From positions 1-64,000 of the forward strand of contig PLRS01000055.1 in NCBI GenBank assembly GCA_003164035.1: a stretch of DNA of 64,000 nucleotides, written 5' to 3'. Origin of the DNA: Bryobacterales bacterium (lineage in GTDB: Bacteria > Acidobacteriota > Terriglobia > Bryobacterales > Bryobacteraceae). Positions 1 through 64,000 of the stretch are shown here, piece after piece. Within the stretch, counting starts at the first letter, position 1. Each line of letters opens with the position of its first letter. A model generated the notes under the pieces. The model saw only the letters and a program-made list of their open reading frames with translations. It was not told the DNA's origin and searched no databases. The position numbers and the translations under genes were made by a program.

Positions 1-905
1 CCTTTGTACGCATGGTTGAGCACGTAGTGGCCCATCTCATGTCCCATGTTCGTCTCATTTTCAGGCTGTGTGCAGCGCCTGAGCAGATTGTCGTCCAAAG
101 AAACTTGTAGCGTCCCGGCAAACCCGCTGACGTTGGCGCTCACCCGATTCGACTGCCGCGACGCATCGAATTCGTAGACGTTGGTGGCCGGGATTCCGTT
201 GGCGCGCGCCATGCTGAGAATCGAGTCCCGGATTTGCCGATCTTGCAGCGTCGTGTACTTGTTGAATAGTGGAGCTATGTACACGGGAGCGATCAGGCTC
301 ACGAATGCGGCAAAGACGGTCGTCAGAGTTGCGCCCCACACCCACCAGCTCTTCCCGAGACGCCGCACCAGCCCAAACAACGGCACCATCAGGCTGGCTC
401 CCAGCACAACGCTGACAACGAGCGACACCATCTGTTCGCGCATCCAGGGGCCGAAGCTCTGATTCAAAAGGCCATACTTGTGCTCGCGGAAGTAGCCCTC
501 GTACACAATGAGCGGCAAAGTGAGCAGAGACACGACGATAAGGAACTGAATCCAGTAGAGCGCCGTTTGCAGCGGACGCAGGCGGGTGAGGCTCTCGGCC
601 AGCTTGCGCATCCGCGCCGACCAACCGAACCGCAGCAGCAGCCACATCACGATTACAGTCGACAGGAAATCCCACAACTCGAGCCAATAGCCGCCCTCGA
701 AATAGGCATCGGAGCGGGCCCGTTGTGCTGGCGGCATCTTAGCCAGATAGGCGTCAACGGCTGCCCTCACATCGAAGGCGGCGACCGCGGCTCGGTTTGC
801 GGGAACCGGTGCGGAGAGAGCACCGGGTGCGCTTGTTTGTCCGGGTGCTACATCGGCGAACATCAAAACAGCCAAGAGAACGAATCGACATGCTCCAGTC
901 ATCAT
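1..905 (-). CDS. M48 (Ste24/HtpX-like) zinc metalloprotease, C-terminus cut by window edge
   Basis: Membrane-bound zinc endopeptidase of family M48. Reading the minus strand from ATG at 905 (or the second ATG at 902) gives an open frame to the edge of the window, about 301 codons. The N-terminus is hydrophobic and signal-like. Several membrane segments follow (for example around residues 75-100, 110-130 and 155-180). A segment before the active site, VSGFAGTLQ-x-SLDDNLL, is typical of the Ste24 group. The catalytic zinc motif HEMGHYVLNH lies at the very end, about positions 12-40. A GAGGGAGG Shine-Dalgarno run sits just upstream, best placed for the ATG at 902. The missing part should hold the third zinc ligand (Glu) and the tail. 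It is transcribed divergently from the S9 peptidase genes. Confidence in the family is high; the substrate is unknown. Confidence 0.88.
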   Translation of the reverse strand, partial: MMTGACRFVLLAVLMFADVAPGQTSAPGALSAPVPANRAAVAAFDVRAAVDAYLAKMPPAQRARSDAYFEGGYWLELWDFLSTVIVMWLLLRFGWSARMRKLAESLTRLRPLQTALYWIQFLIVVSLLTLPLIVYEGYFREHKYGLLNQSFGPWMREQMVSLVVSVVLGASLMVPLFGLVRRLGKSWWVWGATLTTVFAAFVSLIAPVYIAPLFNKYTTLQDRQIRDSILSMARANGIPATNVYEFDASRQSNRVSANVSGFAGTLQVSLDDNLLRRCTQPENETNMGHEMGHYVLNHAYK

Positions 906-1045
906 GGCCTCCCTCGATTGCCCAACCGGCGCCTCCAACCAGGCCCGCTGCCGTCAGCATGAAATCGCCAGAGATTCAACCAGGATTTTCATTCTACTCT
1001 CGAGCGTACCCGCGTGAAATCGTGATCCGCCCGTGACCGCCACAG

Positions 1046-1075
1046 TTGCGCCCTCGATGGCGGCTGACATATCAT
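1046..1075 (+). promoter_or_regulatory. Promoter-like -35/-10 pair before the S9 peptidase genes
   Basis: TTGCGC at 1046-1051 and TATCAT at 1070-1075 are 18 bp apart. The -10 box ends 6 nt before the ATG at 1082, so a transcript would begin at or next to the start codon (leaderless). No Shine-Dalgarno is visible before this ATG. This is sequence inference only. Confidence 0.4.
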
Positions 1076-1081
1076 CCCCCT

Positions 1082-3049
1082 ATGCGTGGAGCAGGGTTAT
1101 TCGCGGCCCTCGTGGGGACCGCCTTCGCACAGGCGCCGGGCGGATGGACGCCGGAATTCGCGATGCAGTTCAAAACCGTCGGGGCCGTCATTCCGTCCCC
1201 CGATGGGAGCCGTGTCTCATGGACCGAGACGCAGTCGATCATGGAACCGGAGCGGAGCGAGACCCTCACCCAGATCTTTCTCGCCAATGCGGACGGCTCC
1301 CACCGCGTTCAATTGACGCGCGGTGAAAAGAGCGGCACGGCGCCCTCGTTTTCGCCCGACGGCCGCTACGTCTACTTTGAGTCGCCGCGCTCCGGAAAGA
1401 TGAACGTCTACCGTATTGCCGTGACTGGCGGTGAAGCCGAGATGCTTACCGATTTCAAGGGCAATCTGGCCGTCTACGCGCTTTCGCCCGACGGCAAAAC
1501 GGTGGCGTTCACCGGCTACGAACCGCCGGCCGATGAGGAAAAGACCAAGAAGGAAAAGCGCGACTGGCGGGTAGTGGATGCGAACCCGGCCAATCTGTCG
1601 CTCTACCTGATTCCGGCGGAGGCCGGTGAGGACGGCAAGCGCGCGCAGCGCAAATTGACCGATGGCAGCCGGCACGTGGACGCCTTCGCCTGGTCTCCCG
1701 ACTCGCGCGCCATTGCCTTCAGCCACCAACCTACGCCGAGCGCCGACGACTGGACCCGCGGCGATCTGGCCGAAGTGGAGGTAGTGTCCGGCAAGGTCCG
1801 CGCCATCGCCGCCACCAACGCCGCGGAAACCGCGCCCGTCTATTCGCACGACGGCAAATATCTGGCGTACCTCGCCTCGTCCGATCCACCGCATTGGGGC
1901 GGGGAAAGCCGGATTATGCTCGTCTCGCGGGAGACCGGCGGCTCGCGAGCGCTTCCGGCTTCCTACGACGAGCAGCCGCAATTGCTCGGCTTCACCGCCG
2001 ATTCGTCGCGCCTGCTGTTCCTCGAAGCGCGCCACACGCGCACCGCCATTTACGCCATGCCGCTGGACGGCCCGCCGCGGCCCGTGTTCGAAACCGAAAA
2101 GGGCGTGATCGGAACCGCCGGCGCGCGCCTCAACCCGGCCGGCACGTACCTGGGTTTGCCTATCGAGAGCGCTAGCGAGCCTGTCGAAGCGTACGTCATG
2201 AAGGTCTCGGGCGGCACACCCATACGCGTGAGCCGCACCAATATGGATCTGCCGAAATTGCCAATCGGCCGCACCGAGGTAGTCCGTTGGAAAGGGCCCG
2301 ACGGTTTCGATATCGAAGGGCTTCTCACCTACCCCGCCGGTTACGAACAAGGGAAAAAGTATCCGTTGATCCTCAACATTCATGGCGGTCCCACGGGTGT
2401 GTTCAGCGAGACCTTCACCGGGCGCGGCGCGCTGTACCCGATCGCGGTGTTCGCGGCGCGCGGGTACGCGGTGCTGCGTCCCAATCCGCGCGGCTCCAGC
2501 GGCTACGGCCGCACCTTTCGCTTCGCCAACTACAACGACTGGGGCGGCAAGGATTACCAGGACGATCAGGCGGGCGTCGACCACGCGATCGCCATGGGGG
2601 TAGCCGATCCCGACCGCCTCGCCGTCATGGGATGGAGCTACGGCGGTTTTATGACCTCGTGGACCATCACCCAAACCCACCGCTTCAAGGCCGCCGTGGT
2701 GGGTGCCGGCGTCACCGACCTGTGGAGCTTTACCGGCACCTCCGACATTCCCGGCTTCCTGCCCGACTATTTCGGAGGCGAGTTCTGGACGCGGTTCGAA
2801 ACGTTCCAGAAGCATTCGCCCATCAGCTTCGTCAAAAACGTGACCACGCCCACCCTGGTGTTGCACGGCGAGGCGGATGTGCGCGTGCCCACCTCCCAAG
2901 GCTACGAGTTTTATCACGCCTTGAAGCGGGAAGGCGTGACGACCCGCATGGTGGTGTATCCGCGCCAGCAGCACGGACCCACCGAACCGAAATTCATTCT
3001 CGACATCATGCAGCGGCATCTGGATTGGGTGGATCAATATGTCCGGTAG
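1082..3049 (+). CDS. Secreted S9-family prolyl oligopeptidase-like serine peptidase (paralog 1)
   Basis: Probable periplasmic dipeptidyl/acylaminoacyl peptidase, 655 aa. The start at 1082 is chosen because it puts a signal peptide (GLFAALVGTAFAQ) directly at the N-terminus; an ATG at 1046 would add 12 non-signal residues. WD40/TolB-like beta-propeller blades fill roughly residues 30-390, with recurring FSPDGR/WSPDSR-type repeats. An alpha/beta-hydrolase domain covers about 400-655. The catalytic triad is visible: Ser519 in GWSYGG, Asp599 in HGEADVRVP and His631 in QQHGP. The stop codon lies inside the next gene (11-bp overlap), and that gene encodes a full-length paralog, so the two form a tandem duplication and are probably cotranscribed. 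Substrate specificity cannot be read from the sequence. Confidence 0.9.
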   Translation: MRGAGLFAALVGTAFAQAPGGWTPEFAMQFKTVGAVIPSPDGSRVSWTETQSIMEPERSETLTQIFLANADGSHRVQLTRGEKSGTAPSFSPDGRYVYFESPRSGKMNVYRIAVTGGEAEMLTDFKGNLAVYALSPDGKTVAFTGYEPPADEEKTKKEKRDWRVVDANPANLSLYLIPAEAGEDGKRAQRKLTDGSRHVDAFAWSPDSRAIAFSHQPTPSADDWTRGDLAEVEVVSGKVRAIAATNAAETAPVYSHDGKYLAYLASSDPPHWGGESRIMLVSRETGGSRALPASYDEQPQLLGFTADSSRLLFLEARHTRTAIYAMPLDGPPRPVFETEKGVIGTAGARLNPAGTYLGLPIESASEPVEAYVMKVSGGTPIRVSRTNMDLPKLPIGRTEVVRWKGPDGFDIEGLLTYPAGYEQGKKYPLILNIHGGPTGVFSETFTGRGALYPIAVFAARGYAVLRPNPRGSSGYGRTFRFANYNDWGGKDYQDDQAGVDHAIAMGVADPDRLAVMGWSYGGFMTSWTITQTHRFKAAVVGAGVTDLWSFTGTSDIPGFLPDYFGGEFWTRFETFQKHSPISFVKNVTTPTLVLHGEADVRVPTSQGYEFYHALKREGVTTRMVVYPRQQHGPTEPKFILDIMQRHLDWVDQYVR

Positions 3050-4988
3050 AATCGTTCTTCTGCTGATTCCGGCGGCTCTCTACGCGCAGTGGACGCCGGA
3101 GCTTTCCATGAAGGTGAAGACGGTCACCGCGCCGGTGCCTTCGCCCGACGGCCGCCTGGCGGTGTGGACCGAAACCGGTCCCGTAATGGACGGCGAAAAG
3201 AGCGAGCCGCTGACGCACGTCTTCCTGGCGCATAGCGACGGCTCCGGCCGCCTGCAACTCACCCGTGGCGAGAAGTCCGCCGACGCGCCGGCCTTCGCCG
3301 CCGATTCGGCTTCGGTCTTTTTCGCGTCCGAGCGCTCCGGCAAGCGCAACCTCTACCGCATCGCCGTCGATGGCGGCGAGGCGGAGCGGATCACCGACTG
3401 GAGCGGAACGCTGGGGACGTACGCGGTTTCGCCCAACGGCAAGTGGATCGCGTTCACGGCGCGCGAGCCGGACACCGGGGACGACCGTGCCAAACGGGAG
3501 AAGCTGGATTTTCGCGTGCTCGACGAAAATCCGCGCAACCAGTCGCTCTGGATGGTACCGGTCGAGCCCAACGTCGAGGGCAAAAGACCGGTGAGGAAAG
3601 TGGCCGCCGGGACATATCACATCGGTGCATTCGACTGGTCGCCCGATTCGCGCCGCATCGCCTACGAAGCCCGGCCCACGCCAGACGCCGACGACGGCCG
3701 CAAGTCCGACATCTACGAAGTGGAGGTGGAGACAGGCAGCGTCCGTCCGCTGGCCGCGACCCCGGCCGGCGAGGGTGAGCCGAAATATTCGCCGGACGGG
3801 CGCTACCTGGCGTACGTGCGCAGCGACCCATCGGCGAAGCGCATTGAGAGCAGCCGCATCGTATTGCTGACTCTGGCTGACACCAAGACGCGCGAACTGC
3901 CGGCTTCTCCGGACGAATCGCCGACACTCGCCGGATGGGCGGCGGATCGCATCATCTTCAGCGAGGGGCGCGGCACGCGCAACGCGCTCTACGCCATGCC
4001 GGTGGACGGCGAACCGGCCGCACTGTTCCAGCCGGCGCGCGGCACCTTCGCGGCGGTCGCGCTGAATCGCGCCGGCACCCACGCCGGCATGGCGATGCAA
4101 TCCAGCGGCGAACCGGTGGAAGCTTATGTCACGGAAATGACCGCAATCCAGCCGGTGCGCGTGAGCGCCGCCAATGTGGACCTGCCGAAGCAACCGGTCG
4201 GCGAAACCAAAACGATCCGCTGGAAATCGTCGAAAGATGGCAGGGAGATCGAGGGATTGCTCACGCTGCCGGTGAACTACCGACAAGGGAAGAAGGTGCC
4301 GCTGATCCTCAATATTCACGGCGGACCGGCCGGCGCCTTCACCGAAACGTTCATCGGCGCTTCCGGCCCGTACCCCATCGCCTCCTTCGCCGCGCGCGGA
4401 TGGGCGGTGCTGCGCGCCAACCCGCGGGGATCCGCCAATTACGGAGTGCCGTTCCGGTCCGCGAACGTGGACGATTGGGGCGTCGGCGACTACGCCGACC
4501 TGATGAGCGGGGTGGATGAAGTAATCCGGATGGGCGTCGCCGACCCGAACCGGCTGGCGGTGATGGGCTGGAGCTACGGCGGCTACATGACAAACTGGGT
4601 GGTGTCCCAGACCAATCGCTTCAAATGCGCCGCCACCGGCGCGGGGCTCTCGGACCTGATTTCCATGTGGGGGACCAACGACATTCCGAGCACGCTCGAC
4701 GATTACTTCGAGGGCACCTGGTATGAGCAGTCCGCGCGCTACATCGCCATGTCGCCGCTGGCGCACATCGGCGCCGCCAAGACGCCGACCCTGATCCTGC
4801 ACGGCGAGGCCGATATCCGGGTGCCGACGTCACAGGGCTACGAGATGTACCACGCGCTGAAGCGCCTGGGCGTGCCAACCGAAATGGTAGTCTACCCGCG
4901 CACGCCGCATGGCCCGCGGGAGCCCAAGTTCGTGCTGGACATCATGCACCGCCACATCGATTGGGTGGCCAAATACCTGGGCGAGTAG
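3039..4988 (+). CDS. Secreted S9-family prolyl oligopeptidase-like serine peptidase (paralog 2)
   Basis: 649-aa paralog of the preceding peptidase, related along its whole length. It starts with a short signal peptide (IVLLLIPAALYAQ). Propeller repeats follow (SPDGR, SPNGK, SPDSR), then a C-terminal hydrolase domain. The triad is Ser512 in GWSYGGYM, Asp592 in HGEADIRVP and His624 in PHGP. The ATG at 3039 lies inside the 3' end of paralog 1, so translational coupling is likely. Both proteins begin the mature part with W-TPE and share the IHGGP oxyanion region. Two adjacent copies suggest either dosage or divergence in substrate. The downstream border is a cluster of palindromic repeats with no gene. 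Confidence 0.9.
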   Translation: MSGRIVLLLIPAALYAQWTPELSMKVKTVTAPVPSPDGRLAVWTETGPVMDGEKSEPLTHVFLAHSDGSGRLQLTRGEKSADAPAFAADSASVFFASERSGKRNLYRIAVDGGEAERITDWSGTLGTYAVSPNGKWIAFTAREPDTGDDRAKREKLDFRVLDENPRNQSLWMVPVEPNVEGKRPVRKVAAGTYHIGAFDWSPDSRRIAYEARPTPDADDGRKSDIYEVEVETGSVRPLAATPAGEGEPKYSPDGRYLAYVRSDPSAKRIESSRIVLLTLADTKTRELPASPDESPTLAGWAADRIIFSEGRGTRNALYAMPVDGEPAALFQPARGTFAAVALNRAGTHAGMAMQSSGEPVEAYVTEMTAIQPVRVSAANVDLPKQPVGETKTIRWKSSKDGREIEGLLTLPVNYRQGKKVPLILNIHGGPAGAFTETFIGASGPYPIASFAARGWAVLRANPRGSANYGVPFRSANVDDWGVGDYADLMSGVDEVIRMGVADPNRLAVMGWSYGGYMTNWVVSQTNRFKCAATGAGLSDLISMWGTNDIPSTLDDYFEGTWYEQSARYIAMSPLAHIGAAKTPTLILHGEADIRVPTSQGYEMYHALKRLGVPTEMVVYPRTPHGPREPKFVLDIMHRHIDWVAKYLGE

Positions 4989-5076
4989 CGGGGGCCCAGA
5001 GCTACGTAGGGGCGCGCGGCACAAAGGTGGAATTGACTGGTCCGATGTGTGGAGGGCTTGCAGTCCTAACGCCGCC

Positions 5077-5265
5077 ACAAGTTGTGGGGTAGGCAATTTT
5101 GCCCAATGCCACATGGTTTTCCCCGTCGGCACGAACCTGCACAAGTGGGGCGGGCAATTTTGCCCGCAGCCGCCTTTTTAGGCGGCTCTTTCGAGGTGAG
5201 GCGAGTCTTCCATCCCGGCGAGAGCCGGCTAAAAAGCCGGCTGCAGCCAGAATTGGCTGCCCCAC
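5077..5265. repeat. Palindrome cluster with a 44-bp imperfect inverted repeat
   Basis: The interval 4989-5476 has no convincing gene. It contains two similar units, GTGGGGTAGGCAATTTTGCCC-like at 5081-5104 and its relative at 5145-5166. The segment 5145-5188 is the imperfect reverse complement of 5222-5265 (44 nt each, about eight mismatches, 33-nt spacer). Smaller hairpins lie inside the arms: AGCCGCC/GGCGGCT at 5168-5187 and GCAGCCA/TGGCTGC at 5243-5260. The outer ends read GTGGGGC and GCCCCAC, the same ends seen in other hairpins of this window. It resembles a REP/BIME-type extragenic element; the A/T-rich loops could also act as terminators for the S9 genes. Confidence 0.75.
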
Positions 5266-5476
5266 GATTTGTGCGGGACGTCGCCGAAGTTTTTCGGGCA
5301 CAGCGTGAGAGCCTGCTGCTCCCCGCGGTTGGCGAAGGGCGAGGGCTTTCCCGATGATCGCGCTCGGACAGGAAGGGCGTCTTTTCTTGCGCTTATGCGC
5401 TTAAGCTGGGGTGGCCGTCATCTCCCGGATGGGGACTTAGGGAGAACGGCGATCCTCGCTCGCCTTGCGATCAGGG

Positions 5477-6202
5477 CTACAAGTGAGAGGGCGGCGGGCC
5501 TAAATGCCAGGCTCGTGCATATCCATCCAAGCTCTTGCCGACTCCGTCTGCACCGGGGAATAATGTCGCTGCGTTCAATCCAACCGAATTCAAATTGCGC
5601 AGGATTTCCGGTTTCGCCTCGTGGGCGATCCGGAAAACCCAGCGCGATTTCTCCCCCAGCAGGGGCCAAATAGCTCTCCAGTGGTCCGTCTGTGGCCTGC
5701 TCGCGAATGTGAATAGACCCTGCTGAGCCACAAGGCGGGGGAAGTGAGCCCCTCGACAATGAAACACGGCAGCCCACTCCTTGAGTTCGGAGACGACGCT
5801 GTCTTTGAAGAGCTCGTCGTTGGGTTGTGCCTCATCCCACTTCGGATCCGAGTAGTCAAGGTCAGTGGGATGCGGGCCCCACACAAACCTGTCCACCTCA
5901 GGACCAACCCGCGATCTGAGCAGGTCTCCAAAACGACCGTGACGGAAGACGTAAACATACCCGTCATCGTCATCGTCATCTCTCCACCCGTCCGCCACTG
6001 CGAAGAATGCTGCAACCCACGGTGACTTCGTCCAATCGAGTAATCCGGTCGGCGCCCCGTAGTGTTGCATTACGACAAGTTGCATCCAGCGGGTTGTCAG
6101 GTACGTGCGCTCAACATCGGAGAGGTAGGTTTGTGCGTGCTCTCGGAAGCGCTGGCACATAGCTCTTTCAATTCGAAGGCGCTTTTGAAGGTATGATGGC
6201 AA
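5477..6202 (-). CDS. FRG-domain protein, probably N-terminally truncated
   Basis: 241-aa frame. Its core QHYGAPTGLLDWTKSPWVAAFFA matches the central FRG-domain signature (usually QHYG-x-PTRLLDWT). The Arg normally in PTRLLDW is Gly here. A run of six Asp follows (about residues 76-81). FRG domains occur in bacterial accessory and defence-type proteins; their biochemical role is not settled. The only start for this full frame is TTG at 6202, with an in-frame TGA a few codons further upstream, so the N-terminal RGQ box that normally opens an FRG domain is missing. It abuts, head to head, the DUF433 gene starting at 6204. It may be a decayed remnant or a short variant. Confidence 0.6.
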   Translation of the reverse strand: MPSYLQKRLRIERAMCQRFREHAQTYLSDVERTYLTTRWMQLVVMQHYGAPTGLLDWTKSPWVAAFFAVADGWRDDDDDDGYVYVFRHGRFGDLLRSRVGPEVDRFVWGPHPTDLDYSDPKWDEAQPNDELFKDSVVSELKEWAAVFHCRGAHFPRLVAQQGLFTFASRPQTDHWRAIWPLLGEKSRWVFRIAHEAKPEILRNLNSVGLNAATLFPGADGVGKSLDGYARAWHLGPPPSHL

Positions 6203-6203
6203 C

Positions 6204-6419
6204 GTGCTGGGATTTCACCGCGTCACGATGAATCCGGAGGTCATGGGCGGCAAGCCCTGTATTCGCGGGATGCGGGTAACGGTCGGAATGATTGTGGAGG
6301 CGCTTGCCGCCGGGCGTACCGTCGCCGATCTTCCGTACCTGGAAGAAGAGGATATCCGCGAGGCGCTCGCCTTCGCCGCCCGTTTGGCGCAGGGGCACGA
6401 GATTCGCCTCGCCAGTTGA
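6204..6419 (+). CDS. DUF433 protein, antitoxin of a DUF433/DUF5615 pair
   Basis: 71-aa protein with the DUF433 hallmark NPEVMGGKPCIRGMRVTVG near the N-terminus and a helical C-terminal half (LPYLEEEDIREALAFAARLA). DUF433 proteins are small winged-helix-like DNA binders, usually encoded directly upstream of a DUF5615 PIN-like partner; together they are regarded as a putative type II toxin-antitoxin module. The start is GTG at 6204: the ATGs at 6193 and 6196 are out of frame, and a GAAGG lies upstream. The stop codon overlaps the next start (TGATG at 6417-6421). Its partner gene is frameshifted, so this may be an orphaned antitoxin. Confidence 0.82.
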   Translation: MLGFHRVTMNPEVMGGKPCIRGMRVTVGMIVEALAAGRTVADLPYLEEEDIREALAFAARLAQGHEIRLAS

Positions 6420-6785
6420 TGAACGTCCTGATCGATATGAACCTGACGCCCCGCTGGGTCCCGCATTTGCGTAGCGCGGGTCATCAAGTGGTGCATGGGG
6501 CCTCCATCGGAAGGATTTCCCCGGATCAGGAAATCTGCGACTACGCCCGCGTGAATGGATACGTTCTCCTGACCAACGATCTCGATTTTCCGCGCATCCT
6601 CGCGCACACAAAGGACGCCAAGCCGAGCGTTGTTCTTCTCCGCGGGGAGCCGTTGATTCCGGAAACCCATGGCACCGCAGTTGTCCCAAGCCCTGGTCGA
6701 CTGCGAGGCCGACCTCACTCGGGGCGCCATCGTAACCGTTGACTGGTCGGACGAGCCGCGCGCCAGGGTGCTTCCTCTGAAATAA
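6419..6785 (+). pseudogene. DUF5615 PIN-like toxin gene with C-terminal frameshift
   Basis: ATG at 6419 overlaps the DUF433 stop. The frame begins with a typical DUF5615 N-terminus (VLIDMNLTPRWVPHLRSAGH) and keeps the acidic PIN-like residues, including LTNDLDF. After about residue 85 the frame turns into low-complexity PSPGRLRGRPHSGRHRNR and stops at 6742. The +1 frame from about 6675 encodes the expected family tail: LSQALVDCEADL, then RGAIVTVD, ending RARVLPLK with a stop at 6783-6785. The frame therefore breaks between about 6672 and 6681 (one extra base, or two lost). The natural protein would be about 121 aa. Either a true disabled toxin or a sequencing error in this short stretch. Confidence 0.75.
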
Positions 6786-6837
6786 TCGGCGCCCTGTTCA
6801 TGGCACCGCTGCCGAGGCGCGCTCCGGCAATTCGCCA

Positions 6838-6843
6838 TATAAT
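6838..6843 (+). promoter_or_regulatory. TATAAT -10 box 7 nt before a start codon
   Basis: A perfect TATAAT at 6838-6843 is followed after 7 nt by the ATG at 6851. Transcription would start at or within 1 nt of the ATG. No clear -35 is seen. Confidence 0.45.
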
Positions 6844-6850
6844 GGCGGGC

Positions 6851-7213
6851 ATGATCCGACGCATTCTCGTTATGGCGCTGGCGGGCGCCGCTCTTTTGCT
6901 GGCGGCCGACCCCACCGGCACCTGGACCGGCGACCAGCCGGGCCGCGACGGCAATACCTACAACATCACTTTCAAATTGAAAGCCGACGGCGGGAAACTC
7001 ACTGGCACGATGGGCGGCGACCAGTTCGAGCAGCCCATCCAGAATGGTGAAATCCACGGCGACGACATTTCATTTATGGTTCACCTGGAGTTCGGCGACG
7101 GTATCGATTTGAAGTACACCGGCAAGGTGTCGGCGGACAAGATCGATTTCAAAGTGCAGCGAGCCGGTGGCGACGATCAGCCGCAGCCGTTCGTTGCCAA
7201 GAAGACCCAGTAG
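6851..7213 (+). CDS. Small secreted beta-rich protein of unknown function
   Basis: 120 aa. The start at 6851 gives a clean signal peptide, MIRRILVMALAGAALLLAA, followed by DPTGTWTG; an ATG at 6800 would add 17 residues and lie upstream of the TATAAT box. The mature part alternates hydrophobic and polar residues (NITFKLKADGGKLTGTM, IDLKYTGKVSADKIDFKV), suggesting a small beta-barrel or sandwich exported to the periplasm. Proteins with this GTW-x-G...KLTGT pattern are common as hypothetical secreted proteins in Acidobacteriota, judged from memory. No catalytic motif is visible. It converges with the DUF362 operon on the other strand. Confidence 0.7.
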   Translation: MIRRILVMALAGAALLLAADPTGTWTGDQPGRDGNTYNITFKLKADGGKLTGTMGGDQFEQPIQNGEIHGDDISFMVHLEFGDGIDLKYTGKVSADKIDFKVQRAGGDDQPQPFVAKKTQ

Positions 7214-7221
7214 GCGAACTG

Positions 7222-8364
7222 CTAACCATCGAAGCGGTATAACGCCTGCTCGATGGGTGTGCCGCGCACTTCAATGCGCTTCAGGTCCGTGGTTCCGATG
7301 CCGTGGCCTTCGGCCAGCGCCAGCGTGTTGTCGCAGGTCTTGAACGGCGCGGTGCCGCGCATCGCGCGAGGGTTGTAGCCCATCACCGCCATGGTCACCG
7401 CATCGGTCGATACCGGGTTCAGGCCGGCCAGAAGCACGCCGGGTTTCACCAGGCGCACGCCGCCGATCCAGGGCCCCTCGCCGCCGGCGATGGATTCCAC
7501 TCCGTCGATGATCGCCAGGTGGATCGGCCGCGCCGCCACCAGGTCCGCTACTATGTGCGGCACCCGGTAGCCGGGGTCGTGATTGGCGCCGAAATGCAGC
7601 TCCTGTGGCGCCGATTTCGAAGGCTGCCGGCGCCCCCGGTGGCCCACCGCTTCCCGCCCGCTCCTGGGACTCTCGTTGGGCTCATCCACGCCCGAATCGT
7701 CGCCGTATATCGACGCCGGCAAATTGCCGAAACAGTTTTTCAGCGAGAGCGTCACGCCGCACGTCTCGTGATTCTTGAGCTTGGCCATGCTCACGAACAC
7801 GTCGGTTTCATCGTATGCGCGGTTCAGGTCGTACGCCGGATACATATAGGCGCTGCCCGGCACCCGGAATCGCGCGTAGCTCTTGCCCTTGCCCAGGGCG
7901 TTGGTATTCTCGAACTCCACGCCGCTAGCCGCCGCCAGGAGCGCCCGCGGATTCCAGCCCGAATCCAGCATGACCTCTTCCAATGGACCGGCCGTAGCCC
8001 ACGGGCTCTCCACGAAGCGGATGCGTTTGGCGCCGGCGCGCCCCAGGTGATACGCCGCCGCACCCACCAGTTTGGGATGGACGTAGTGCGTCCGGGCCGG
8101 TGCCAGGCCCCGCACCCGCAGGCTCGGTGAGCCGGTCATATTCAGCTTGATGGCCACGGTTTTGTTGCGCACCAGCTTTTCCAGCCCGCCCAACTGGTCG
8201 AACATCGCGCCCAGTTTCGCCGCGATGTCCTCATCGTAGGAGGCGCATTTGGCGATGGAAACCGGTGCCGCCGGCGCCGCGGGAGCGTCGGAATTGCCCG
8301 CCGCGCGCGCCAACGGCGCCGCACTGGCCGCACTCACGATTGCCAGCCATTCTCGTCGAGTCAT
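7222..8364 (-). CDS. DUF362 domain protein with Tat-like signal
   Basis: 380 aa. The start at 8364 is chosen because it places MTRREWLAIVSAASAAPLARA, an RR-type export signal, at the N-terminus. The body carries DUF362 features: an early KLNMTG segment (VAIKLNMTG), the HYVHPKLVGAAAYHL region, MAKLKNHETCGVTLSLKN (about residues 175-195), and a late IDGVESIAGGEGPWIGG followed by GLNPVSTDAV. DUF362 proteins have no firmly assigned reaction; some carry iron-sulfur domains, but no CxxCxxC ferredoxin motif is present here. Its start lies 1 nt after the stop of the upstream gene (8366), so the two form an operon. Confidence 0.85.
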   Translation of the reverse strand: MTRREWLAIVSAASAAPLARAAGNSDAPAAPAAPVSIAKCASYDEDIAAKLGAMFDQLGGLEKLVRNKTVAIKLNMTGSPSLRVRGLAPARTHYVHPKLVGAAAYHLGRAGAKRIRFVESPWATAGPLEEVMLDSGWNPRALLAAASGVEFENTNALGKGKSYARFRVPGSAYMYPAYDLNRAYDETDVFVSMAKLKNHETCGVTLSLKNCFGNLPASIYGDDSGVDEPNESPRSGREAVGHRGRRQPSKSAPQELHFGANHDPGYRVPHIVADLVAARPIHLAIIDGVESIAGGEGPWIGGVRLVKPGVLLAGLNPVSTDAVTMAVMGYNPRAMRGTAPFKTCDNTLALAEGHGIGTTDLKRIEVRGTPIEQALYRFDG

Positions 8365-8365
8365 G

Positions 8366-9763
8366 CTACTGCTCCAGTCTGATGGTGGCGCAGACATTTA
8401 CATTGTCGATGTCTACGCCCGAACCTTCCTCTGTCCGGTAAATCTCCAGCGGCTTTTCGGTGCCCTCCGGTGTTGTCAGAGCCGCGCGCTTGAATTCTCC
8501 CAGGTAGTGCAGGGTAACGTTTTCCACCGGGTAGTCCGAGTAATTGACCAGGTGAACCACTTCGGTTTTGCCGTCGGCGGAAACCAGGACGTTCGAAAGC
8601 ACCGACGAAACGTTGAACAACCGCACCCCCAGGTTGCGGCTGCCCACCATCGAATTCACGTCGCGAAAAACGTCGTTGAGGTGCTCCGTTTCGGCCTGGT
8701 CCAGTGTGATCCTGTCCGCCTTGGGGGTTTCGTCCTTCCATCCGGGCGGCGCGGTCAGCAGCATGCCGCCGCCGCGGGTGAAGCCGCGCAGCACGTTCTT
8801 CTGTTCCGGCGTGAGAGCGTCGGCGTCCACGTTTACCGCCATGGTGGCGCCCTGGAGCGCCTCCGGGGTCAGATTCTCGCGCGGAATGGGCCGTACCGGT
8901 GTGTGCTTTACTGCCAGCATATCGAGGATGCCGCCGCTGAGCAGCCCGCCTTTGGCCGGGTCCTGCACCACCGCCAGTTTGCCCAGCTCGCGCATGCTCC
9001 GCCATTCGGGATGGCGCTCGAAATAGGCGAGCATGGCGCCCATCCGCTGCCAGTCGCGCAACGCGCCAGCGTCACGCTTGGCGAGGCGCGCGGCCAGATC
9101 GCCGTCCAGGCTCACCACCCAGCGACCACCGGAAGCGGCCGCGTCGGCAATCACCTGAAGATAGCGCTGGCTGGTGACAACGGAATGCTCCGGCGGCTGG
9201 TTGGCGATCCAGAGTTGTGCATCCCCCCAGGCGCGAACCGCATGAATAAAGCCGGTGTTGGTGTCGATCCAGGTGGAACCCGTCGGTCCCGATTTGGCGT
9301 GACCGCTATCGAGCGATGCAATGCCCGGCCAGACGCCCTGATAGGTGCCTAGTATGGGAACGCCGGCCCCCAGCTTCATGCGGCTGCGCGAGGTGATCTC
9401 GATCACCGGCGCCGCGCCGGCCGCGGCGCGTACGCTCGCCGCCACGGCCGCGGGAAAATCGCCCTCCAGCACGATGCCGGTGAGCTTCGCGGCCAGCGCC
9501 TTACGAACCTCCGCCACCGCATCGCCGTCCGGCGTCACGACGGCCAGAGTTACCAGGCCCCGTTCGGCCGCGGCTGCCTCCAGATCGGCCGAATAGGTTT
9601 TGAGAAGCAGGCAGTTGACGGGACTGCCGTTTAACAGATCGAGCGACTTCGGGTCGCTCCACTGCCACCGCGCCGGAACCCAGTCCACCGGTTGCGGTAC
9701 GCCAGCGCCCAACAGAGCTGTCCATCCCATTACGGCCGCAAAGCCGACCGTACGCATCCACAT
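8366..9763 (-). CDS. Secreted protein of unknown function, operon partner of DUF362
   Basis: About 465 aa from ATG 9763 (or 463 from ATG 9757). The longer frame to 9877 would run through a 23-bp tandem repeat, so it is not preferred. A hydrophobic signal (RTVGFAAVMGWTALLGAG) is followed by DWVPARWQWSDPKSLDLL. The N-terminal two thirds look like an alpha/beta, TIM-barrel-like fold with periodic hydrophobic strands. Around residues 310-345 the pattern ALQGATMAVNVDADALTPEQ, FTRGGGMLLTAPPGW resembles the glutamine-amidotransferase-like or trimerisation domains of some glycosidases. The C-terminal about 70 residues form beta strands. I do not recognise the family with certainty. It is translationally adjacent to the DUF362 gene. 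Confidence 0.65.
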   Translation of the reverse strand: MWMRTVGFAAVMGWTALLGAGVPQPVDWVPARWQWSDPKSLDLLNGSPVNCLLLKTYSADLEAAAAERGLVTLAVVTPDGDAVAEVRKALAAKLTGIVLEGDFPAAVAASVRAAAGAAPVIEITSRSRMKLGAGVPILGTYQGVWPGIASLDSGHAKSGPTGSTWIDTNTGFIHAVRAWGDAQLWIANQPPEHSVVTSQRYLQVIADAAASGGRWVVSLDGDLAARLAKRDAGALRDWQRMGAMLAYFERHPEWRSMRELGKLAVVQDPAKGGLLSGGILDMLAVKHTPVRPIPRENLTPEALQGATMAVNVDADALTPEQKNVLRGFTRGGGMLLTAPPGWKDETPKADRITLDQAETEHLNDVFRDVNSMVGSRNLGVRLFNVSSVLSNVLVSADGKTEVVHLVNYSDYPVENVTLHYLGEFKRAALTTPEGTEKPLEIYRTEEGSGVDIDNVNVCATIRLEQ

Positions 9764-9773
9764 ATATAACAAT

Positions 9774-9819
9774 ATGGCACAAATGACACAGGCGCCATGG
9801 CACAAATGACACAGGCGCC
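9774..9819. repeat. Perfect 23-bp tandem repeat (two copies)
   Basis: Two identical 23-bp units, 9774-9796 and 9797-9819, each beginning ATGGCACAAATGACACAGG. They lie just upstream of the gene starting at 9763 and could affect its promoter spacing. An even copy number of two, no spacer. Confidence 0.9.
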
Positions 9820-10264
9820 GCGTGGCGTGGTCCGCGCAGCGGTAGTGCCTCAATCCGCGTTCATCGAAAATCAGCAAACGCTTGCACCCGATGCCACAGC
9901 CGAGCCGACATCCCCTGTTTCCACATGGGAGAGTTAAGCCCAGAGGCCCGTCTCCCTAGAAACCGATGCACCGGGGTATATTGGGTGCGACCCGGCTTTG
10001 GCTCGTCTTTGTCTAAGACAGATTTGGCCACAAATGTGCGTTATTGACGGTTTTGGTCGATACGTATAAAGTTAGGATTCTAGGCAGAGGATAATGGCAA
10101 TGAGCAAAGATCGAAGTCCCTCGTACGTTTTGGGCTGGCTGACCACATCAGCGAACTACACAGTGGTCACATCTTCCGCTCCGCCGGAGCATCGATCAGT
10201 GGCGCCAGTCCAGCGGACGCGGATGGACGGCTGTAACGCCGACCAAACCAGGGTCAGCGCCTCT
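9820..10264. other. Intergenic stretch with one promoter-like signal
   Basis: No convincing gene in about 445 bp. On the plus strand TTGACG at 10044-10049 and TATAAA at 10065-10070 (15-bp spacer) precede an AGAGGA and a 71-codon frame at 10094-10309. That frame has no recognisable family and its end runs antisense into the deaminase gene, so it is not called as a CDS. A transcript from this signal would be convergent with the deaminase gene. Confidence 0.5.
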
Positions 10265-11521
10265 TCACCCGCGCCGTGCTCGGGCAAAGATCTCGTCAAA
10301 ACGGCGTGATCGGACCCCTTCAAAGCGCTCTATTTCGACTTTTGCCAATTCCAGCCGGCTGCCGGCCCGCACATCTGGGTACGGCTCATTGAACACAATA
10401 CACCGGATTCCAGCCAATACGACCTTTTCAGTGCACTGGAAGCACGGGAAGGTGGTTGTATATAGTGTTGCGCCCCGGCTTCTCCGTCCCGCAGCGAATA
10501 GCGCCGCGACCTCGGCGTGAATCGCCGTGCAGAGGGTCATGGCCCGCTCCGACCAGAAGTAGTTCTCCATATCTTTCTTGCACGCGCCACATTTCCAGCG
10601 CGGTTGGTCGCTATCGCCATTCGCGAGTTGCGCCCCACACATTGGGCATCGGATTCCGAGCGCAACGAAAGACGCGTGCGCTTCGTCCCTAACGATGTCG
10701 CGGTAGCATTCTCCTCTCTTCCGGTTCCGGAAATAGGTCACCTCCTCGACGCAAGGCCTTGTCGGGCTCGGATTCTCGTTGAATCCTTGGCCAACGATAT
10801 CCCCCATTTCGCCCGGGGGCGCTGTAACGATCACTGCCCCGACCTGTCGCTTTAGGCACTTCGATCCGTGTGCAGCCGAATACGCCAGATTCATGAATAT
10901 CTCGGATGGGTTCGCGTACCGTGGGGTTAGGCCAGTGACCAGATCCACATATTGAGGCACCTTCTCTCGCAGTCCCGCTATGCCCGCGTGATCGGTATTG
11001 TTGATCAGTACGTCTGCCTGATCCACACAAATCTGTACTTGCTGCCCGTATTTGTAATCTTCATCGCGGTCGCGGTCGTCATCCTGCCGAAACGCTTCGA
11101 CTCCCCCACCATCGCCCTCGTACAGATGCTTTAATCGAAGCCATCTTTCGGAGGTGGGGCATTCAAGAGCGAATAGAAAGAAGTCGGATCCGAACCGCTC
11201 ACGAAGGTAATCTGTCTCCCCCGTATTCCGGATGCCATCAACAACCACACATGTGCCTTTGTTTAGTTGCCAGAGCTTATCGACAGCCCGCTCCGCGAGT
11301 ATTCCTGGATTGGAAGTCTCGCCGCGCATCTGGTCCCCCAGCGTTTGCAAATCGGATCGCTTCGAGGGAACTCCGGGATTCCGGGTATCCCACTCGGCCC
11401 GCAGAACGTCGGAGAGGCGCACCGCCGTATATCCGCGGCGTTCCTTCAGGATCTTGGCCGTTTCTGTGCATCCAGACCCGAAAGGACCCGTCAGCCCGAT
11501 GACTGTTGCTTTGCCCTGCAT
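10265..11521 (-). CDS. Antiviral-type deoxycytidylate deaminase with N-terminal P-loop kinase domain (AvcD/dCTP deaminase-like)
   Basis: 418 aa, two domains. Residues 1-200: a nucleotide/dephospho-CoA kinase-like P-loop domain with GLTGPFGSGCTETA near the N-terminus and VVVDGIRNTGE at about 92. Residues 205-418: a zinc-dependent dCMP-deaminase domain with CTAIHAEVAA and PCFQC as catalytic/zinc motifs. Between the first strands and HAE lies a Cys4 zinc-ribbon-like insert (CPMCG ... CGACKK). This architecture matches the stand-alone dC(M/T)P deaminases (AvcD type) reported to deplete deoxycytidine nucleotides during phage infection. House-keeping dCMP deaminases lack the kinase part. The AvcD systems known from Vibrio are held in check by a small RNA upstream, so the 224-bp gap 11522-11745 is of interest. 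A TATAAT box ends 6 nt before the ATG. Confidence 0.82.
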   Translation of the reverse strand: MQGKATVIGLTGPFGSGCTETAKILKERRGYTAVRLSDVLRAEWDTRNPGVPSKRSDLQTLGDQMRGETSNPGILAERAVDKLWQLNKGTCVVVDGIRNTGETDYLRERFGSDFFLFALECPTSERWLRLKHLYEGDGGGVEAFRQDDDRDRDEDYKYGQQVQICVDQADVLINNTDHAGIAGLREKVPQYVDLVTGLTPRYANPSEIFMNLAYSAAHGSKCLKRQVGAVIVTAPPGEMGDIVGQGFNENPSPTRPCVEEVTYFRNRKRGECYRDIVRDEAHASFVALGIRCPMCGAQLANGDSDQPRWKCGACKKDMENYFWSERAMTLCTAIHAEVAALFAAGRRSRGATLYTTTFPCFQCTEKVVLAGIRCIVFNEPYPDVRAGSRLELAKVEIERFEGVRSRRFDEIFARARRG

Positions 11522-11527
11522 ACTGGG

Positions 11528-11533
11528 ATTATA
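11528..11533 (-). promoter_or_regulatory. TATAAT -10 box immediately before the deaminase gene
   Basis: On the minus strand TATAAT spans 11533-11528 and is followed by 6 nt and then the ATG at 11521. The deaminase mRNA may be leaderless. No good -35 is visible about 17 bp upstream. Confidence 0.4.
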
Positions 11534-11745
11534 TCGGTCTCCGCTGAGCGTCGGCGCATTCCGCCTGCCTGGGCGTTGATCGACGCTGAGGCGCCGGCGG
11601 GGGGTTCCTCCAGATGGAAACGCTCTTTCGCGGTTGAGTCATCGGCCAAAATTACCCTCGGTCCGTATTGCGCTTCCGTTCTGGATGAGTTTCCTCGTCG
11701 GCGCACATTTCAAGCATTGCCCCGCGCACACCCGCGCTCGCGGCC
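11534..11745. other. Gap upstream of the deaminase, no ORF; possible place for a regulatory RNA
   Basis: About 210 bp with no coding signal on either strand. It contains two similar pieces, GCTGAGCGTCGGCGC and GCTGAGGCGCCGGCG, that may pair or act as repeats. In characterised AvcD systems an inhibitory RNA is encoded next to the deaminase; nothing here proves that such an RNA exists. Confidence 0.3.
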
Positions 11746-12567
11746 CTAATGCGTCAAATCGTAAGTGAAATAGTTCATGGCGACCTTGTAGGCCAGCGTC
11801 GCCCATTTCTCGGGATAACGGGCGTCGTCGGACCACTCCCAGGCATCGCCCAGGTCCATATTGTGACAGATTGCCACCATGATCCGGCCTTTGTCGTCGT
11901 AGATCGCGCGCCAGTGCGGCGGCCTGCCGGTCGGGCCCTTTTCATAAGTCAGCCCGGTATAAGTCCATTGCCACCCGGGTACCTGGAACCGCTCGTCCAG
12001 ATCGTAGATGGTATGGAAGATGGGGTCGCTGTCGTCGATGTCCACGATGGGCCGGTCGGGGAAAACCTTGCTCATGCTGGCGGTAAAAACCTGCCACTCG
12101 TTCATGCCCCGATACTGTTCCGAGCCGTGGAAATCGTCGACCATCAGGAAACCGCCGCGCAGAAGAAACTCCCGCAATCGCGCCACCTGATCGTCCGGCA
12201 GGTACCAATGGCCGACCTCGACCGCATACATCATCGGCCAGTTGTAGACGTCGCCGGTGTCGTCGAGCTCCACCACCTGCTCCACCGACCGCGTGTCGAT
12301 CCGCGTCAACCGGCGCACGCCTTGCAGCAGATGCCGGTCCGAGCGAGGATAATCCATCGTCCAGTTCAGATTGGACCGGTAACCGCGGTTGACGCCGGGG
12401 CACTTCAGCCGCGCCCGCGTCCACTCGTGCTTTTCCAGATAATCGGACGGCAGCGGAAAGTTCTCGTACTCGAACGCTTCGTATTCGCGAAACGGCTTCT
12501 GGGCGCGCAACACACTCCACGCGCCGAAGCCGGCAAGAAGTAACGCCAGTGCCGATCGAAGACGCAC
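11746..12567 (-). CDS. DUF4159 domain protein, exported
   Basis: 273 aa from GTG at 12567, chosen because it begins a signal-like segment (RLRSALALLLAGFGAWSVLRAQ). Frame upstream of this runs antisense through another gene. The mature part shows the DUF4159 pattern: FEYENFPLPSDY at the start, LNWTMDYPRSDRHLLQGVRRL, then VGHWYLPDDQVARLREFLLRGGFLMVDDFHG (a glutamine-amidotransferase-like Rossmann core) and C-terminal AYKVAMNYFTYDLTH. DUF4159 proteins occur beside MoxR ATPase/DUF58/von Willebrand clusters in many bacteria, but here the gene stands alone. Function unknown. Confidence 0.8.
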   Translation of the reverse strand: MRLRSALALLLAGFGAWSVLRAQKPFREYEAFEYENFPLPSDYLEKHEWTRARLKCPGVNRGYRSNLNWTMDYPRSDRHLLQGVRRLTRIDTRSVEQVVELDDTGDVYNWPMMYAVEVGHWYLPDDQVARLREFLLRGGFLMVDDFHGSEQYRGMNEWQVFTASMSKVFPDRPIVDIDDSDPIFHTIYDLDERFQVPGWQWTYTGLTYEKGPTGRPPHWRAIYDDKGRIMVAICHNMDLGDAWEWSDDARYPEKWATLAYKVAMNYFTYDLTH

Positions 12568-12627
12568 CCTTGGGCACAGGATAGCAAATCGAAGCCCTGT
12601 GCCGGCTGATATACTCGTGGTTTCCAC

Positions 12628-12921
12628 ATGGCGAATCCGAAGTACGCGGTTTCCGACAAGCCGATACCGGTGGCCGAGCTGGTCGACACGCTGAGCGACG
12701 GCACCAAAGTGAAGCGGCGCATTCCGCGCATGCGGGCCTGCAACGAGAAAGACGAAAAGGGCAAGCTGTGCGCGGGGCACCTGAAACGCTGGTTCTTCTT
12801 CGGCGATGAAGTGAAGCGGAAGTTCGGCGCCGATGCCGAAATTTACCGCTGCGAACATTGCAAGACGCTCTACCTTCCCAACCCGGAAGAGACGCCGCGA
12901 ACAGGTACGCTGGCGTATTAG
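12628..12921 (+). CDS. Small conserved-looking protein with a zinc-ribbon-like C-terminus
   Basis: 97 aa. The middle is basic (KVKRRIPRMRACNEKDEKGKLC) and the C-terminal part has a CxxC pair, YRCEHCKTLYLPNP; together with the earlier Cys residues (ACNEKDEKGKLC) this suggests a Cys4 zinc ribbon. TATACT at 12610-12615 lies 12 nt upstream of the ATG and no Shine-Dalgarno is obvious. It is divergent from the DUF4159 gene, with about 60 bp between starts. No function can be assigned. Confidence 0.7.
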   Translation: MANPKYAVSDKPIPVAELVDTLSDGTKVKRRIPRMRACNEKDEKGKLCAGHLKRWFFFGDEVKRKFGADAEIYRCEHCKTLYLPNPEETPRTGTLAY

Positions 12922-12925
12922 GCGC

Positions 12926-13014
12926 GTGGGACAGACGATCGTTTTTTTGTCGTCTGTCAGGCTCTTACGGCCTGGTCGGTCTGACAGACCACGAAAAGCG
13001 ATGGTCTGTCCCAC
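12926..13014. repeat. Imperfect 34-35-bp inverted repeat (GTGGGACAGAC family)
   Basis: The left arm 12926-12960 and right arm 12981-13014 are complementary apart from about six changes. Each arm contains its own inner hairpin (CAGACGA ... TCGTCTG and CAGACCA ... TGGTCTG). The ends read GTGGGACAGAC / GTCTGTCCCAC. Close relatives occur at 25685, 31029 and 56184 in this window. It sits between convergent genes and may serve as a bidirectional terminator. Confidence 0.85.
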
Positions 13015-13032
13015 TGTCCGCAGGGTCTGACC

Positions 13033-15498
13033 TCACTGTTGGATGGCAGTCCGCAGGGCGGTTTCAAGCGCCTTCTGCTTCTCCGCGGTCAGCTTTTTTC
13101 CTTCGGCGGTGATATAGAACACATCGATGGCTTTGTGGGCCTGGGTGTCGATGAGCACGACTTCGATATTGGCGCCAAAACGGGAAAAGGTGGAGGCCAG
13201 GTCGTAGAGCAGGCCGGGCCGGTCCTGAGCCACGATTTCCACCAAAGTCGCGGTGGCGCTGGCTTCGGCATTAAAGGCGACCCGGCTGGCTACGCCGGCT
13301 TTGCGGCTGGGCAGCTTGGGCTTGGGACGATTGCGGAGCAGAACCTTGACGTCCATCCGGCCGGAAATCACTTTTTCCACCGAGGAACGCAGGCGGTCGA
13401 CCTCGGTCGGGTTTAGCTCGAGGGTCCGCATGGGGTCCTCGAAGTTGAAGGTGTCCAGGATCAGGCCGCGCCGGTTGGAAAAAGCTTCGGCCTGCACGAT
13501 ATTCATGCCGAAACTCGAAAGCGTCCCGGCCACGGAGGCGAACAGGCCGGGGCGGTCGCGCGCGACCAGGGTCAACTGCCAGACCGATTCGCGGCGGCGA
13601 ATTTCGACGGCGAAGCCGGTGGGACGGGCGCGGAGTTCCAGCGCCATGTGCTCGTCGATTTCGGCGTCGCCGTGGGTGCGCAGATAGCGAGTGGGAAAAC
13701 CTTCGAGGAAAGCGACCCGTTCCGGCGGAATGGCCGGCGCCGCCTCGATGCGATCGGTTTCGAGCTCCCGCGTCAGCTCGCGATACACGCGCAAGTAGAC
13801 CTGCCAGAGCTGCTGGGAGCGCCACGGCGTCATGGCGGAGGGGTTGACGGCGCTAATGTCGGCGTAGGTGAGCAGGGTCAGCGCCTTCAAGCGCTCGACC
13901 GTTCCCATGCGCCGGGCGATTTCGGCGATGGCCTGCGGATCCGAGGTGTCGCGGGACTGCATCACCTCGGACAGCCCCAGGTGGCTGGCGATGAGGAACC
14001 GCACCAGGTCGCGGTCGGCAGCCGGCATGCCGATGCGCAAAGCGGCCTGTTCGGCCAGCCCGACGGAGCCGGCGACGTGCCCGGCTTCGGGCGTGCCTTT
14101 CCCCGAGTCGTGAAACAGGAGGGCGAACATCAATATGCCCGGCCGGGTCACTTCAGCCAGGATTTCGCGGTACGGCCCTTCCACCGCGCGCAGATTGTGC
14201 ATGGCCACCAGGGTATGTTCGTCCACCGTGTAGCGATGGTAGAAGTCGCGAATTACCTGGCATTCGATGGCCTTCAGCTCGGGGAACAGGACGGTGAGCA
14301 AGCCGGTCTCGTGCATGCCGCGCATGGCTAGCGAGGCATACGGCAAGCTGAGAATGTCTTCCAGGGGACGCCAGAGCGGCTGGTCGCCGGTGAAATGCCA
14401 CTTCAGGCGATCGAGCCGGCCGGCGATGCGTTCTTCGGCTTCGAAGGATAGGGCAAAGCCGTGGCGGCCCACGAATTCGAAAAGCCGCAGCACCAGCTCC
14501 GGGTGCGTATCGAGCTGTTGCGGCTCGCGGATATGGGCGCGCTCGCGATGCACGCTGAAATCGGAGTTGGAAAGACGGGAACGCCAATTGCGGAACTGGG
14601 CCAGCAGCGAGCTGAGGGACGCTTCGCTGGCGTCCAACTGGCGCATGGCGGCATGGTAGACGGCCCGGGCATGGCGGTAATACTCGCGCATCCAGGCGGC
14701 CACTTCGCCGTGCTCCCACTGTTCGGCGATGGCGTCCTGGGCCTCGAACGACAAGGAATTGCTGTCGCGTCCCGCCTGAAAGTGCAGAAAGCAGCGCAAG
14801 CGCGCCAGGTGCACAAAGGTGTGACGCAGAGCGGAGGAAAGCTCGGGAGCGGTCACGCGCGTGGCGTCGGTGTCGTGCAATTGGTTGAGCCAGCAAAGCA
14901 ACTGGAAATCGCGCAATCCCCCGGGAGTGTCCTTGATGTTCGGTTCCAGATGGTAGAAAGTGTTGCCGTACTTGGCATGCCGCTCGTGGGTCAGCCGCGC
15001 CAGATTGCGGATCAGCGCTTCGCGGTTGGCCTGAATGAAACGCGGCAGCCGGGCGGCCATCGAGGCATAGAGCGCGCGGTCTCCGGCCAGGTAGCGCTGA
15101 TCGATCAGGCTGATGTTGAGCTCGGTGTTGCGGTCGTGGACGGATGTGCATTCCTCCACCGTCCGCACGGAATGGCTGACACGCAGGCCGGCATCCCAGA
15201 GGCGCTGGAGAAACGCCGCGATTTCCGGTTTATGTTCCTGCGCCAGGGCTTCGGCTTCCACCAGCAGCAGCAGATCGACGTCGGAATAGGGGAAGAGATG
15301 GCGCCGCCCGTAGCCCCCGACGGCCAGCACGGAAAAGCCGGCGGGAACGGCCGACAGCAACAGTTCGCGCGCCGTACCCTCCACCAGGCGGTCGACCGCG
15401 GCGGTACGCTCGGCCAGCGCCGTGAGGGCGTCGCCGGTCTCGAAAAACGTCCGCGCCGGGTCGGATGGGCTGTTAGAGGGCAGTATCGCCTCGGTCAT
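13033..15498 (-). CDS. glnD: Bifunctional uridylyltransferase/uridylyl-removing enzyme GlnD
   Basis: 821 aa, close to the usual GlnD length. It uridylylates and deuridylylates PII in response to glutamine. Domains in order: a nucleotidyltransferase head with GGYGRRHLFPYSDVDL (GG at about residue 61; Asp73 and Asp75 are the metal ligands); the PII-uridylyltransferase linker; an HD hydrolase domain with LLFHDSGKG and HTLVAMHNL (about 415-460); and two C-terminal ACT domains (LVARDRPGLFASVAGTLSS and IVAQDRPGLLYDLASTFS) that sense glutamine. The start at 15498 (MTEAILPSNS) overlaps the 3' end of glnB by 26 nt, so the enzyme is translated with its target. Confidence 0.95.
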   Translation of the reverse strand: MTEAILPSNSPSDPARTFFETGDALTALAERTAAVDRLVEGTARELLLSAVPAGFSVLAVGGYGRRHLFPYSDVDLLLLVEAEALAQEHKPEIAAFLQRLWDAGLRVSHSVRTVEECTSVHDRNTELNISLIDQRYLAGDRALYASMAARLPRFIQANREALIRNLARLTHERHAKYGNTFYHLEPNIKDTPGGLRDFQLLCWLNQLHDTDATRVTAPELSSALRHTFVHLARLRCFLHFQAGRDSNSLSFEAQDAIAEQWEHGEVAAWMREYYRHARAVYHAAMRQLDASEASLSSLLAQFRNWRSRLSNSDFSVHRERAHIREPQQLDTHPELVLRLFEFVGRHGFALSFEAEERIAGRLDRLKWHFTGDQPLWRPLEDILSLPYASLAMRGMHETGLLTVLFPELKAIECQVIRDFYHRYTVDEHTLVAMHNLRAVEGPYREILAEVTRPGILMFALLFHDSGKGTPEAGHVAGSVGLAEQAALRIGMPAADRDLVRFLIASHLGLSEVMQSRDTSDPQAIAEIARRMGTVERLKALTLLTYADISAVNPSAMTPWRSQQLWQVYLRVYRELTRELETDRIEAAPAIPPERVAFLEGFPTRYLRTHGDAEIDEHMALELRARPTGFAVEIRRRESVWQLTLVARDRPGLFASVAGTLSSFGMNIVQAEAFSNRRGLILDTFNFEDPMRTLELNPTEVDRLRSSVEKVISGRMDVKVLLRNRPKPKLPSRKAGVASRVAFNAEASATATLVEIVAQDRPGLLYDLASTFSRFGANIEVVLIDTQAHKAIDVFYITAEGKKLTAEKQKALETALRTAIQQ

Positions 15499-15811
15499 CG
15501 TTTCGAATTCGAATGGCCTCGGCGACATCGTAGACGAAGATCTTGCCATCGCCAATCTTGCCGCTGCGGGCCGCTTGGGTAACGGTTTTGATTACTTCCT
15601 CGTAGCGGGAATTGGAGACGACAAGCTCGACCTTCACCTTGGGCAGCAGGTCGACGTTGTACTCCTGGCCGCGGTAAACCTCTTTGTGGCCCTTTTGGCG
15701 CCCGTGCCCGCGAACTTCGCTGATGGTCATTCCGTCGATGCCAATGCTCTTGAGCGCCTCCTTAACTTCATCGAGCTTGAACGGCTGAATGATTGCCTCG
15801 ATTTTCTTCAT
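15473..15811 (-). CDS. glnB: Nitrogen regulatory protein PII
   Basis: 112 aa, the standard PII length. It starts MKKIEAIIQPFKLDEVKEAL. The T-loop RGQEYNVDLLPK puts Tyr at position 51, the residue uridylylated by GlnD. The C-terminal signature GKIGDGKIFVYDVAEAIRIR follows. A longer in-frame ATG at 15913 would add 34 residues not found in PII proteins. PII binds ATP/ADP and 2-oxoglutarate and signals nitrogen status. The next gene is glnD, overlapping by 26 nt; no ammonium transporter gene (amtB) is beside it in this window. Confidence 0.96.
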   Translation of the reverse strand: MKKIEAIIQPFKLDEVKEALKSIGIDGMTISEVRGHGRQKGHKEVYRGQEYNVDLLPKVKVELVVSNSRYEEVIKTVTQAARSGKIGDGKIFVYDVAEAIRIRNDDRGDTAL

Positions 15812-16068
15812 TGCCCAGCCCCCCGCGATTCGAAGATCCAGACTTCGGAGTGCATGCTCAGGCCGGGATGCCTGGTCCCCGCGCGCTGGCCACTCACCTC
15901 CATAAAGTAGCAAAACGCACCGGGATCTGCGTTTCAGGACTTTCTATGCGCCAGATTCGAAATTTTTATGGATGGCCTGCCACAATCCTATAACCCCTCG
16001 TTTCCTTTGCGAGCCGCGAGGAGTTTTTTGTGCCGGTCGCGGTCGGGACAGCGGTTTCGGCCCGGTCT

Positions 16069-16359
16069 GCGCGATGATAGGCGCCATGGGTGTGGAAGCC
16101 CACGCCTGGGAGGCCGATCTGGCGGACGTCAGCTCCATCCCTCTGCTGTACGATCGGGCAGAGCACCTGCTGGGGCCGGTTGAGATCGTCGTGAACAACG
16201 CGGCGGCCTGGGAGGCGGATACATTTATACCTTCCGGCGCGGAATTGGACAACAAGCTGGTGGAGTTGTGGACGGACCGGCTGAAAGGCACTGGCATCCG
16301 GGCAGGTCCGCTGGGTAACGGGACAAAGGATTTATGTCGGCGGCGGACACGGGATGTGA
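16069..16359 (+). pseudogene. Remnant of a short-chain dehydrogenase (SDR) gene with N-terminal loss and internal deletion
   Basis: In one frame 16069-16290 encodes SDR sequence from the middle of the family: EADLADVSSIPLLYDRAEHL, then GPVEIVVNNAAAWEADTF (NNA motif) and LWTDR. In the +1 frame 16302-16359 encodes the family C-terminus, RWVTGQRIYVGGGHGM then stop. The nucleotide-binding TGxxxGIG start and the YxxxK active-site region are absent. About half of the gene has therefore been deleted and the frame is broken. A dead gene; it lies between glnB and a toxin-antitoxin pair. Confidence 0.75.
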
Positions 16360-16420
16360 AGCGCCGCTCCCGGCAAAGGTGACTTCAGTCGAGCAGACGG
16401 CGTCACGACCAGCTCGCCGC

Positions 16421-16915
16421 TCATCGCTTCACTTTTTTCGCCAGTTCATATCGGGCCAGCATCAATGCCTCGACGGGCCGGGAAGCGCGGAACCCGAATT
16501 GGCGCAGGCGTTTGATGGCCTCTGGAAAGTCGACGTACCCGCGCAGGGACGCTTGCAAGAGGACGGCCAGCGTGCCCGCCACCTTCAGGTGCCGCGCCTC
16601 GGCCTCCCGTCGGCCGGCTCGTTCGTCGATTAGAAGCACGTCCGCCCGGACTTCAAGAGCAAGGCTGATTGCCTCGCGTTCTCCGTCGCCCAACTCCGCC
16701 ACTAGGCTCGCGTCTAGTTGCCGCACCTGCATCTCCTCAAGCCATCCGGGAGGTGCGGATGCCCACGCACTCACCGCGAGAGGAGCTTCGGGGTGCCGCA
16801 TCTCGATTAGAACGGAATGAGGAACCAGAACGCGGCCATAGATTTCCCGAAGAACATCGGCGTGGCCGAGACGGATGAAGTAGTTGAGCGGGCTGGTGTC
16901 TGCAACGACGATCAT
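16421..16915 (-). CDS. DUF3368 PIN-like protein, putative toxin
   Basis: 164 aa. The N-terminus VVADTSPLNYFIRLGHADVL is the DUF3368 signature, with the first acidic PIN residue (Asp6). Further acidic positions occur at GDGEREAISLALE and LLIDERAGRREAEA, followed by VAGTLAVLLQA, the usual order in this PIN-related nuclease family. DUF3368 proteins are normally paired with a UPF0175 protein, as here: the upstream gene ends at 16912 and this one starts at 16915 (ATGA overlap). Predicted to be the ribonuclease toxin of a VapBC-like module; activity is inferred. Confidence 0.85.
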   Translation of the reverse strand: MIVVADTSPLNYFIRLGHADVLREIYGRVLVPHSVLIEMRHPEAPLAVSAWASAPPGWLEEMQVRQLDASLVAELGDGEREAISLALEVRADVLLIDERAGRREAEARHLKVAGTLAVLLQASLRGYVDFPEAIKRLRQFGFRASRPVEALMLARYELAKKVKR

Positions 16916-17190
16916 GCCGGCGATCGCCCGGCTTCCACCAGCCGGTCCAGCGTGGCCATGTCCTTATTGAGATCCTCGACGGTGTAGTCGTAGATTTCAT
17001 GCTGCTGGAGGAAGGCATCCACCTGCATGCGCGTTCCGAAGCCGAGAATCTGGCGCACCTGTTCCATTGTCAGCCGGCCGTCACGGTACGCTCCGGCCAC
17101 CGACTCTTCCAGTAGGGACCGGGACGCATCGCGGCCTTCTGGCACGAGGTGCTGGAGAAACCGGTCGGGGATATCGACGGTGACCTGCAT
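16912..17190 (-). CDS. UPF0175 family protein, putative antitoxin
   Basis: 92 aa. It begins MQVTVDIPDRFLQHL and contains SLLEESVAGAYRDGRLTMEQVRQILGFGTRMQVDAFLQQHEIY, the UPF0175 core with a helix-turn-helix-like region. It is the expected first gene of a UPF0175/DUF3368 module and overlaps its partner by 4 nt. The C-terminal tail (YTVEDLNKDMATLDRLVEAG) probably wraps the toxin. Both genes look intact, unlike the DUF433/DUF5615 pair at 6.2 kb. Confidence 0.85.
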   Translation of the reverse strand: MQVTVDIPDRFLQHLVPEGRDASRSLLEESVAGAYRDGRLTMEQVRQILGFGTRMQVDAFLQQHEIYDYTVEDLNKDMATLDRLVEAGRSPA

Positions 17191-17672
17191 AGCTTGAGGT
17201 TAGCAAAGCGGGCAGCGAACCACCGCCTCGCCCGCCTTCCGCCCCATTCACAGAATTCCGGGGAAAACAACTCCTTATATACGTGTATTGGCGCCCGCCA
17301 AGCCGGGTGAATTCACCCGTGCCGCATGCTACATTCCGAGGTGGAGGGTAGCTTCGTCGAGCCCGCCAGGAGGGTCGGAACGTCGGGGGCAAGAAATACC
17401 GAACGAACCCATTATTGGCTGCAACATTAAGAAAAATACCGGCTTATTCGGTGGGTCCGGAGTGGCCTCGACCCCGAACGAACCTAGCCGCCGGTTGATC
17501 GGCTCAGTTCGATACCGTTTTAGTCCCATTTGGCGCGTGCCTCCCATCCACTAGCATCTGAGCGACTTAGGAGATCTCCCGCGATCGGTTCTAAAAAATT
17601 GTGGATTTTTACGACAAGCAGGTCTTATAATCGTTATTTAGAAGCTCATCCGCTCGAAAGAGGAAGGGGAAA
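17191..17672. other. Intergenic region upstream of nifJ with a -10 box
   Basis: No gene is seen in these 482 bp. A TATAAT stands at 17626-17631, 41 nt before the nifJ start, and AGAGGAAGGGG just before the ATG is a good ribosome binding site, so nifJ has a short leader rather than a leaderless start. The -35 region is poorly conserved. Two related pieces, CCGAACGAACC at about 17398 and CCCGAACGAACC at about 17473, might be operator-like direct repeats; this is speculative. Confidence 0.4.
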
Positions 17673-20600
17673 ATGTCCAGCCCATCTGCCGTAACCCGGC
17701 CTAAAGTGACCATCGATGGCAACGAGGCCGCCGCTTATATCGCTCACCAGGCCAGTGAAGTCATCGCGATTTATCCCATTACGCCATCGTCCAATATGGG
17801 CGAATGGGCCGACCAGTGGTCGGCTGAAGGCAAGACCAACATTTGGGATACCGTGCCTACGGTAATCGAAATGCAAAGCGAGGGCGGCGCGGCCGGCGCC
17901 CTGCACGGCGCCCTGCAGGCCGGCTCGCTCTGCACCACCTTCACCGCCGCCCAGGGTCTGCTGCTCATGATCCCCAATATGTATAAGATCGCGGGCGAGC
18001 TCACTCCCACCGTGTTCCACATCGCGGCGCGGACGGTGGCGGCCCACGCCCTCTCGATCTTCGGCGACCATTCCGACGTGATGAGCGCCCGCTCCACCGG
18101 TTTCGCCCAACTGTCCTCCTGCTCGGTACAGGAAGTGATGGACCTGGCGCTGATCGCCCATGCCGCCACGCTAGAAGCGCGCGTCCCCTTCCTGCATTTC
18201 TTCGACGGTTTCCGCACCTCCCACGAAGTAGCCAAAGTGGAGCAGCTTTCGCGCGAAGACATCCGCGCCATGATCGACGAAGACCTGGTGATGGCGCACC
18301 GCGCGCGGGCCCTGTCGCCGGAGCATCCCGTGATTCGCGGCACCGCCCAGAATCCGGATTTCTACTTCCAGGCGCGCGAAGCCTGCAATTCGTTCTACCT
18401 CGCCACCCCCGCCATCGTGCAGAGCGTGATGGACAAGTTCGCCCGCGTGGTGGGACGCCACTATCACCTGTTCGATTATGAGGGTGCGCCGGACGCCGAG
18501 CGCGTGATCGTCATCATGGGCTCGGGCGCGGAAGTGGCGCACGAAGCCGTGGAGGCCATGAACGCGGCCGGCGAAAAGGTGGGCGTGCTCAAAGTCCGGC
18601 TGTTCCTGCCCTTCGACACCGAAAAGTTTATCGCCGCGCTGCCCGCTACGGTGAAATCCCTGGCCGTGCTCGACCGCACCAAGGAACCCGGCGCCCTGGG
18701 CGAGCCGCTCTACGTGGAAGTGCTGACCGGACTGGCGCAAGCCGGCGTTTCCAAACGGGTCATCGGCGGCCGTTACGGGCTTTCCTCCAAGGAATTCACG
18801 CCCGCCATGGTCAAGGCCGTATTCGACGAACTGCACAAGCCGTCGCCCAAGAACCATTTCACCGTCGGCATCAACGACGACGTTACCCACACCAGCCTCA
18901 ATTACGACCCGGCTTACTCCACCGAAGTGCCCGGCACGGTGCGCGCCCTGTTCTACGGCCTGGGCGCCGATGGCACCGTGGGCGCCAACAAGAATTCCAT
19001 CAAGATCATCGGCGAGGAAACCGACAACTTCGCCCAGGGCTATTTCGTCTACGATTCCAAGAAATCCGGCGCCATCACCATCTCGCACCTGCGCTTCGGC
19101 CCCAAGCCGCTCCATTCCAGCTACCTCATCACCAGGGCCAGTTTCGTGGCCTGCCATCAGTTTTCCTTCCTGGAGCGCGTGGACGTGTTGAAGTACGCCG
19201 AAAAGGGCGCCACCTTCCTGCTCAACAGCTCGTTCGGGCCGGAGGAAATCTGGGACCACCTGCCACTCACGGTGCAGCGCCAGATTATCGACAAGCAACT
19301 CAAGTTCTACGTGATCGACGGCTATGAAGTGGCCAAGCAGACCGGCATGGGCGGGCGCATCAACACCATCATGCAGACTTGTTTCTTCGCCATCAGCGGC
19401 GTGCTGCCCTCCGAAGAAGCTATCGACGCCATCAAGCACGCCATCAAGAAAACCTACGGCAAGCGCGGCGATACCGTGGTTCAAAAGAATTACGCGGCGG
19501 TGGACGAGGCCGTCGGTCATCTGCATCGCGTGAAGGTTCCCGACAAAGTCACCGCGCAGTTCGACATCCGCCCGGCGGTGCCAGCCAACGCCCCCGAATT
19601 CGTGCAGAAGGTTACGGCGCGCATGCTGGCCGGCGAAGGCGACGAGCTGCCGGTGAGCCTGATCCCCGTGGACGGTACTTTCCCCAGCGCCACCACCCAG
19701 TGGGAGAAGCGCAATATCGCCCTCGAAATCCCCGTCTGGGACGAGGAGATCTGCATTCAGTGCGGCAAGTGCGTGCTGGTCTGCCCGCACGCCACCATCC
19801 GCGCCAAGGTGTACGACACGGCGTATCTCGAAGGCGCGCCCAGTACCTTCAAAGCCGTGGCTGCCCGCTGGAAGGATTTCAAGGAGCGCAAGTATACCCT
19901 CCAGGTGGCGCCGGAAGATTGCACCGGCTGCACCTTGTGCGTGCAGGTCTGCCCGGTGAAAAGCAAGACGGAAGTCAAGCATCGCGCCATTAATATGGTG
20001 GCGCAAGCGCCGCTGCGCGATTCGGAAGCCGCCAACTGGGATTTCTTCCTGAAGCTTCCCGAAACCGGCCGAGACACGCTCTCCATGAACCAGGTCAAGG
20101 ACGTGCAGTTGCTCCGGCCCCTGTTCGAATTCTCGGGCGCCTGTTCGGGCTGCGGCGAAACCCCGTACATCAAGCTGCTGACCCAGCTTTTCGGCGACCG
20201 CACCTATATCGGCAACGCTACCGGCTGCTCGTCGATTTATGGCGGCAACCTGCCCAGCACGCCTTACTGCACCAATGCCGAAGGCCACGGCCCCACCTGG
20301 TCGAACTCGCTGTTCGAAGATAACGCCGAATTCGGCCTGGGAATGCGCCTGGCGGTCGACAAGCAGAACGAATACGCGCGCGAGTTGGTGGCGCGCATGG
20401 GAATGACGATCGGCGAGGAACTGGCGGAAGCGATTCTAAAGGCCGATCAATCCACCGAGCCCGGCATTTTCGCCCAGCGCGAACGCGTCCGGCTGCTCAA
20501 GGAAAAGCTCGTCGGCGCCGTCACCCTGGAAGCCCGCAACCTGGCGGCCATGGCCGATTCGCTGGTCAAGAAAAGCGTCTGGATTCTGGGCGGCGACGGC

Positions 20601-21242
20601 TGGGCCTACGACATCGGCTACGGCGGTCTCGATCACGTGCTCGCTTCCGGCCGCAACGTCAACGTCCTGGTGCTCGATACCGAAGTCTATTCCAATACCG
20701 GCGGCCAGGCCTCCAAGTCCACTCCGCGCGGCGCCGTCGCCAAGTTCGCCGCCGCCGGCAAACCGGTCGGCAAGAAGGATCTTGCCATGATGGCCGTGAG
20801 CTACGGCAGCGTCTACGTGGCGCGCGTGGCCATGGGCGCCGGCGACATGCACACCCTCAAGGCCTTTCTCGAAGCCGAGGCCTTCAACGGCCCGTCCCTC
20901 ATCATCGCCTACAGCCATTGCATCGCCCACGGCTATGACATGGCTTACGGCCTGGAGCAGCAAAAAGCCGCCGTCAACTCCGGCTACTGGCCGCTGTTCC
21001 GCTACAATCCCGACCTGGTGGCGCAGGGCAAGAACCCCTTCCAGCTCGATTCGCGTCCGCCCTCGATCCCGCTCAAGGATTACATCTACAACGAAACCCG
21101 CTACACCATGCTGGTCAAGAGCAATCCGGACCACGCCCGCGTGCTGCTGGAGGAAGCCAAAGAGGATGTCGCTTCCCACTGGAAGCTGTACGACTATCTG
21201 GCGCACGAGAGTTTCGCCGCGCCGCAGGAGGTGAAGAAATGA
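17673..21242 (+). CDS. nifJ: Pyruvate:ferredoxin (flavodoxin) oxidoreductase, single-chain
   Basis: 1189 aa, the usual length of the fused NifJ enzyme. It converts pyruvate and CoA to acetyl-CoA and CO2, passing electrons to ferredoxin or flavodoxin. The order of domains is standard: an N-terminal alpha part (PITPSSNMGEWADQW, residues about 30-45), the gamma part, a two-[4Fe-4S] ferredoxin insert with CIQCGKCVLVCP (about 693-705) and CTGCTLCVQVCP (about 749-760), and the C-terminal thiamine diphosphate domain with GCGETPY, GNATGCSSIYGGN and GGDGWAYDIGYGGLDH. Cysteines of the third cluster are present (SGACSGCGE; later CIAHGYDM). A strong ribosome binding site precedes the ATG. The last codons overlap the next gene (ATGA). 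Confidence 0.96.
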   Translation: MSSPSAVTRPKVTIDGNEAAAYIAHQASEVIAIYPITPSSNMGEWADQWSAEGKTNIWDTVPTVIEMQSEGGAAGALHGALQAGSLCTTFTAAQGLLLMIPNMYKIAGELTPTVFHIAARTVAAHALSIFGDHSDVMSARSTGFAQLSSCSVQEVMDLALIAHAATLEARVPFLHFFDGFRTSHEVAKVEQLSREDIRAMIDEDLVMAHRARALSPEHPVIRGTAQNPDFYFQAREACNSFYLATPAIVQSVMDKFARVVGRHYHLFDYEGAPDAERVIVIMGSGAEVAHEAVEAMNAAGEKVGVLKVRLFLPFDTEKFIAALPATVKSLAVLDRTKEPGALGEPLYVEVLTGLAQAGVSKRVIGGRYGLSSKEFTPAMVKAVFDELHKPSPKNHFTVGINDDVTHTSLNYDPAYSTEVPGTVRALFYGLGADGTVGANKNSIKIIGEETDNFAQGYFVYDSKKSGAITISHLRFGPKPLHSSYLITRASFVACHQFSFLERVDVLKYAEKGATFLLNSSFGPEEIWDHLPLTVQRQIIDKQLKFYVIDGYEVAKQTGMGGRINTIMQTCFFAISGVLPSEEAIDAIKHAIKKTYGKRGDTVVQKNYAAVDEAVGHLHRVKVPDKVTAQFDIRPAVPANAPEFVQKVTARMLAGEGDELPVSLIPVDGTFPSATTQWEKRNIALEIPVWDEEICIQCGKCVLVCPHATIRAKVYDTAYLEGAPSTFKAVAARWKDFKERKYTLQVAPEDCTGCTLCVQVCPVKSKTEVKHRAINMVAQAPLRDSEAANWDFFLKLPETGRDTLSMNQVKDVQLLRPLFEFSGACSGCGETPYIKLLTQLFGDRTYIGNATGCSSIYGGNLPSTPYCTNAEGHGPTWSNSLFEDNAEFGLGMRLAVDKQNEYARELVARMGMTIGEELAEAILKADQSTEPGIFAQRERVRLLKEKLVGAVTLEARNLAAMADSLVKKSVWILGGDGWAYDIGYGGLDHVLASGRNVNVLVLDTEVYSNTGGQASKSTPRGAVAKFAAAGKPVGKKDLAMMAVSYGSVYVARVAMGAGDMHTLKAFLEAEAFNGPSLIIAYSHCIAHGYDMAYGLEQQKAAVNSGYWPLFRYNPDLVAQGKNPFQLDSRPPSIPLKDYIYNETRYTMLVKSNPDHARVLLEEAKEDVASHWKLYDYLAHESFAAPQEVKK

Positions 21243-22255
21243 TCGACCTCAGCAAGACCATCGACCTTTCCACAACCTATCTCGGGTTGAAGCTCAAGAA
21301 TCCGCTGGTGGCGTCGTCTTCGCCGCTGTGCCAGGAAGTAGCCAATGTGCGCCGGATCGAGGATTCCGGCGCCGCGGCCGTCGTGCTGGCCTCCATGTTC
21401 GAAGAGCAGATCGAGCTCGAAAGCGACGAGCTCGACCGCTTCCTGACCGAAGGCTCGGAGCTTTCTCCCGAGTCGATCACCCACTTCCCCGAGCTCACCC
21501 ACCGCGTCATGGGGCCGGAAGTCTACCTGGCCCACATTGCGCGCTGCAAACAGGCCGTCAAGATTCCCGTCATCGCCAGCCTGAACGGTACCACCAAGGG
21601 CGGCTGGGTCGGCTACGCCAAGCAGATGCAACAGGCGGGCGCCGATGCCATCGAGCTGAACGTCTATTACATCCCCACCGATCCCGATCTTTCCGCGGAC
21701 AGTGTCGAGCGCACCTATGTCGACCTGGTTCGCGCGGTGAAGGCGGAGGTGCGGATTCCCGTGGCGGTGAAGCTGGGACCGTATTTCAGCAACATGGCCA
21801 ACATGGCCAAGAAACTGGAAGCCGCCGGCGCCGACGGCCTGGTTCTGTTCAACCGCTTCTACCAGCCCGATTTCGACCTTGAATCCCTGGAGGTGGTGCC
21901 CAACCTGATGCTCAGCACCCCCTACGAGTTGCTGCTCCGCCTGCACTGGATCGGGATGCTCTACGGCAACGTCAAACCCGACTTGGCGCTGACCGGCGGA
22001 GCCCACTCGGCCACCGACATCGTCAAAGCGATCATGGCCGGCGCCAAAGTGGTCATGATGACTTCCGCCCTGCTAAAGCGCGGTATCAGCTACCTCGATA
22101 CCCTCTCGACCGAGCTGCTCGTCTGGTTGGGCGAACACGAATACGATTCCATCAAGCAGATGCAAGGCAGCATGAGCCGCAACTCGGTCCCCCAGCCGCG
22201 CGCCTTCGAACGCGCCAACTACATGAAGGTGCTCAGCAGCTACGCGTCACGATAG
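21239..22255 (+). CDS. Dihydroorotate dehydrogenase-like flavoprotein linked to nifJ
   Basis: 338 aa TIM-barrel protein of the DHOD superfamily. It has LGLKLKNPLVASSSPL at the N-terminus, ASLNGTTKGGW, DAIELNVYYIP, PVAVKLGPYFSN and LTGGAHSATDIVKAIMAGAKVVMMTSALL, the FMN phosphate-binding end. It belongs to the group annotated as DHOD-like proteins that are often found beside nifJ, not the pyrimidine enzyme PyrD; the real substrate is not known to me. It overlaps nifJ by 4 nt, so the two are cotranscribed and translationally coupled. It may feed or use reduced ferredoxin; this is inference from position. Confidence 0.85.
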   Translation: MIDLSKTIDLSTTYLGLKLKNPLVASSSPLCQEVANVRRIEDSGAAAVVLASMFEEQIELESDELDRFLTEGSELSPESITHFPELTHRVMGPEVYLAHIARCKQAVKIPVIASLNGTTKGGWVGYAKQMQQAGADAIELNVYYIPTDPDLSADSVERTYVDLVRAVKAEVRIPVAVKLGPYFSNMANMAKKLEAAGADGLVLFNRFYQPDFDLESLEVVPNLMLSTPYELLLRLHWIGMLYGNVKPDLALTGGAHSATDIVKAIMAGAKVVMMTSALLKRGISYLDTLSTELLVWLGEHEYDSIKQMQGSMSRNSVPQPRAFERANYMKVLSSYASR

Positions 22256-22282
22256 CGGTCAGCTTTCAGCGGTCAGCTTTCA
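22255..22282. repeat. 14-bp tandem repeat after the DHOD-like gene
   Basis: Two identical units GCGGTCAGCTTTCA at 22255-22268 and 22269-22282, starting at the stop codon of the upstream gene. The next bases, AGCTGATCGCTGAA, are partly complementary, so a weak hairpin is possible between the convergent genes. Confidence 0.8.
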
Positions 22283-22283
22283 G

Positions 22284-22586
22284 CTACACCGGATAGCTGA
22301 TCGCTGAAGGCTGTGCGCTCTTTCTCGCCTCCAGCATTTTCCGGTAAGCTTCCAGCAGCCGCTCCCGGGCTTCGTTGCCGATCGGTTCGGGCATTTCGCT
22401 CGGCCGGTAACGATGACACAAATCCACCGTCTTGCGCAGACTCTCGGCGAACTCGATGCACGGCGGGCATCCGGCCAGATGAGTCTCGATTTCCTGGCAC
22501 GCCTCGGGTGGAAGTTCCAGGTTCAGGTATTCGGACAGCAGGGAAAAGACTTCCTTGCATTTTTCGGTGCGATCGTCGGACTCCAT
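22284..22586 (-). CDS. Zinc-finger anti-sigma factor (putative)
   Basis: About 100 aa from ATG 22586, which has TGAGGAAAATGAG just before it; a longer frame to 22625 overlaps the sigma gene. The sequence EKCKEVFSLLSEYLNLEL ... HLAGCPPCIEF fits the zf-HC2/ZAS pattern (His-x3-Cys-x2-Cys) used by soluble anti-sigma factors. No membrane segment is present, so it is cytoplasmic and may sense redox through the zinc-bound Cys residues. It lies 10 nt downstream of an ECF sigma factor gene on the same strand, its likely partner. Confidence 0.82.
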   Translation of the reverse strand: MESDDRTEKCKEVFSLLSEYLNLELPPEACQEIETHLAGCPPCIEFAESLRKTVDLCHRYRPSEMPEPIGNEARERLLEAYRKMLEARKSAQPSAISYPV

Positions 22587-22596
22587 CTCATTTTCC

Positions 22597-23217
22597 TCAG
22601 GTGCGGCCGGGCAGTCTCCCGCCACCGCTCCGCAGGTATTCGTCCAATTCCTGGCGGACCGCCAGACGCGCCCGGTGCAAGCGCGTCTTGACGACGTCCT
22701 CGGTCAACTCCAGGATCTGGGCGGTTTCGAGCGTGGACAACTCCTCCACATCGCGCAGCAGGATGACCGCGCGGTAGTTGTCCGGCAGCCCGCCGATCGC
22801 TCGCGCCAGCGCTTCTTTCATTTCCGCGTCGAGCGCCTGGCGATCCGGCAGCCGCGACCAATCGGCGATCTCCATCTTCGCATGGCCGCCGCCATCGTTG
22901 CTGGCCGGCAAAAACTCGTCGAGCGAAAGTTCCCGGGAGGGAGCGAAGGCGCTCTTTCTCCGCTTCATCAGGCAGGCGTTCCTGGCGATCCGAAATACCC
23001 AGGAGCGCACCCTCTCCGGTTCGCGCAGCCGGTCGAAACTCTCGAACACCCGCAGCAAGGTCTCCTGCGCCACCTCCTCGGCGTCCTCGCGCTGTCCGCA
23101 CATCAGCCAGCTATAGTGGAAAATCTTCTCCCGGAAGTGTTCCACAAAGCGATCGAACGCCTCCGGCGCTCCAGCCATCAATTGACGCGCGAGTTCGGCT
23201 TCGGTTTCACGTTCCAA
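22597..23217 (-). CDS. RNA polymerase ECF-type sigma factor
   Basis: About 206 aa from TTG 23217; an ATG at 23178 would remove 13 residues of the first helix. Region 2 is seen in AFDRFVEHFREKIFHYSWLM and EDAEEVAQETLLRVFESFDRLREPERVRSWVFRIARNACLMKRR; region 4 in AIGGLPDNYRAVILLRDVEELSTLETAQILELTEDVVKTRLHRAR. It directs RNA polymerase to stress-type promoters. The cotranscribed zinc-finger protein just downstream is the probable anti-sigma. The next gene upstream on this strand is an OsmC-type protein; an oxidative signal is plausible but not shown. Confidence 0.9.
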   Translation of the reverse strand: MERETEAELARQLMAGAPEAFDRFVEHFREKIFHYSWLMCGQREDAEEVAQETLLRVFESFDRLREPERVRSWVFRIARNACLMKRRKSAFAPSRELSLDEFLPASNDGGGHAKMEIADWSRLPDRQALDAEMKEALARAIGGLPDNYRAVILLRDVEELSTLETAQILELTEDVVKTRLHRARLAVRQELDEYLRSGGGRLPGRT

Positions 23218-23255
23218 GGCCCGGTACCGCTTTTCATTGTAACGATACCGTTCGG

Positions 23256-23663
23256 CTAGACCTCGGCTGCCGCCGGTGTGAGGATCGCGATTTCGATACT
23301 CGGCCCTCCCACCAGCGTGTTGTGAATCAAACAGGCCTTCACCGCGCGCAGAATGCCGGCCCGGTGACGATCGTCCAGGCCGGGAACCGTCACCTCGATC
23401 TGGAACGAGCCCAGGCGGGCCGGCTGCGCGGCTTTCTCCGCCACAACCCGCACGTTCAAATCCTGGGCGGCCAATTGCCGGGTCTTCAAATACTGAGCCG
23501 CGTAGTAGGCCGCGCAAGTCGCCAGCGACGCCAAAAGAAACTCCGGCGGCGTCATGCCGGCATCCGAGCCGCCGTTCTCGACCGGCTGGTCGCAAATCGC
23601 CCGATGGCCCCGGGCGGCGACTTCGAACTTCGAGTCCCGCAGATATCTTGCCGATACTTCCAT
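23256..23663 (-). CDS. OsmC-family peroxiredoxin-like protein
   Basis: 135 aa from ATG 23663 (MEVSARYLRD); an ATG ten codons upstream is less likely. OsmC hallmarks: GMTPPEFLLASLATCAAYYAAQYL with the first catalytic Cys, and VKACLIHNTLVG with the second. OsmC/Ohr proteins reduce organic hydroperoxides with thiols. The third part of the fold (GSFQIEVTVPGLDDRHRAGILRAV) is intact. It lies about 40 bp upstream of the ECF sigma gene in the same direction, consistent with a redox-responsive cluster. Confidence 0.85.
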   Translation of the reverse strand: MEVSARYLRDSKFEVAARGHRAICDQPVENGGSDAGMTPPEFLLASLATCAAYYAAQYLKTRQLAAQDLNVRVVAEKAAQPARLGSFQIEVTVPGLDDRHRAGILRAVKACLIHNTLVGGPSIEIAILTPAAAEV

Positions 23664-23762
23664 CCGTTTTTCGTCCTGCCTGTAAGGATTCAATCCCCGC
23701 CAGAAGGTGACAAAATCGGCTCACGGGCCACGAGGGTTCGCCAAACCCCCATACTGAAAAGG

Positions 23763-24179
23763 ATGAACACGGAAACATCGCCGTTCGAACTCACCCTGCC
23801 GGTGGAACCCGCCGATATCGACGAGCTTGGCCACGTCAACAACGTCGCCTACCTGCGCTGGGTGCAGGACGTCGCCGTCGCCCACTGGAGGACCGTCGCG
23901 TCCGCCGCGGAACAAGCCCGCCTCTGGTGGATCGTCGTGCGCCACGAGATCGATTACAAACATCCCGCCTATCTGGGCGACCGGATCGTCGCCAAGACCT
24001 GGGTCGGGACCGCCAGCCGGATCCGCTTCGAGCGGCATACCGAATTGCTGCGCGAGAGCGATCGCTGCCTGCTGGCGAAAGCTCGCACCCTGTGGTGCCC
24101 CATCGACGCCGCTACCGGAAAGCCGGCCAGCGTCGGCCCCGATATCCGCGCCCGCTTCTCGGTGGCCGAGGAGGCGTAG
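23763..24179 (+). CDS. Acyl-CoA thioesterase, 4HBT hot-dog family
   Basis: 138 aa, the normal length of a single hot-dog domain. Start ATG 23763; in-frame sequence further upstream is antisense to the OsmC gene and rejected. The catalytic/structural motif ADIDELGHVNNVAYLRWVQD (Asp in DELGHVNN) is the 4-hydroxybenzoyl-CoA/YbgC-type signature. RHEIDYKHPAYLGDRIVAKTWV follows in the usual place. It hydrolyses an acyl-CoA thioester; chain specificity is unknown. It is divergent from OsmC with about 100 bp between starts. Confidence 0.88.
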   Translation: MNTETSPFELTLPVEPADIDELGHVNNVAYLRWVQDVAVAHWRTVASAAEQARLWWIVVRHEIDYKHPAYLGDRIVAKTWVGTASRIRFERHTELLRESDRCLLAKARTLWCPIDAATGKPASVGPDIRARFSVAEEA

Positions 24180-24201
24180 GCCAAGTGCTCGCGTTCATTT
24201 G

Positions 24202-24278
24202 GTGGGACAGGCCTCCCGGCCTGTCGTAGCCGCGAAGCGGCTCTTCCAGCCGCCGACAGGCCAGGAGGCCTGTCCCAC
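24202..24278. repeat. 25-bp inverted repeat with one mismatch (GTGGGACAGGCC family)
   Basis: Arms 24202-24226 and 24254-24278 differ at one position. Each arm is itself palindromic (ACAGGCC ... GGCCTGT). The loop holds a small hairpin, CCGCGAAGCGG. The outer GTGGGACAG/CTGTCCCAC is shared with the element at 12926. It is downstream of the thioesterase and upstream of fabZ. A 12-bp direct repeat (GAACTCTGAACT at 24288 and 24302) follows. Confidence 0.88.
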
Positions 24279-24347
24279 TCGGCAACGGAACTCTGAACTG
24301 AGAACTCTGAACTGCAGTCCGTCACTCGCGCTACAATAGCCACTTCC

Positions 24348-24824
24348 ATGCCCATCCTGGACATCAACGACATTAGCGCCATTCTGCCTCATCGCTACCC
24401 ATTCCTGCTGGTCGACCGGATCGTCGAACTGGAAGCGGACCGCGTTGTGGGCATCAAGAACGTAACTCTGAACGAGCCGTTTTTTCAGGGGCATTTTCCC
24501 GACTTTCCCGTCATGCCGGGCGTTCTGATCGTGGAAGCCATGGCCCAGGCCGCCGGCGTTCTGGTGCTGAAGAGCATTCCCGATCGGCACCGCAAGGTGG
24601 TGCTGCTGGTGGCGATCGAGAGTGCGCGCTTCCGCAAACCGGTGATTCCGGGCGACACGCTTCGTATGGAGATGAAGGTGCTGAAGCGCAAGGCCAGCGT
24701 GGCCAAGATGGCGGGGGTGGCGACGGTGGATGGCGTCGTGGTGGCCGAAGCCGAAGTCATGTGCAAGCTGGCCGACAAGGAGGACAGCCCGGCTGGCGCG
24801 CCCGGCGGCGCGTCCCAGCCCTGA
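24348..24824 (+). CDS. fabZ: 3-hydroxyacyl-[ACP] dehydratase FabZ
   Basis: 158 aa. It dehydrates 3-hydroxyacyl-ACP in fatty acid synthesis and shares the C14-type 3-hydroxyacyl pool with lipid A synthesis. Signature: LPHRYPFLLVDR near the N-terminus; catalytic His49 in FFQGHFPDFPVMPG and Glu63 in LIVEAMAQ; FRKPVIPGDTLRMEM follows. A C-terminal tail of about 15 residues (SPAGAPGGASQP) is unstructured and specific to this protein. A TACAAT lies 10 nt before the ATG. It is followed after 9 nt by lpxA, the common fabZ-lpxA order. Confidence 0.95.
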   Translation: MPILDINDISAILPHRYPFLLVDRIVELEADRVVGIKNVTLNEPFFQGHFPDFPVMPGVLIVEAMAQAAGVLVLKSIPDRHRKVVLLVAIESARFRKPVIPGDTLRMEMKVLKRKASVAKMAGVATVDGVVVAEAEVMCKLADKEDSPAGAPGGASQP

Positions 24825-24833
24825 GCCGGCGCG

Positions 24834-25610
24834 ATGCCCATTCATCCGACCGCCATTGTGGACGCGCGGGCGCGCATTTCGGGCAGCGCCGAAATCGGAC
24901 CCTATGCGGTGATCGGCGCCGAGGTGGAGATCGGCCCCCGCACCCGCCTGATGGCCCACAATTACCTGGAAGGCCCCACCTGGATCGGCGCCGACAACGT
25001 TCTGTTTCCCTATAGCACCATCGGCGTCGCCTCCCAGGATTTGAAATACAAAGGCGAGCGCGCCGAAACCCGCATCGGCGACCGTAACCGCATCCGCGAG
25101 TTCGTCAGCATTCACCGCGGCACCCAGGGCGGCGGCCTGGTCACTTCCGTCGGCAGCGATAACCTGCTCATGACCTACGCCCACGTGGCCCACGATGTAC
25201 GCATCGGCGACCACGTGATCCTGGGCAATAGCGTAGGCCTGGCCGGACACGTGATCGTCGAAGACTGGGCCGATGTCGCTCCCTTCTGCGGCGTGCACCA
25301 GTTCTGCCGGATCGGCCGGCACGCCTTCGTCGGCCCCTACAGCGTCGTCAAGCAGGACGTCATGCCGTATTCGCTCAGTAGTTGCAAGCCGGAAATCTCG
25401 GTGTTCGGCGCCAACAGCATCGGACTGGAGCGGCGCGGTTTCGACAAAGAGACGATCGAAGCCCTTCAGACCGCTTTTCGCCTGCTCACCCGCGCGCACT
25501 TGAATACCGCCCAGGCCATCCAGCGCATTCGCGCCGAAGTTTCCCCCTGCCAACCCGTCGACGAGTTGCTCGCCTTCATCCAGGCATCGGAGAGAGGGGT
25601 GGTCAAATGA
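24834..25610 (+). CDS. lpxA: UDP-N-acetylglucosamine acyltransferase LpxA
   Basis: 258 aa, typical LpxA length. First step of lipid A synthesis: transfer of a 3-hydroxyacyl chain from ACP to the 3-position of UDP-GlcNAc (or the 3-amino analogue). The N-terminal part is a left-handed beta-helix of hexapeptide repeats (ISGSAEIGPYAVIGAEVEIGP). HVAHDVRIGDHVILGN includes His117 and His120, matching the E. coli His122/His125 pair. The C-terminal helical domain is present (AFRLLTRAHLNTAQAIQRI). Genes fabZ, lpxA, lpxI and a Gfo/Idh oxidoreductase follow one another on the same strand. Confidence 0.95.
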   Translation: MPIHPTAIVDARARISGSAEIGPYAVIGAEVEIGPRTRLMAHNYLEGPTWIGADNVLFPYSTIGVASQDLKYKGERAETRIGDRNRIREFVSIHRGTQGGGLVTSVGSDNLLMTYAHVAHDVRIGDHVILGNSVGLAGHVIVEDWADVAPFCGVHQFCRIGRHAFVGPYSVVKQDVMPYSLSSCKPEISVFGANSIGLERRGFDKETIEALQTAFRLLTRAHLNTAQAIQRIRAEVSPCQPVDELLAFIQASERGVVK

Positions 25611-25684
25611 CTGTTTTCGTGGCGCGCGCACTCGTGCGTGCCGCGTCGAGACTCATCTCGACGCCCGTCTTCCAGCCGGAAACT

Positions 25685-25719
25685 GTGGGGCAGACCATCG
25701 TTTTATGTGGTCTGCCCCT
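25685..25719. repeat. GTGGGGCAGACC hairpin, copy 2 of a dispersed repeat
   Basis: The segment reads GTGGGGCAGACCATCG ... GTGGTCTGCCCC, a 10-bp stem with an A/T-rich loop. It is almost identical (one change in 33 nt) to the reverse complement of 31029-31061. It lies in the 132-bp gap between lpxA and lpxI, so the operon continues through it. It could attenuate or stabilise the mRNA. Confidence 0.85.
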
Positions 25720-25742
25720 GTGGATTTCTGTGACCGCCGTTT

Positions 25743-26555
25743 ATGCGCTACGGTCTCATCGCCGGTAACGGCCGATTCCCGCTGCTGGCGCTCGAAAGCG
25801 CGCGGCGGCTGGGGCACGACGTCACCGTCATCGCCATCGAGGAAGAGGCTCCGCCGGAAGTGGAGAAGTTGGCGGCGCGCTGTCATTGGATCTCGCTCGG
25901 CGCGCTAACGAAGCTCATCGACATCCTCAAGAGCGAAGGCATCGCCGACGTGGTGATGTGCGGCCAGATCAAGCACGCCAGCATCTTCTCGTCGATTCGT
26001 CCCGACTGGCGGCTGGTAAAACTGCTGGCCTCGCTGCCCTCCAAGAATACCGACGGCTTGATTGGGGGCGTGATTCGCGTTCTCGAAGACGAAGGGATCC
26101 ACCTGCGCGATTCCACCACCTTGTTGAAGCCCCTGCTGGCCTTGCCCGGAGCGATGACCGCGCGCAAGCCGAACCGGCAGGAGCAGGCCGATATCGATTA
26201 CGGCCGGCGCGTGGCTAACGCCCTGGCGGGCGTGGACGTGGGCCAATCCGTGGCCGTCTGCGAGCGCTCCTGCGTGGCCCTGGAAGCGATGGAAGGCACC
26301 GACGCCATGTTGCGCCGCGCCGCCGGCCTGGTCAACGGCCGGCCCCTGACGCTGGTCAAAATGGCGCGCCGCCGCGAACACCTGCTCTTCGACGTGCCCG
26401 TGGTGGGCGCCGCGACCATCCCGGTGATGCGCGAAACCGGCACAACCGTGGCCGCCATCGAAGCCGGGCGTACGCTAATGCTCGACCGCGAGGAAATGCT
26501 GGCGGCAGCCAACCAGGCCGGAATCGCCATCGTAGGATTGGAGGTCGAAGCTTAG
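25743..26555 (+). CDS. lpxI: UDP-2,3-diacylglucosamine diphosphatase LpxI
   Basis: 270 aa, the LpxI (formerly DUF1009) length. It cleaves UDP-2,3-diacylglucosamine to lipid X plus UMP, the step done by LpxH in enterobacteria. It begins YGLIAGNGRFPLLALESARR. The second domain contains LLPGAMTARKPN-type sequence (ALPGAMTARKPNRQEQADIDYGRRVANALAGVDVGQSVAVC) and ends with GAATIPVMRETGTTVAAIEAGRTLML, which holds the conserved catalytic region. It sits between lpxA and a Gfo/Idh oxidoreductase gene, the order seen in other LpxI-using bacteria. Confidence 0.93.
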   Translation: MRYGLIAGNGRFPLLALESARRLGHDVTVIAIEEEAPPEVEKLAARCHWISLGALTKLIDILKSEGIADVVMCGQIKHASIFSSIRPDWRLVKLLASLPSKNTDGLIGGVIRVLEDEGIHLRDSTTLLKPLLALPGAMTARKPNRQEQADIDYGRRVANALAGVDVGQSVAVCERSCVALEAMEGTDAMLRRAAGLVNGRPLTLVKMARRREHLLFDVPVVGAATIPVMRETGTTVAAIEAGRTLMLDREEMLAAANQAGIAIVGLEVEA

Positions 26556-26576
26556 TGCATGGCTTCGGAAGTTCGT

Positions 26577-26662
26577 TGGCGCATCCGGCAACCGCTCCCT
26601 CACGGTCGCGGCTCGGAAATGCGCGAGCCGCGACCGTGAGGGAGCGGTTGCCGGATGCGCCA
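26577..26662. repeat. Perfect 39-bp inverted repeat (CCGCTCCCT/CGGTCGCGGCTCG family)
   Basis: Arms 26577-26615 and 26624-26662 are exact reverse complements over 39 bp, with an 8-nt loop. A related element is at 40718-40801. It lies between lpxI and the Gfo/Idh gene in the same operon direction. A stem of this strength should block or stabilise transcripts and can form a cruciform. Translated in one frame the core gives the peptide SRDREGA, seen at the false N-termini of two frames in this window. Confidence 0.95.
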
Positions 26663-26731
26663 CTGTAATTACGAAAGCGAGTACTGAGTGCGCGGTTGAA
26701 GGCCGAAAGCTTCGGGAACACAGAGAAACTC

Positions 26732-27703
26732 ATGGCACCAGATATCCCCAAAATTCGCTTGGCCGTAGTTGGCGCCGGCCAGTTCGGGCGCAACCACTGT
26801 CGCGTGGCGCGGGAATCGGCTCGGGCGGAACTCGTGGCAGTGGTGGACCGGGATGCCGCGCGCGCGGCCGAGGGCGCTGCCGGCACGGCCCTGGCCCTCA
26901 CCGACGCGCGCGACCTGGCGGGCAAGGTGGACGCCGCTATCGTGGCCGTCCCCACCACGGCTCACGAGGAGGTGGCTTGCGGGCTGCTCGAAGCCGGCAT
27001 CGATTGCCTGGTGGAAAAGCCCATCGCTTGCGACCTGGCTTCGGCAGACCGGCTGATCGCCGCCGCCGCGAGGCACGGCCGGATTCTCCAGGTCGGGCAT
27101 TTGGAACGCTTCAACCCGGCCGTGCTGGAACTGGAACGCCGCGCCCGGCTGCCCCTCTTTTTCGAGGTGCACCGGATGAACCTGTTCAGCCCGCGCAGCC
27201 TGGATGTGGACGTGGTGCTGGATCTCATGATCCACGATGTGGACGTGGTCCTGGCCCTGGCCGGCGCCTCGCCTGTGGAAATCCGCGCGGCCGGCATCAC
27301 GATTCTCTCCCAAAAGGTGGACATTGCCAATGTTCGCCTGCAGTTTCCCAATGGGTGTGTGGCCAATCTCACCGCCAGCCGCGTTTCCACCGAACGGGTC
27401 CGGAAGCTTCGCCTGTTCCAACCCCAACAGTACCTGTCCCTCGATTACACGCGGCAGGACCTGGCCGTTTTTTCGGTGGGCCCGAACCGTCAGATCGGCT
27501 TTGAACAGGCCCCCGTGGCCAAGGCGGAGCCCCTGCAATTGCAGCTCGATGCCTTCCTGGAATCGGTGCGGACGCGAAATTCGCCGAAATGTTCCGGCGC
27601 CGCGGCGCGTCACACACTAGAGGTAGCGCTGGCGATTCTTGATAAAATCGATCGGCATACGCGCCTTGTCTCGCAAACTTTAGCCGCTGGATGGAAACCG
27701 TAG
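26732..27703 (+). CDS. Gfo/Idh/MocA-family NAD(P)-dependent oxidoreductase in the lipid A cluster
   Basis: 323 aa from ATG 26732 (an upstream frame to 26696 overlaps leader sequence). Rossmann fold: IRLAVVGAGQFGRNH at the N-terminus; EKP motif in CLVEKPIACDLASADRL; then VGHLERFNP and LIHDVDVVLALAG-type sequence (LMIHDVDVVLALAG, with the conserved His-Asp). Such enzymes oxidise a sugar-nucleotide hydroxyl. Its place after lpxA-lpxI invites comparison with GnnA, which oxidises UDP-GlcNAc for 3-amino lipid A, but no GnnB aminotransferase gene is adjacent. It overlaps tonB by 13 nt. Confidence 0.85.
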   Translation: MAPDIPKIRLAVVGAGQFGRNHCRVARESARAELVAVVDRDAARAAEGAAGTALALTDARDLAGKVDAAIVAVPTTAHEEVACGLLEAGIDCLVEKPIACDLASADRLIAAAARHGRILQVGHLERFNPAVLELERRARLPLFFEVHRMNLFSPRSLDVDVVLDLMIHDVDVVLALAGASPVEIRAAGITILSQKVDIANVRLQFPNGCVANLTASRVSTERVRKLRLFQPQQYLSLDYTRQDLAVFSVGPNRQIGFEQAPVAKAEPLQLQLDAFLESVRTRNSPKCSGAAARHTLEVALAILDKIDRHTRLVSQTLAAGWKP

Positions 27704-28734
27704 TTCAACACCCGGTCGAACCCGATTTGCACCTCCTGACCGAGTGGGGAGATGCCGATGGACCCGCGCGCCGCCGCAAGGCCCTGGTGGCCACTCTGGC
27801 CGTTCACGTGGGGCTGATTTTGACCCTGGCGGCGCTTCCCTCGATCACGGCACCGAATGAGGGTCCCGAACCGGTACATGTTATTACGCCGCTGATTGAG
27901 CCTCCCACCGAGCTTACCCAAAAGGCCCCCAACCGCTCGAAGATTTCGGCCGAATTCGAGCTGCAACCTTCCGCCCCGCGGCCCAGGTTGAACCCGCCGC
28001 CGGGCCCGGAGCCGGCGCCCCATGAAAAGCCGCGGCCGGCGGTCATCCCGCAGTCCCCCGCGCCCAAGCCCGAGGCGCAGATCTCCCTGCCGGAACCGCC
28101 TAAGGTGGATACCGGCGTTAAGGAACCCAAAATCGAGGTGCCCCAGATCGCCCAAGCGCCGCCCCCTCCGGCGCCTACAGTGGAGAAGCCCAAGATGGTG
28201 ATGGAAAACCTGGGCGGGCCGAAGGGTCCGCCTCCGCCGGGCCAAAGCCAGGTACCGATTCCCAATACCTCGATTGCCGAGGCCGTCCACAGCCAACGCG
28301 GCACCGGTTCTGGCGGCGCCGCGATGGGCGGCGACCCGGGCGCGGCCGACCCCAATATTTTCGGCGGCATCAATCAGCCCCCTTCCCCGGGCACCCCGCT
28401 GGCCGGTTTCGAGTTGAAAAGCGACCCCATGGGAGTCGACTTCCGGCCCTACCTGACCCAGATTCTGGCCACCGTGAGGCGCAACTGGATGTCGGTGTAC
28501 CCGGAAAGCGCGCGCCTCGGCCTGCGGGGACGCGTGGCTCTGCAGATTCGGATCGTCCGCAACGGCATCATAGCCAAGCTGGTATATGCGCAGCAGTCGG
28601 GCTCGCACGCTCTCAACGAGGCCGCCGTGGCAGGAGTGGGAGCCTCCAATCCGCTCCCGCCCCTGCCGGGCGAATTCAAAGGCGACCACATCGACATCCA
28701 GCTCAACTTCGTCTACAACGCTCCCCACCGCTGA
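27691..28734 (+). CDS. TonB-family energy transducer
   Basis: 347 aa. N-terminal cytoplasmic stretch, one membrane helix (about residues 31-50, ALVATLAVHVGLILTLAALP), then a long Pro-rich periplasmic spacer (about 60-260, with many PEP, PKP and PPPP segments), and a C-terminal TonB/TolA-like domain (about 265-347: YLTQILATVRRNWMSVYPESARLGLRGRVALQIRIVRNG). It couples the proton motive force to outer-membrane transporters. No exbB/exbD lies beside it. It begins inside the 3' end of the Gfo/Idh gene, so it belongs to the same operon as the lipid A genes. Confidence 0.88.
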   Translation: METVVQHPVEPDLHLLTEWGDADGPARRRKALVATLAVHVGLILTLAALPSITAPNEGPEPVHVITPLIEPPTELTQKAPNRSKISAEFELQPSAPRPRLNPPPGPEPAPHEKPRPAVIPQSPAPKPEAQISLPEPPKVDTGVKEPKIEVPQIAQAPPPPAPTVEKPKMVMENLGGPKGPPPPGQSQVPIPNTSIAEAVHSQRGTGSGGAAMGGDPGAADPNIFGGINQPPSPGTPLAGFELKSDPMGVDFRPYLTQILATVRRNWMSVYPESARLGLRGRVALQIRIVRNGIIAKLVYAQQSGSHALNEAAVAGVGASNPLPPLPGEFKGDHIDIQLNFVYNAPHR

Positions 28735-28736
28735 CA

Positions 28737-28898
28737 ATGTCCAGACCGCAACGTTTCGGCGCCGCCATGACCGCCTACGCCATTTTGGCCGTTTTGGCCG
28801 CCCTCACCCTGGACGGTGGATTGATGCGCAATGCCGTCTGGATTCTGCTGGCGGGCCTGGCACTGAAGACCTGGATCGCCCAGAAAGCCGGCTGGTAA
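28737..28898 (+). CDS. Small two-helix membrane protein downstream of tonB
   Basis: 53 aa: ATG at 28737, stop TAA at 28896-28898. It starts 3 nt after the tonB stop codon. Two hydrophobic segments are visible, AMTAYAILAVLAALTL and AVWILLAGLALKTWIA, separated by DGGLMRN. The length and position point to a genuine small inner-membrane protein cotranscribed with tonB. No family is recognised. Confidence 0.6.
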   Translation: MSRPQRFGAAMTAYAILAVLAALTLDGGLMRNAVWILLAGLALKTWIAQKAGW

Positions 28899-29103
28899 AG
28901 CGCTCGCCGAGGGCGGCTGTTCCGTTGCGGAACGTCTTCCCCGTTCCAACCCGGAACACGTTCGGCGCATGAAACGGTTTATTAAGGCAAAAAACTCTTA
29001 AATTACTGCAACTACACCTATGTCGCATTTGGTCCTAAGGCTGCACTCTGAGTTCGCGACGGCCAGTTCGGGCCGGTCCTAAAGAAAAACAGGAAAGAGG
29101 CCG

Positions 29104-29868
29104 ATGAACATGCAGGGTAGCGGTGTGTCCTTACGCAAGGAGAAAAGAATTCCCCGGCAGGTGCGTGACCAGATTGTCCTGGACCACCTTCCCCTGGTGA
29201 AGGCGATTGCCATCCGGGTACACGAGAATCTGCCCGTTCACGTCGATTTAGACGACCTGATCCACGCCGGCGTGCTGGGACTATTCGACGCCGTGACCAA
29301 GTACGACCGTACCAAGAACGTGGAGTTCCAAAGCTACGCCAAGCATCGCATCAAGGGCGCTATCCTCGACAGCCTGCGCCAGGTGGACTGGGCTTCGCGG
29401 GACATGCGCAAGCGGCAGAAACGAATCGACGCGGTCAGCCACGAACTGGCCGGCAAACTGGGCCGAAATCCGAACGAAAACGAACTGGCACAGGGCATGG
29501 GCGTCAGCACCGACCGTTTGCGGCACATTCAGACCGAACTGCTCAGCCTGGGCCTGGTTTCGATCTCCTCTACTCCGGATCACGAACACGACCGGCCGCA
29601 GGAGTTCCCCGCCAGGACCGACTGGCAGCCGGACCGGATGTGCGAGCAGCGGCAGTTACGAACGACGATCGCCGATGCCATCGGCAGCCTTCCGGAGCGT
29701 TATCAGAAAGTGGTTTTCCTGTATTACACCAACGACATGACGATGCGCGAAATCGGCGAAGTGCTGGGAGTCAACGAAAGCCGGATTTCGCAGATCCACA
29801 AAATGGCGCTGAAAAAGATGGCAGTGGCGCTGCAATCCCGCGGCATCAATTCCGCCGGGGCGCTTTAG
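29104..29868 (+). CDS. fliA: RNA polymerase sigma factor, FliA/WhiG (sigma-28) type
   Basis: 254 aa. Region 2: VLDHLPLVKAIAIRVHENLP, DLIHAGVLGLFDAVTKYD and FQSYAKHRIKGAILDSLRQVDWASRDMRKRQK, the sigma-28 signature. Region 3: ELAGKLGRNPNENELAQGMGVS. Region 4: IGSLPERYQKVVFLYYTNDMTMREIGEVLGVNESRISQIHKMAL. AAACAGGAAAGAGG precedes the ATG. In flagellated bacteria this type drives late flagellar genes; the rod/MS-ring operon is 27 kb away on the other strand. No anti-sigma FlgM is beside it. In a lineage with few flagellated members it could also have a general role. Confidence 0.9.
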   Translation: MNMQGSGVSLRKEKRIPRQVRDQIVLDHLPLVKAIAIRVHENLPVHVDLDDLIHAGVLGLFDAVTKYDRTKNVEFQSYAKHRIKGAILDSLRQVDWASRDMRKRQKRIDAVSHELAGKLGRNPNENELAQGMGVSTDRLRHIQTELLSLGLVSISSTPDHEHDRPQEFPARTDWQPDRMCEQRQLRTTIADAIGSLPERYQKVVFLYYTNDMTMREIGEVLGVNESRISQIHKMALKKMAVALQSRGINSAGAL

Positions 29869-29869
29869 C

Positions 29870-29967
29870 AGCCCGTGGCAAAAGTGGGGACAGTCCGCCG
29901 CCGCTGTTGGATGGACAAGATATGTTATCGCGGCTTGGGACAGTCCCCGACTTTCACCACGGGCTCT
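29870..29967. repeat. Imperfect inverted repeat downstream of the sigma factor
   Basis: GCCCGTGGCAAAAGTGGGGA at about 29870 pairs imperfectly with the segment ending CCACGGGC at about 29967; the inner GGGGACAGTCC / GGACAGTCCCC also pair. Likely a terminator or another member of the extragenic palindromes. Confidence 0.6.
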
Positions 29968-30013
29968 TAGCCTATTGACAGTTCCGGTAGACTGAAACCA
30001 GAGGGGACTTTGA

Positions 30014-30928
30014 ATGTCTATCCGACCGGTCAAGCGCCTGATCAAAGCCAAACCCACGCTCGAAGGCGCCGGAGTTCATTTACGCCGGGCTTTCGGCTTC
30101 GGCAACACGTCCGATTTCGATCCGTTCCTGCTGCTGGACGACTTTCGCAACGAGAATCCGGAAGATTACCTGGCCGGCTTCCCGTGGCATCCGCACCGGG
30201 GGATCGAAACTATCACTTATGTCCTGGCGGGAACCGTGGAGCACGGCGACAGCCTGGGCAACCATGGCGCCATCGCGGCCGGAGACGTGCAATGGATGAC
30301 GGCGGGCAGCGGCATCATTCACCAGGAAATGCCCAAAGGCGACCGCACCGGCCGGATGCACGGTTTTCAATTGTGGGCCAATCTGCCTTCCTCGCTGAAG
30401 ATGACCGCGCCGCGATATCAGGAAGTGAAGGCTCCGGATATTCCGGTGGCGACCGATGACGACGGTACCTCGGTACGAATCGTGTGCGGCAATTTCCGGG
30501 GCGTCAAGGGTCCGGTGGATGGAGTGGCGGCCGAACCCATGTATCTCGACGTATCCGTCCCGCCTGGCAAGCGCAAGACGCTGCCGGTGGAGACCACCCG
30601 CCATGCCTTCGCCTATGTGTTCGCCGGAGCCGGCAAATTCTGCAACGCATCCGGGCCGCTATCGGTGCCGACCGAGGGAGTGGGCTGGGCGGACACCGAG
30701 CCTCCCGCCGAAGCCGAGAACCGCTCCCTGGTGCTGTTCGACAGGGGAGACGAGGTGACGGTGCAGGCCGACGAAAACGGCATCCGCTTCCTGCTGGTTT
30801 CCGGGCAGCCGCTGGAAGAACCGGTGGCCTGGTACGGCCCCATCGTCATGAATACCCAGGAACAGCTTCGCGAAGCGTTCCGGGAACTGGACCGCGGGAC
30901 ATTCTTGAGAAACGCGGCCCACGGCTGA
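30014..30928 (+). CDS. Pirin-family cupin protein
   Basis: 304 aa, two cupin domains. The N-terminal domain carries the metal-binding Pirin pattern: FLLLDDFRN, FPWHPHRGIETITYVLAG (two His), GDVQWMTAGSGIIHQEMP (His plus Glu) and LWANLP. The C-terminal domain (about 165-300) lacks His ligands. Bacterial pirins are metal-dependent; some act as quercetinases, others have regulatory roles. GAGGGG lies about 10 nt before the ATG. It is monocistronic. Confidence 0.93.
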   Translation: MSIRPVKRLIKAKPTLEGAGVHLRRAFGFGNTSDFDPFLLLDDFRNENPEDYLAGFPWHPHRGIETITYVLAGTVEHGDSLGNHGAIAAGDVQWMTAGSGIIHQEMPKGDRTGRMHGFQLWANLPSSLKMTAPRYQEVKAPDIPVATDDDGTSVRIVCGNFRGVKGPVDGVAAEPMYLDVSVPPGKRKTLPVETTRHAFAYVFAGAGKFCNASGPLSVPTEGVGWADTEPPAEAENRSLVLFDRGDEVTVQADENGIRFLLVSGQPLEEPVAWYGPIVMNTQEQLREAFRELDRGTFLRNAAHG

Positions 30929-31028
30929 ATGGGGCGGCGGCGACACGGCAGCCGTGCAGTCGCGTCAGGGCAGGCATGAATCGTCTCTCGGGACGGTCCA
31001 ATCCAGTGTGCGAGTCTCCGAACTCATA

Positions 31029-31125
31029 GGGCAGACCACAAAAAACGATGGTCTGCCCCACAGTGACTTGCCGACGGCCATCGCGTGGCGAAATGCCGGG
31101 GCGAGATCGGGAGGTCGGAGTCCGC
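31029..31125. repeat. Dispersed element: GGGCAGACC hairpin plus shared 22-bp end
   Basis: 31029-31061 is a perfect 10-bp stem (GGGCAGACCA / TGGTCTGCCC) and nearly matches the hairpin at 25685. 31087-31108 is a 22-bp sequence containing GCGAAATGCCGGGGCGAGAT that recurs exactly at 44408-44429 in the element inside DUF4160. The two copies show a larger unit in which a hairpin is followed by this end. It sits between the pirin and aminotransferase genes. Confidence 0.8.
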
Positions 31126-31128
31126 CGG

Positions 31129-32490
31129 TTACGGCACGCTGCGCAAACTCCGTTCCGCCAGGACTGGCGTCTCGCGAGCGAATTTCACCGCCTGTTCGAT
31201 CCATTCAAGCGCGTTCAGAATCCGCGGCACATCCTCGAAGCCGTACGACAGACGAAGTTGTCGCTTGCCCTGGGCGGCCAGATCGCCTTGCGGGTGTACG
31301 CAGTATTCTCCAGGAATGTAGATCACGCGCGGCAACCGCTTACCGTCCGGGCCGTCCACCGCCGGCTCGCCGGTTGTGCGCGTCAGAAACCGGAAGAACG
31401 GCGAGGACGGGTGGGTTTCCACATCCCGGAACGTGAGGTAATAATAGAAGCCGGCGCTGCCGCCGCGGCACTCCTCCAAGACCCCTCCCAGGCTTCGCTC
31501 AATTCCCTCCCGCACGGCCACCGCTTTCTTTCGGTAGCCCGCATTCACGATACGCAGTTGCTCGCCAACGTGCCGATCCAGCAGATAGCTGGCCATTTCC
31601 TGAACGAATAGGGGAGCGCTGAATCCAGTGTCGCTGGTCTTCTGCACCATGGCATTCATCAGTGGCCCATCGGGACCCAGCAGATATCCAATCCGCAGCC
31701 CGGGCGCTATCACCTTGGAAAGGGTCCCGATCTCATAGGCGATCCCCAAATCGTCCTCGGGCAGGACCGAAGCGAAAGGGTCCGCCCGCGGATCGTGCAA
31801 AAGCAGCTCATAGGCCAGGTCGTAGAAAACCGGTACCCGCCGTCCCTGCTGGCGCGACAGCCGCGCCGCGACCTCCAGCAGCGCCCGGCGGCGCCGGTTC
31901 GACAGGATGGTGCAGGATGGGTTATTGACCGTAACCACGTAAAAGAAGGCGATCCGGCCGATGCCGCCGTTGAGCGCTTCGAGCTTACGCTCCAGCGCCG
32001 CCACCCCGATTCCCTCTTCATCTTCGGGAACGGCCAGCACCTCGAAACCTCTACGTTCCAGCGCGTCGCAATAGATGTAATACATCGGATCGGAGGTGAC
32101 CACGATTCCGGGAGCTATCACCTCCGCCAACCCGTCCAGGATGCTGGTCGCGCCGCATGGGCCGACAATCAGCCGTTCGCGCGCCACCGTCGCCTCGTCC
32201 AGCCGGCCGCTTCCCATTCCAGTCAGGAAGCGGCGCAGCGATTGCACCAGGTTCGCCGAGCCGGCCGGGCCGCCATAATTGAATGCCTGTCTGTATGTCA
32301 CCGCGTCGGCCGCGACGGCTTCGATGGCCTCCACCAGCGCGGCAACCGGGATGGTCTTCTCATTCACATACCCGACGCCCAGATTAATGTCCACGCCGTC
32401 GCGGAAATCCTTGGCAAAGTCCTCCATCATACGGCTGACTGGAGACGGCTGGGCCGACGCCCGGCCATAGGAAGAAAGATGGATGCTCAT
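31129..32490 (-). CDS. PLP-dependent aminotransferase, class I/II
   Basis: 453 aa fold-type I enzyme. It shows INLGVGYVNEKTIP and NYGGPAGSANLVQSLRRFL at the N-terminus, GPCGATSILDGL (cofactor phosphate/small domain), FFYVVTVNNPSCTILSN (Asn contacting PLP), YDLAYELL (Asp-x-x-Tyr) and IGTLSKVIAPGLRIGYL, where Lys forms the Schiff base. No GntR-type helix-turn-helix precedes the enzyme domain, so it is a catalytic aminotransferase rather than a MocR regulator. The substrate is unknown; it stands alone and is divergent from the PEP-CTERM gene. Confidence 0.85.
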   Translation of the reverse strand: MSIHLSSYGRASAQPSPVSRMMEDFAKDFRDGVDINLGVGYVNEKTIPVAALVEAIEAVAADAVTYRQAFNYGGPAGSANLVQSLRRFLTGMGSGRLDEATVARERLIVGPCGATSILDGLAEVIAPGIVVTSDPMYYIYCDALERRGFEVLAVPEDEEGIGVAALERKLEALNGGIGRIAFFYVVTVNNPSCTILSNRRRRALLEVAARLSRQQGRRVPVFYDLAYELLLHDPRADPFASVLPEDDLGIAYEIGTLSKVIAPGLRIGYLLGPDGPLMNAMVQKTSDTGFSAPLFVQEMASYLLDRHVGEQLRIVNAGYRKKAVAVREGIERSLGGVLEECRGGSAGFYYYLTFRDVETHPSSPFFRFLTRTTGEPAVDGPDGKRLPRVIYIPGEYCVHPQGDLAAQGKRQLRLSYGFEDVPRILNALEWIEQAVKFARETPVLAERSLRSVP

Positions 32491-32593
32491 CGGAAACTCT
32501 ATTCTAGTTCCGGTTGGCGACGATGAGATTCTCGCTCTAATCGTGATCGCCCCCGCCGGGATTTCCCGCCTTCACAACCAGGAGATCAAATCG

Positions 32594-33343
32594 ATGCGTT
32601 ACCGTATGAAGCAGTTATTCGCTCCGGCGCTCCTGCTCGCTGCCGGACCGATGTTGTCCAGGGCCGCCACCACATATTACATCCCTAACGGATTGACGAC
32701 CGGCGAGGAATTCCAACTGGTGTTCCTGGCCGACAACGACTACTACAGCGTCACCAGTTCGAACATCGCCACCTATAACACCGATGTGACCGACGATGCC
32801 GAATCGTCGGGATCGATGGTCAAATCCATGACGGTTGCCCTTGGCATTCAGTGGAAAGCGATCGTTTCGACCGGGGCGGAGAGCGCGGCTACCAACATCG
32901 GTACATCGACGGTGCCCATTTACAACCTGTACGGGCAGGTGGTCGCCAACGGCACCGCGGGACTATGGAGCGGCAGCCTGGTGAACGCCATTCAGTATTC
33001 CGAAGACGGCTATTTGACCCAAGCCTGGACATACACCGGCACCAACTCCAATGGCTCGATCGATGTGGGATATGCGTTGGGGGACACAAATGTGCAGGCC
33101 GGTGACACCTACGATACCGACTACAACTGGGTCGCGGGCGGTCCGGCTCTGGCGTCGGATGAGGGTTTCTTTTTCGCCATCTCCCCGGTGCTGATCGTGA
33201 CAGGTCCGAAAACAGTAGCTTTAGCGCCCCTGGTCACGACGCCTGAGCCTTCGAGCGGCATGCTGGCGGGCATCGGCCTGGCGCTGGTGGGCATCGGCGC
33301 GGTCCGGCGGCACGACTATCACAAATCCCGGAGCCGGTCGTAA
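32594..33343 (+). CDS. PEP-CTERM sorting-domain exported protein
   Basis: 249 aa from ATG 32594, preceded by AGGAGATCAAATCG, a good ribosome binding site; the frame is open upstream but that start lacks a signal. Signal peptide about residues 1-24 (LFAPALLLAAGPMLSRA). The mature part is rich in Thr, Ser, Asn and Tyr with no Cys. The C-terminus has TPEPSSGMLAGIGLALVGIG followed by AVRRHDYHKSRSRS: a PEP motif, a hydrophobic helix and a basic tail. Such proteins are cut by exosortase and released to the surface or biofilm matrix. No exosortase gene is in the window. Confidence 0.88.
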   Translation: MRYRMKQLFAPALLLAAGPMLSRAATTYYIPNGLTTGEEFQLVFLADNDYYSVTSSNIATYNTDVTDDAESSGSMVKSMTVALGIQWKAIVSTGAESAATNIGTSTVPIYNLYGQVVANGTAGLWSGSLVNAIQYSEDGYLTQAWTYTGTNSNGSIDVGYALGDTNVQAGDTYDTDYNWVAGGPALASDEGFFFAISPVLIVTGPKTVALAPLVTTPEPSSGMLAGIGLALVGIGAVRRHDYHKSRSRS

Positions 33344-33417
33344 AGCCGCGAACCCTTTCCGCGCACTCGTTATTCGCCGCCCCACCCTACGATCGAGTAA
33401 ACTGGCTGAATCTGGGT

Positions 33418-34758
33418 ATGGAACCGCCCAATCGAACAATTTCGCGCCGGACCGCCGCTAAGAGCATCCTCACGGCGGGAACGGCGGGGCTGGTCGGCGC
33501 CTCGCTGGCGGAAGCTTCCCAGCCGCACACCCAGACCGCCCTGCAAGCGGCCGCGAACTCCGCTCCGCCGCCGCAGTCTTCCAAGCCGGCTGCGGCGATT
33601 GAGAATAAGATGTCATCTATGACGCCCAACATGCTCGGCGCGTACGGCGAATGGGCCGCGCAGTCGGTGCCCGATCCCCCGCGCCTCTCCTTCCGGCAAC
33701 CCATGTTCCGCGACCTGGACGCGTGGCGCGCCGTGGCGCGGGCGCGCTTCCTCGAGGCGCTGCATTCACCCGGCGGTGCCGCTACTCCCGTCGCCACGGT
33801 GCGGCAGCAGTTGGAGTTTGACGGCCTGTCCATCGAGCGCCTCGAGTGGCAGTTGCCCTTTGGCCCTCCCACCGAAGCGCTCCTTCTCAAGCCGGCCGGC
33901 GCCCGCGGCAAGCTGCCCGGTATCGTCGGTCTGCACGACCATGGCGGCAACAAGTACTTCGGCCTGCGAAAAATCACCCGCACCTCGAACGATCCGCATC
34001 CCGCCATGGTGCGGCATCAGGCGCTTTACTACGGCGGCCTGGCATGGGCCAACGAGCTGAGCCGCCGCGGCTACGTGGTGCTGGTGCATGACGCATTCAC
34101 CTTCGGCAGCCGCCGCATGCGACTCGCCGATCTGCCCGCCAGTATCCGCGACAACATGGTGGAATCGAATCCCGAGGCCGAAGAAGAGATCGAGCGCTAC
34201 AACCACGTCGCCGCCAACCATGAGCACATCATCGCCAAGAGCCTTTTCTGCGCCGGCATGACCTGGCCGGGCGTGTTTGTCTTCGACGACCGCCGCGCCC
34301 TTGATTACCTCGCTTCCCGGCCCGAAGTGGACGCCACCCGAATCGGCTGCGCCGGCCTTTCCGGCGGCGGCCTGCGCACCGTCATGCTCGCCGGCGCCGA
34401 CGACCGAATCCGCTGCGCCTGCTGCGCCGGCATGATGACCACCTGGCGCGACTATCTCCTGAACAAGTCCTACACCCACACCTGGATGTGCTACGTCCCC
34501 GGGCTGCCGCTCGATCTCGACTACCCGGAAATCCTCGGGCTCGCCGCGCCCAATCCGGTGCTGGTATTGAACAACCGGCAGGACCAGCTTTTCAGCATGC
34601 CCGAAATGGAAAGAGCCAGCGGCATTCTGACCGAGGTGTACCGTAAGGCCGGCGCGCCCGGCCGCTATCGCAGCATTTTTTTCGACGGCCCCCACAAGTT
34701 CGATCCCGAGATGCAAAAGGAAGCCTTCGCCTGGTTCGACCGCTGGCTCAAGAGCTGA
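33418..34758 (+). CDS. Tat-exported alpha/beta hydrolase (esterase-like)
   Basis: 446 aa. A twin-arginine signal (ISRRTAAKSILTAGTAGLVGASLA) is at the N-terminus. The hydrolase fold covers about 120-446: LPGIVGLHDHGGNKYFG, YVVLVHDAFTFGSRR, ATRIGCAGLSGGGLRTVMLAG with the nucleophile Ser in GLSGGG, and a late His in FDGPHKFD. The acid is probably Asp in NNRQDQLF. This resembles the ABH7/acetylxylan-esterase-like dienelactone hydrolase group. Four Cys occur in a cluster (DDRIRCACCAG). The substrate is likely a plant-derived ester, but this is inference. Confidence 0.85.
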   Translation: MEPPNRTISRRTAAKSILTAGTAGLVGASLAEASQPHTQTALQAAANSAPPPQSSKPAAAIENKMSSMTPNMLGAYGEWAAQSVPDPPRLSFRQPMFRDLDAWRAVARARFLEALHSPGGAATPVATVRQQLEFDGLSIERLEWQLPFGPPTEALLLKPAGARGKLPGIVGLHDHGGNKYFGLRKITRTSNDPHPAMVRHQALYYGGLAWANELSRRGYVVLVHDAFTFGSRRMRLADLPASIRDNMVESNPEAEEEIERYNHVAANHEHIIAKSLFCAGMTWPGVFVFDDRRALDYLASRPEVDATRIGCAGLSGGGLRTVMLAGADDRIRCACCAGMMTTWRDYLLNKSYTHTWMCYVPGLPLDLDYPEILGLAAPNPVLVLNNRQDQLFSMPEMERASGILTEVYRKAGAPGRYRSIFFDGPHKFDPEMQKEAFAWFDRWLKS

Positions 34759-34765
34759 CCCGCCG

Positions 34766-35545
34766 TTAGCCCGGCTTGCGCGCCGCGAGTGCGATCCGGA
34801 CCCACTGGAAGCGGATGTCGCCGTCCGGCATTGGGGTGATGGCGAACGTTCGCACCGCTTCCGCCGGCGCTTCGAGGAACAGGCGGCGCACCTCGGCGGC
34901 CGCTTCCCCGCTACAACCGCCCTTTTCGAGCCACGCCCGCAGGGTGATCGGCACGGATTCGGGAACCTCATCCAGCGCCTCCAGCGCGAACCCGGCGTCA
35001 GTAACGAAACCGCGCCATTGGGAAGCCGTGTAGTTGCGAACGTGCGAGCCGTCCCGCAGAACCTCGACGTGGTTGTGCCAGGCATCCACTTCCGGCGCGT
35101 CGTCCGGTTCGGCGGAATCGGCCACTAATAGCCGCCCACCCGGCCGCAGCACCCGGTACGCTTCCGCCACGAACTTGGCCGGGGAAACAAAATGGTGTGC
35201 CGCCAGGCGGCAAAGCACACCGTCGAAGGCGTCTGCCGCGAAGGGAAGAGATTCGGCCGCCCCGCTCTCAAACACCAGGTTGGCAAGCCCGGCCGCCCGT
35301 GCTCGTTCCCGGGCCTTCTCCAGCATAGCCGCGGAGACGTCCACGCCGGTCACCTCCGCAACCAGGGGCGCGAAGGCCACGGCCGTGAAACCGGCGCCCG
35401 TGGCGACGTCCAGCAACCTGTGCGAAGGCTGGCAGTGCGCGTGTTCCATGAGCCACGCCAGCGATTCGCGGTTCCACTCATTCCACTCCGCGTTGTACTG
35501 GGGAGCCTGACGATCGAACTGTTCCTGCGAGGTTCGTGAGGGCAT
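34766..35545 (-). CDS. SAM-dependent class I methyltransferase
   Basis: 259 aa. Methyltransf_11 fold: HRLLDVATGAGFTAVAFAPLVAEVTGVDVSAAMLEKA (motif I, SAM binding), ESLPFAADAFDGVLCRLAAHHF (post-I), EAYRVLRPGGRLLVADSAEPDD (motif III). The N-terminal QEQFDRQAPQYNAEWN is like UbiE-type enzymes. Acceptor substrate unknown. It is convergent with the hydrolase gene. Confidence 0.9.
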   Translation of the reverse strand: MPSRTSQEQFDRQAPQYNAEWNEWNRESLAWLMEHAHCQPSHRLLDVATGAGFTAVAFAPLVAEVTGVDVSAAMLEKARERARAAGLANLVFESGAAESLPFAADAFDGVLCRLAAHHFVSPAKFVAEAYRVLRPGGRLLVADSAEPDDAPEVDAWHNHVEVLRDGSHVRNYTASQWRGFVTDAGFALEALDEVPESVPITLRAWLEKGGCSGEAAAEVRRLFLEAPAEAVRTFAITPMPDGDIRFQWVRIALAARKPG

Positions 35546-35570
35546 CTCCTATCGATTATCGAACGGAATC

Positions 35571-36680
35571 TCAGGATTCAAGAGCCAGAAAAGTTCGCAC
35601 GCGATCCAGTTCCGCCTCGAGTTCCCTCCTGAAAGCTCCTTCGCGCGGTGGCCGCGACTCGACATAACCGAACTCGGACGTAAGCTCACCGTTCCGCACC
35701 GAGAGGTTGCCCCAGCCAATCACACGGTCGCGCCATAGCAGCGGCAAAGCGTAATAGCCGAGCTTTCGTTTAGGAGCCGGCGTATAGGCTTCAAAACGGT
35801 ACACCCAGCCCCACAACAGCTCGAAGCGGTCGCGATCCCACACCACCGGGTCGAAGGGGGTCAGCAAGCGCACCGTGTCCGGCGGCGTAGCGCCCGCCGC
35901 ATCCTCTTCGGCCGGCCAATACCAGTCCACGCCGTCGACGCGCGCATGCGAGAGCCGCTGTCTAGCTCGCGCGAGGGCACTCTTCAATTCGCCGTGCCAC
36001 TGCGGCACCGCATACCGCAGACGGCGCACCAGGTCCGACAGGCACGCTCCGGGCAGCGGCGCGTAGATGCGGATGGCCGCGTCCACGAGCGCGTCGATGC
36101 GCGCGCGGCGCTCGGCCGTATCGGCCGGCTCGATCCCGTGCTGGTGAGCGGTGTAGATGCGGATGCCGTTCTCGCGGCGCACCACGCGCAGCATGCCGCG
36201 GTAATGCATGGCCGACAACAGATGGGTAGTGGCGTTCGACCAGCCGCCCCAGTAGTTCCTCACCGTGCCGTGCGAGAAATGGTTATCCACTTCGCGCGGG
36301 TGCGCCCAGCCGCGTTCCCTCACAAACTCCAGCAGGAGTTGCGCCTGCTTCCTGCGCGCGGCCGGCCATGGCCGGCGCCCTTCGGCGGGTACGTCTGTAT
36401 TCGAGCGCGGATGCATGAGCGCCTGTATGGGCCTGGTCACGAAACCGTAGACGAGGAAGAAGTCCTCCTCGACGCCAAGCTTTGCGTACAGACGTTCGAG
36501 GTCGCCGGCACGATAGCCTTTGACTCTATGGCGCAGCGTCAGGTCCTGGGCGCGCGCCGGAGCGCGGATGGGGTCGGCCTGCACAAACCCCAGCCGGTGG
36601 AGGGCTCGTTTCAGCGTGGTTGGAGTGAAGAGGCTACGGGCGACGGCGAACCGTCTCAAGTTATCCAGGGTGATCGGCAT
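35571..36680 (-). CDS. YcaQ/AlkX-like DNA crosslink-repair glycosylase (winged-helix family)
   Basis: 369 aa from ATG 36680; longer upstream frame is antisense to another gene. The N-terminus ITLDNLRRFAVARSLF leads into LHRLGFVQADPIRAPARAQDLTLRHR, with the Q-x-D motif proposed as the catalytic site of this HTH_42 family. RNYWGGWSNATTHLLSAMHYRGMLRVVRR forms a winged helix; LLTPFDPVVWDRDRFELLWGWVYRFEAYTPAPKRKLGYYALPLLWRDRVIGW is the conserved C-terminal block. These enzymes unhook interstrand DNA crosslinks and remove alkylated bases. Directly downstream on the same strand is the methyltransferase gene. Confidence 0.85.
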   Translation of the reverse strand: MPITLDNLRRFAVARSLFTPTTLKRALHRLGFVQADPIRAPARAQDLTLRHRVKGYRAGDLERLYAKLGVEEDFFLVYGFVTRPIQALMHPRSNTDVPAEGRRPWPAARRKQAQLLLEFVRERGWAHPREVDNHFSHGTVRNYWGGWSNATTHLLSAMHYRGMLRVVRRENGIRIYTAHQHGIEPADTAERRARIDALVDAAIRIYAPLPGACLSDLVRRLRYAVPQWHGELKSALARARQRLSHARVDGVDWYWPAEEDAAGATPPDTVRLLTPFDPVVWDRDRFELLWGWVYRFEAYTPAPKRKLGYYALPLLWRDRVIGWGNLSVRNGELTSEFGYVESRPPREGAFRRELEAELDRVRTFLALES

Positions 36681-36763
36681 GGCCAAATGTTGCCCAAGGT
36701 CCGCACGGCGATAACCGGCGGTCTCGGTATTATACCTATAGTGATCGATTCCGGCGGCCCGTA

Positions 36764-39280
36764 TCAGACCAGCGTGACGGTGTGCGGCTTTCGCTCGCCT
36801 TCCGGCGGAGAGACCAGCGCCGCCGCGCCCACCGAGGCGGAGACGAAATATTGCATCAGCGGCGCGGAGGTATCGAACGGACCTAGCGTCGCCTGATAGG
36901 TCCGCCGCCCCATCGGCTTCGCCGGCGTGACGGTCCACTCGGATGCGCCCATGGCACGGATGTGGAGTTGCACCGAGTGTACCAGGGCCTGGCCCGTGGC
37001 CACGATCATGATCCGCGCCTTCTCGCCCTTGCCGAACATGCTCGGCCGGGTTGGCAGGAACAGCCGTACGGGTGCGTTCGCGTCCGGCTTGATGAGTTCG
37101 GCGAACAGAGTCTCGGTTTCCGGCGGCAACTCCCCCAAGTATTCCTGAAGCGACAGGCGCAGCCGGACCAGCGCCAGGCGGACGAACTTGTTCTGCATGG
37201 AGGACAGGGTGCCGAGGTCGTTGCGCGTGGCGACGACGCTTTGAACGTCCAGCATGGCCTCGCGCACCCGCGGCGCCAGCCGTACCCACATCGGGACGGC
37301 TTCGGCCGCGATCAGCTTCCGCGCGTCTTCCCCGCTGCCCGCCTTCTTCAGCTCCGCGGCTTTGTTCAGAACCTCCTGCAAGCGGTGCGCCCCGATCCAG
37401 GCATCCGTGTAAGGCACCAGAAACTCGATGTGCCGGGCCAGATACTCCAGCCGCTCCTTCTCCACCGGACTTCGCGCCGCGTCCGCCAGGCTCCGCAGCG
37501 CCGCTGCCACCTGCTTCTGCGACTCCACGACGGCCGGATCCGGCTCGTACTCGTTCCAGAAAGTGAAGCCTTCGTTGTAATCGCCCGAGAACTCGTGCTG
37601 CACCACATGGCCGTCCTTGATTTCCCTGGTTCCGGTGCAAAGCAGCTTCTGGTCCTTATCCATGTCCGTGAGCACGTCCGCCAATCGCGCGGCGCGCGCA
37701 CCCGAGGCCTGCGTGCGCGCGTACGCTTTGAAATGCTCCGCCGGCGACAGGCGCTTGTCCCAACTGAAACGAGCCTGATAACCGGCCGTCGGATCCACCA
37801 TCCGGTGGCGCCAATGAATTCCGATCATGCCCTGGCAACCGTACTGCTCCGCCAGGTTCAGGTCGCGCTCGAAGCGATGGACGTGGAATTGCGGCAGCCA
37901 CATCGACGGATCGTCTTCGAGCCACGGGATCGGCCAGCGCTCGCGGCCTTCCAGCTTTCCGAAAATCTCGTCGACGGGATCCCAGCCCAGCGTGTCGCTC
38001 AGGCACGAGAACACCACGTCGAGCGGAAGTTTTTGGTGAAATTGCGGAAAGTCGCGCACCACCCCGCCCCAGCCGCCCAGCACCATGCGCTTCGAGGGTG
38101 CGTTGCGTTTCAGAAAGTCGTGGGCCTGGAGGAAAGGCGTTACCGAGAACGGAATACCGGTCTTCCGGCCTTCCCAGTTCATCTGCTCGTCCTGCCATAG
38201 CCACACGTGGTCCACTTCCGGATAGGCTTCGAGCAGTTGTCCCAGGCGCGCCTCCAGCAGCTTCTTCGCTGTTACGGATTCGACGTCGAAACGCGGCGCG
38301 GCATCGTTCCGCTTGGGCATTTCCTTCGGCTTCACCTCGGGGGGAAGCGCGCGCCAGATCTCATCCGGAATCTGGTAGGGCTCAAACCCTACGCCGGTGC
38401 GCATCCCCAGGCGCTTCGCATATTGAAGCGCGTTGCGCAACAGGGATTGAGTCCGTTCCGCCGTTTCCCACGGGTCTTTCGCCAGCCGTGTCGCATCGGA
38501 GCCGAAGACCTCGCTGTCGTAGAACTGCGAAGCGCCCATCGCGAATCGCGAGGTGCGCTCCGGCAGATAGCCCCAGCGATGGCTGGCGGAGTTATCGAGA
38601 AACGCCAGATGGCCAACGCCCGCGAACTCGAACGAGAGATACGACTCCGCCCACTGCTCCGGTCCCGTGTACACGTGCATCCCGAAGGTGTTGAATCGCA
38701 TCCGTAGCATGGATTCGAAGTAGGCGCGAAAGTCTTCTTCGTTGTACACGCTGATGCAGTTCAAAAAATCCGGCCAGGGCAGCAGGCCGCGCACCGCGAA
38801 ACGCGGAGACGAAATCCAGGGTTGGCCCACGGCGGGAACCACCAGGTCCCGAGGGGCGTCGATCGGATAGTTGTCCCCGTCGATGCCAAAGTAAGCTCCC
38901 TGCCGCTCCAGGAACTCGAATACGGCATACTGCAGCGCGGTTTCTCCCGCTCCGGTCAATACCAGTTGGTTCGATGCCGCCGCCGCGATGGAGTACGCCT
39001 CGGTATGGTGGAACTGGTTCGGGTCGATCCGCATGGCGATCGTCAGATCGCCAGCCGGCGAATGGCTCTCGACAGAATCGGCCAGGCGGATCTCGTTCCC
39101 AATACCGAGCCGCGCCAACCCGCGCAGCAGTTCCCGGCTGGCGAGCCGGCGTCCAAAACTCGCGCCCGCGGGGGCCTGAATCAGGATCTTGCGGCTGCTT
39201 TGGCCTTCCAGTGCCCACACGGCGGCCGCGCCGCCAACCACCGAGTTCACCAGGAAATCTCTTCTGCTGGAGTTCGACAT
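36764..39280 (-). CDS. Tat-exported glycosidase-like protein (alpha-glucuronidase/hexosaminidase-type N-terminal domain)
   Basis: 838 aa from ATG 39280, with the Tat signal NSSRRDFLVNSVVGGAA. An N-terminal alpha/beta domain (about 30-130: ALQYAVFEFLERQGAYF) resembles the GH20/GH67 N-terminal domain. The central TIM barrel shows RFAVRGLLPWPDFLNC, RMRFNTFGMHVYTGPEQW, MRTGVGFEPYQIPDEIW, HVWLWQDEQMNW and PLDVVFSCLSDTLGWD. Helical and beta domains follow. The acidic residues in WLWQDEQMNWEG (about 350) are good catalytic candidates. It precedes no other polysaccharide enzyme, but an MFS organic-anion transporter gene lies just upstream on the same strand, suggesting use of a uronate-type sugar. 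Confidence 0.75.
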   Translation of the reverse strand: MSNSSRRDFLVNSVVGGAAAVWALEGQSSRKILIQAPAGASFGRRLASRELLRGLARLGIGNEIRLADSVESHSPAGDLTIAMRIDPNQFHHTEAYSIAAAASNQLVLTGAGETALQYAVFEFLERQGAYFGIDGDNYPIDAPRDLVVPAVGQPWISSPRFAVRGLLPWPDFLNCISVYNEEDFRAYFESMLRMRFNTFGMHVYTGPEQWAESYLSFEFAGVGHLAFLDNSASHRWGYLPERTSRFAMGASQFYDSEVFGSDATRLAKDPWETAERTQSLLRNALQYAKRLGMRTGVGFEPYQIPDEIWRALPPEVKPKEMPKRNDAAPRFDVESVTAKKLLEARLGQLLEAYPEVDHVWLWQDEQMNWEGRKTGIPFSVTPFLQAHDFLKRNAPSKRMVLGGWGGVVRDFPQFHQKLPLDVVFSCLSDTLGWDPVDEIFGKLEGRERWPIPWLEDDPSMWLPQFHVHRFERDLNLAEQYGCQGMIGIHWRHRMVDPTAGYQARFSWDKRLSPAEHFKAYARTQASGARAARLADVLTDMDKDQKLLCTGTREIKDGHVVQHEFSGDYNEGFTFWNEYEPDPAVVESQKQVAAALRSLADAARSPVEKERLEYLARHIEFLVPYTDAWIGAHRLQEVLNKAAELKKAGSGEDARKLIAAEAVPMWVRLAPRVREAMLDVQSVVATRNDLGTLSSMQNKFVRLALVRLRLSLQEYLGELPPETETLFAELIKPDANAPVRLFLPTRPSMFGKGEKARIMIVATGQALVHSVQLHIRAMGASEWTVTPAKPMGRRTYQATLGPFDTSAPLMQYFVSASVGAAALVSPPEGERKPHTVTLV

Positions 39281-39328
39281 GGAGATCACTCTAACTCCTG
39301 GCCCGGCCCGGCGCTCGGGCCCCGCAGC

Positions 39329-40627
39329 CTAATCGGGGCGTTTGCGGCTGACCATCAGGGCGACGACGCCGGATAGAAAGAGCGCGGCGGCGACGGCCCA
39401 GAGGCCTCCGGCATAAGTGCCGGTTCGGTTGCTGAGATAGCCGATGATGTAGGGACCGGCGAAGCCGCCCAGGTTGCCGAGCGAGCTGATGAGTCCGATG
39501 CCCGCGGCGGCGGCCGAGATACTCAGCACATTGCCCGGAATGGCCCAGAGCGGCGGATAAGCGGCCACGACTCCGGCCAGCGCCACGGAGAATGCGGCGA
39601 CCGCCAGGGGCACGTCGATGTAGGCGATTGTGAATGCCAAAATGGCGAGCGCGATGCCGCCGATGAAACGCGGGATGGCGGTGTGCCAGACGCGCTCGCC
39701 TGTTCGGTCCGAATGCCATCCGTTGGCGATCATGATGGGGATGGCGGCGATGGCGGGGATGGCGCAGATCCACGAGGTGGTTACGGCGTTGAAATTACCC
39801 ACCTTCTGGATGATCTTGGGTAGCCAGAGGCTGAGGCCGTAGTTGCCGGTGGTGCCGCCGAAGTAAGTGAGGCAGAGCAGCAGCACGTCCTTCTGGCGGA
39901 TCGCTTTCATAAAGGACATCTTCTCCACGCCGGCCTTCCTGGTTTGCTCGTTCGCGAGCTCATTGACCAGCCACGCGCGTTCGTCGTCGGCCAGCCAGTG
40001 GGCGTCGCGGGGGCGGTCGGTGAGGTAATACCAACTGATGAAGCCGCAGACGAGGGCGGGCAGACCCTCCAGGATGAAGAGCCAGCGCCAGCCGGAGAGC
40101 CCATGCCAGTGGGCTTTCATGAGCACCGCGGAGAGGGGCGCCACCAGGACCTGGGAGACCGGGATCGCGGCCATGAACATGGCGACGGCTTTGGCGCGGT
40201 CCCGGGCGACGTACCAGATGTTCAGGTACGTGATCATGCCGGGAAAGAAGGCGGCTTCGGCGATGCCCAGCGTGAAGCGCATGATGTAGAACTGGGACTC
40301 GGCGTGAATCAGACCGGTCCCGGAAGCGACCAATCCCCAGGTGAGGAGAGTTGCGGAGATGGCGCGGCGGGCGCTCCACCGGTGGACCAGCAGGGCGCCC
40401 GGGATGCCGAGGAGCGTGTAGCCGATGAAGAAGATGCCGGAGCCGAGGCCGAAGACCTTGTCGGAGAAGTGCAGTTCGTGGGTCATTTCGAGGCCCGCGA
40501 AGCCGATATTGATGCGATCGATATAGGCGATTACATAGAGGAGAAACAGATACGGCATGAGCCGGCGGGTGACATGGCTGCGCGTGCGCGCGCCGAGATT
40601 GGGAGGCGAAGGCAGGGTGACGGTCAT
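39329..40627 (-). CDS. MFS transporter, anion:cation symporter (ACS) type
   Basis: 432 aa, 12 predicted helices. Start ATG 40627 (MTVTLPSPPN); the frame upstream runs into a palindrome. RRLMPYLFLLYVIAYIDRINIGFAGLEM at helix 1 is the ACS (phthalate/glucarate/hexuronate permease) signature, and GIAEAAFFPGMITYLNIWY is helix 4 of that family. The middle loop carries LTDRPRDAHWL. The ACS family imports organic anions such as hexuronates with protons. The stop is about 50 bp before the glycosidase-like gene, same strand, so they may be cotranscribed and linked in function. Confidence 0.9.
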   Translation of the reverse strand: MTVTLPSPPNLGARTRSHVTRRLMPYLFLLYVIAYIDRINIGFAGLEMTHELHFSDKVFGLGSGIFFIGYTLLGIPGALLVHRWSARRAISATLLTWGLVASGTGLIHAESQFYIMRFTLGIAEAAFFPGMITYLNIWYVARDRAKAVAMFMAAIPVSQVLVAPLSAVLMKAHWHGLSGWRWLFILEGLPALVCGFISWYYLTDRPRDAHWLADDERAWLVNELANEQTRKAGVEKMSFMKAIRQKDVLLLCLTYFGGTTGNYGLSLWLPKIIQKVGNFNAVTTSWICAIPAIAAIPIMIANGWHSDRTGERVWHTAIPRFIGGIALAILAFTIAYIDVPLAVAAFSVALAGVVAAYPPLWAIPGNVLSISAAAAGIGLISSLGNLGGFAGPYIIGYLSNRTGTYAGGLWAVAAALFLSGVVALMVSRKRPD

Positions 40628-40717
40628 GTGCTCGATCGGGCTAAGCGTATCACAGGAAGGCCGGCGGAGGCCAAAGACGCCGTCGGCACGACGTCTGCCA
40701 AGGGCTGCTAGGACTTT

Positions 40718-40801
40718 AACCGCTCCCTCGCGGTCGCGGCTCGGTAAGTGACTGCGAATACGCGGCACCCGTAACCGAGCCGCGACCGTAAGGGAGCGGT
40801 T
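40718..40801. repeat. 28-bp inverted repeat, second member of the CCGCTCCCT/CGGTCGCGGCTCGG family
   Basis: Arms 40718-40745 and 40774-40801 pair with two changes around a 28-nt loop. The core matches the arms of the perfect palindrome at 26577-26662. It lies between the MFS gene and the convergent end of the ABC genes' neighbourhood; no gene occupies 40628-40911. Confidence 0.92.
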
Positions 40802-40911
40802 GCCGCGCCTAAACTGTCAGATCTCCGGATCGGTTAAGAGGGTCCCAGCGCTTTCGCGTTGGGCTATTCTCTTGCGCCCCTGACGGAGTCTCCAGCCTTT
40901 GTCGCGCCCCC

Positions 40912-41937
40912 CTACTTCCACCTGAACAGTTTCAGCGCCAGCCCGAAGCAAAGCACCATCCAGCCAACCAGGATGCCCAGTTGCGGCGCGACGTGGGCCA
41001 GCGCGGCGCCCTGCAGCATGCTGGCACGCAGCGCGTCGATCAGCGCGGTGAGCGGCAGGGCGCGGATGGCGGGCTGGAGCGCGTCGGGAAAGCGCTCGGC
41101 GGAGAAGAACACGCCGGAGAGAATCCACATGGGCATCATGACCACATTCATGAGACCGCTGGCGGCTTCGATGGTGCGGGCGCGGGAAGCGATCAGCATG
41201 CCCAGCGAACAGAATGCCAGCGAGCCCGCGAGGCACACCGCCCCGAAACCGGCCAGCGAGCCGCGCATCGGTACGCCGAACACCAGCATGCCGAAGCCGG
41301 CCACCACGCCCACTTCCACCACCAGCATGAACAGGCGCGAAAGGATGAACGAAAGCAGATAGTAATAGCGCGGCATGGGCGTGGCCACCAGCCGCTTGAG
41401 CAGTTTTTTCCGGCGTGCGTCCACCACGGCGAAGCCCATGCCCCAGATGGCGCTGCCCATCATATTCATGCCGAGCAGACCGGGGATCAGGAAATCGATG
41501 TAGCGGGAGCCGGGCTCGCGCATGAGCCGGTCAACGGCCGGGACCGGATTGGAGCGGCCGGCGGCGCTCTCGATGGCGTCGTTGGCCAATTGGCGGGCCG
41601 CGCGGCCGTCGGGGTTGGTGTCGTCGAAACGGTACGTCACGCCGCTGGGCGCGGTCTCCACCACCAGCGCCACCTTGCCTTGCCGCAGCGCTTCGACCGC
41701 GAGGCTTGGATTGAGCGGGCGAACGTCGAGCCGCTTTTCCAGGCGCAGGGCGCGCACCAGGGCGGGGCCGGTGGCGGCGACTTTCAGCACCTCCGCCGGC
41801 CGGTTGCGGAAAGCCAGGCCCAGGCCGGCGGCCAGCAGAATGGGGAACACGAAGACCCAAAAGATGGCTTCCGGCTCGCGCACGAACTCGCGGAAGCGCA
41901 CCAGCGTCAATTCCAGCAGCGGATGGCGGCTATTCAT
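40912..41937 (-). CDS. ABC-2 type transporter permease
   Basis: 341 aa. One N-terminal membrane helix (EAIFWVFVFPILLAAGLGLAF) is followed by an extracytoplasmic loop (about 50-160), then five helices (for example IDFLIPGLLGMNMMGSAIWGMGFA, MLVVEVGVVAGFGMLVFGV, AVCLAGSLAFCSLGMLIAS, GLMNVVMMPMWILSGVFF). The MPMWILSGVFFSAERFP stretch is the ABC-2 permease signature. It overlaps the ATPase gene by 8 nt. The exported substrate is unknown; drug or lipid export are typical for this class. Confidence 0.92.
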   Translation of the reverse strand: MNSRHPLLELTLVRFREFVREPEAIFWVFVFPILLAAGLGLAFRNRPAEVLKVAATGPALVRALRLEKRLDVRPLNPSLAVEALRQGKVALVVETAPSGVTYRFDDTNPDGRAARQLANDAIESAAGRSNPVPAVDRLMREPGSRYIDFLIPGLLGMNMMGSAIWGMGFAVVDARRKKLLKRLVATPMPRYYYLLSFILSRLFMLVVEVGVVAGFGMLVFGVPMRGSLAGFGAVCLAGSLAFCSLGMLIASRARTIEAASGLMNVVMMPMWILSGVFFSAERFPDALQPAIRALPLTALIDALRASMLQGAALAHVAPQLGILVGWMVLCFGLALKLFRWK

Positions 41938-42868
41938 CGCGCAGCCGCCGTCCCGTGAATGCCATGAAGACGTCCTCCAGGGTGGCCGAATGCACCCTCA
42001 GCTCGGTAAGCGGCCGCCCCTGCCGCTCCAATTCGTCGAGCAGGGCGGGAAGGGCGTCGTGGAGTTGCTCCACCTGGGCTTCCACCGCGCCGTCGTCGGT
42101 GCGCGCGGCGGCCACGCAGGCCAGCGCTCCGAAAGCGGCGGCATCGAGGGGGCTGCCGCTCGACGATAACCGCACCACGTGCCCGGCGCCGATGGAGGCG
42201 ATCAGCTCCCGCGGCGTGCCGAGCGCGATCACCTTGCCGTGGTCCATGATGGCGACGCGGTCGCACAGGCGTTCGGCCTCCTCCATGTAGTGCGTGGTGA
42301 GCAAAATGGTGCGGCCGGCGCGCTGCAATTCCGCAATCACCTCCCAAAGCTGGCGGCGCGCCTGGGGATCGAGGCCGGTGGTCGGCTCATCCAGAAACAG
42401 CAGGTCCGGCTCGCCCACCAGCGCGCAGGCCAGCGCCAGCCGCTGCTTCTGGCCGCCCGAAAGGCTGCCCACCCGGGAATTCCGCTTTTCCTCCAGTTGG
42501 ACGCGGGCGATGGTCTCGTCCGGCGACGGCCCCCGCGGAAAGAAGCTGCGAAACAACGAAAGCGTTTCGTGAACCGTGAGCTTTTCGGAAAGCTGCGTCT
42601 CCTGAAGCTGAATGCCGAGCCGCTCCCGCAGCCGCCGGGCGTCTTTTTCCCAGCTCAGCCCGAGCACTTCCACCTCGCCCGAATCGCGGTCGGTCAGCCC
42701 TTCGCAGATTTCGATGGTAGTGGTCTTCCCGGCGCCGTTGGGACCCAGCAGGCCGAAGCATTCGCCCGCCCGCACTTCCAGATCCAGACCGTCCACGGCG
42801 ACGACGTCCTGAAACGCCTTGCGAAGATTGCGCACGCGCAACGCCGGTGGCGCCGATAAGGAAGACAT
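41930..42868 (-). CDS. ABC transporter ATP-binding protein
   Basis: 312 aa from ATG 42868. Walker A GPNGAGKTT, Q-loop QLQETQL, signature LSGGQKQRLALA, Walker B LLFLDEPTTGLD and H-loop LTTHY are all present. The C-terminal about 90 residues (SSSGSPLDAAAFGALA and on, ending TLEDVFMAFTGRRLRDE) are the accessory domain of ABC-2 drug/lipid exporters. It is upstream of and overlaps the permease gene, a two-gene operon. Confidence 0.95.
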   Translation of the reverse strand: MSSLSAPPALRVRNLRKAFQDVVAVDGLDLEVRAGECFGLLGPNGAGKTTTIEICEGLTDRDSGEVEVLGLSWEKDARRLRERLGIQLQETQLSEKLTVHETLSLFRSFFPRGPSPDETIARVQLEEKRNSRVGSLSGGQKQRLALACALVGEPDLLFLDEPTTGLDPQARRQLWEVIAELQRAGRTILLTTHYMEEAERLCDRVAIMDHGKVIALGTPRELIASIGAGHVVRLSSSGSPLDAAAFGALACVAAARTDDGAVEAQVEQLHDALPALLDELERQGRPLTELRVHSATLEDVFMAFTGRRLRDE

Positions 42869-42950
42869 CCCAATAGTGTAATTGGTCGTAAACGCGAAGC
42901 GATATCTCACCCCGTTTCTGCCGAAGCTGCGAGCGTAAAGGCCGCTCCGC

Positions 42951-43151
42951 CTACTTCACCGCGATCGTCACGCCCGGCTGCGACGCGTTCTGTCCGACGC
43001 TCAACGTGACTGGCACCGCGGGTCCCGGCGCGACCAGAAGCGTCACGGGCACGTAAACCGAACCGCCCGGCGATTGAACGGTGAAGGGCCCATCGTACTG
43101 ACCCGGCACTTCTGGCGGGTAGTCGGCTAACCCCACTCCCAACAGGACCGG
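42951..43151 (-). pseudogene. Fragment of a BACON/Ig-like beta-sandwich domain
   Basis: The frame encodes GQYDGPFTVQSPGGSVYVPVTLLVAPGPAVP, the pattern of the short Ig/BACON-type repeats common in large secreted Acidobacteriota proteins, then SVGQNASQPGVTIAVK and a stop. There is no start codon, signal peptide or upstream domain; the frame enters from unrelated Arg/Pro-rich sequence. It is most likely the 3' remnant of a larger surface-protein gene. Confidence 0.5.
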
Positions 43152-43213
43152 CGTCGGATTGCGCCGGGAAACGTGGGAAGCGTGGGGACGGAAACGTGGA
43201 AACGTGGGAAAAA

Positions 43214-43759
43214 TCAGGCGGCGGCGGTTTGGGGTTTGTTGAGGCAACATTGTTTGAATTTCTTGCCGCTACCGCAGGGGCAGCGGTCGTTGCGGCCGGT
43301 TTTGGGGTCGGGGCGGCGATAGGGCTGTTGGGGAATTTGTGCATTTTTGTGCACGAAATCGGGGTTTTGGGTGGCGGGTTCCTGGGCGACGGGTTCCTGA
43401 GCGGGTTTTGGGAGTGTGGGAGTGGTGCGACGCTCCTTCGCGGGAGAAGGTAAGGCGTGGCTGAGGATGAAGATGGCGGCGCGGAGACGGGCGGAGGTGG
43501 AGGATTTCGGGTCTTGGAGGATCTGTTCGAGGGCTTGGAAGGCCAGCGGAGCGCGGGCGACGGCCTCTTCGTGGAGGATGTCGGCGCGGTCGTTTTTGGC
43601 ATCGCGGAGGGCGGTCTCAAAGGCCGGCGAGGTGTGGCGCCAATAGGCGATGGTGTTGCGGTGAACGCCGGCCTGGTCGGCGGCGGCACTGAGGTTGGCG
43701 CCGTTCAACAGGGCGTCGACAACCTTGAGCTGAGGAGCGGAGAGGGCGGAATCGGGCAT
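43214..43759 (-). CDS. HTH plus SEC-C motif protein
   Basis: 181 aa from ATG 43759. The N-terminal half has a helix-turn-helix (LKVVDALLNGANLSAAADQAGVHRNTIAYWRHTSPAFETAL) like those of terminase-small-subunit or transposase helpers. A Pro-rich linker (about 105-150) leads to a C-terminal SEC-C zinc motif, GRNDRCPCGSGKKFKQCC. SEC-C motifs bind zinc and occur on SecA and on many unrelated proteins. Function unknown. The gene is rich in C on the coding strand compared with its neighbours. Confidence 0.75.
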   Translation of the reverse strand: MPDSALSAPQLKVVDALLNGANLSAAADQAGVHRNTIAYWRHTSPAFETALRDAKNDRADILHEEAVARAPLAFQALEQILQDPKSSTSARLRAAIFILSHALPSPAKERRTTPTLPKPAQEPVAQEPATQNPDFVHKNAQIPQQPYRRPDPKTGRNDRCPCGSGKKFKQCCLNKPQTAAA

Positions 43760-44094
43760 TGGAGCTACCTTTCGGCCACTACGATAGCTTGCGAGCGCGG
43801 GACAAGCGGGTGTCCGACGGGGCGGATTTGGCGGAAGTGGCCTGGAATGAAGGGGAAGGGAATGTTTTGGAAATCTGTGATTGGCTTTTGGCCGAGGGGT
43901 GGTTTTCAGGGAACTCTCTGCAAGCTTAAGAGACGCAAGGGCTTGCGGTGAGCTCGGAAGCGTCGCGTGGCGACTGAGAGATAGGCAACGCGGCTCCTTC
44001 TCCAGCGGCTTGCACTCTCGGGCGAGGAAACACGCGGGCTGTCCCCAGGTTTCCCCCAGGTTTCCCACCGCACTACGGTGGGATACTGGGAGGC

Positions 44095-44519
44095 GTGCCG
44101 ACCATACTGATGGTGGGGCCATACCGGATCTATTCTTACAGCCATGAGCCAAACAAGCCTCCCCATGTGCACGTGGATCGCGACGATCAGTCGGCGAAGT
44201 TCTGGCTGGACCCGGTTGCGCTGGCCAGAAATCTTGGCTTCGGTCCGGTGGAGCTTCCGCTCCTGAGGTCGTGGAATTTGGGTTGAGCCAGGTTTCGAAC
44301 TCGTCGGCACAGGGCCGGGCTGGCGCCCGGCTGGACCGATTGACAATCGGTCCGCAGGTTAGACAACCTGCCCCACAAAAAATGGGTCACCTTACTTTCC
44401 TTCGCGGGGCGAAATGCCGGGGCGAGATCAGGAGTTCGGAGCTTCGGCGAGTCCACCGGCTAGTGGCGGAGAATCGCACTTTCTTGTTGGAGAAATGGAA
44501 TGAACGCTTCCCATCTTAA
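44095..44519 (+). pseudogene. DUF4160 gene split by a 180-bp repeat insertion
   Basis: The 5' part (GTG 44095 onward) encodes the DUF4160 N-terminus: PTILMVGPYRIYSYSHEPNKPPHVHVDRDD, AKFWLDPVALARNLGFGPVEL. It then runs into foreign sequence and stops at 44286. From 44446 another frame encodes the family C-terminus, RRVHRLVAENRTFLLEKWNERFPS, stop at 44517-44519. GGAGCTTC occurs on both sides (44250-44257 and 44438-44445). Deleting 188 nt joins GPVEL to RRVHRL in one 78-codon frame, the normal family length. DUF4160 is usually paired with DUF2442, which follows here. Confidence 0.85.
44258..44437 (+). mobile_element. 180-bp non-coding repeat element inserted with an 8-bp target duplication
   Basis: The segment lies between two copies of GGAGCTTC inside the DUF4160 gene. 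Its ends show short imperfect inverted repeats (CTCCTGAGGTCG near 44261 against CGAGATCAGGAG near the right end). Inside are palindromes GCCGGGCTGGCGCCCGGC, ACCGATTGACAATCGGT and GCAGGTTAGACAACCTGC, followed by the 22-bp sequence at 44408-44429 shared with 31087-31108. There is no ORF. Such an element would have to be moved in trans by another element's transposase. Confidence 0.75.
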
Positions 44520-44775
44520 TTCCGGCGAACGGGTACGCGACGTACACGTCACTGAAGACACACTGGCGGTGGACCTCGCAGACGGGCGCACAATCATCGT
44601 GCCCTTGACGTGGTATCCGCGGCTTTTGAACGCTACCATGGAACAGCGATCCCGCTGGAAAGTAAGCGGAGCAGGCTATGGGATTCACTGGCCGGACCTT
44701 GATGAAGACCTGAGCACGGAAGGCTTACTCCGCGGCGCGCCTGCCGCCGCGGAACCCGCTCGTATTGGCCGCTAG
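44500..44775 (+). CDS. DUF2442 protein, partner of DUF4160
   Basis: 91 aa. ERVRDVHVTEDTLAVDLADGRTIIVPLTWYPRLLNA is the DUF2442 signature; IHWPDLDEDLSTEGLLRG is its conserved end. The start at 44500 lies inside the 3' end of the DUF4160 frame (20-nt overlap), with TTGGAGAAATGGA upstream. DUF4160/DUF2442 pairs are suspected toxin-antitoxin modules; DUF2442 would be the antitoxin or DNA-binding part. Because its partner is broken, this may be an orphan. Confidence 0.85.
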   Translation: MNASHLNSGERVRDVHVTEDTLAVDLADGRTIIVPLTWYPRLLNATMEQRSRWKVSGAGYGIHWPDLDEDLSTEGLLRGAPAAAEPARIGR

Positions 44776-44833
44776 GCGGGTCCCGCGGATTGGATTTAAG
44801 GCCGGCGGTCAAGCGTATGAAGGAGTTGCTCTG

Positions 44834-45121
44834 ATGACGCGTAAGAAAGGCAAGGTTGGCTCCTGTTTTGATAGCTTTCTGGCCGAACAAGGCATTCTGG
44901 AGGAATGCCAGGAACGGGCCGTCAAGCAGATCCTCGCCGATCAGATCAAAGCCGCCATGGGAAAGGATCGCCTTACCAAGGCGGCGATGGCCATCCGCAT
45001 GCAAACCAGCCGCAGAGCGCTCGACCGCTTGCTCGACCCCACCAACACTGGTGTTACCTTGCACACTCTTCAACGCGCTGCGGCGGCAATCGGCCGCCAA
45101 CTTCGGCTGGAGCTTATTTGA
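44834..45121 (+). CDS. HTH-type (XRE/HigA-like) transcriptional regulator
   Basis: 95 aa from ATG 44834, with AAGGAG 12 nt upstream. The second half holds a helix-turn-helix: LTKAAMAIRMQTSRRALDRLLDPTNTGVTLHTLQRAAAAIGRQLRLEL, like the XRE antitoxins of HigBA/RelBE-type modules. The N-terminal part (SCFDSFLAEQGILEECQERAVKQIL) is charged and helical. No toxin gene of the usual type is next to it, except the DUF2442/DUF4160 genes upstream. Confidence 0.82.
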   Translation: MTRKKGKVGSCFDSFLAEQGILEECQERAVKQILADQIKAAMGKDRLTKAAMAIRMQTSRRALDRLLDPTNTGVTLHTLQRAAAAIGRQLRLELI

Positions 45122-45132
45122 AACGGCCGCGT

Positions 45133-45252
45133 GGGGAACTCGGGGACAGATGGGACGTTTTCGGGGTGTTTCGGGTCGCGGTGAACGTTCCGTCTGTCCC
45201 CGGCTCCCCGTCCCCGGCTCCCCCCGGCTCCCCGTCCCCGGCTCCCCGGCTC
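45133..45252. repeat. Hairpin followed by CCCCGGCTCCC short tandem repeats
   Basis: GGGGACAGATGGGACGTT (from about 45133) pairs with AACGTTCCGTCTGTCCCC (ending about 45199) with two changes. It runs directly into 45195-45252, built of imperfect units of CCCCGGCTCC(CCGT). The region is extremely C-rich on the plus strand and could form unusual DNA structures. It lies between the HTH gene and dinD. Confidence 0.8.
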
Positions 45253-45356
45253 CCTTTACCTGCGATACTGGGTTCATGCCCAAACGCACGCGGAAAAGAC
45301 CCGCTTGCCAAGGCCCAACAGTCTGACTACTATGTTCGGGAAAAGGCTGGAAAACA

Positions 45357-46361
45357 ATGAGCAACAGTGAGGGTTCGAATCCACAGGGATCGCTTCAGCT
45401 CTTCGACGAAACTGGCGAGTACTTCGAGAGCTTGTCCTTGGAGAACGGCACACGCTACTGGTTTGCCCGCGACGTCATGGCCGTGCTGGGGTACGATTCC
45501 TGGTCGGCGTTCAAGAATGTAATTAATAAGGCCATCGGTGTTTGCACAACGGGTGGCATTCCTGTCATCGAGCATTTCATCCAGGTCAGGCGGAAAATCG
45601 GATCGCGCGAAGTGGACGATTTCCAAATGACCCGTCTCGCGTGCTGCCTGGTGGCCATGAACGGGGACGCCAAGAACTCGGCGATTGCGAGGGCGCAACT
45701 CTATTTCGCGGCCCTCGATCAGGTACTGCAAGAACTTGTGGTGATCGATCCGGCCAACATGGATCGCCTTATCATCCGTGGTGAGATCTCCGCAAGGGAA
45801 GTGACACTCAGCAAGGCAGCGAGCGAGGCGGGTGTTGAATCTCATCCGCGATTTCAGAATGCCGGGTATCGGGGCATGTATAACATGAGTCTGGCCGACC
45901 TGAAAAAACTAAAGGGATCTCCCGATTTGAATCGTCCGCTTTTCGACTTCATGGGTCGCGATGAATTGGCCGCCAACCTGTTTCGGTTGAGCCTCACCGA
46001 AGGCAGAATCAACCGGGGTGGCGTATATGGTCAGGCCGAGTTGGATTATGTAGCCCGCGATGTGGGCGCGGGAGTCCGCCGGATGGTAATCCAAGAGACT
46101 GGAGTGGCTCCCGAAACCCTGCCCCTTGCGCCAGACATCAAGATTGTCAAGAAGGCTCTCAAAAGTACGGGCAAGTCGTTTTCTCAATTGGACGATCTCG
46201 AAAGCCAGCGCGTGATCGAGGCTGAATACATGACTTCACTTCCGGAAGCCCCGGCACGAGACTTCTTTCCGGAGTGCCCCAAGTGCCAGTCCGGTAGCCA
46301 AGGCGCGCATTCTGGTTCCGTCCAGTGTACGTCCAGCTCGATTGCAAGTGGGGCGATGTGA
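45357..46361 (+). CDS. dinD: DinD-like damage-inducible protein (BRO-N domain)
   Basis: 334 aa. The N-terminus matches the DinD/BRO-N pattern: RYWFARDVMAVLGYDSWSAFKNVINKAIGVC, then HFIQVRRKIGSREVDDFQMTRLACCLVAMNGDAKNSAIARAQLYFAALDQ. The centre, KAASEAGVESHPRFQNAGYRGMYNMSLADLKKLKG, is the DinD C-terminal region. DinD in E. coli is SOS-induced and inhibits RecA filaments. The last about 45 residues carry CPKCQSGSQGAH, a CxxC pair not usual in DinD. No clear LexA operator is recognised upstream. Confidence 0.85.
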   Translation: MSNSEGSNPQGSLQLFDETGEYFESLSLENGTRYWFARDVMAVLGYDSWSAFKNVINKAIGVCTTGGIPVIEHFIQVRRKIGSREVDDFQMTRLACCLVAMNGDAKNSAIARAQLYFAALDQVLQELVVIDPANMDRLIIRGEISAREVTLSKAASEAGVESHPRFQNAGYRGMYNMSLADLKKLKGSPDLNRPLFDFMGRDELAANLFRLSLTEGRINRGGVYGQAELDYVARDVGAGVRRMVIQETGVAPETLPLAPDIKIVKKALKSTGKSFSQLDDLESQRVIEAEYMTSLPEAPARDFFPECPKCQSGSQGAHSGSVQCTSSSIASGAM

Positions 46362-46529
46362 CGCACTGCGATTGCGAGATTTGCAGGAAAGCGGCAATTT
46401 GAATTAGTGCGCCCACATTGGTTTCGGTTCGTTTATGCGCGGGCGGTCACCAATACCATTTGAACCGCCTGAGCGTCGATGAACGCGCCCAGCTCAACGG
46501 CTCAACGAGAGCCCGGCGGTGCCTTGGTG

Positions 46530-46967
46530 TCAGCGTATCCCCCCGTCCGGAGTCACGAAGCGGACTTCGATTTCGCGCTCGTCTTCGGCCACGGTGCGCA
46601 GGTGGATTTCGGTACGGCGGGCCGGCAGCAGGCGGGGGAATCGCTCGCCCCATTCGATCAGGACTACGGCGTCGCGGTCCAATATTTCTTCCAGTCCTAG
46701 CGTGGCCAGCTCGCGCTCTTCCTCCAGGCGGTACAGGTCGATGTGGTAAACCAGGCCGCCGCCGTATTCGTGAATCAGGGTGAAAGTGGGGCTCGAGACT
46801 TCGTCCGGAGCGGCCGCGCCCAAACCGCTGGCGATACCTTTGGCGAGGGTGGTCTTGCCGGCGCCCAGGTTGCCGATGAGCAGCACCACGCCGCGCGGCA
46901 GATCGGGCGCCAGGCGCGCGCCTAGGGCGATGGTTTCGGCGTCAGACGCGGTGCGGTAGACCGGCAC
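46530..46967 (-). CDS. tsaE: tRNA threonylcarbamoyladenosine biosynthesis ATPase TsaE
   Basis: 145 aa. Walker A: VLLIGNLGAGKTTLAKGI; SSPTFTLIHEYGGG and VYHIDLYRLE (Walker B-like Asp) are the classic TsaE blocks; LIEWGERFPRLLP follows. With TsaB and TsaD it makes t6A37 in ANN-decoding tRNAs. It overlaps nnrD by 26 nt, a common pairing in bacteria. Confidence 0.95.
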   Translation of the reverse strand: MPVYRTASDAETIALGARLAPDLPRGVVLLIGNLGAGKTTLAKGIASGLGAAAPDEVSSPTFTLIHEYGGGLVYHIDLYRLEEERELATLGLEEILDRDAVVLIEWGERFPRLLPARRTEIHLRTVAEDEREIEVRFVTPDGGIR

Positions 46968-48435
46968 ACTTCTCCCATGCGGCGGGCAGATAACCCACCA
47001 GATCGCGCGCGATCAGGCCCTTTTCGCCGAGCGCGCCGGCGGCCAACTCGCCGGCCAATCCGTGAAGGTACACGGCGGCGGCCACGGCCTGATCGGGATC
47101 GTCGGGAAACTGCGCCACGAGGCCGGCGATGAGGCCGGTGAGAACGTCGCCCGAGCCGCCTTTGCCCATGGCCGGCGTGCCGGTGGGATTGATCCAGACG
47201 CGGCCATCCGAGAAGGCGATCAGGGTTCGCTGGCCCTTCAGCACCAACGTGACCTGGTTAGCGCAAGCGAACGACCGGGCGGAATCGACGCGGCTGGATT
47301 GAATCTCGGCCGTCGATTTGCCCGTCAGGCGCGCCATTTCCCCAGGGTGCGGCGTGAGCACGCGCACGCGCGCCGAATCGCCGCGAATCCCTGGCGTCAG
47401 GGCGTCGGCATCGAGCACCACCGGCTGCTCGCAATCGGCCAGAACGGCTGCGACCAAAGCTTTGGTTTCCTCCGATTGGCCCAAGCCGGGGCCCATCGCA
47501 ATCACGGTCTTGCCGCGAGCCAACGCCGGGAAGCTCTCGTTCGCCAGCGGCTCCGTCATCAGCTCCGGCACTTCGGCGGCAAAACCCGGCGCGGCGTGAG
47601 ACGCCACCGTGACCAGGCCGGCGCCCACCCGCAACGCGGCCAGCCCGCACAGCACCGCGGCGCCGCTTTTGCCCGGACTGCCGGCAGCCATCAGCGCGTG
47701 GCCGAAAGTGCCTTTGTGTCCCGAGCGCGGCCGCGGCTCCAGCACCTTCGGGAACGTCGCCGGCGTCACCAGCTCCAGCTTGAAATCTTCGAGCAGATCG
47801 GGAGCGCTGCCGATGGGCGCGACGACCAGCTCTCCCACGCGGTCGCAATTGGGTGCCAGCGCGTGCGCCACTTTGGGCGCGGTAAAGGTGACGGTGGCAT
47901 CGGCGCGCGCGCACTCGCCCGCCGGTTCGCCGGAATCGCTGGGCATTCCGGAGGGAATATCCACGGCCACGACTTTGGCGAGCGGGAATCCGGAATCGAT
48001 CTCGCGGATGGCACCGAGCGCGGCGCCGCGAGCCGGCCCGTTCGTTCCGGTGCCCAGAATCGCGTCGACAATGAGCGTGGCGAAGCGCGCCGCGGGCGGG
48101 ATGGCGCGCTGAACCGCGCCACCAGCGGCTAGCAGCATGCGATAGTTGGCGGCCGCGTCACCAGCCAGTTCCGAGGGATCGGCCAACAGCACCACCCATA
48201 GATCCGCCGGCTGAAAGCGGACGTGCAACTGGCGCGCGATGGCCAAACCGTCGCCGCCGTTATTTCCCTTGCCGCAAATGACCAAGATGCGCTGGGCGGC
48301 GAGCGGGGCGTAACGCTCCCCCAGAAACTCCACCACCCGGTGGGCGGCGTTCTCCATCAGCACCAGGCCGGGAATTCCGCGCTCGCCGGTGCGGCGATCC
48401 ACCTCGCGCATTTCGGACGCCGTGAGAACCTTCAT
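46942..48435 (-). CDS. nnr: Bifunctional NAD(P)H-hydrate epimerase / ADP-dependent dehydratase
   Basis: 497 aa from ATG 48435. N-terminal YjeF_N epimerase domain (about 1-215): EMREVDRRTGERGIPGLVLMENAA, ILVICGKGNNGGDGLAIARQL, VVAVDIPSGMPSDSG. C-terminal NnrD dehydratase domain (about 220-497): SGHKGTFGHALMAAGSPGKSGAAVLCGLAALRVGAG, VLTPHPGEMARLTG, and GKGGSGDVLTGLIAGLVAQ, the ATP/ADP-binding signature. It repairs damaged NADHX and NADPHX. It overlaps the phosphatase gene upstream (ATGA) and tsaE downstream. Confidence 0.95.
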   Translation of the reverse strand: MKVLTASEMREVDRRTGERGIPGLVLMENAAHRVVEFLGERYAPLAAQRILVICGKGNNGGDGLAIARQLHVRFQPADLWVVLLADPSELAGDAAANYRMLLAAGGAVQRAIPPAARFATLIVDAILGTGTNGPARGAALGAIREIDSGFPLAKVVAVDIPSGMPSDSGEPAGECARADATVTFTAPKVAHALAPNCDRVGELVVAPIGSAPDLLEDFKLELVTPATFPKVLEPRPRSGHKGTFGHALMAAGSPGKSGAAVLCGLAALRVGAGLVTVASHAAPGFAAEVPELMTEPLANESFPALARGKTVIAMGPGLGQSEETKALVAAVLADCEQPVVLDADALTPGIRGDSARVRVLTPHPGEMARLTGKSTAEIQSSRVDSARSFACANQVTLVLKGQRTLIAFSDGRVWINPTGTPAMGKGGSGDVLTGLIAGLVAQFPDDPDQAVAAAVYLHGLAGELAAGALGEKGLIARDLVGYLPAAWEKCAGLPHRV

Positions 48436-50312
48436 AGCCGCCTGGCCACCACCATGGTCATATCGTCCTGCAACTCGGAGGAGCCTGTCCACTGGTTGAC
48501 GGCCTCCATGGTGCGCGCGATCAATTCGGAGGAATCCGCGGCCGAATACCGCACCATCAGCTCCTTCAGGCGATCGTCGCCGAACATCTCGCCGTAAGCG
48601 TTTTCCGGCTCCACGATGCCGTCGGTGTAGGCCACCAGCAAGTCGCCAGGCTCCAGATTCACGCTGCGCTCCTGATAGCGGGCGGCGGGGAAAGCGCCCA
48701 CCACGGTTCCGGTGGGCTCGAGGGAGGAGAACTCGCCGCCGTGCAGCAGCAGCGGGGAGAGGTGGCCGGCGTTGGTATAGGTCAGCGCGTGCGAAGTCTC
48801 GTCATAGAGGGTGAAAAAGAAAGTGGCGTATTTCTCCGGCGCGGTATTGGCATAGAGCTGGCGGTTGAGGCGGCTGACCAACGACGCGGCGGAAAACGGG
48901 CCGCCGAAGCTGGTGCTCAACTGGGTGCGCATGATGGATTGAATCGCCGCCATCAGCAGCGCGGCGGAAATGCCCTTACCGGCGACGTCGCCGATGGCGA
49001 AGGCCAGGGCGTTTTCCGACAGCGGCATGAAATCGTAGTAATCGCCGGAGACCATGCGCGCCGGGTTGCACAGCCCCTTCAGCTCCAGGGTGCGGCTGGC
49101 GGGAACGTCTTTGGGGAAAAGCTGGTCCTGCACCTCGCGCGCGATGGCCAGCTCCGATTCCAGGCGTTCCTTCTCCTTGGCCACCAGAATGAGCCGGCCC
49201 AGGTTGGCGGTCATGGTGTTGAACGACGACGCCAGCTCGGCAAGCTGGTCCCGGCCCTTCACCCGAATGCGGTAGGAGAAATCGCCCTGCTTGATGTGTT
49301 CGGTGCCCAGGTACAGCTCATGGACCGCGCCGGTAATGCTGCGGCTGAGCTGCACGCCGGCCACGAGCGACGCCATTTCCACCAGCAGGTACAGCACCGT
49401 GATCGCCGCGAACGCCACCAGCCAGCCTTCGGCCCAATCGGGCTGTTGAAAGACCGTGGCCAGAACCGCCGACGCACGCGTGGCCACGGCCAGGATGAGG
49501 GGGAATTCGGCCCGCTTATGAGGCGCCTCCCAGCGGAGCACCTCCGGCTGAAAGAAGCCGGTCAGAGAGAAATCGAACAGGCTGCGGGGTTCCGGCACGC
49601 GGGTGCTGTGGTGGATGAGCGGCAGCAAGGCCACGTCGCCGAGACCGGGCACCAGTTGGGAAAGAACCTCGTGCGTGACCGGCGCCAGGACGGTGATCTC
49701 CGATTTGCCCTCTACCAGGTGCGCCCAGGTATAGAGGCGGTCCTGGCCGCCTTCGCGTCTCACCACGAGGCCGGAAGCGCGACCCCATCCCGAAGGAGGG
49801 TGAGCGACAGTGGAGTGGGCAGGATAGCGAATCTCACGTTCGCCGGTAATCAGCAACTCGGCGCCCGGAAACGCTTCGTGGCTCATCATGCCGAAGCGCA
49901 TCAGGGCGTTGCCCGTGTCCTGAATGGGCACGCGGAGCAGCGCTTCGGCCGGCCGCAGCAGACTCATCTCCCGGTGGCGCAGCTCGGTATTGACCAGGTA
50001 GGCCGCCATCTGGCCGATGACCATCCAGCCGGCGATGCCCGCCAGCGACGCCAAAAGCACGATGGGCACGACGGCGATGAACAGGTAGGCGGCGATCAGC
50101 CGGTTGCGCAGCCGCCAGATCGCCCGGCGCATGAGGCGGCGGGCCAGTTGGAACGCAGCGGCAACGCCCACCAGGAACGTCACGATTCCGGCCGGCCAGG
50201 CGAGGGCCCGCAAACCGGTCAGATAGAGCGCCAGGAAAAGCGTCAGCAAAACCAGAAAGGTGCGCTCGACGCGGCCACGCCGCCGCCACCACTTCGCAAC
50301 ACCTTTAGGCAT
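48432..50312 (-). CDS. Membrane PP2C (SpoIIE/RsbU-type) serine phosphatase with HAMP domain
   Basis: 626 aa from ATG 50312. Two N-terminal hydrophobic regions (about 20-50 and 62-100), an extracytoplasmic sensor part, another helix near 310, then HAMP (HELYLGTEHIKQGDFSYRIRVKGRDQLAELASSFN). The catalytic domain (about 410-626) begins AIAREVQDQLFPKDVP and includes SGDYYDF, IGDVAGKGISAALLMA, TNAGHLSPLLL, GDLLVAYTDGIVE and DDMTMVV, with the metal-binding Asp residues in place. Such proteins dephosphorylate anti-anti-sigma factors in partner-switching pathways. No rsbV/rsbW genes are in this window. Confidence 0.93.
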   Translation of the reverse strand: MPKGVAKWWRRRGRVERTFLVLLTLFLALYLTGLRALAWPAGIVTFLVGVAAAFQLARRLMRRAIWRLRNRLIAAYLFIAVVPIVLLASLAGIAGWMVIGQMAAYLVNTELRHREMSLLRPAEALLRVPIQDTGNALMRFGMMSHEAFPGAELLITGEREIRYPAHSTVAHPPSGWGRASGLVVRREGGQDRLYTWAHLVEGKSEITVLAPVTHEVLSQLVPGLGDVALLPLIHHSTRVPEPRSLFDFSLTGFFQPEVLRWEAPHKRAEFPLILAVATRASAVLATVFQQPDWAEGWLVAFAAITVLYLLVEMASLVAGVQLSRSITGAVHELYLGTEHIKQGDFSYRIRVKGRDQLAELASSFNTMTANLGRLILVAKEKERLESELAIAREVQDQLFPKDVPASRTLELKGLCNPARMVSGDYYDFMPLSENALAFAIGDVAGKGISAALLMAAIQSIMRTQLSTSFGGPFSAASLVSRLNRQLYANTAPEKYATFFFTLYDETSHALTYTNAGHLSPLLLHGGEFSSLEPTGTVVGAFPAARYQERSVNLEPGDLLVAYTDGIVEPENAYGEMFGDDRLKELMVRYSAADSSELIARTMEAVNQWTGSSELQDDMTMVVARRL

Positions 50313-50322
50313 AATTGTTCCG

Positions 50323-50805
50323 CTACGAAAAATCGATGGCCGCGATGACGATCTGCGGCAGGACCTGGTTCCAACTTTCCGGCACACTGTCGAAAGCCAG
50401 GCGGAAGGGTTTGGTTTCGCCGGGCGCCAGGCGGCCTTTTACGATGGCCACCCGCTCGCGCAGCACCACCTGCTGGTTCGGGTCGTAGAAAACACAATAG
50501 ATGACGGCAGAGGCGATCACCCGATTGCCGGTGTTGCCCACGTTGCCGGTGATCTCCACGATGGACTGCTTCAGGTAGCTCTCATGAGCTTGCATCTCCA
50601 CGTGCGAAATAGGCAGAAATCCGTTTCTCACGTACGTGCGGGCGTCTCCGGTAAGCGGCGGAGGCGGAGCGGGAGGCTGGCTGGCGGCACGATTCAGGTA
50701 GTAGAAACAGCCCAGCCCCACCGCCAGTGCGAGCACGATGACGATGGCGGCCGGCGGGATGGAGAGCTTTTGCCTTTCCTTGGTTTGGGATTTATTTTCC
50801 ACCAA
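50323..50805 (-). CDS. Single-pass membrane protein of DUF2393 type
   Basis: 160 aa. N-terminal cytoplasmic basic stretch, then one helix (AAIVIVLALAVGLGCFYYL, about 19-37), Pro-rich linker, and an extracytoplasmic beta domain. ESYLKQSIVEITGNVGNTGNRVIASAVIYCVFYDPNQQVVLRERVAIVKG resembles FxLYD/DUF2393-like domains. Function unknown. Its start overlaps the pmbA-like gene by 14 nt and it is followed 10 nt later by the phosphatase gene, so it belongs to the same operon. Confidence 0.75.
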   Translation of the reverse strand: MVENKSQTKERQKLSIPPAAIVIVLALAVGLGCFYYLNRAASQPPAPPPPLTGDARTYVRNGFLPISHVEMQAHESYLKQSIVEITGNVGNTGNRVIASAVIYCVFYDPNQQVVLRERVAIVKGRLAPGETKPFRLAFDSVPESWNQVLPQIVIAAIDFS

Positions 50806-52147
50806 CGGTCATTTCTCCGATCTTGAGCGTGGGAGCGGCCATGGAGCCGCGGAATTCCAGGTCCGACCCGATCGCCTCCAAGCCCATCAACATCTCCGCC
50901 AGGTTACCGGCGATAGTCACTTCCGACACCGCAAACGCCAGCTCGCCGTTACGGATCCAAAGGCCGGCCGCGCCGCGGGAGTAATCGCCGGTGGTGACAT
51001 TGACGCCCTGGCCGATCAGCTCGGTTACGAAAAAGCCGTCGGCAATCTCCGCCACGATCCGCTCCGGCGATTGGACACCGTTTTCCACGTAAAAGTTCCC
51101 GTGGCCGATTCCGGCGTTGCCTGTGAGCCCGCGGCTCGCGTTGCCGGTGGTCTTCATGCCCAGCTTGCGCGCCGCATAGGTGTTCAGCAGATAGCTCTTT
51201 AGCACGCCGCGCTCGATGACCACGGTCCGCCGCGATGGCACGCCCTCGTCGTCGAAGGGTGAGGACCCGAATAGACCCGGCATGGTGGCATCGTCGACGA
51301 GGGTCAGGTTTTCGCTGGCCACCTTTTGGCCGAGCTTGCCCGCCAGAAACGACTCGTGCCGGTAGATCAGCATGCCGTGAACGGCCTCGAACAGGTTTCC
51401 GACAAGCGACGCGGCTACCCGCGGCTCGAATACTACCGGCACCTTTTGGGTCGGGACCTTCACCGGTTTCAGGCGGCGCAGCGCGCGCGCCGCGGCGGTC
51501 TTGCCGACCTGCTCGGGCGATTCCAACCGGTCGAGGGATCGCGCCGCGCTGGACCAGTAGTCGCGCTCCATGGAATCGCCGTCGCGCGCCACCGGAACGG
51601 CGGAGATGGAACAGTAGCTGGTAGCGTATTCGCCGGCGAAACCGCGGGAGTTGGTGAAGACGTGGCGGCCCAGATAGGTTTCAAAGCCGGCGCCTTCGGA
51701 ATTGAAGATACGCGGATCGGCATCGAGAGCGGCGGCCTCGGCACGCCGGGCGGCATCGATTTTGTAGCTGGTATCGAGCGCCCCCACCTCCGGCGAGCAT
51801 AGCTTCAGATCGCTGGCCACCGACCCCAGTTCTTCCGGCTCGGGCAGGCCGGCGTGCGGATCCGCGGTGGTGATGGCGGCCAGCTCGATGGCCGAATCCA
51901 CCAGCTTCCTAATGCCTTCGGGAGATAAATCCGACGTATAGGACGAGCCCGTATAGCGTCCGCGCAAAATCCGCAATCCCATGCCTCGTGAGCCGGCTTC
52001 CTTCACGCTTTCGATTTCGCGCATGCGGATATTGGCGGAAAACTCGTCGCCTTCCGAAATGGTGCATTCGGCGTCGCTAGCGCCCGCATCCAAGCAACGC
52101 CTGACTACGTCCCGCGCCAGTTCCATCAAGTGATTGTCGCCCGCCAT
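50792..52147 (-). CDS. pmbA: TldD/PmbA-family protein (TldE/PmbA-like)
   Basis: 451 aa. MRELARDVV-type N-terminus, then SVKEAGSRGMGLRILRGRYTGSSYTSDLS (beta-rich entry), LVGNLFEAVHGMLIYRHESFLAGKLGQKV, VPSRRTVVIERGVLKSYLLNTYAARKLG and TELIGQGVNVTTGDYSRGAAGLWIRNGE near the end. The HExxxH zinc motif of TldD is absent, so this is the TldE/PmbA subunit type. TldD-TldE complexes degrade short unfolded peptides, including antitoxins and microcin precursors. No tldD is seen in this window. First gene of the pmbA-DUF2393-PP2C-nnr-tsaE operon. Confidence 0.92.
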   Translation of the reverse strand: MAGDNHLMELARDVVRRCLDAGASDAECTISEGDEFSANIRMREIESVKEAGSRGMGLRILRGRYTGSSYTSDLSPEGIRKLVDSAIELAAITTADPHAGLPEPEELGSVASDLKLCSPEVGALDTSYKIDAARRAEAAALDADPRIFNSEGAGFETYLGRHVFTNSRGFAGEYATSYCSISAVPVARDGDSMERDYWSSAARSLDRLESPEQVGKTAAARALRRLKPVKVPTQKVPVVFEPRVAASLVGNLFEAVHGMLIYRHESFLAGKLGQKVASENLTLVDDATMPGLFGSSPFDDEGVPSRRTVVIERGVLKSYLLNTYAARKLGMKTTGNASRGLTGNAGIGHGNFYVENGVQSPERIVAEIADGFFVTELIGQGVNVTTGDYSRGAAGLWIRNGELAFAVSEVTIAGNLAEMLMGLEAIGSDLEFRGSMAAPTLKIGEMTVGGK

Positions 52148-52326
52148 ATCTCACAGGCTAACATCCTGGCGGCGGCAAGCTGTACGGCTAGTACGCCGAG
52201 ACGACTCTCCGAACCCTGGCCGGTTTCGCAGTGATCGCGATGGAAAAGCGGATGGCAAGGCTCCCCAGTCCCCTCAATCGGGCAGAGGCACGGCATTTGA
52301 ATCGTTCCCATGCGATGGCCGTCTAG

Positions 52327-52382
52327 CACTCGCAATATCACCGTCGAAGCTCCTTGATATACTCGGATTGCGAGTGTATAGT
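52327..52382 (+). promoter_or_regulatory. Strong promoter with embedded palindrome (likely operator) before the RHH gene
   Basis: TTGATA (52354-52359), 17-bp spacer, TATAGT (52377-52382): close to consensus. The spacer holds ACTCGGATTGCGAGT (52361-52375), a palindrome with a 5-nt centre. CACTCGCAAT at 52327-52336 is the exact inverse of ATTGCGAGTG at 52367-52376. Both arms are well placed for a ribbon-helix-helix repressor, i.e. autoregulation by the next gene. Confidence 0.65.
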
Positions 52383-52406
52383 GAGTGTAGAGGTCAATAA
52401 CAAGCG

Positions 52407-52661
52407 ATGAAGAGAATTCAACTGGAGTTGCCGGAAGAGCGGCTTAACGAACTGGAACGGCTCATGGAGCAAACCGGCACCGCCACAAAGAAGGACTTGC
52501 TAAACGATGCCTTGACACTGTTCGAGTGGGCCCTGCATGAGCGGCAGGCCGGCAGGAAAATCGCCTCCGTGGACGAGCAGAACCAGCGGTATAAAGAGCT
52601 GGTGATGGCGAGTTTGGAGCGTGGAAAAACATCGGATAGATCCGGTGCCGTGGCCTTCTAA
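52407..52661 (+). CDS. Ribbon-helix-helix (CopG-like) DNA-binding protein
   Basis: 84 aa. MKRIQLELPEERLNELERLMEQTGTATKKDLLNDALTLFEWAL fits a beta-strand followed by two helices, the RHH fold of CopG/MetJ-type regulators. The C-terminal half (NQRYKELVMASLERG) is helical and may contact a partner. It is transcribed from a strong promoter with a palindromic operator and is followed without a gap (TAAATG) by a small membrane protein gene. Probably the autoregulator of a two-gene unit. Confidence 0.78.
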   Translation: MKRIQLELPEERLNELERLMEQTGTATKKDLLNDALTLFEWALHERQAGRKIASVDEQNQRYKELVMASLERGKTSDRSGAVAF

Positions 52662-52871
52662 ATGAGCGAAGCATCCGAGCCGACCGGCCGTAACGCCTCG
52701 ATCGTCAAGGCAAAAACCGAACGCCTTGCGGCGCGTGAGATATTCACGGCGGAACGGGACGAACGGCTCGACCCGTTTCGGGTGCGAATTACCGGGCTGC
52801 TCATTGGGCTCGTATTCGTGGCGATGTTGCCACACAGTGGTCTCACGGCGGCGCCGCTGGGTGGAGGGTAG
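52662..52871 (+). CDS. Small single-pass membrane protein, partner of the RHH protein
   Basis: 69 aa. Charged N-terminal half (ASIVKAKTERLAAREIFTAERDERLDPFRVR), one hydrophobic helix (ITGLLIGLVFVAMLPHSGL, about 43-61), and a short Gly/Pro tail. The ATG follows the RHH stop codon directly, so it is coupled. No family is recognised. An RHH regulator plus a tiny membrane protein recalls toxin-antitoxin operons, but activity is not shown. Confidence 0.6.
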   Translation: MSEASEPTGRNASIVKAKTERLAAREIFTAERDERLDPFRVRITGLLIGLVFVAMLPHSGLTAAPLGGG

Positions 52872-52878
52872 GCCGCGC

Positions 52879-54633
52879 TCACCGGCCGCCGGCTAGCATC
52901 ATTTGATATTGCCGCTCGGCTTCGGGGTCGGGTTCGAGCTTGCGCTCCAGGTAAAACGCCATCCAGCGGCGGGAATCGGCGTTGTCGTTAAGGTGCTGAA
53001 ACAGCTTGGCCATGCCGCGAGCGCAGTTGGGCTCGGAGGGCACCAGGCGGATGTGTTCGGTACACTCGTCCTCCATTGCCGGGACGATCTCCGTATTGGC
53101 GAGCGGTGCGACGCCCGGCGGCGGTTGGCGCATGAAAACGGCCGCCACCGTATCCTTATAGACCAGCTTCCAGACCGTCTGCGCGGGGTTCGCCAGCGCC
53201 ACCATGAGCATGTGCGGTTCGCCGGCTGTGTATTCGAAACCGTTGACGACGATGGTTTCGATGCCGAAATCGTCGAGGATCTGGAGCGGCGGCTTGCCGG
53301 TGTCGATGTAATAGGTCAGCAGGCGGTAATCGCGATAGACGGTCTCATTCAGCAGACGGCCATCGACGAAGATCTGGTCGAGCGGCCAGAGACGCCACAT
53401 CAGGTAACCGCCATCCTCCAGGTGGTTGTAGATTCGTCCGGTGATGTGGTGCGCGAGCAGGAAATCGGCCGCGCCGGCGGGGCGAGTGGCCAACTGGGCA
53501 TGGAAACGGAGGGACTTACCCTCCGCAATCCGCACCACCCCAATGGTCAGGATGGCCGCGGCGATGGCGAACTGGGCGGCGGCCGGCAGCGGGCGCGTCT
53601 TCCAGGGAAAGTAGGTGGCGATCAGGACCGGGGCGAACAAGCCGATGAAGATGACGTTGCGGATGGCGTAGACGCCGGCCAGGCCGAACAGAGCGAACAG
53701 GAGCACGTCGACGAAGCGGGCTTTGCGGCGCGCCCACAGCAGCACCGCCGCGCCGGCCACGAGCAGGAGCACGAAACCACCGGGAGGCCAGAGCACGGCA
53801 GGGCGCCATTCGGCAATCACCGAGAGCATTTTGCTCTGGCGGAAATAGAGGATAGTTGTTACGGCGTTCCAACCGTTAGGATTGGCCAGGGAGGCGAGAA
53901 CGGTGGCGACGGAGGCGAGCCACAAACGGAATTCGCCGGCGCGAGGCTGGCCGCGCAGGCGCTGGTAGAGCGCTTCGGCGCAAAAGGCGCCCACCAGAAT
54001 CCAGCTCATGATGAAACCGCCATGGAAATTCGCCCATAAGAGCGCCAGCGGCGGCAGCAGCCAAAGCGGACGCCGCGCGTCCAGGACGAGCAGGAACACC
54101 GCTGTAAAGAAGATGGTGAACAGGTGTGGCCGGTCGGTAGCGGACAAGTAGAGCACGGCGACCGGAGCCAGCGAGGCCGCAATGGAAAGGTAAAACCGCG
54201 CGGTGCGGCGCCAGGCGAGGAGGCCGACGGCGGCGCACGCGGCCATCAGCAGCAGGGCGCGGAGCAGCACCAGCGCGCCGTAGCCGCCGAGCCGGAAAAT
54301 AGGGTAGAAGACGACTTCGGTCAGCCACTCCTGGGTGAGGTTGAAGTGGCGGACAATATCTTCGCCGGGATACGCCGGCCCGCGCAGATAGGTGGCGAAA
54401 CCGAACGGATCGGGCACCGGCAGGCGGTGGTGCTCCAGAACGTATTTGCCCATTTCGAGATGCCACCAGCCGTCGTTGGAATGGAACGGCTCCGAGAAGC
54501 AGCAAAGCAGCGTGAAGCCGGCGAGGATCAATACCAGCGGGTGCAGCCAATGGGGCGCAACCGCGGAAGCCGGAGCTGGGGCCGGACGTTGAGGCGCTGG
54601 CACGGCCGCACGGCGAGAGGGACGTCGCGACAT
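52879..54633 (-). CDS. Polytopic membrane protein, GT-C glycosyltransferase-like, with C-terminal soluble part
   Basis: 584 aa. After a Pro/Ala-rich N-terminus (about 30 residues) come about 10-11 membrane helices (first LHPLVLILAGFTLLCCF). The first loop holds NDGWWHLEMGKYVLEHHRLPVPDPF, with an acidic pair like the catalytic loop of GT-C enzymes (HSNDGWWHLE). Later: NLTQEWLTEVVFYPIFRLGGYG, RPHLFTIFFTAVFLLVLD, ANPNGWN. The last 200 residues form a soluble domain (LLAHHITGRIYNHLEDGGYLMW, DQIFVDGRLLNETVYRDY). Probably transfers a lipid-linked sugar; this is inference from topology and loop motif. Confidence 0.75.
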   Translation of the reverse strand: MSRRPSRRAAVPAPQRPAPAPASAVAPHWLHPLVLILAGFTLLCCFSEPFHSNDGWWHLEMGKYVLEHHRLPVPDPFGFATYLRGPAYPGEDIVRHFNLTQEWLTEVVFYPIFRLGGYGALVLLRALLLMAACAAVGLLAWRRTARFYLSIAASLAPVAVLYLSATDRPHLFTIFFTAVFLLVLDARRPLWLLPPLALLWANFHGGFIMSWILVGAFCAEALYQRLRGQPRAGEFRLWLASVATVLASLANPNGWNAVTTILYFRQSKMLSVIAEWRPAVLWPPGGFVLLLVAGAAVLLWARRKARFVDVLLFALFGLAGVYAIRNVIFIGLFAPVLIATYFPWKTRPLPAAAQFAIAAAILTIGVVRIAEGKSLRFHAQLATRPAGAADFLLAHHITGRIYNHLEDGGYLMWRLWPLDQIFVDGRLLNETVYRDYRLLTYYIDTGKPPLQILDDFGIETIVVNGFEYTAGEPHMLMVALANPAQTVWKLVYKDTVAAVFMRQPPPGVAPLANTEIVPAMEDECTEHIRLVPSEPNCARGMAKLFQHLNDNADSRRWMAFYLERKLEPDPEAERQYQMMLAGGR

Positions 54634-54833
54634 GGGATACGTAATTCTAGCACCGGGCCAAAGGCGCCCAGGCCGTCAGGAACGGGCGCGATGCGGCCAT
54701 ATGTCAGCGGACCACTGGCCACCGGCGACCCATCCAGCCTACAGCCGGATCCCGGGGGAGTCGGTGAGGGGCAATGCAATTACTGAGCTGCTAACGAGGT
54801 TCGGCCGGTTTTACACTGAGAAGAGGAGGACTC

Positions 54834-54962
54834 ATGAGCGACGGTCGCGAGGAACGCGAGGAAACTGAGAAGCGCCGCGAGCAGGAAAAGCGAGAGAATC
54901 GCGAGGACCGGACCGACCGCGGCGATGTGGATGAGTGGGAACCGGAACGGGTTGACTCCTAG
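54834..54962 (+). CDS. Small highly charged protein (42 aa)
   Basis: ATG 54834, stop TAG 54960-54962. The start is preceded by AAGAGGAGGACTC, one of the best Shine-Dalgarno sequences in the window. The protein is almost all Glu, Arg, Lys and Asp (for example REEREETEKRREQEKREN) and should form a single helix or be disordered. No family recognised. The strong ribosome binding site supports real translation. The following frame (54964) starts 1 nt after its stop. Confidence 0.55.
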   Translation: MSDGREEREETEKRREQEKRENREDRTDRGDVDEWEPERVDS

Positions 54963-54963
54963 C

Positions 54964-55196
54964 ATGCCGCGAGAGCTGTTCTCAAGCATTGTGGAAATCG
55001 ACGCAATCGGTCCCGATTTGGCGACCCGTCTGACGACGCTACTCACCGGCGCGGCCAATAGCCGGCAGGCGCCGGCTCGTTGCGTGTCGAAACGATCTAC
55101 GACGAACGGCGTGCGCGCATGAAACTCATCCTGGTGGGTGACATGGAGGCCAACGCCTTCATGTTCAATCTGATTCGCGCGGCTGTGGAGGACTAA
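54964..55196 (+). pseudogene. Frameshifted or spurious ORF between the small charged protein and DUF4180
   Basis: From ATG 54964 one frame encodes PRELFSSIVEIDAIGPDLATRLTTLLTGAANS, then degenerates. From about 55080 another frame reads LRVETIYDERRARMKLILVGDMEANAFMFNLIRAAVED and stops at 55194-55196, 4 nt before the DUF4180 ATG. Each half looks protein-like and a one-base shift would join them into about 77 residues. Either a genuine gene broken by a frameshift or two chance frames. I do not recognise a family. Confidence 0.4.
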
Positions 55197-55199
55197 TGG

Positions 55200-55583
55200 A
55201 TGCCCGCCAGAGCATACGAGATTCACGGCGTTCGTGTATTCGAGTGCGCGCCGGAAGGGCCGCGGCCGCGCAACGATCGCGATGCGGTCGAGCTGATGAG
55301 CGCGGCATGGGAGCATGGCGCGGGCCTTATTGTCATTCCCGTCGAGCAGCTCGGCGGCGACTTTTTCCGTCTTAGCAGCGGCATTGCCGGCGAGATCCTC
55401 CAGAAATTCGCCACCTACGGCGTACGCGTAGCCATCGTCGGCGATATCTCCGGCTACGTAGCCGCGAGCGCCTCCTTGCGGGACTTTGTGTACGAGTCGA
55501 ACCGAGGCGGCCACATCTGGTTCGTGCCAAACCTGGAGGAACTCGGCCGGCGGCTGAAAGACCGGGCGAAACGCGAAGATTGA
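55200..55583 (+). CDS. DUF4180 domain protein
   Basis: 127 aa. DUF4180 hallmarks: GAGLIVIPVEQLGGDFFRLSSGIAGEILQKFATYGVRVAIVGDISGYVAASASLRDFVYESNRGGHIWFV. The DUF4180 fold is a small STAS-like alpha/beta domain; its role is unknown. The ATG at 55200 follows the preceding stop by 3 nt, so it is probably cotranscribed with the small ORFs upstream. Confidence 0.88.
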   Translation: MPARAYEIHGVRVFECAPEGPRPRNDRDAVELMSAAWEHGAGLIVIPVEQLGGDFFRLSSGIAGEILQKFATYGVRVAIVGDISGYVAASASLRDFVYESNRGGHIWFVPNLEELGRRLKDRAKRED

Positions 55584-55618
55584 GACCGTTCGATCTTCTC
55601 TTTTTATTCGCCTTGTGA

Positions 55619-55624
55619 TATAGT
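55619..55624 (+). promoter_or_regulatory. TATAGT -10 box 7 nt before the DinB start
   Basis: TATAGT at 55619-55624 and ATG at 55632 are separated by 7 nt, the same geometry as at 6838. A GTG start at 55623 would lie inside the box and is unlikely. Suggests a leaderless mRNA. Confidence 0.4.
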
Positions 55625-55631
55625 GTGGCCC

Positions 55632-56117
55632 ATGAGCCCACAACCCGAACAAAACACATTCGCCGATCAATTGCTTGCCAGCAAGGAATTCTTCGAGCGC
55701 TCCACCCGGGTCCTCGATGAGGCCGACTCCGGGTTCCGTCCGAAAAAAGGAATGATGACGGTCGCGCAACAGGTCGCGCACGCGGCGCAGACGCTCGCCT
55801 GGTTTATCGAGGGCGCATCCCGGCCCGAAGGTTTCGACCTCGATTTTGCCAAACAAGCTGCCGCCCTGGAGAGCGCGACCTCGCTCGCCGCCGCGCGGCA
55901 GTCGCTCGAAACGGCCTACGCGAACGCCATCGGCTTTCTCCGCTCACACAGCGCGGAAGATTTGGCCGGGCCGCTGCCGCCCGGCCCGGTCATGGGCGGC
56001 CAACCGACCAGCGAAATCGTATGGGCCATGGTGGAGCACACCGCGCATCATCGCGGCGCTTTGACCGTCTACTCGCGCCTGCTGGGGAAAGTCCCCCCGA
56101 TGCCCTACGGGGGGTGA
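55632..56117 (+). CDS. DinB-family protein
   Basis: 161 aa from ATG 55632. A four-helix DinB/YfiT bundle: FADQLLASKEFFERSTRVLDEADSGFRPKKGMMTVAQQVAHAAQTLAWFIEGA carries the first His ligand (AQQVAHAAQ). EIVWAMVEHTAHHRGALTVYSRLLGKVPPMPYGG carries the HTAHHRG metal site and the conserved end. These proteins bind a divalent metal and often act as thiol S-transferases; the substrate is unknown. Confidence 0.92.
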   Translation: MSPQPEQNTFADQLLASKEFFERSTRVLDEADSGFRPKKGMMTVAQQVAHAAQTLAWFIEGASRPEGFDLDFAKQAAALESATSLAAARQSLETAYANAIGFLRSHSAEDLAGPLPPGPVMGGQPTSEIVWAMVEHTAHHRGALTVYSRLLGKVPPMPYGG

Positions 56118-56183
56118 ACGGATCGGGTCGGCACCGGCTGCATGGGAAGCCTTCCGGCGCGAGCGGGAAAGAGTGCCGGTTGC

Positions 56184-56231
56184 AGGGCCACAAGAAACGA
56201 TGGTCTGCCCGGTCTGCCCAGGTCTGCCCAC
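56184..56231. repeat. Partial GGTCTGCCC hairpin with three tandem units
   Basis: GGGCCACAAGAAACGATGG matches the loop and right arm of the hairpin at 31029. Three tandem copies of GGTCTGCCC(A) follow at 56202-56230. It lies between DinB and fliJ (convergent genes). Confidence 0.75.
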
Positions 56232-56265
56232 GGTGACCCCGCCACAACCAAAGGCGGACAGCGCT

Positions 56266-56724
56266 CTACCGGCTCCGGCTTTCCGCCCGCCGGCGTTCGG
56301 TCCACTGGGCCAGATAATTCTCCGCGGCGGTTTGTTCGATCTCCGCGTTGCCGGCATGGACCCATTCAACCCGGCGATGCTGCTTCAACCGCTCCAGCAG
56401 GCGGCACCGCCGCCGCGCTTCGAGTAATACGGCTTCGATCTCGGCCAGCTTTCGCCCTTCTTCGGCGCGCCGCTTGGCGAGTTGTTGGCGGCGTGCGTCC
56501 ACGTACTCCCGGAAGGCCCCCAGCGCAGCCAGATCGCTACCGTTCAAATTGGGATCGGCGCGAACCTCGGTCTCGGCGGCGGACCGCTGTTCGGCCAGCA
56601 GCGCGCGCTCGCGATCGAGTTCCGCCAATGCCGCCAGTTGGCGGCGGAAGCGGCCGTCGGCCAGTTCCAACTCGGTTTGCCGCCATTCCAGCACGCGGGC
56701 CAGCCTGAACTCGAAGGATTTCAC
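56266..56724 (-). CDS. fliJ: Flagellar export chaperone FliJ
   Basis: 152 aa from GTG 56724, which overlaps the fliI stop (GTGA). It begins VKSFEFRLARVLEWRQTELELADGRF, the FliJ start, and the rest is one long coiled coil rich in Arg, Glu and Ala (REYVDARRQQLAKRRAEEGRKLAEIEAVLLEARRR). FliJ helps the FliI ATPase couple to FlhA in flagellar export. Low sequence conservation is usual for this family; the position at the end of the fliF-fliI operon supports the call. Confidence 0.82.
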   Translation of the reverse strand: MKSFEFRLARVLEWRQTELELADGRFRRQLAALAELDRERALLAEQRSAAETEVRADPNLNGSDLAALGAFREYVDARRQQLAKRRAEEGRKLAEIEAVLLEARRRCRLLERLKQHRRVEWVHAGNAEIEQTAAENYLAQWTERRRAESRSR

Positions 56725-58076
56725 GATTTTCGCGCTCCGGCGGGCACTTTCGCGGCGCCATCCAGACGGTTCGCCAGCTCTTCCAGGCCATGCAGCGTTT
56801 CCGGAAGCGCGGCGTGGGTGGTGTGCTCCTGCCGCAGGAAATCGAGCAAGGCGGGACGCTGTTGGACACTGGCATCGAGGACCGGGTTCGAGCCGGCCGC
56901 ATAGGCGCCGAGCTGGATCAGGTCCTCGGCGTCGCGATAGGCCGCCAGCGCCGCGCGCACCTTGCCCGCGGCCTGCTTCTGCGCCGGCGAGGCCAACGCG
57001 CCGGTGAGACGGCTGACCGATTCGAGCACGTCGATGGCCGGATAGTGGCCCTGCGCCGCCAGCTTGCGCGACAGAATAATGTGGCCGTCCAGAATCGCGC
57101 GGACCGCGTCGCAGATCGGCTCGTTGAAATCGTCGCCCTCCACCAACACGGTGAAGAAGCCGGTAATCGAGCCGCGGCGAAAATTGCCGGCGCGCTCCAG
57201 CACCTTGGGCAGAAGTTGAAAAACCGAAGGCGTATATCCCTTCTGGCTGGGTGGTTCGCCGGCCGCCAGGCCAATCTCGCGTTGCGCCATCGCCAGCCGC
57301 GTCACCGAATCCATCACCAGCAGCACGCTGGCTCCCTGGTCTCGGAAATATTCGGCCACGGCCAACGCCACGAAACAGGCGCGGACGCGCAGCGGGGCGG
57401 GACGCTCGCTGGTGGCGCACACCACCACCGAGCGTTTGCGGCCTTCCGGCCCGAGTTCGTTCTCGAGAAAGCCGCGCACTTCGCGGTTGCGCTCGCCGAT
57501 CATCCCGATGACCGTGACGTCCGCCGAGTTCTGGCGCGACATGGCGCCCAGCAGCGTGCTCTTGCCCACCCCGCTGCCGCCGAAAATTCCGATGCGCTGC
57601 CCTTTGCCGCAAGGAAGAAGGCTATCGATGGCTCGGATACCGGTGACCAGCGGCTGGGAAATGTGCTCGCGGTCCAGCGGATTGCCGGGGGTGCCATACA
57701 AGCTGTAGGTATCCGCCGCGGCAACCGGCGGCCCGCCATCGATGGGCTTGCCGAAACCGTCGATGACCCGCCCAAGCAGGGCGGGGCCGACGGAAACGCG
57801 GGCCTGTTCGGCGCGCGCCACCACCGCGCAGCCCAACTGGAGACCGTCGGTTTCCTCCAGCGGCATGGACAGAACCCGTCCGTCCCGAAAGCCGATCACC
57901 TGCGTACGCAGCCGCCGGCCGGCGCCGATCTCGATCTCGCAGAAGTCGCCGATACCCGCCCGCGGACCGCGCGACTCGATCAGCATGCCGACGACTTCGG
58001 TCACCGTGCCGGTCCAACGCATCGGGTCCAGACGGTCGAGATCCTGGCCATACCCGGCGAGCGAAATCCGCTCCAT
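56721..58076 (-). CDS. fliI: Flagellum-specific ATPase FliI
   Basis: 451 aa. F1-beta-like export ATPase: GIRAIDSLLPCGKGQRIGIFGGSGVGKSTLLGAMSRQ (Walker A GGSGVGKST), RKRSVVVCATSERPAPLRVRACF, SVLLVMDSVTRLAMAQREIGLAAGEPPSQKGYTPSVF (Walker B LLVMD) and SITGFFTVLVEGDDFNEPICD. Overlaps fliH by 1 nt (TGATG) and fliJ by 4 nt. The DELSEED-like region is replaced by a short loop as usual. Confidence 0.96.
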   Translation of the reverse strand: MERISLAGYGQDLDRLDPMRWTGTVTEVVGMLIESRGPRAGIGDFCEIEIGAGRRLRTQVIGFRDGRVLSMPLEETDGLQLGCAVVARAEQARVSVGPALLGRVIDGFGKPIDGGPPVAAADTYSLYGTPGNPLDREHISQPLVTGIRAIDSLLPCGKGQRIGIFGGSGVGKSTLLGAMSRQNSADVTVIGMIGERNREVRGFLENELGPEGRKRSVVVCATSERPAPLRVRACFVALAVAEYFRDQGASVLLVMDSVTRLAMAQREIGLAAGEPPSQKGYTPSVFQLLPKVLERAGNFRRGSITGFFTVLVEGDDFNEPICDAVRAILDGHIILSRKLAAQGHYPAIDVLESVSRLTGALASPAQKQAAGKVRAALAAYRDAEDLIQLGAYAAGSNPVLDASVQQRPALLDFLRQEHTTHAALPETLHGLEELANRLDGAAKVPAGARKS

Positions 58077-58738
58077 CAGCCCTGCCTCCGGAGGCGGTCG
58101 GTCAGACCCCGCTCGATCTCTTCGAGTTGCGTATCGACGGACGCGTCCAGGCTCCCGCGTTCGGTTTCGAATACCACCGAGCCGAGCTCCCGCGCCGCGT
58201 CCGGAACCACCTCGACCGATCCGCCGGAGCTGGTACGCCGCAGGCAGGCGCTCACCTCGGCGGCGTGAGCCGGATGCACGCGGACCCGGCTGATCTCCTG
58301 CCCGTCCAGCTTTTCCAGGGCGGCCATCGCCACCCCGCGAATGGCTTCCGCATCCACCGACAGCTCTCGCCGCAACACCCGCCGCGCCACGGCCAGCGCC
58401 AGCGTTACCAGGTCGGCTTCGGCGTCGTGCCGCAAGCGGCTGCGCAAGCCGGCCAGATCCTCGATGCTGCGCGTGAGCCGTTCCATCACCGGTTGGACTT
58501 GTTGCGCGGCCTGGTTGCGACCCTGCTCCCGGCCTTCGCGCAAGCCGGCATCGTGCGCCAAGCGCACCCGTTCCTCCGTTTGCCTGGCGAGTTCCGGATC
58601 CGGTTCGCTGGGGGGCGCTGCGGCGGGTGCTGCTTCGGGGGGTGCTGCCGCGGCGGGCGCCTCCTCCACCGCGGCCATGTCTCGCCAGGCCACCGGCGCG
58701 ACGTCGCCGCGGCCGGTAGCCAGCACCTTAGCACGCAT
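58076..58738 (-). CDS. fliH: Flagellar assembly protein FliH
   Basis: 220 aa from ATG 58738 (MRAKVLATGRG); ATG 58768 would add ten residues, and neither has a strong ribosome binding site. Ala/Pro-rich N-terminus (about 25-55), coiled coil (AHDAGLREGREQGRNQAAQQVQPVMERLTRSIEDLAGLR), then the C-terminal FliH/YscL domain: VTLALAVARRVLRRELSVDAEAIRGVAMAALEKL and SVEVVPDAARELGSVVFETERGSLDASVDTQLEEIERGL. It negatively regulates FliI and docks it to the export gate. Confidence 0.88.
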   Translation of the reverse strand: MRAKVLATGRGDVAPVAWRDMAAVEEAPAAAAPPEAAPAAAPPSEPDPELARQTEERVRLAHDAGLREGREQGRNQAAQQVQPVMERLTRSIEDLAGLRSRLRHDAEADLVTLALAVARRVLRRELSVDAEAIRGVAMAALEKLDGQEISRVRVHPAHAAEVSACLRRTSSGGSVEVVPDAARELGSVVFETERGSLDASVDTQLEEIERGLTDRLRRQG

Positions 58739-58854
58739 GGATGCATCGCTTTCCGCGGCAGGGCGCATCGGCGATGCGTCTCACGCGGGGACCGAGGGCA
58801 TCCAGCCCGTCCGGGCCCTGTGACGTGCCATCGAAATCCAGCCGTGACGGGAGG

Positions 58855-59895
58855 CTAGACCACATATTGCTCTCCCACCGCGCCCTTGAGACTCAATACG
58901 CCATCCGATTCGAGTTGCCGCACGACGGCGATGATCTGCTGTTGCGAAGCTTCGACTTCCTTGATCTTGATGGGACCGAGCGCGTCCATATCCTCGCGCA
59001 GCATGTCCGCGCCGCGCTGCGACATGCAACCCAACATGTGGTTCCGCAGTTGCTCGCTGGTGCCCTTCAGAGCCACCGTCAATAGCTTGCGGTCCACCTT
59101 GGCCAGCACCTCCTTGAGGCCCAACTGGTCGATCAGCAGCAGATCTTCGAAGACGAACATCAGGTGCCGGATGGTTTGCGCGACGTTGGTATCCTGCTGC
59201 TCGATGCTCTCGATAATGCCGCGGCTGGTAATGGAATCGATACGATTGAGAATTTCGGCAACGGCGCGCACGCCGCCGTAGGATTCGCGGCTGACTTCTC
59301 CCAGAGCCTGGAGCTTCTGTCCGATGACACCCGCGATCTTGGTGATGATGTCCGGCGAGATCTGATCCAGACTGGCCATGCGCTGGGCCACGTCGGCCCG
59401 CATGCCCGCCGGCAGAGACATAAGCAGGGCGGCGGCCTGCGGCACATTGAGGTGGCAAAGCACCAGGGCAATGGTCTGGGGATGTTCGTTATGAATGAAC
59501 TTGGCGAGTTGCTGCGGGTCGGTTTTCTGGATGGCGTCGAACGACACGGCTTCGGCGCCCAGCGCTTTGGTCAGACGCTCCATCATGCGCTTGGCCACAT
59601 CCGGTGTGAAGGCGTTGAGCAGGAGCTTTCGCGCCACCTCCAGGCCGCCGCGCGCCACGTAATCGCCCGCCGTGGAAAGGTGATGGAACTCGTTGAGGAC
59701 CGACTCGGCCTGCTCGGCGGAAATGGCCGTCACTTTGGCGATTTCCTTGGTCAGCTTCTGTACGTCGTCGTCGGAAAGCTGCGGCAGCAGAGCGGCGCTG
59801 GCCTGCTCGCCCAGGACGATCATGAGCATCGCCGCCTTGTGCAGGCTGCTTGTTTTTTCGTTCTCGGCTTTGGTTGCGGAGGCGTTCAAGATCAT
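58855..59895 (-). CDS. fliG: Flagellar motor switch protein FliG
   Basis: 346 aa, usual length about 330-345. SSLHKAAMLMIVLGEQASAALLPQLSDDDVQKLTKEIAKV is the N-domain. HNEHPQTIALVLCHL (EHPQ motif) is in the middle domain. The C-domain contains MFVFEDLLLIDQLGLKEVLAKVDRKLLTVALKG with the charged ridge that contacts MotA, and MSQRGADMLREDMDALGPIKIKEVEASQQQIIAV. It builds the C-ring on FliF and transmits torque. It lies 21 nt after fliF. Confidence 0.96.
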   Translation of the reverse strand: MILNASATKAENEKTSSLHKAAMLMIVLGEQASAALLPQLSDDDVQKLTKEIAKVTAISAEQAESVLNEFHHLSTAGDYVARGGLEVARKLLLNAFTPDVAKRMMERLTKALGAEAVSFDAIQKTDPQQLAKFIHNEHPQTIALVLCHLNVPQAAALLMSLPAGMRADVAQRMASLDQISPDIITKIAGVIGQKLQALGEVSRESYGGVRAVAEILNRIDSITSRGIIESIEQQDTNVAQTIRHLMFVFEDLLLIDQLGLKEVLAKVDRKLLTVALKGTSEQLRNHMLGCMSQRGADMLREDMDALGPIKIKEVEASQQQIIAVVRQLESDGVLSLKGAVGEQYVV

Positions 59896-59916
59896 GGCAA
59901 GTCTCGCAGAAAGGGT

Positions 59917-61611
59917 TTACCTCTCCTCCTCGCGGATCCAACTCCTCAAAATTTGTACGCTGATCTCGGGCTGCATTTCGATCTTTTCGCGGAGGTGTTT
60001 GGCAAGGATCTCGGCTTTCTTGGTGATGACCGGCGTCAATTTGAGCGATTCCATTACCTTCGCGTCCATCTTTTTCTGCAGGGCGTCGCGTTCGGCCAGT
60101 TTGGCCTCGAGCTGGTTATTGGGATCGGGGCCGCCCGCCTCCAGGGCGGACGCAGCGCCCCCCTCGATGGCCCCCGGCGAGCTAGCGGTTGTCTTGCCTG
60201 GCCGCCGGTGGCGGCCGAGCAACCGCACCAACCCGATCGCCAAAGCCAGGATCACGGCCAAAGCCACACCCACCGCGATCCACAGAACCTTGCGGTCCTG
60301 CGGCCACGGGATCCCGTAGGGAACTTTCTGCGGGGCCTTTGACGGCCGCTCCACCAGGTCAGGCGGAGGCTCGCGCTGGAGGGTGGATTCAAAAGGCAGA
60401 GTGTCGACGACGATCTGGTCGCCGCGTTCCTGGCTGAAGCCGGCGACGCCGGCCACCACATCGTGAATCACCTTCAGTTCGTCGGCGGAGGGCGGCACCA
60501 GTACCCGCTGGTAACCGTTCTTTCCCCGCACCCAGGAAATGTTCTGATCCACCAGCACCGCCACCGAAAGGCGGCGAACGGAACCCGACGGCTGGCGGGT
60601 CTTCTTGACGGTGCGGCTGGATTGATAGGTGATGTTTTCGGTGACGCGCGAAACCCGCGAGCTGCCGTTCGCGGAACGCGCCGGGGGCCGCGGAAGATTG
60701 GAGGCCGTCCCCGGAACTCCGCTTACCGTAGGCGCGCCGGAAACGTCCTCGCTGCGTTGGGAACTGAGCATCACCGAGCGCGCCGGGTCGAACAACTCCT
60801 CGCTCTGCTCGGCAGCCGATAGATCGAACTCCAGGGAAACTCCGGCGCGAAAGCGGTCCGCTCCCAGCAGCGGCTCCAGCGTGGCATTGACTTTGGAGAG
60901 CAGTTCCGTCTCGGCTTTGTGGCGATACTCCAGCGCCTCCTCGTTTCCCTGCACCCCATCCGGGTCCTCCGGCTTGCGGGGACGGCCCAGGAGGTTGCCA
61001 TTCATATCCACTACCGAAACCTGGTCCGGAGTCAATCCTTCCACCGCGCTGGCAATCAGATGGTCGATGGCCAGCACATTGCGCGGATTCAGGTGCATGC
61101 CGGGGCGCAACTTCACAAGCACGCTCGCTTTGGCCGGCTGTTGCTCCTCGACAAACACGGAGTCCTTGGGAAAGGTGATGTGTACGCGGGCCTGCTCGAC
61201 CTCCGCCAGGGACATGACGGACCGTTCCAGTTCCCCTTCCACGGCCCTTCGGTAATTGACGTGTTCGGCGAATTCGGTGGCTCCCAGGTTGGCTTTGTCG
61301 AAGAGCTCGAAGCCGATCCTGCCGGTTTTCGGCAACCCCTCGGCCGCCATGGTGAGACGCAACTCGGCCAGTTTGGCGGAGGGCACCAGCACGCTGCCGC
61401 CGGGCTCCGGCAAACGATAGTCCACACCGCCCTCGCGCAATTTCTGCACAATGGCGGCGGCGTCCTCCGGCGGCAGCGACGTATACAGCGGCTTGAAATC
61501 GGACTCGTGCTGGCGGTGCACCAGAGCCCACAAGCCGATTGCCGCCAGCGCAGCCACCGTGGCAATGGTCAGACGCTGCCGAAGGGAAAGGTTGGCCAGT
61601 AACTTTTTCAT
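59917..61611 (-). CDS. fliF: Flagellar MS-ring protein FliF
   Basis: 564 aa. Two membrane helices (about 13-33 and 450-472, VLWIAVGVALAVILALAIGLV) enclose the periplasmic ring-building part. RBM1 holds FKPLYTSLPPEDAAAIVQKLREGGVDYRL; RBM2 holds VNYRRAVEGELERSVMSLAEVEQARVHITFPKDSVF; RBM3 holds VLVDQNISW and the adjacent strands. The C-terminal EISVQILRSWIREEER binds FliG. Anchors the basal body in the inner membrane. Tandem hairpins separate it from fliE. Confidence 0.96.
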   Translation of the reverse strand: MKKLLANLSLRQRLTIATVAALAAIGLWALVHRQHESDFKPLYTSLPPEDAAAIVQKLREGGVDYRLPEPGGSVLVPSAKLAELRLTMAAEGLPKTGRIGFELFDKANLGATEFAEHVNYRRAVEGELERSVMSLAEVEQARVHITFPKDSVFVEEQQPAKASVLVKLRPGMHLNPRNVLAIDHLIASAVEGLTPDQVSVVDMNGNLLGRPRKPEDPDGVQGNEEALEYRHKAETELLSKVNATLEPLLGADRFRAGVSLEFDLSAAEQSEELFDPARSVMLSSQRSEDVSGAPTVSGVPGTASNLPRPPARSANGSSRVSRVTENITYQSSRTVKKTRQPSGSVRRLSVAVLVDQNISWVRGKNGYQRVLVPPSADELKVIHDVVAGVAGFSQERGDQIVVDTLPFESTLQREPPPDLVERPSKAPQKVPYGIPWPQDRKVLWIAVGVALAVILALAIGLVRLLGRHRRPGKTTASSPGAIEGGAASALEAGGPDPNNQLEAKLAERDALQKKMDAKVMESLKLTPVITKKAEILAKHLREKIEMQPEISVQILRSWIREEER

Positions 61612-61675
61612 CGAAGTCGGATTTCTCGCGCCGCGCCCTGCGACAAAGTAACCATCGGCATAGGGCGGGGAAAAC

Positions 61676-61711
61676 GTGAGGGGCCGACCGCCTCACTTGC
61701 CAGCCGGCAAG
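61676..61711 (-). terminator. Two adjacent hairpins between fliE and fliF
   Basis: On the minus strand, 4 nt after the fliE stop, CTTGCCGGCTGGCAAG (61711-61696) forms a 6-bp stem. It is followed at once by GTGAGGCGGTCGGCCCCTCAC (61696-61676) and GTTTTCC. The second stem with the T-run resembles a weak intrinsic terminator or attenuator inside the operon. Confidence 0.5.
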
Positions 61712-61714
61712 ACC

Positions 61715-62011
61715 TTAAATCTGCATTTTCATGACTTCCTGGTACGCACTGATTACCTTGTTTCGAACTTGCAAGAACAGGTCGAAGGCCAATTCCGCCT
61801 GGTTGGTGGCCATCACGGCGTTGTGCAATTCCTCGCCGTCGCCGTTCAGATAGCTCGCCACCGACGCCGAAGCGTTCTGGTTGAGAGCTTCCACGCTGTT
61901 TACCGCCTGGGCAAATACGCCGGCAAACGCGCCACCGGATGTGGCGGAGGCGGCAACCGCCGGCAATTCCACCGGCACGGGCGGAGTGATGGGAGGAATT
62001 GGGGCAATCAT
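61715..62011 (-). CDS. fliE: Flagellar hook-basal body protein FliE
   Basis: 98 aa. The C-terminal half is the FliE signature: SYLNGDGEELHNAVMATNQAELAFDLFLQVRNKVISAYQEVMKMQI. The N-terminus is Pro-rich. FliE joins the MS ring to the proximal rod. The gene lies 28 nt after flgC in the same direction. Confidence 0.93.
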   Translation of the reverse strand: MIAPIPPITPPVPVELPAVAASATSGGAFAGVFAQAVNSVEALNQNASASVASYLNGDGEELHNAVMATNQAELAFDLFLQVRNKVISAYQEVMKMQI

Positions 62012-62039
62012 CGAAGTTCTTCCCGCACAGTCTCCTCCT

Positions 62040-62492
62040 TCAACGCAACAGGTCGATCGAGCGCTGGATCATATCCTTCACCGCGCCGATGGCAGCCACA
62101 TTCGCCTCGTAACCCCGGGACGCACTCATCAGGTCCACCATATCCTCGGCTGGGTTCATGCGGGGAAACGCGACATAGCCCTCCGCGTCGGCATCGGGAT
62201 GTCCGGGCAGATACCGGCGTTCGGGATCCCGCGTATCGGTGACGATCTGGGCAACCGTGACGCCGTTGGCGGATGCCTCGTCCAGGGAGCCTTCAGACTG
62301 TTGGAACAGGACCGAGGCGAAGGGCGAGGCAACCCCACTGCTTTCGAACACGGCGTCCTTGCGGCGATACGGACCGCCTTCGGGCGTTCGCGTGGTCTCC
62401 GCATTAGCCAGGTTTTCCACCAGCAGTTCGGCCCGCGTCCGCTGCGCGGACATGCCGGATGCGCTAACCGACAAGGCGGAAAACAGACTCAT
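62040..62492 (-). CDS. flgC: Flagellar basal-body rod protein FlgC
   Basis: 150 aa. N-terminal rod motif: MSLFSALSVSASGMSAQRTRAELLVENLANAETTRTPEGGPYRRKDAVF. C-terminal: GYVAFPRMNPAEDMVDLMSASRGYEANVAAIGAVKDMIQRSIDLLR. Both terminal heptad regions form the D0 coiled coil of the rod. The start overlaps the flgB stop (ATGA, 62489-62492). Confidence 0.95.
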   Translation of the reverse strand: MSLFSALSVSASGMSAQRTRAELLVENLANAETTRTPEGGPYRRKDAVFESSGVASPFASVLFQQSEGSLDEASANGVTVAQIVTDTRDPERRYLPGHPDADAEGYVAFPRMNPAEDMVDLMSASRGYEANVAAIGAVKDMIQRSIDLLR

Positions 62493-62821
62493 GAGCCTTG
62501 ACCCTCTTTGATGGCGGAACGCACCTGCTGGATCTGCGCGCGCAGCAGACTCTCAGCCGCCTGAAAGCGCAACGAGTTCTCCGCCAACAGGCGCGACTCA
62601 CGGTCCAGGCTCACGTTATTGCCGTCGTTCTTGGTGATCAATCCCCCAGCTTGCAGAATTTCGGGCGATCCGGAAGCGCGGCGCAGTTCGTCCGCAAAAT
62701 CGATGTCCTTGGTCTGGTAGCCTGGGGTATCGACATTGGCGATATTGGACGTTACCAGGCTTTGCCGCGCGCTGAGCAGGTCCATGTATCGCTCCAATTG
62801 CGCGGCCACGGGGTTGAGCAT
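62489..62821 (-). CDS. flgB: Flagellar basal-body rod protein FlgB
   Basis: 110 aa from ATG 62821, with AAGGTAACGGAG just upstream. It begins MLNPVAAQLERYMDLLSARQSLVTSNIANVDTPGYQTKDIDF, the flagellar rod N-terminal motif, and ends with SLRFQAAESLLRAQIQQVRSAIKEG. First gene of the operon flgB-flgC-fliE-fliF-fliG-fliH-fliI-fliJ. No clear sigma-28 or sigma-54 promoter is visible in the 119 bp upstream. Confidence 0.95.
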   Translation of the reverse strand: MLNPVAAQLERYMDLLSARQSLVTSNIANVDTPGYQTKDIDFADELRRASGSPEILQAGGLITKNDGNNVSLDRESRLLAENSLRFQAAESLLRAQIQQVRSAIKEGQGS

Positions 62822-62940
62822 CTCCGTTACCTTGGGCAAGCGGGGGGCCAAGCGGGAAGACGCTTGAAATCAATGGCTTTTGGGAGAATTGGCGACAAAT
62901 AGCTGGCACGGCGGCAAGATTTTGCCGGGCCTGGCCGCTT

Positions 62941-64000
62941 CTACTCCTCGTGGATCGCATCGGCCGGGCGCAGTCCGGAAGCCACCCGGGCCGGATACAA
63001 GGCGGCCAGCGTAGTGACCAGCCAGACGACGGCCAGGGCTCCCGCCAGCGGTGCGCCGGGCGGGTGAAACTGAATGGTCCAGCCGAAACTTTGCCGGTTG
63101 ACAACGAAGATCAGCAGCAGCGAGAGAGCCAATCCCAGCGCCATGCCGAGCAGGGAAGCAAACATGCCGATGAGCGCGGCCTCGGCCAGGATCATGCCGC
63201 GAATCTGGCCCGTCGAAGCACCCAGGTAGCGCAACAGGCCGAACTCGCGCCGCCGGTCCAACACCAGTGCCAGCAATGAGTTGGCCGCTCCCAGCATGGC
63301 CACTACGATGGCCACGGCTTCGAGCGCCCAGGTGATGGCAAAGGTACGGTCGAAGACCTCTACCGAGCGGTCGCGCAACTGCTCGGTGGGCACGACGGTG
63401 ACATCCAAGGCGGCGAGGCGGCGCTCCATCTCCCGCCGAACGGCTTCCCGGTTGGCGGCGGGCGCCAGATAGACGGAGGCGCTGGTGGCGGGCTGGCCGG
63501 GGAGGTAATGGAGCAAGGTGGTGCGATCGATGAGAATCAGACCCTGGCTGCTACCGTAGTCGTAGAAGACTCCGGCCACCCGGAACACAACGTCCTGGCC
63601 GCCCAGCGCCAACGTGAATCGCCCGCCGGCGCCGATACCGTGCTTGTTGGCGAACGGCTCACTGACGATGGCGGCGTCGCGGCCGGGCAGGCTGGCCAGG
63701 ACGGCATCCCGATCCTGGCCACCCAGGAAGCGCAGACGTCCGTAGCGCCGCGACACGCCGGCGTCGTTGCCGCCCAGCAAGGCCCGCTCGCCGCGATAGT
63801 GAATCGCCAGACCGTGGAACAGATCGACCGCGGCGACGCCCGGGGTATTGCGCAGGAGGTCCCCAACGGCAGCGGCGAGCGGGGTGTAATCGTCGGCGCC
63901 GCCGCGGCCGGCGGGCGAAACGAACAAGTCGGCGCGCAGCCGGAGGTCGAGCCAAGCCACCACGGTTTCGCGAAAACTGCCCACCATGATGCCGACGCTC
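62941..64000 (-). CDS. MacB/FtsX-type ABC transporter permease, N-terminal part beyond window
   Basis: C-terminal about 353 codons of a larger permease; the frame is open through the window edge (SVGIMVGSFRETVVAWLD reads continuous). The extracytoplasmic MacB-like part (GDLLRNTPGVAAVDLFHG, SEPFANKHGIGAGGRFTLALGG) is followed by three helices with the FtsX signature: EAVAIVVAMLGAANSLLALVLDRRREFGLLRYLGASTGQIRGMILAEAALIGMFASLLGMALGLALSLLL. It ends VASGLRPADAIHEE. Such proteins export lipoproteins, peptides or drugs together with an ATPase; the ATPase gene should lie outside the window. It is directly upstream of, and on the same strand as, flgB. Confidence 0.88.
   Translation of the reverse strand, partial: SVGIMVGSFRETVVAWLDLRLRADLFVSPAGRGGADDYTPLAAAVGDLLRNTPGVAAVDLFHGLAIHYRGERALLGGNDAGVSRRYGRLRFLGGQDRDAVLASLPGRDAAIVSEPFANKHGIGAGGRFTLALGGQDVVFRVAGVFYDYGSSQGLILIDRTTLLHYLPGQPATSASVYLAPAANREAVRREMERRLAALDVTVVPTEQLRDRSVEVFDRTFAITWALEAVAIVVAMLGAANSLLALVLDRRREFGLLRYLGASTGQIRGMILAEAALIGMFASLLGMALGLALSLLLIFVVNRQSFGWTIQFHPPGAPLAGALAVVWLVTTLAALYPARVASGLRPADAIHEE

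Follow-up and report, generated by a model that had tools for sequence, protein, structure and literature searches.

A probable MITE-like element of composite build in an interrupted DUF4160 gene of a Bryobacterales bacterium

The interrupted DUF4160 gene and its DUF2442 partner

The window analysed here is a stretch of 64,000 nucleotides from the draft genome of a Bryobacterales bacterium. It contains a two-part DUF4160 gene and an overlapping intact DUF2442 gene, which together span 44095-44775. The DUF4160 frame starts with GTG at 44095 and reaches a TGA stop (44284-44286) within the insert, and its N-terminal part matches PF13711 in a profile search (residues 10-60 against profile positions 2-52 of 65, E 1.8e-12). 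An interruption of 188 nt divides the gene, flanked by GGAGCTTC at 44250-44257 and again at 44438-44445. The features of the locus are as follows, with the limits of the cassette set by eye.

44095-44257, + strand: DUF4160 gene (DhiT-type toxin), portion 5' of the insert, with the PF13711 match
44245-44252, + strand: 5' arm of a palindrome of the gene, CCGGTGGA, with its partner TCCACCGG at 44452-44459
44251-44257, + strand: GAGCTTC, 7-bp target duplication on the left of the element
44258-44438, + strand: element of 181 bp, placed by the family-wide ends
44258-44266, + strand: left terminal repeat CGCTCCTGA, a 9-base form that is 2 bases shorter than the family form CGAACTCCTGA
44258-44313, + strand: left arm, family-wide
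44314-44376, + strand: type I cassette, with hairpins at 44314-44331, 44333-44353 and 44354-44371, then CCCAC
44384-44438, + strand: right arm, ending in TCAGGAGTTCG
44428-44438, + strand: right terminal repeat TCAGGAGTTCG, the end of the right arm
44439-44445, + strand: GAGCTTC, 7-bp target duplication on the right of the element
44446-44519, + strand: 3' part of the DUF4160 gene, compared with the homologue L075
44500-44775, + strand: intact DUF2442 (DhiA-type antitoxin) gene, PF10387, E 3.9e-27

A first-pass annotation had read the 188-nt interruption as a recent insertion by a short palindromic element without an ORF, 180 bp long and flanked by an 8-bp duplication, and had placed the DUF2442 partner just downstream. 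The letters of the repeated 8-mer and the position of the partner (the PF10387 gene) are as it described. It had also pointed to further copies, empty sites in homologous genes and flanking duplications as the places to look.

DUF4160 and DUF2442 are the domain pair of DhiT and DhiA, with the toxin gene first, described as a working toxin-antitoxin system in Dickeya dadantii and E. coli (PMC8198452). The window has the same order, a DUF4160 gene and then a DUF2442 gene, though the toxin gene is interrupted; the toxin half of such a pair is thus broken in the window. Judging from the sequence, the DhiT-type toxin function has probably been lost while the antitoxin gene is retained, and the locus may represent one route by which such a toxin gene disappears and its antitoxin gene remains.

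The empty site is seen in homologues. A motif scan for DUF4160 over 15 loci is positive in eight, the window included, and the remaining seven genes are all uninterrupted at the insertion point. These include L075 (genome G037), L078 (G030) and L096, which belongs to another such pair of the genome that holds the window.

Four near relatives of the antitoxin gene are found without a whole DUF4160 gene. Upstream of DUF2442, L073 and L074 have just a short 3' tail of DUF4160, with an HTH_23 frame beside the tail in L073. The 5' part of DUF4160 is missing in L077, and in L076 a HicB-like frame stands in place of DUF4160. Downstream of the pair in the window, a frame at 44834-45121 has a weak HTH_37 match that is below the cut-off.

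Copies of the element

A search of the genome with 44240-44450 gave at least 45 matches, with the best 40 of 135 first-look candidates scored. Some of these matches cover the middle only and others include the arms. The left arm alone has at least 40 matches (40 of 79 candidates scored) and the right arm at least 18 (40 of 42 scored). Both arms occur in order in 23 copies within 303,850 bases of loci from this genome, and the arm matches enclose 171-310 bp in these copies (181 bp in the window). The genome holds 25 occurrences of the terminal sequence TCAGGAGTTCG and one of its letters-reversed control; for TCAGGAGTTCGGAG with at most 2 mismatches the counts are 116 against 18. The Bryobacterales host, a soil-type bacterium, carries many gene-less mobile copies; many short repeats have also been reported for Solibacter usitatus (PMC3174227).

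The element is short and has no coding capacity. An open frame at 44271-44519 passes from the element into the 3' part of DUF4160, without an evident start context or homologue. Reading the insert as an RNA gene or a tRNA was rejected: nothing in the window reaches the Rfam gathering score, and it contains no tRNA. The nearest sister copy is 91% identical, and the insertion can be called recent only in this relative sense.

A second, shorter relative of the element lies in the window at 31012-31124. Its layout is GAGTCTC, CGAACTC, a type III-like hairpin, a right arm ending in TCGGGAGGTCG, and GAGTCCG; the flanking 7-mers GAGTCTC and GAGTCCG are alike in five of seven bases.

Matches to the element were found in nine of 61 genomes, its own included. 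Among the others an arm is matched in G037 alone (query positions 3-38), G006 matches at the cassette and the start of the right arm, and the rest match the cassette only. A left-arm search of 399 genomes of the class, with up to two candidates per genome scored, returned one match, the genome of the window. Type I cassettes that lack these arms are present in relatives, among them G020, G036, G001 and G030. Among wider genome contigs a single 20-mer in Nitrospira, which lacks the element ends, was taken as chance, and viral contigs gave 0 matches. In G037, which belongs to another family of the same order, locus L068 carries a left arm with a variant end at 75-110, cut by the contig start, and TAGTCTC stands at the position expected for the duplication.

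Constant arms and hairpin cassettes

The family is built of constant arms with one of five hairpin cassettes in the middle. Among the 23 copies, 7 have type I, 11 type II, 3 type III, and types IV and V occur once each. The window element is of type I, with three consecutive hairpins, and folds strongly (z -4.2 as DNA, and -3.8). It is non-coding and contains palindromes, as first annotated, and is composite and modular, not a simple palindrome. In a tree of the arms, where many supports are weak, the cassettes mostly track the arms, and free exchange of cassettes is unsupported. The exceptions are the type V copy, which falls in a type II clade, the type IV copy, which lies beside a type III copy, and one type I copy beside a type II clade.

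Module A and the Y1 transposase genes

Both ends are readable in 13 of the 23 copies; the other ten, with an end altered or missing, were left out of the analysis of ends and flanks. Read from their flanks, eight of the 13 sit in a palindromic repeat, module A, which is commonly 113-114 bp long, and a full A-A' pair encloses four of these eight. The inner 13-mer of module A has 104 occurrences in the genome, and its control has 0. Of 56 A-A' pairs, 53 were kept; the flanks are unique in 21 of these, and the other 32 group together by flank similarity. No duplication is found at the 21 unique sites, and complementarity of the flanks there is no higher than in re-paired flanks (p 0.84). Since module A is this abundant, occurs also without the core (the arms with their cassette) and lacks a duplication at those sites, it was ruled out as a part of the same element.

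Twelve Y1 transposase genes were found in the genome. An A-A' pair at contig C123 surrounds one of them, which lies between inverted module-A ends (L188 267-935, G000 C123:45766-46434). This gene matches PF01797 (E 2e-7) and scores 69.5 bits against the model of REP-associated tyrosine transposases, below the cut-off of 80. Hairpins with GTGGGGCAG are found near three further Y1 genes (L251, L252 and L256, around 1501), and in L251 and L252 they flank the gene on both sides. The cassette of the window element also ends in the GTGGGGCAG motif. Because of these Y1-adjacent hairpins and the enclosure at C123, module A and the cassettes resemble repeats of the RAYT-associated kind. Module A encloses a Y1 gene once, at C123. 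None of the 12 Y1 genes is flanked by the core arms; in L257 a single motif resembling the right arm is found at a distance of about 1.4 kb from the Y1 gene.

The layering extends further. Module A is itself often embedded in other palindromic repeats, with flanks of the AAATAACCATGCCA and GGCGCTAACTTAG types, which adds up to several nested layers, and in the window a module-A end adjoins a type III hairpin at 25619-25715.

Element ends and the 7-bp target duplication

The family has terminal inverted repeats, CGAACTCCTGA on the left and TCAGGAGTTCG on the right. These ends place the window element at 44258-44438, with a length of 181 bp and a 7-bp duplication, and 181 + 7 gives the same total of 188 nt as the first reading. 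Boundaries of the 13 readable copies were placed by eye, and the letters were checked by script against the loci of the genome. The 7-bp direct repeat is exact in nine of the 13, agrees in six of seven bases in two and in five of seven in two. Automatic placement of the ends alone gives exact 7-mers in five distinct copies, the window included.

The sites are mostly of the form GAGNCTC. They resemble each other (for example GAGTCTC and GAGACTC), which makes each single case of duplication weak, so the chance level was estimated from random pairings of the left 7-mers with the right ones. The nine exact pairs compare with a mean of 3.15 in shuffled pairings (p 7e-5). GAGNCTC is also nearly self-complementary, so that what looks like a duplication could be part of a longer inverted repeat, and the middle base decides between the two. 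In 11 of the 13 copies this base is identical left and right instead of complementary (p 6e-4), which is not expected from a longer inverted repeat. Where the core fills a module-A site, the 7-mer stands on either side; in module-A repeats without the core the same site is empty.

These data bear on a reading in which Y1 (RAYT-type) transposases move the entire unit, with its arms, as a REP-type repeat through single-stranded hairpins, and the 7-bp repeats reflect a longer inverted repeat or a site preference. The strong fold of the element (z -4.2 as DNA), the likeness of its cassette to Y1-adjacent hairpins and the 12 Y1 genes of the genome agree with this reading. Against it, the 7-mers are direct, the core arms flank none of these genes, with one right-arm-like motif at a distance in L257, and a duplication is missing at the 21 unique sites of module A, the repeat that does surround a Y1 gene. 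REP-type movement is not known to leave a target duplication, whereas the core has one. The reading is unlikely for the unit as a whole.

The duplication could also be GGAGCTTC itself, 8 bp long, around an element of 180 bp, as first proposed, since all eight bases are identical on either side in the window. The eighth base, however, agrees in just two of the 12 other readable copies, which is the chance level, and the right end of the family is TTCG, so that the last G of the 8-mer is the final base of the element itself. An 8-bp duplication is unlikely; the flanking repeat and the total length stand, and the division becomes 7 bp and 181 bp. It is very improbable, despite the open frame at 44271-44519, that the inserted sequence has a function within the gene, by read-through or removal, or that it is an artefact of a 169-contig draft assembly: its 188 nt do not divide by three, translation of the 5' part meets a stop, the site is internal to a 97-kb contig and the flanking repeat obeys the family rule.

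The many copies, their common ends, the direct 7-bp repeats, the uninterrupted homologues and the stop within the element are all observed. Homologues lack the sequence at this site and duplication-flanked copies exist elsewhere in the genome, and the insertion reading of the first-pass annotation is supported. The insert is very probably one copy of a MITE-like family that has the ends CGAACTCCTGA and TCAGGAGTTCG, duplicates 7 bp mostly at GAGNCTC, would be moved in trans and may carry a REP-derived cassette.

Insertion target and nesting

The DUF4160 sequence around the insertion point consists of CCGGTGGA, 11 nt and TCCACCGG. An equally good palindrome is found at 0.3% of 8000 random positions of the window and at one of 71 GARNYTC sites on the + strand. 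This is a single post hoc case and module A lends it no support (p 0.84), so the gene palindrome is treated as a lead; a general rule of landing in palindromes, for which the core offers the module-A loops and this one gene, is not claimed.

It is possible, though doubtful, that these repeats form a layered community of non-coding mobile hairpins, with REP-type cassettes inside a 7-bp-duplicating element that itself lands in the loops of module-A hairpins, the target being a small GAGNCTC palindrome in the loop. Since the copy in the toxin gene also lies in a hairpin loop, the loop palindrome, and not the module-A repeat itself, would be the target. That REP-type hairpins are nested both within the element and around it is the most interesting part of the finding, and the composite build is a natural case for nesting of unrelated mobile hairpins that share harmless sites.

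Possible mechanism

A trans-acting transposase would recognise the terminal repeats and paste the element into a GAGNCTC-like site with a stagger of 7 bp. Both this stagger and the ends are seen in the copies, and the enzyme would be of the cut-and-paste (DDE) type. The hairpin cassette in the middle may once have been a REP-type repeat that Y1 (RAYT-type) transposases moved, and may today be carried as cargo.

No transposase gene lies between the ends of the element among the matches listed (the first 100 of 116 for TCAGGAGTTCGGAG, and the arm and TCAGGAGTTCG matches), and no end pair at insertion-sequence spacing occurs in the draft assembly among the same TCAGGAGTTCGGAG matches and those of TCAGGAGTTCG. 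The six PF01609 loci, which are the coverage of DDE-type genes, contain none of the element's sequences. No autonomous partner sharing the ends was found among these matches and loci of the draft assembly, and with the parent element not found the name is limited to MITE-like. MITEs are often filed without a known parent. No description of the family was found in the literature, as judged by title and abstract opening. The family is new but of a known kind, that of MITE-like elements, with a composite build, and the window holds an unusually clean trace of a gene-less element entering a gene, which exposes the ends of the family, the length of the duplication and the target.

Comparison with known systems

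REP and REPIN sequences with their RAYT genes are resembled by module A and the cassettes, which are hairpins around Y1 transposase genes; the core differs in having terminal repeats and a 7-bp duplication.

YPAL/RU-2 of Yersinia, compared by description, is similar in being about 170 bp long, not A+T-rich and without TA ends, and in making target duplications (PMC2229807). Its targets are described as spanning or adjoining dyad symmetry, which the palindrome of the window gene recalls. The reported duplications are 3 to 26 bp long and the inverted repeats internal, whereas here the duplication is 7 bp in nine of 13 copies and the repeats are terminal (PMC2229807). RUP of Streptococcus pneumoniae is likewise short and non-coding, with terminal inverted repeats and a target duplication, and often lies in other mobile DNA (PMC2229807). 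It is reported to use TA sites and a proposed IS630-type helper, in contrast to the GAGNCTC-like sites of the window family, for which no helper was found.

ISPsy8, ISPa11, ISPpu9, ISPpu10, ISRm19 and ISRm22 are described as choosing REP sequences, and landing in a palindromic repeat is the point of likeness (PMC1525189). These elements encode transposases, whereas the window element is gene-less and has also landed in a gene. The locus itself shares with DhiT/DhiA of Dickeya dadantii the domain pair and the toxin-first order (PMC8198452); the toxin gene of the window is interrupted, and the activity of its pair is putative.
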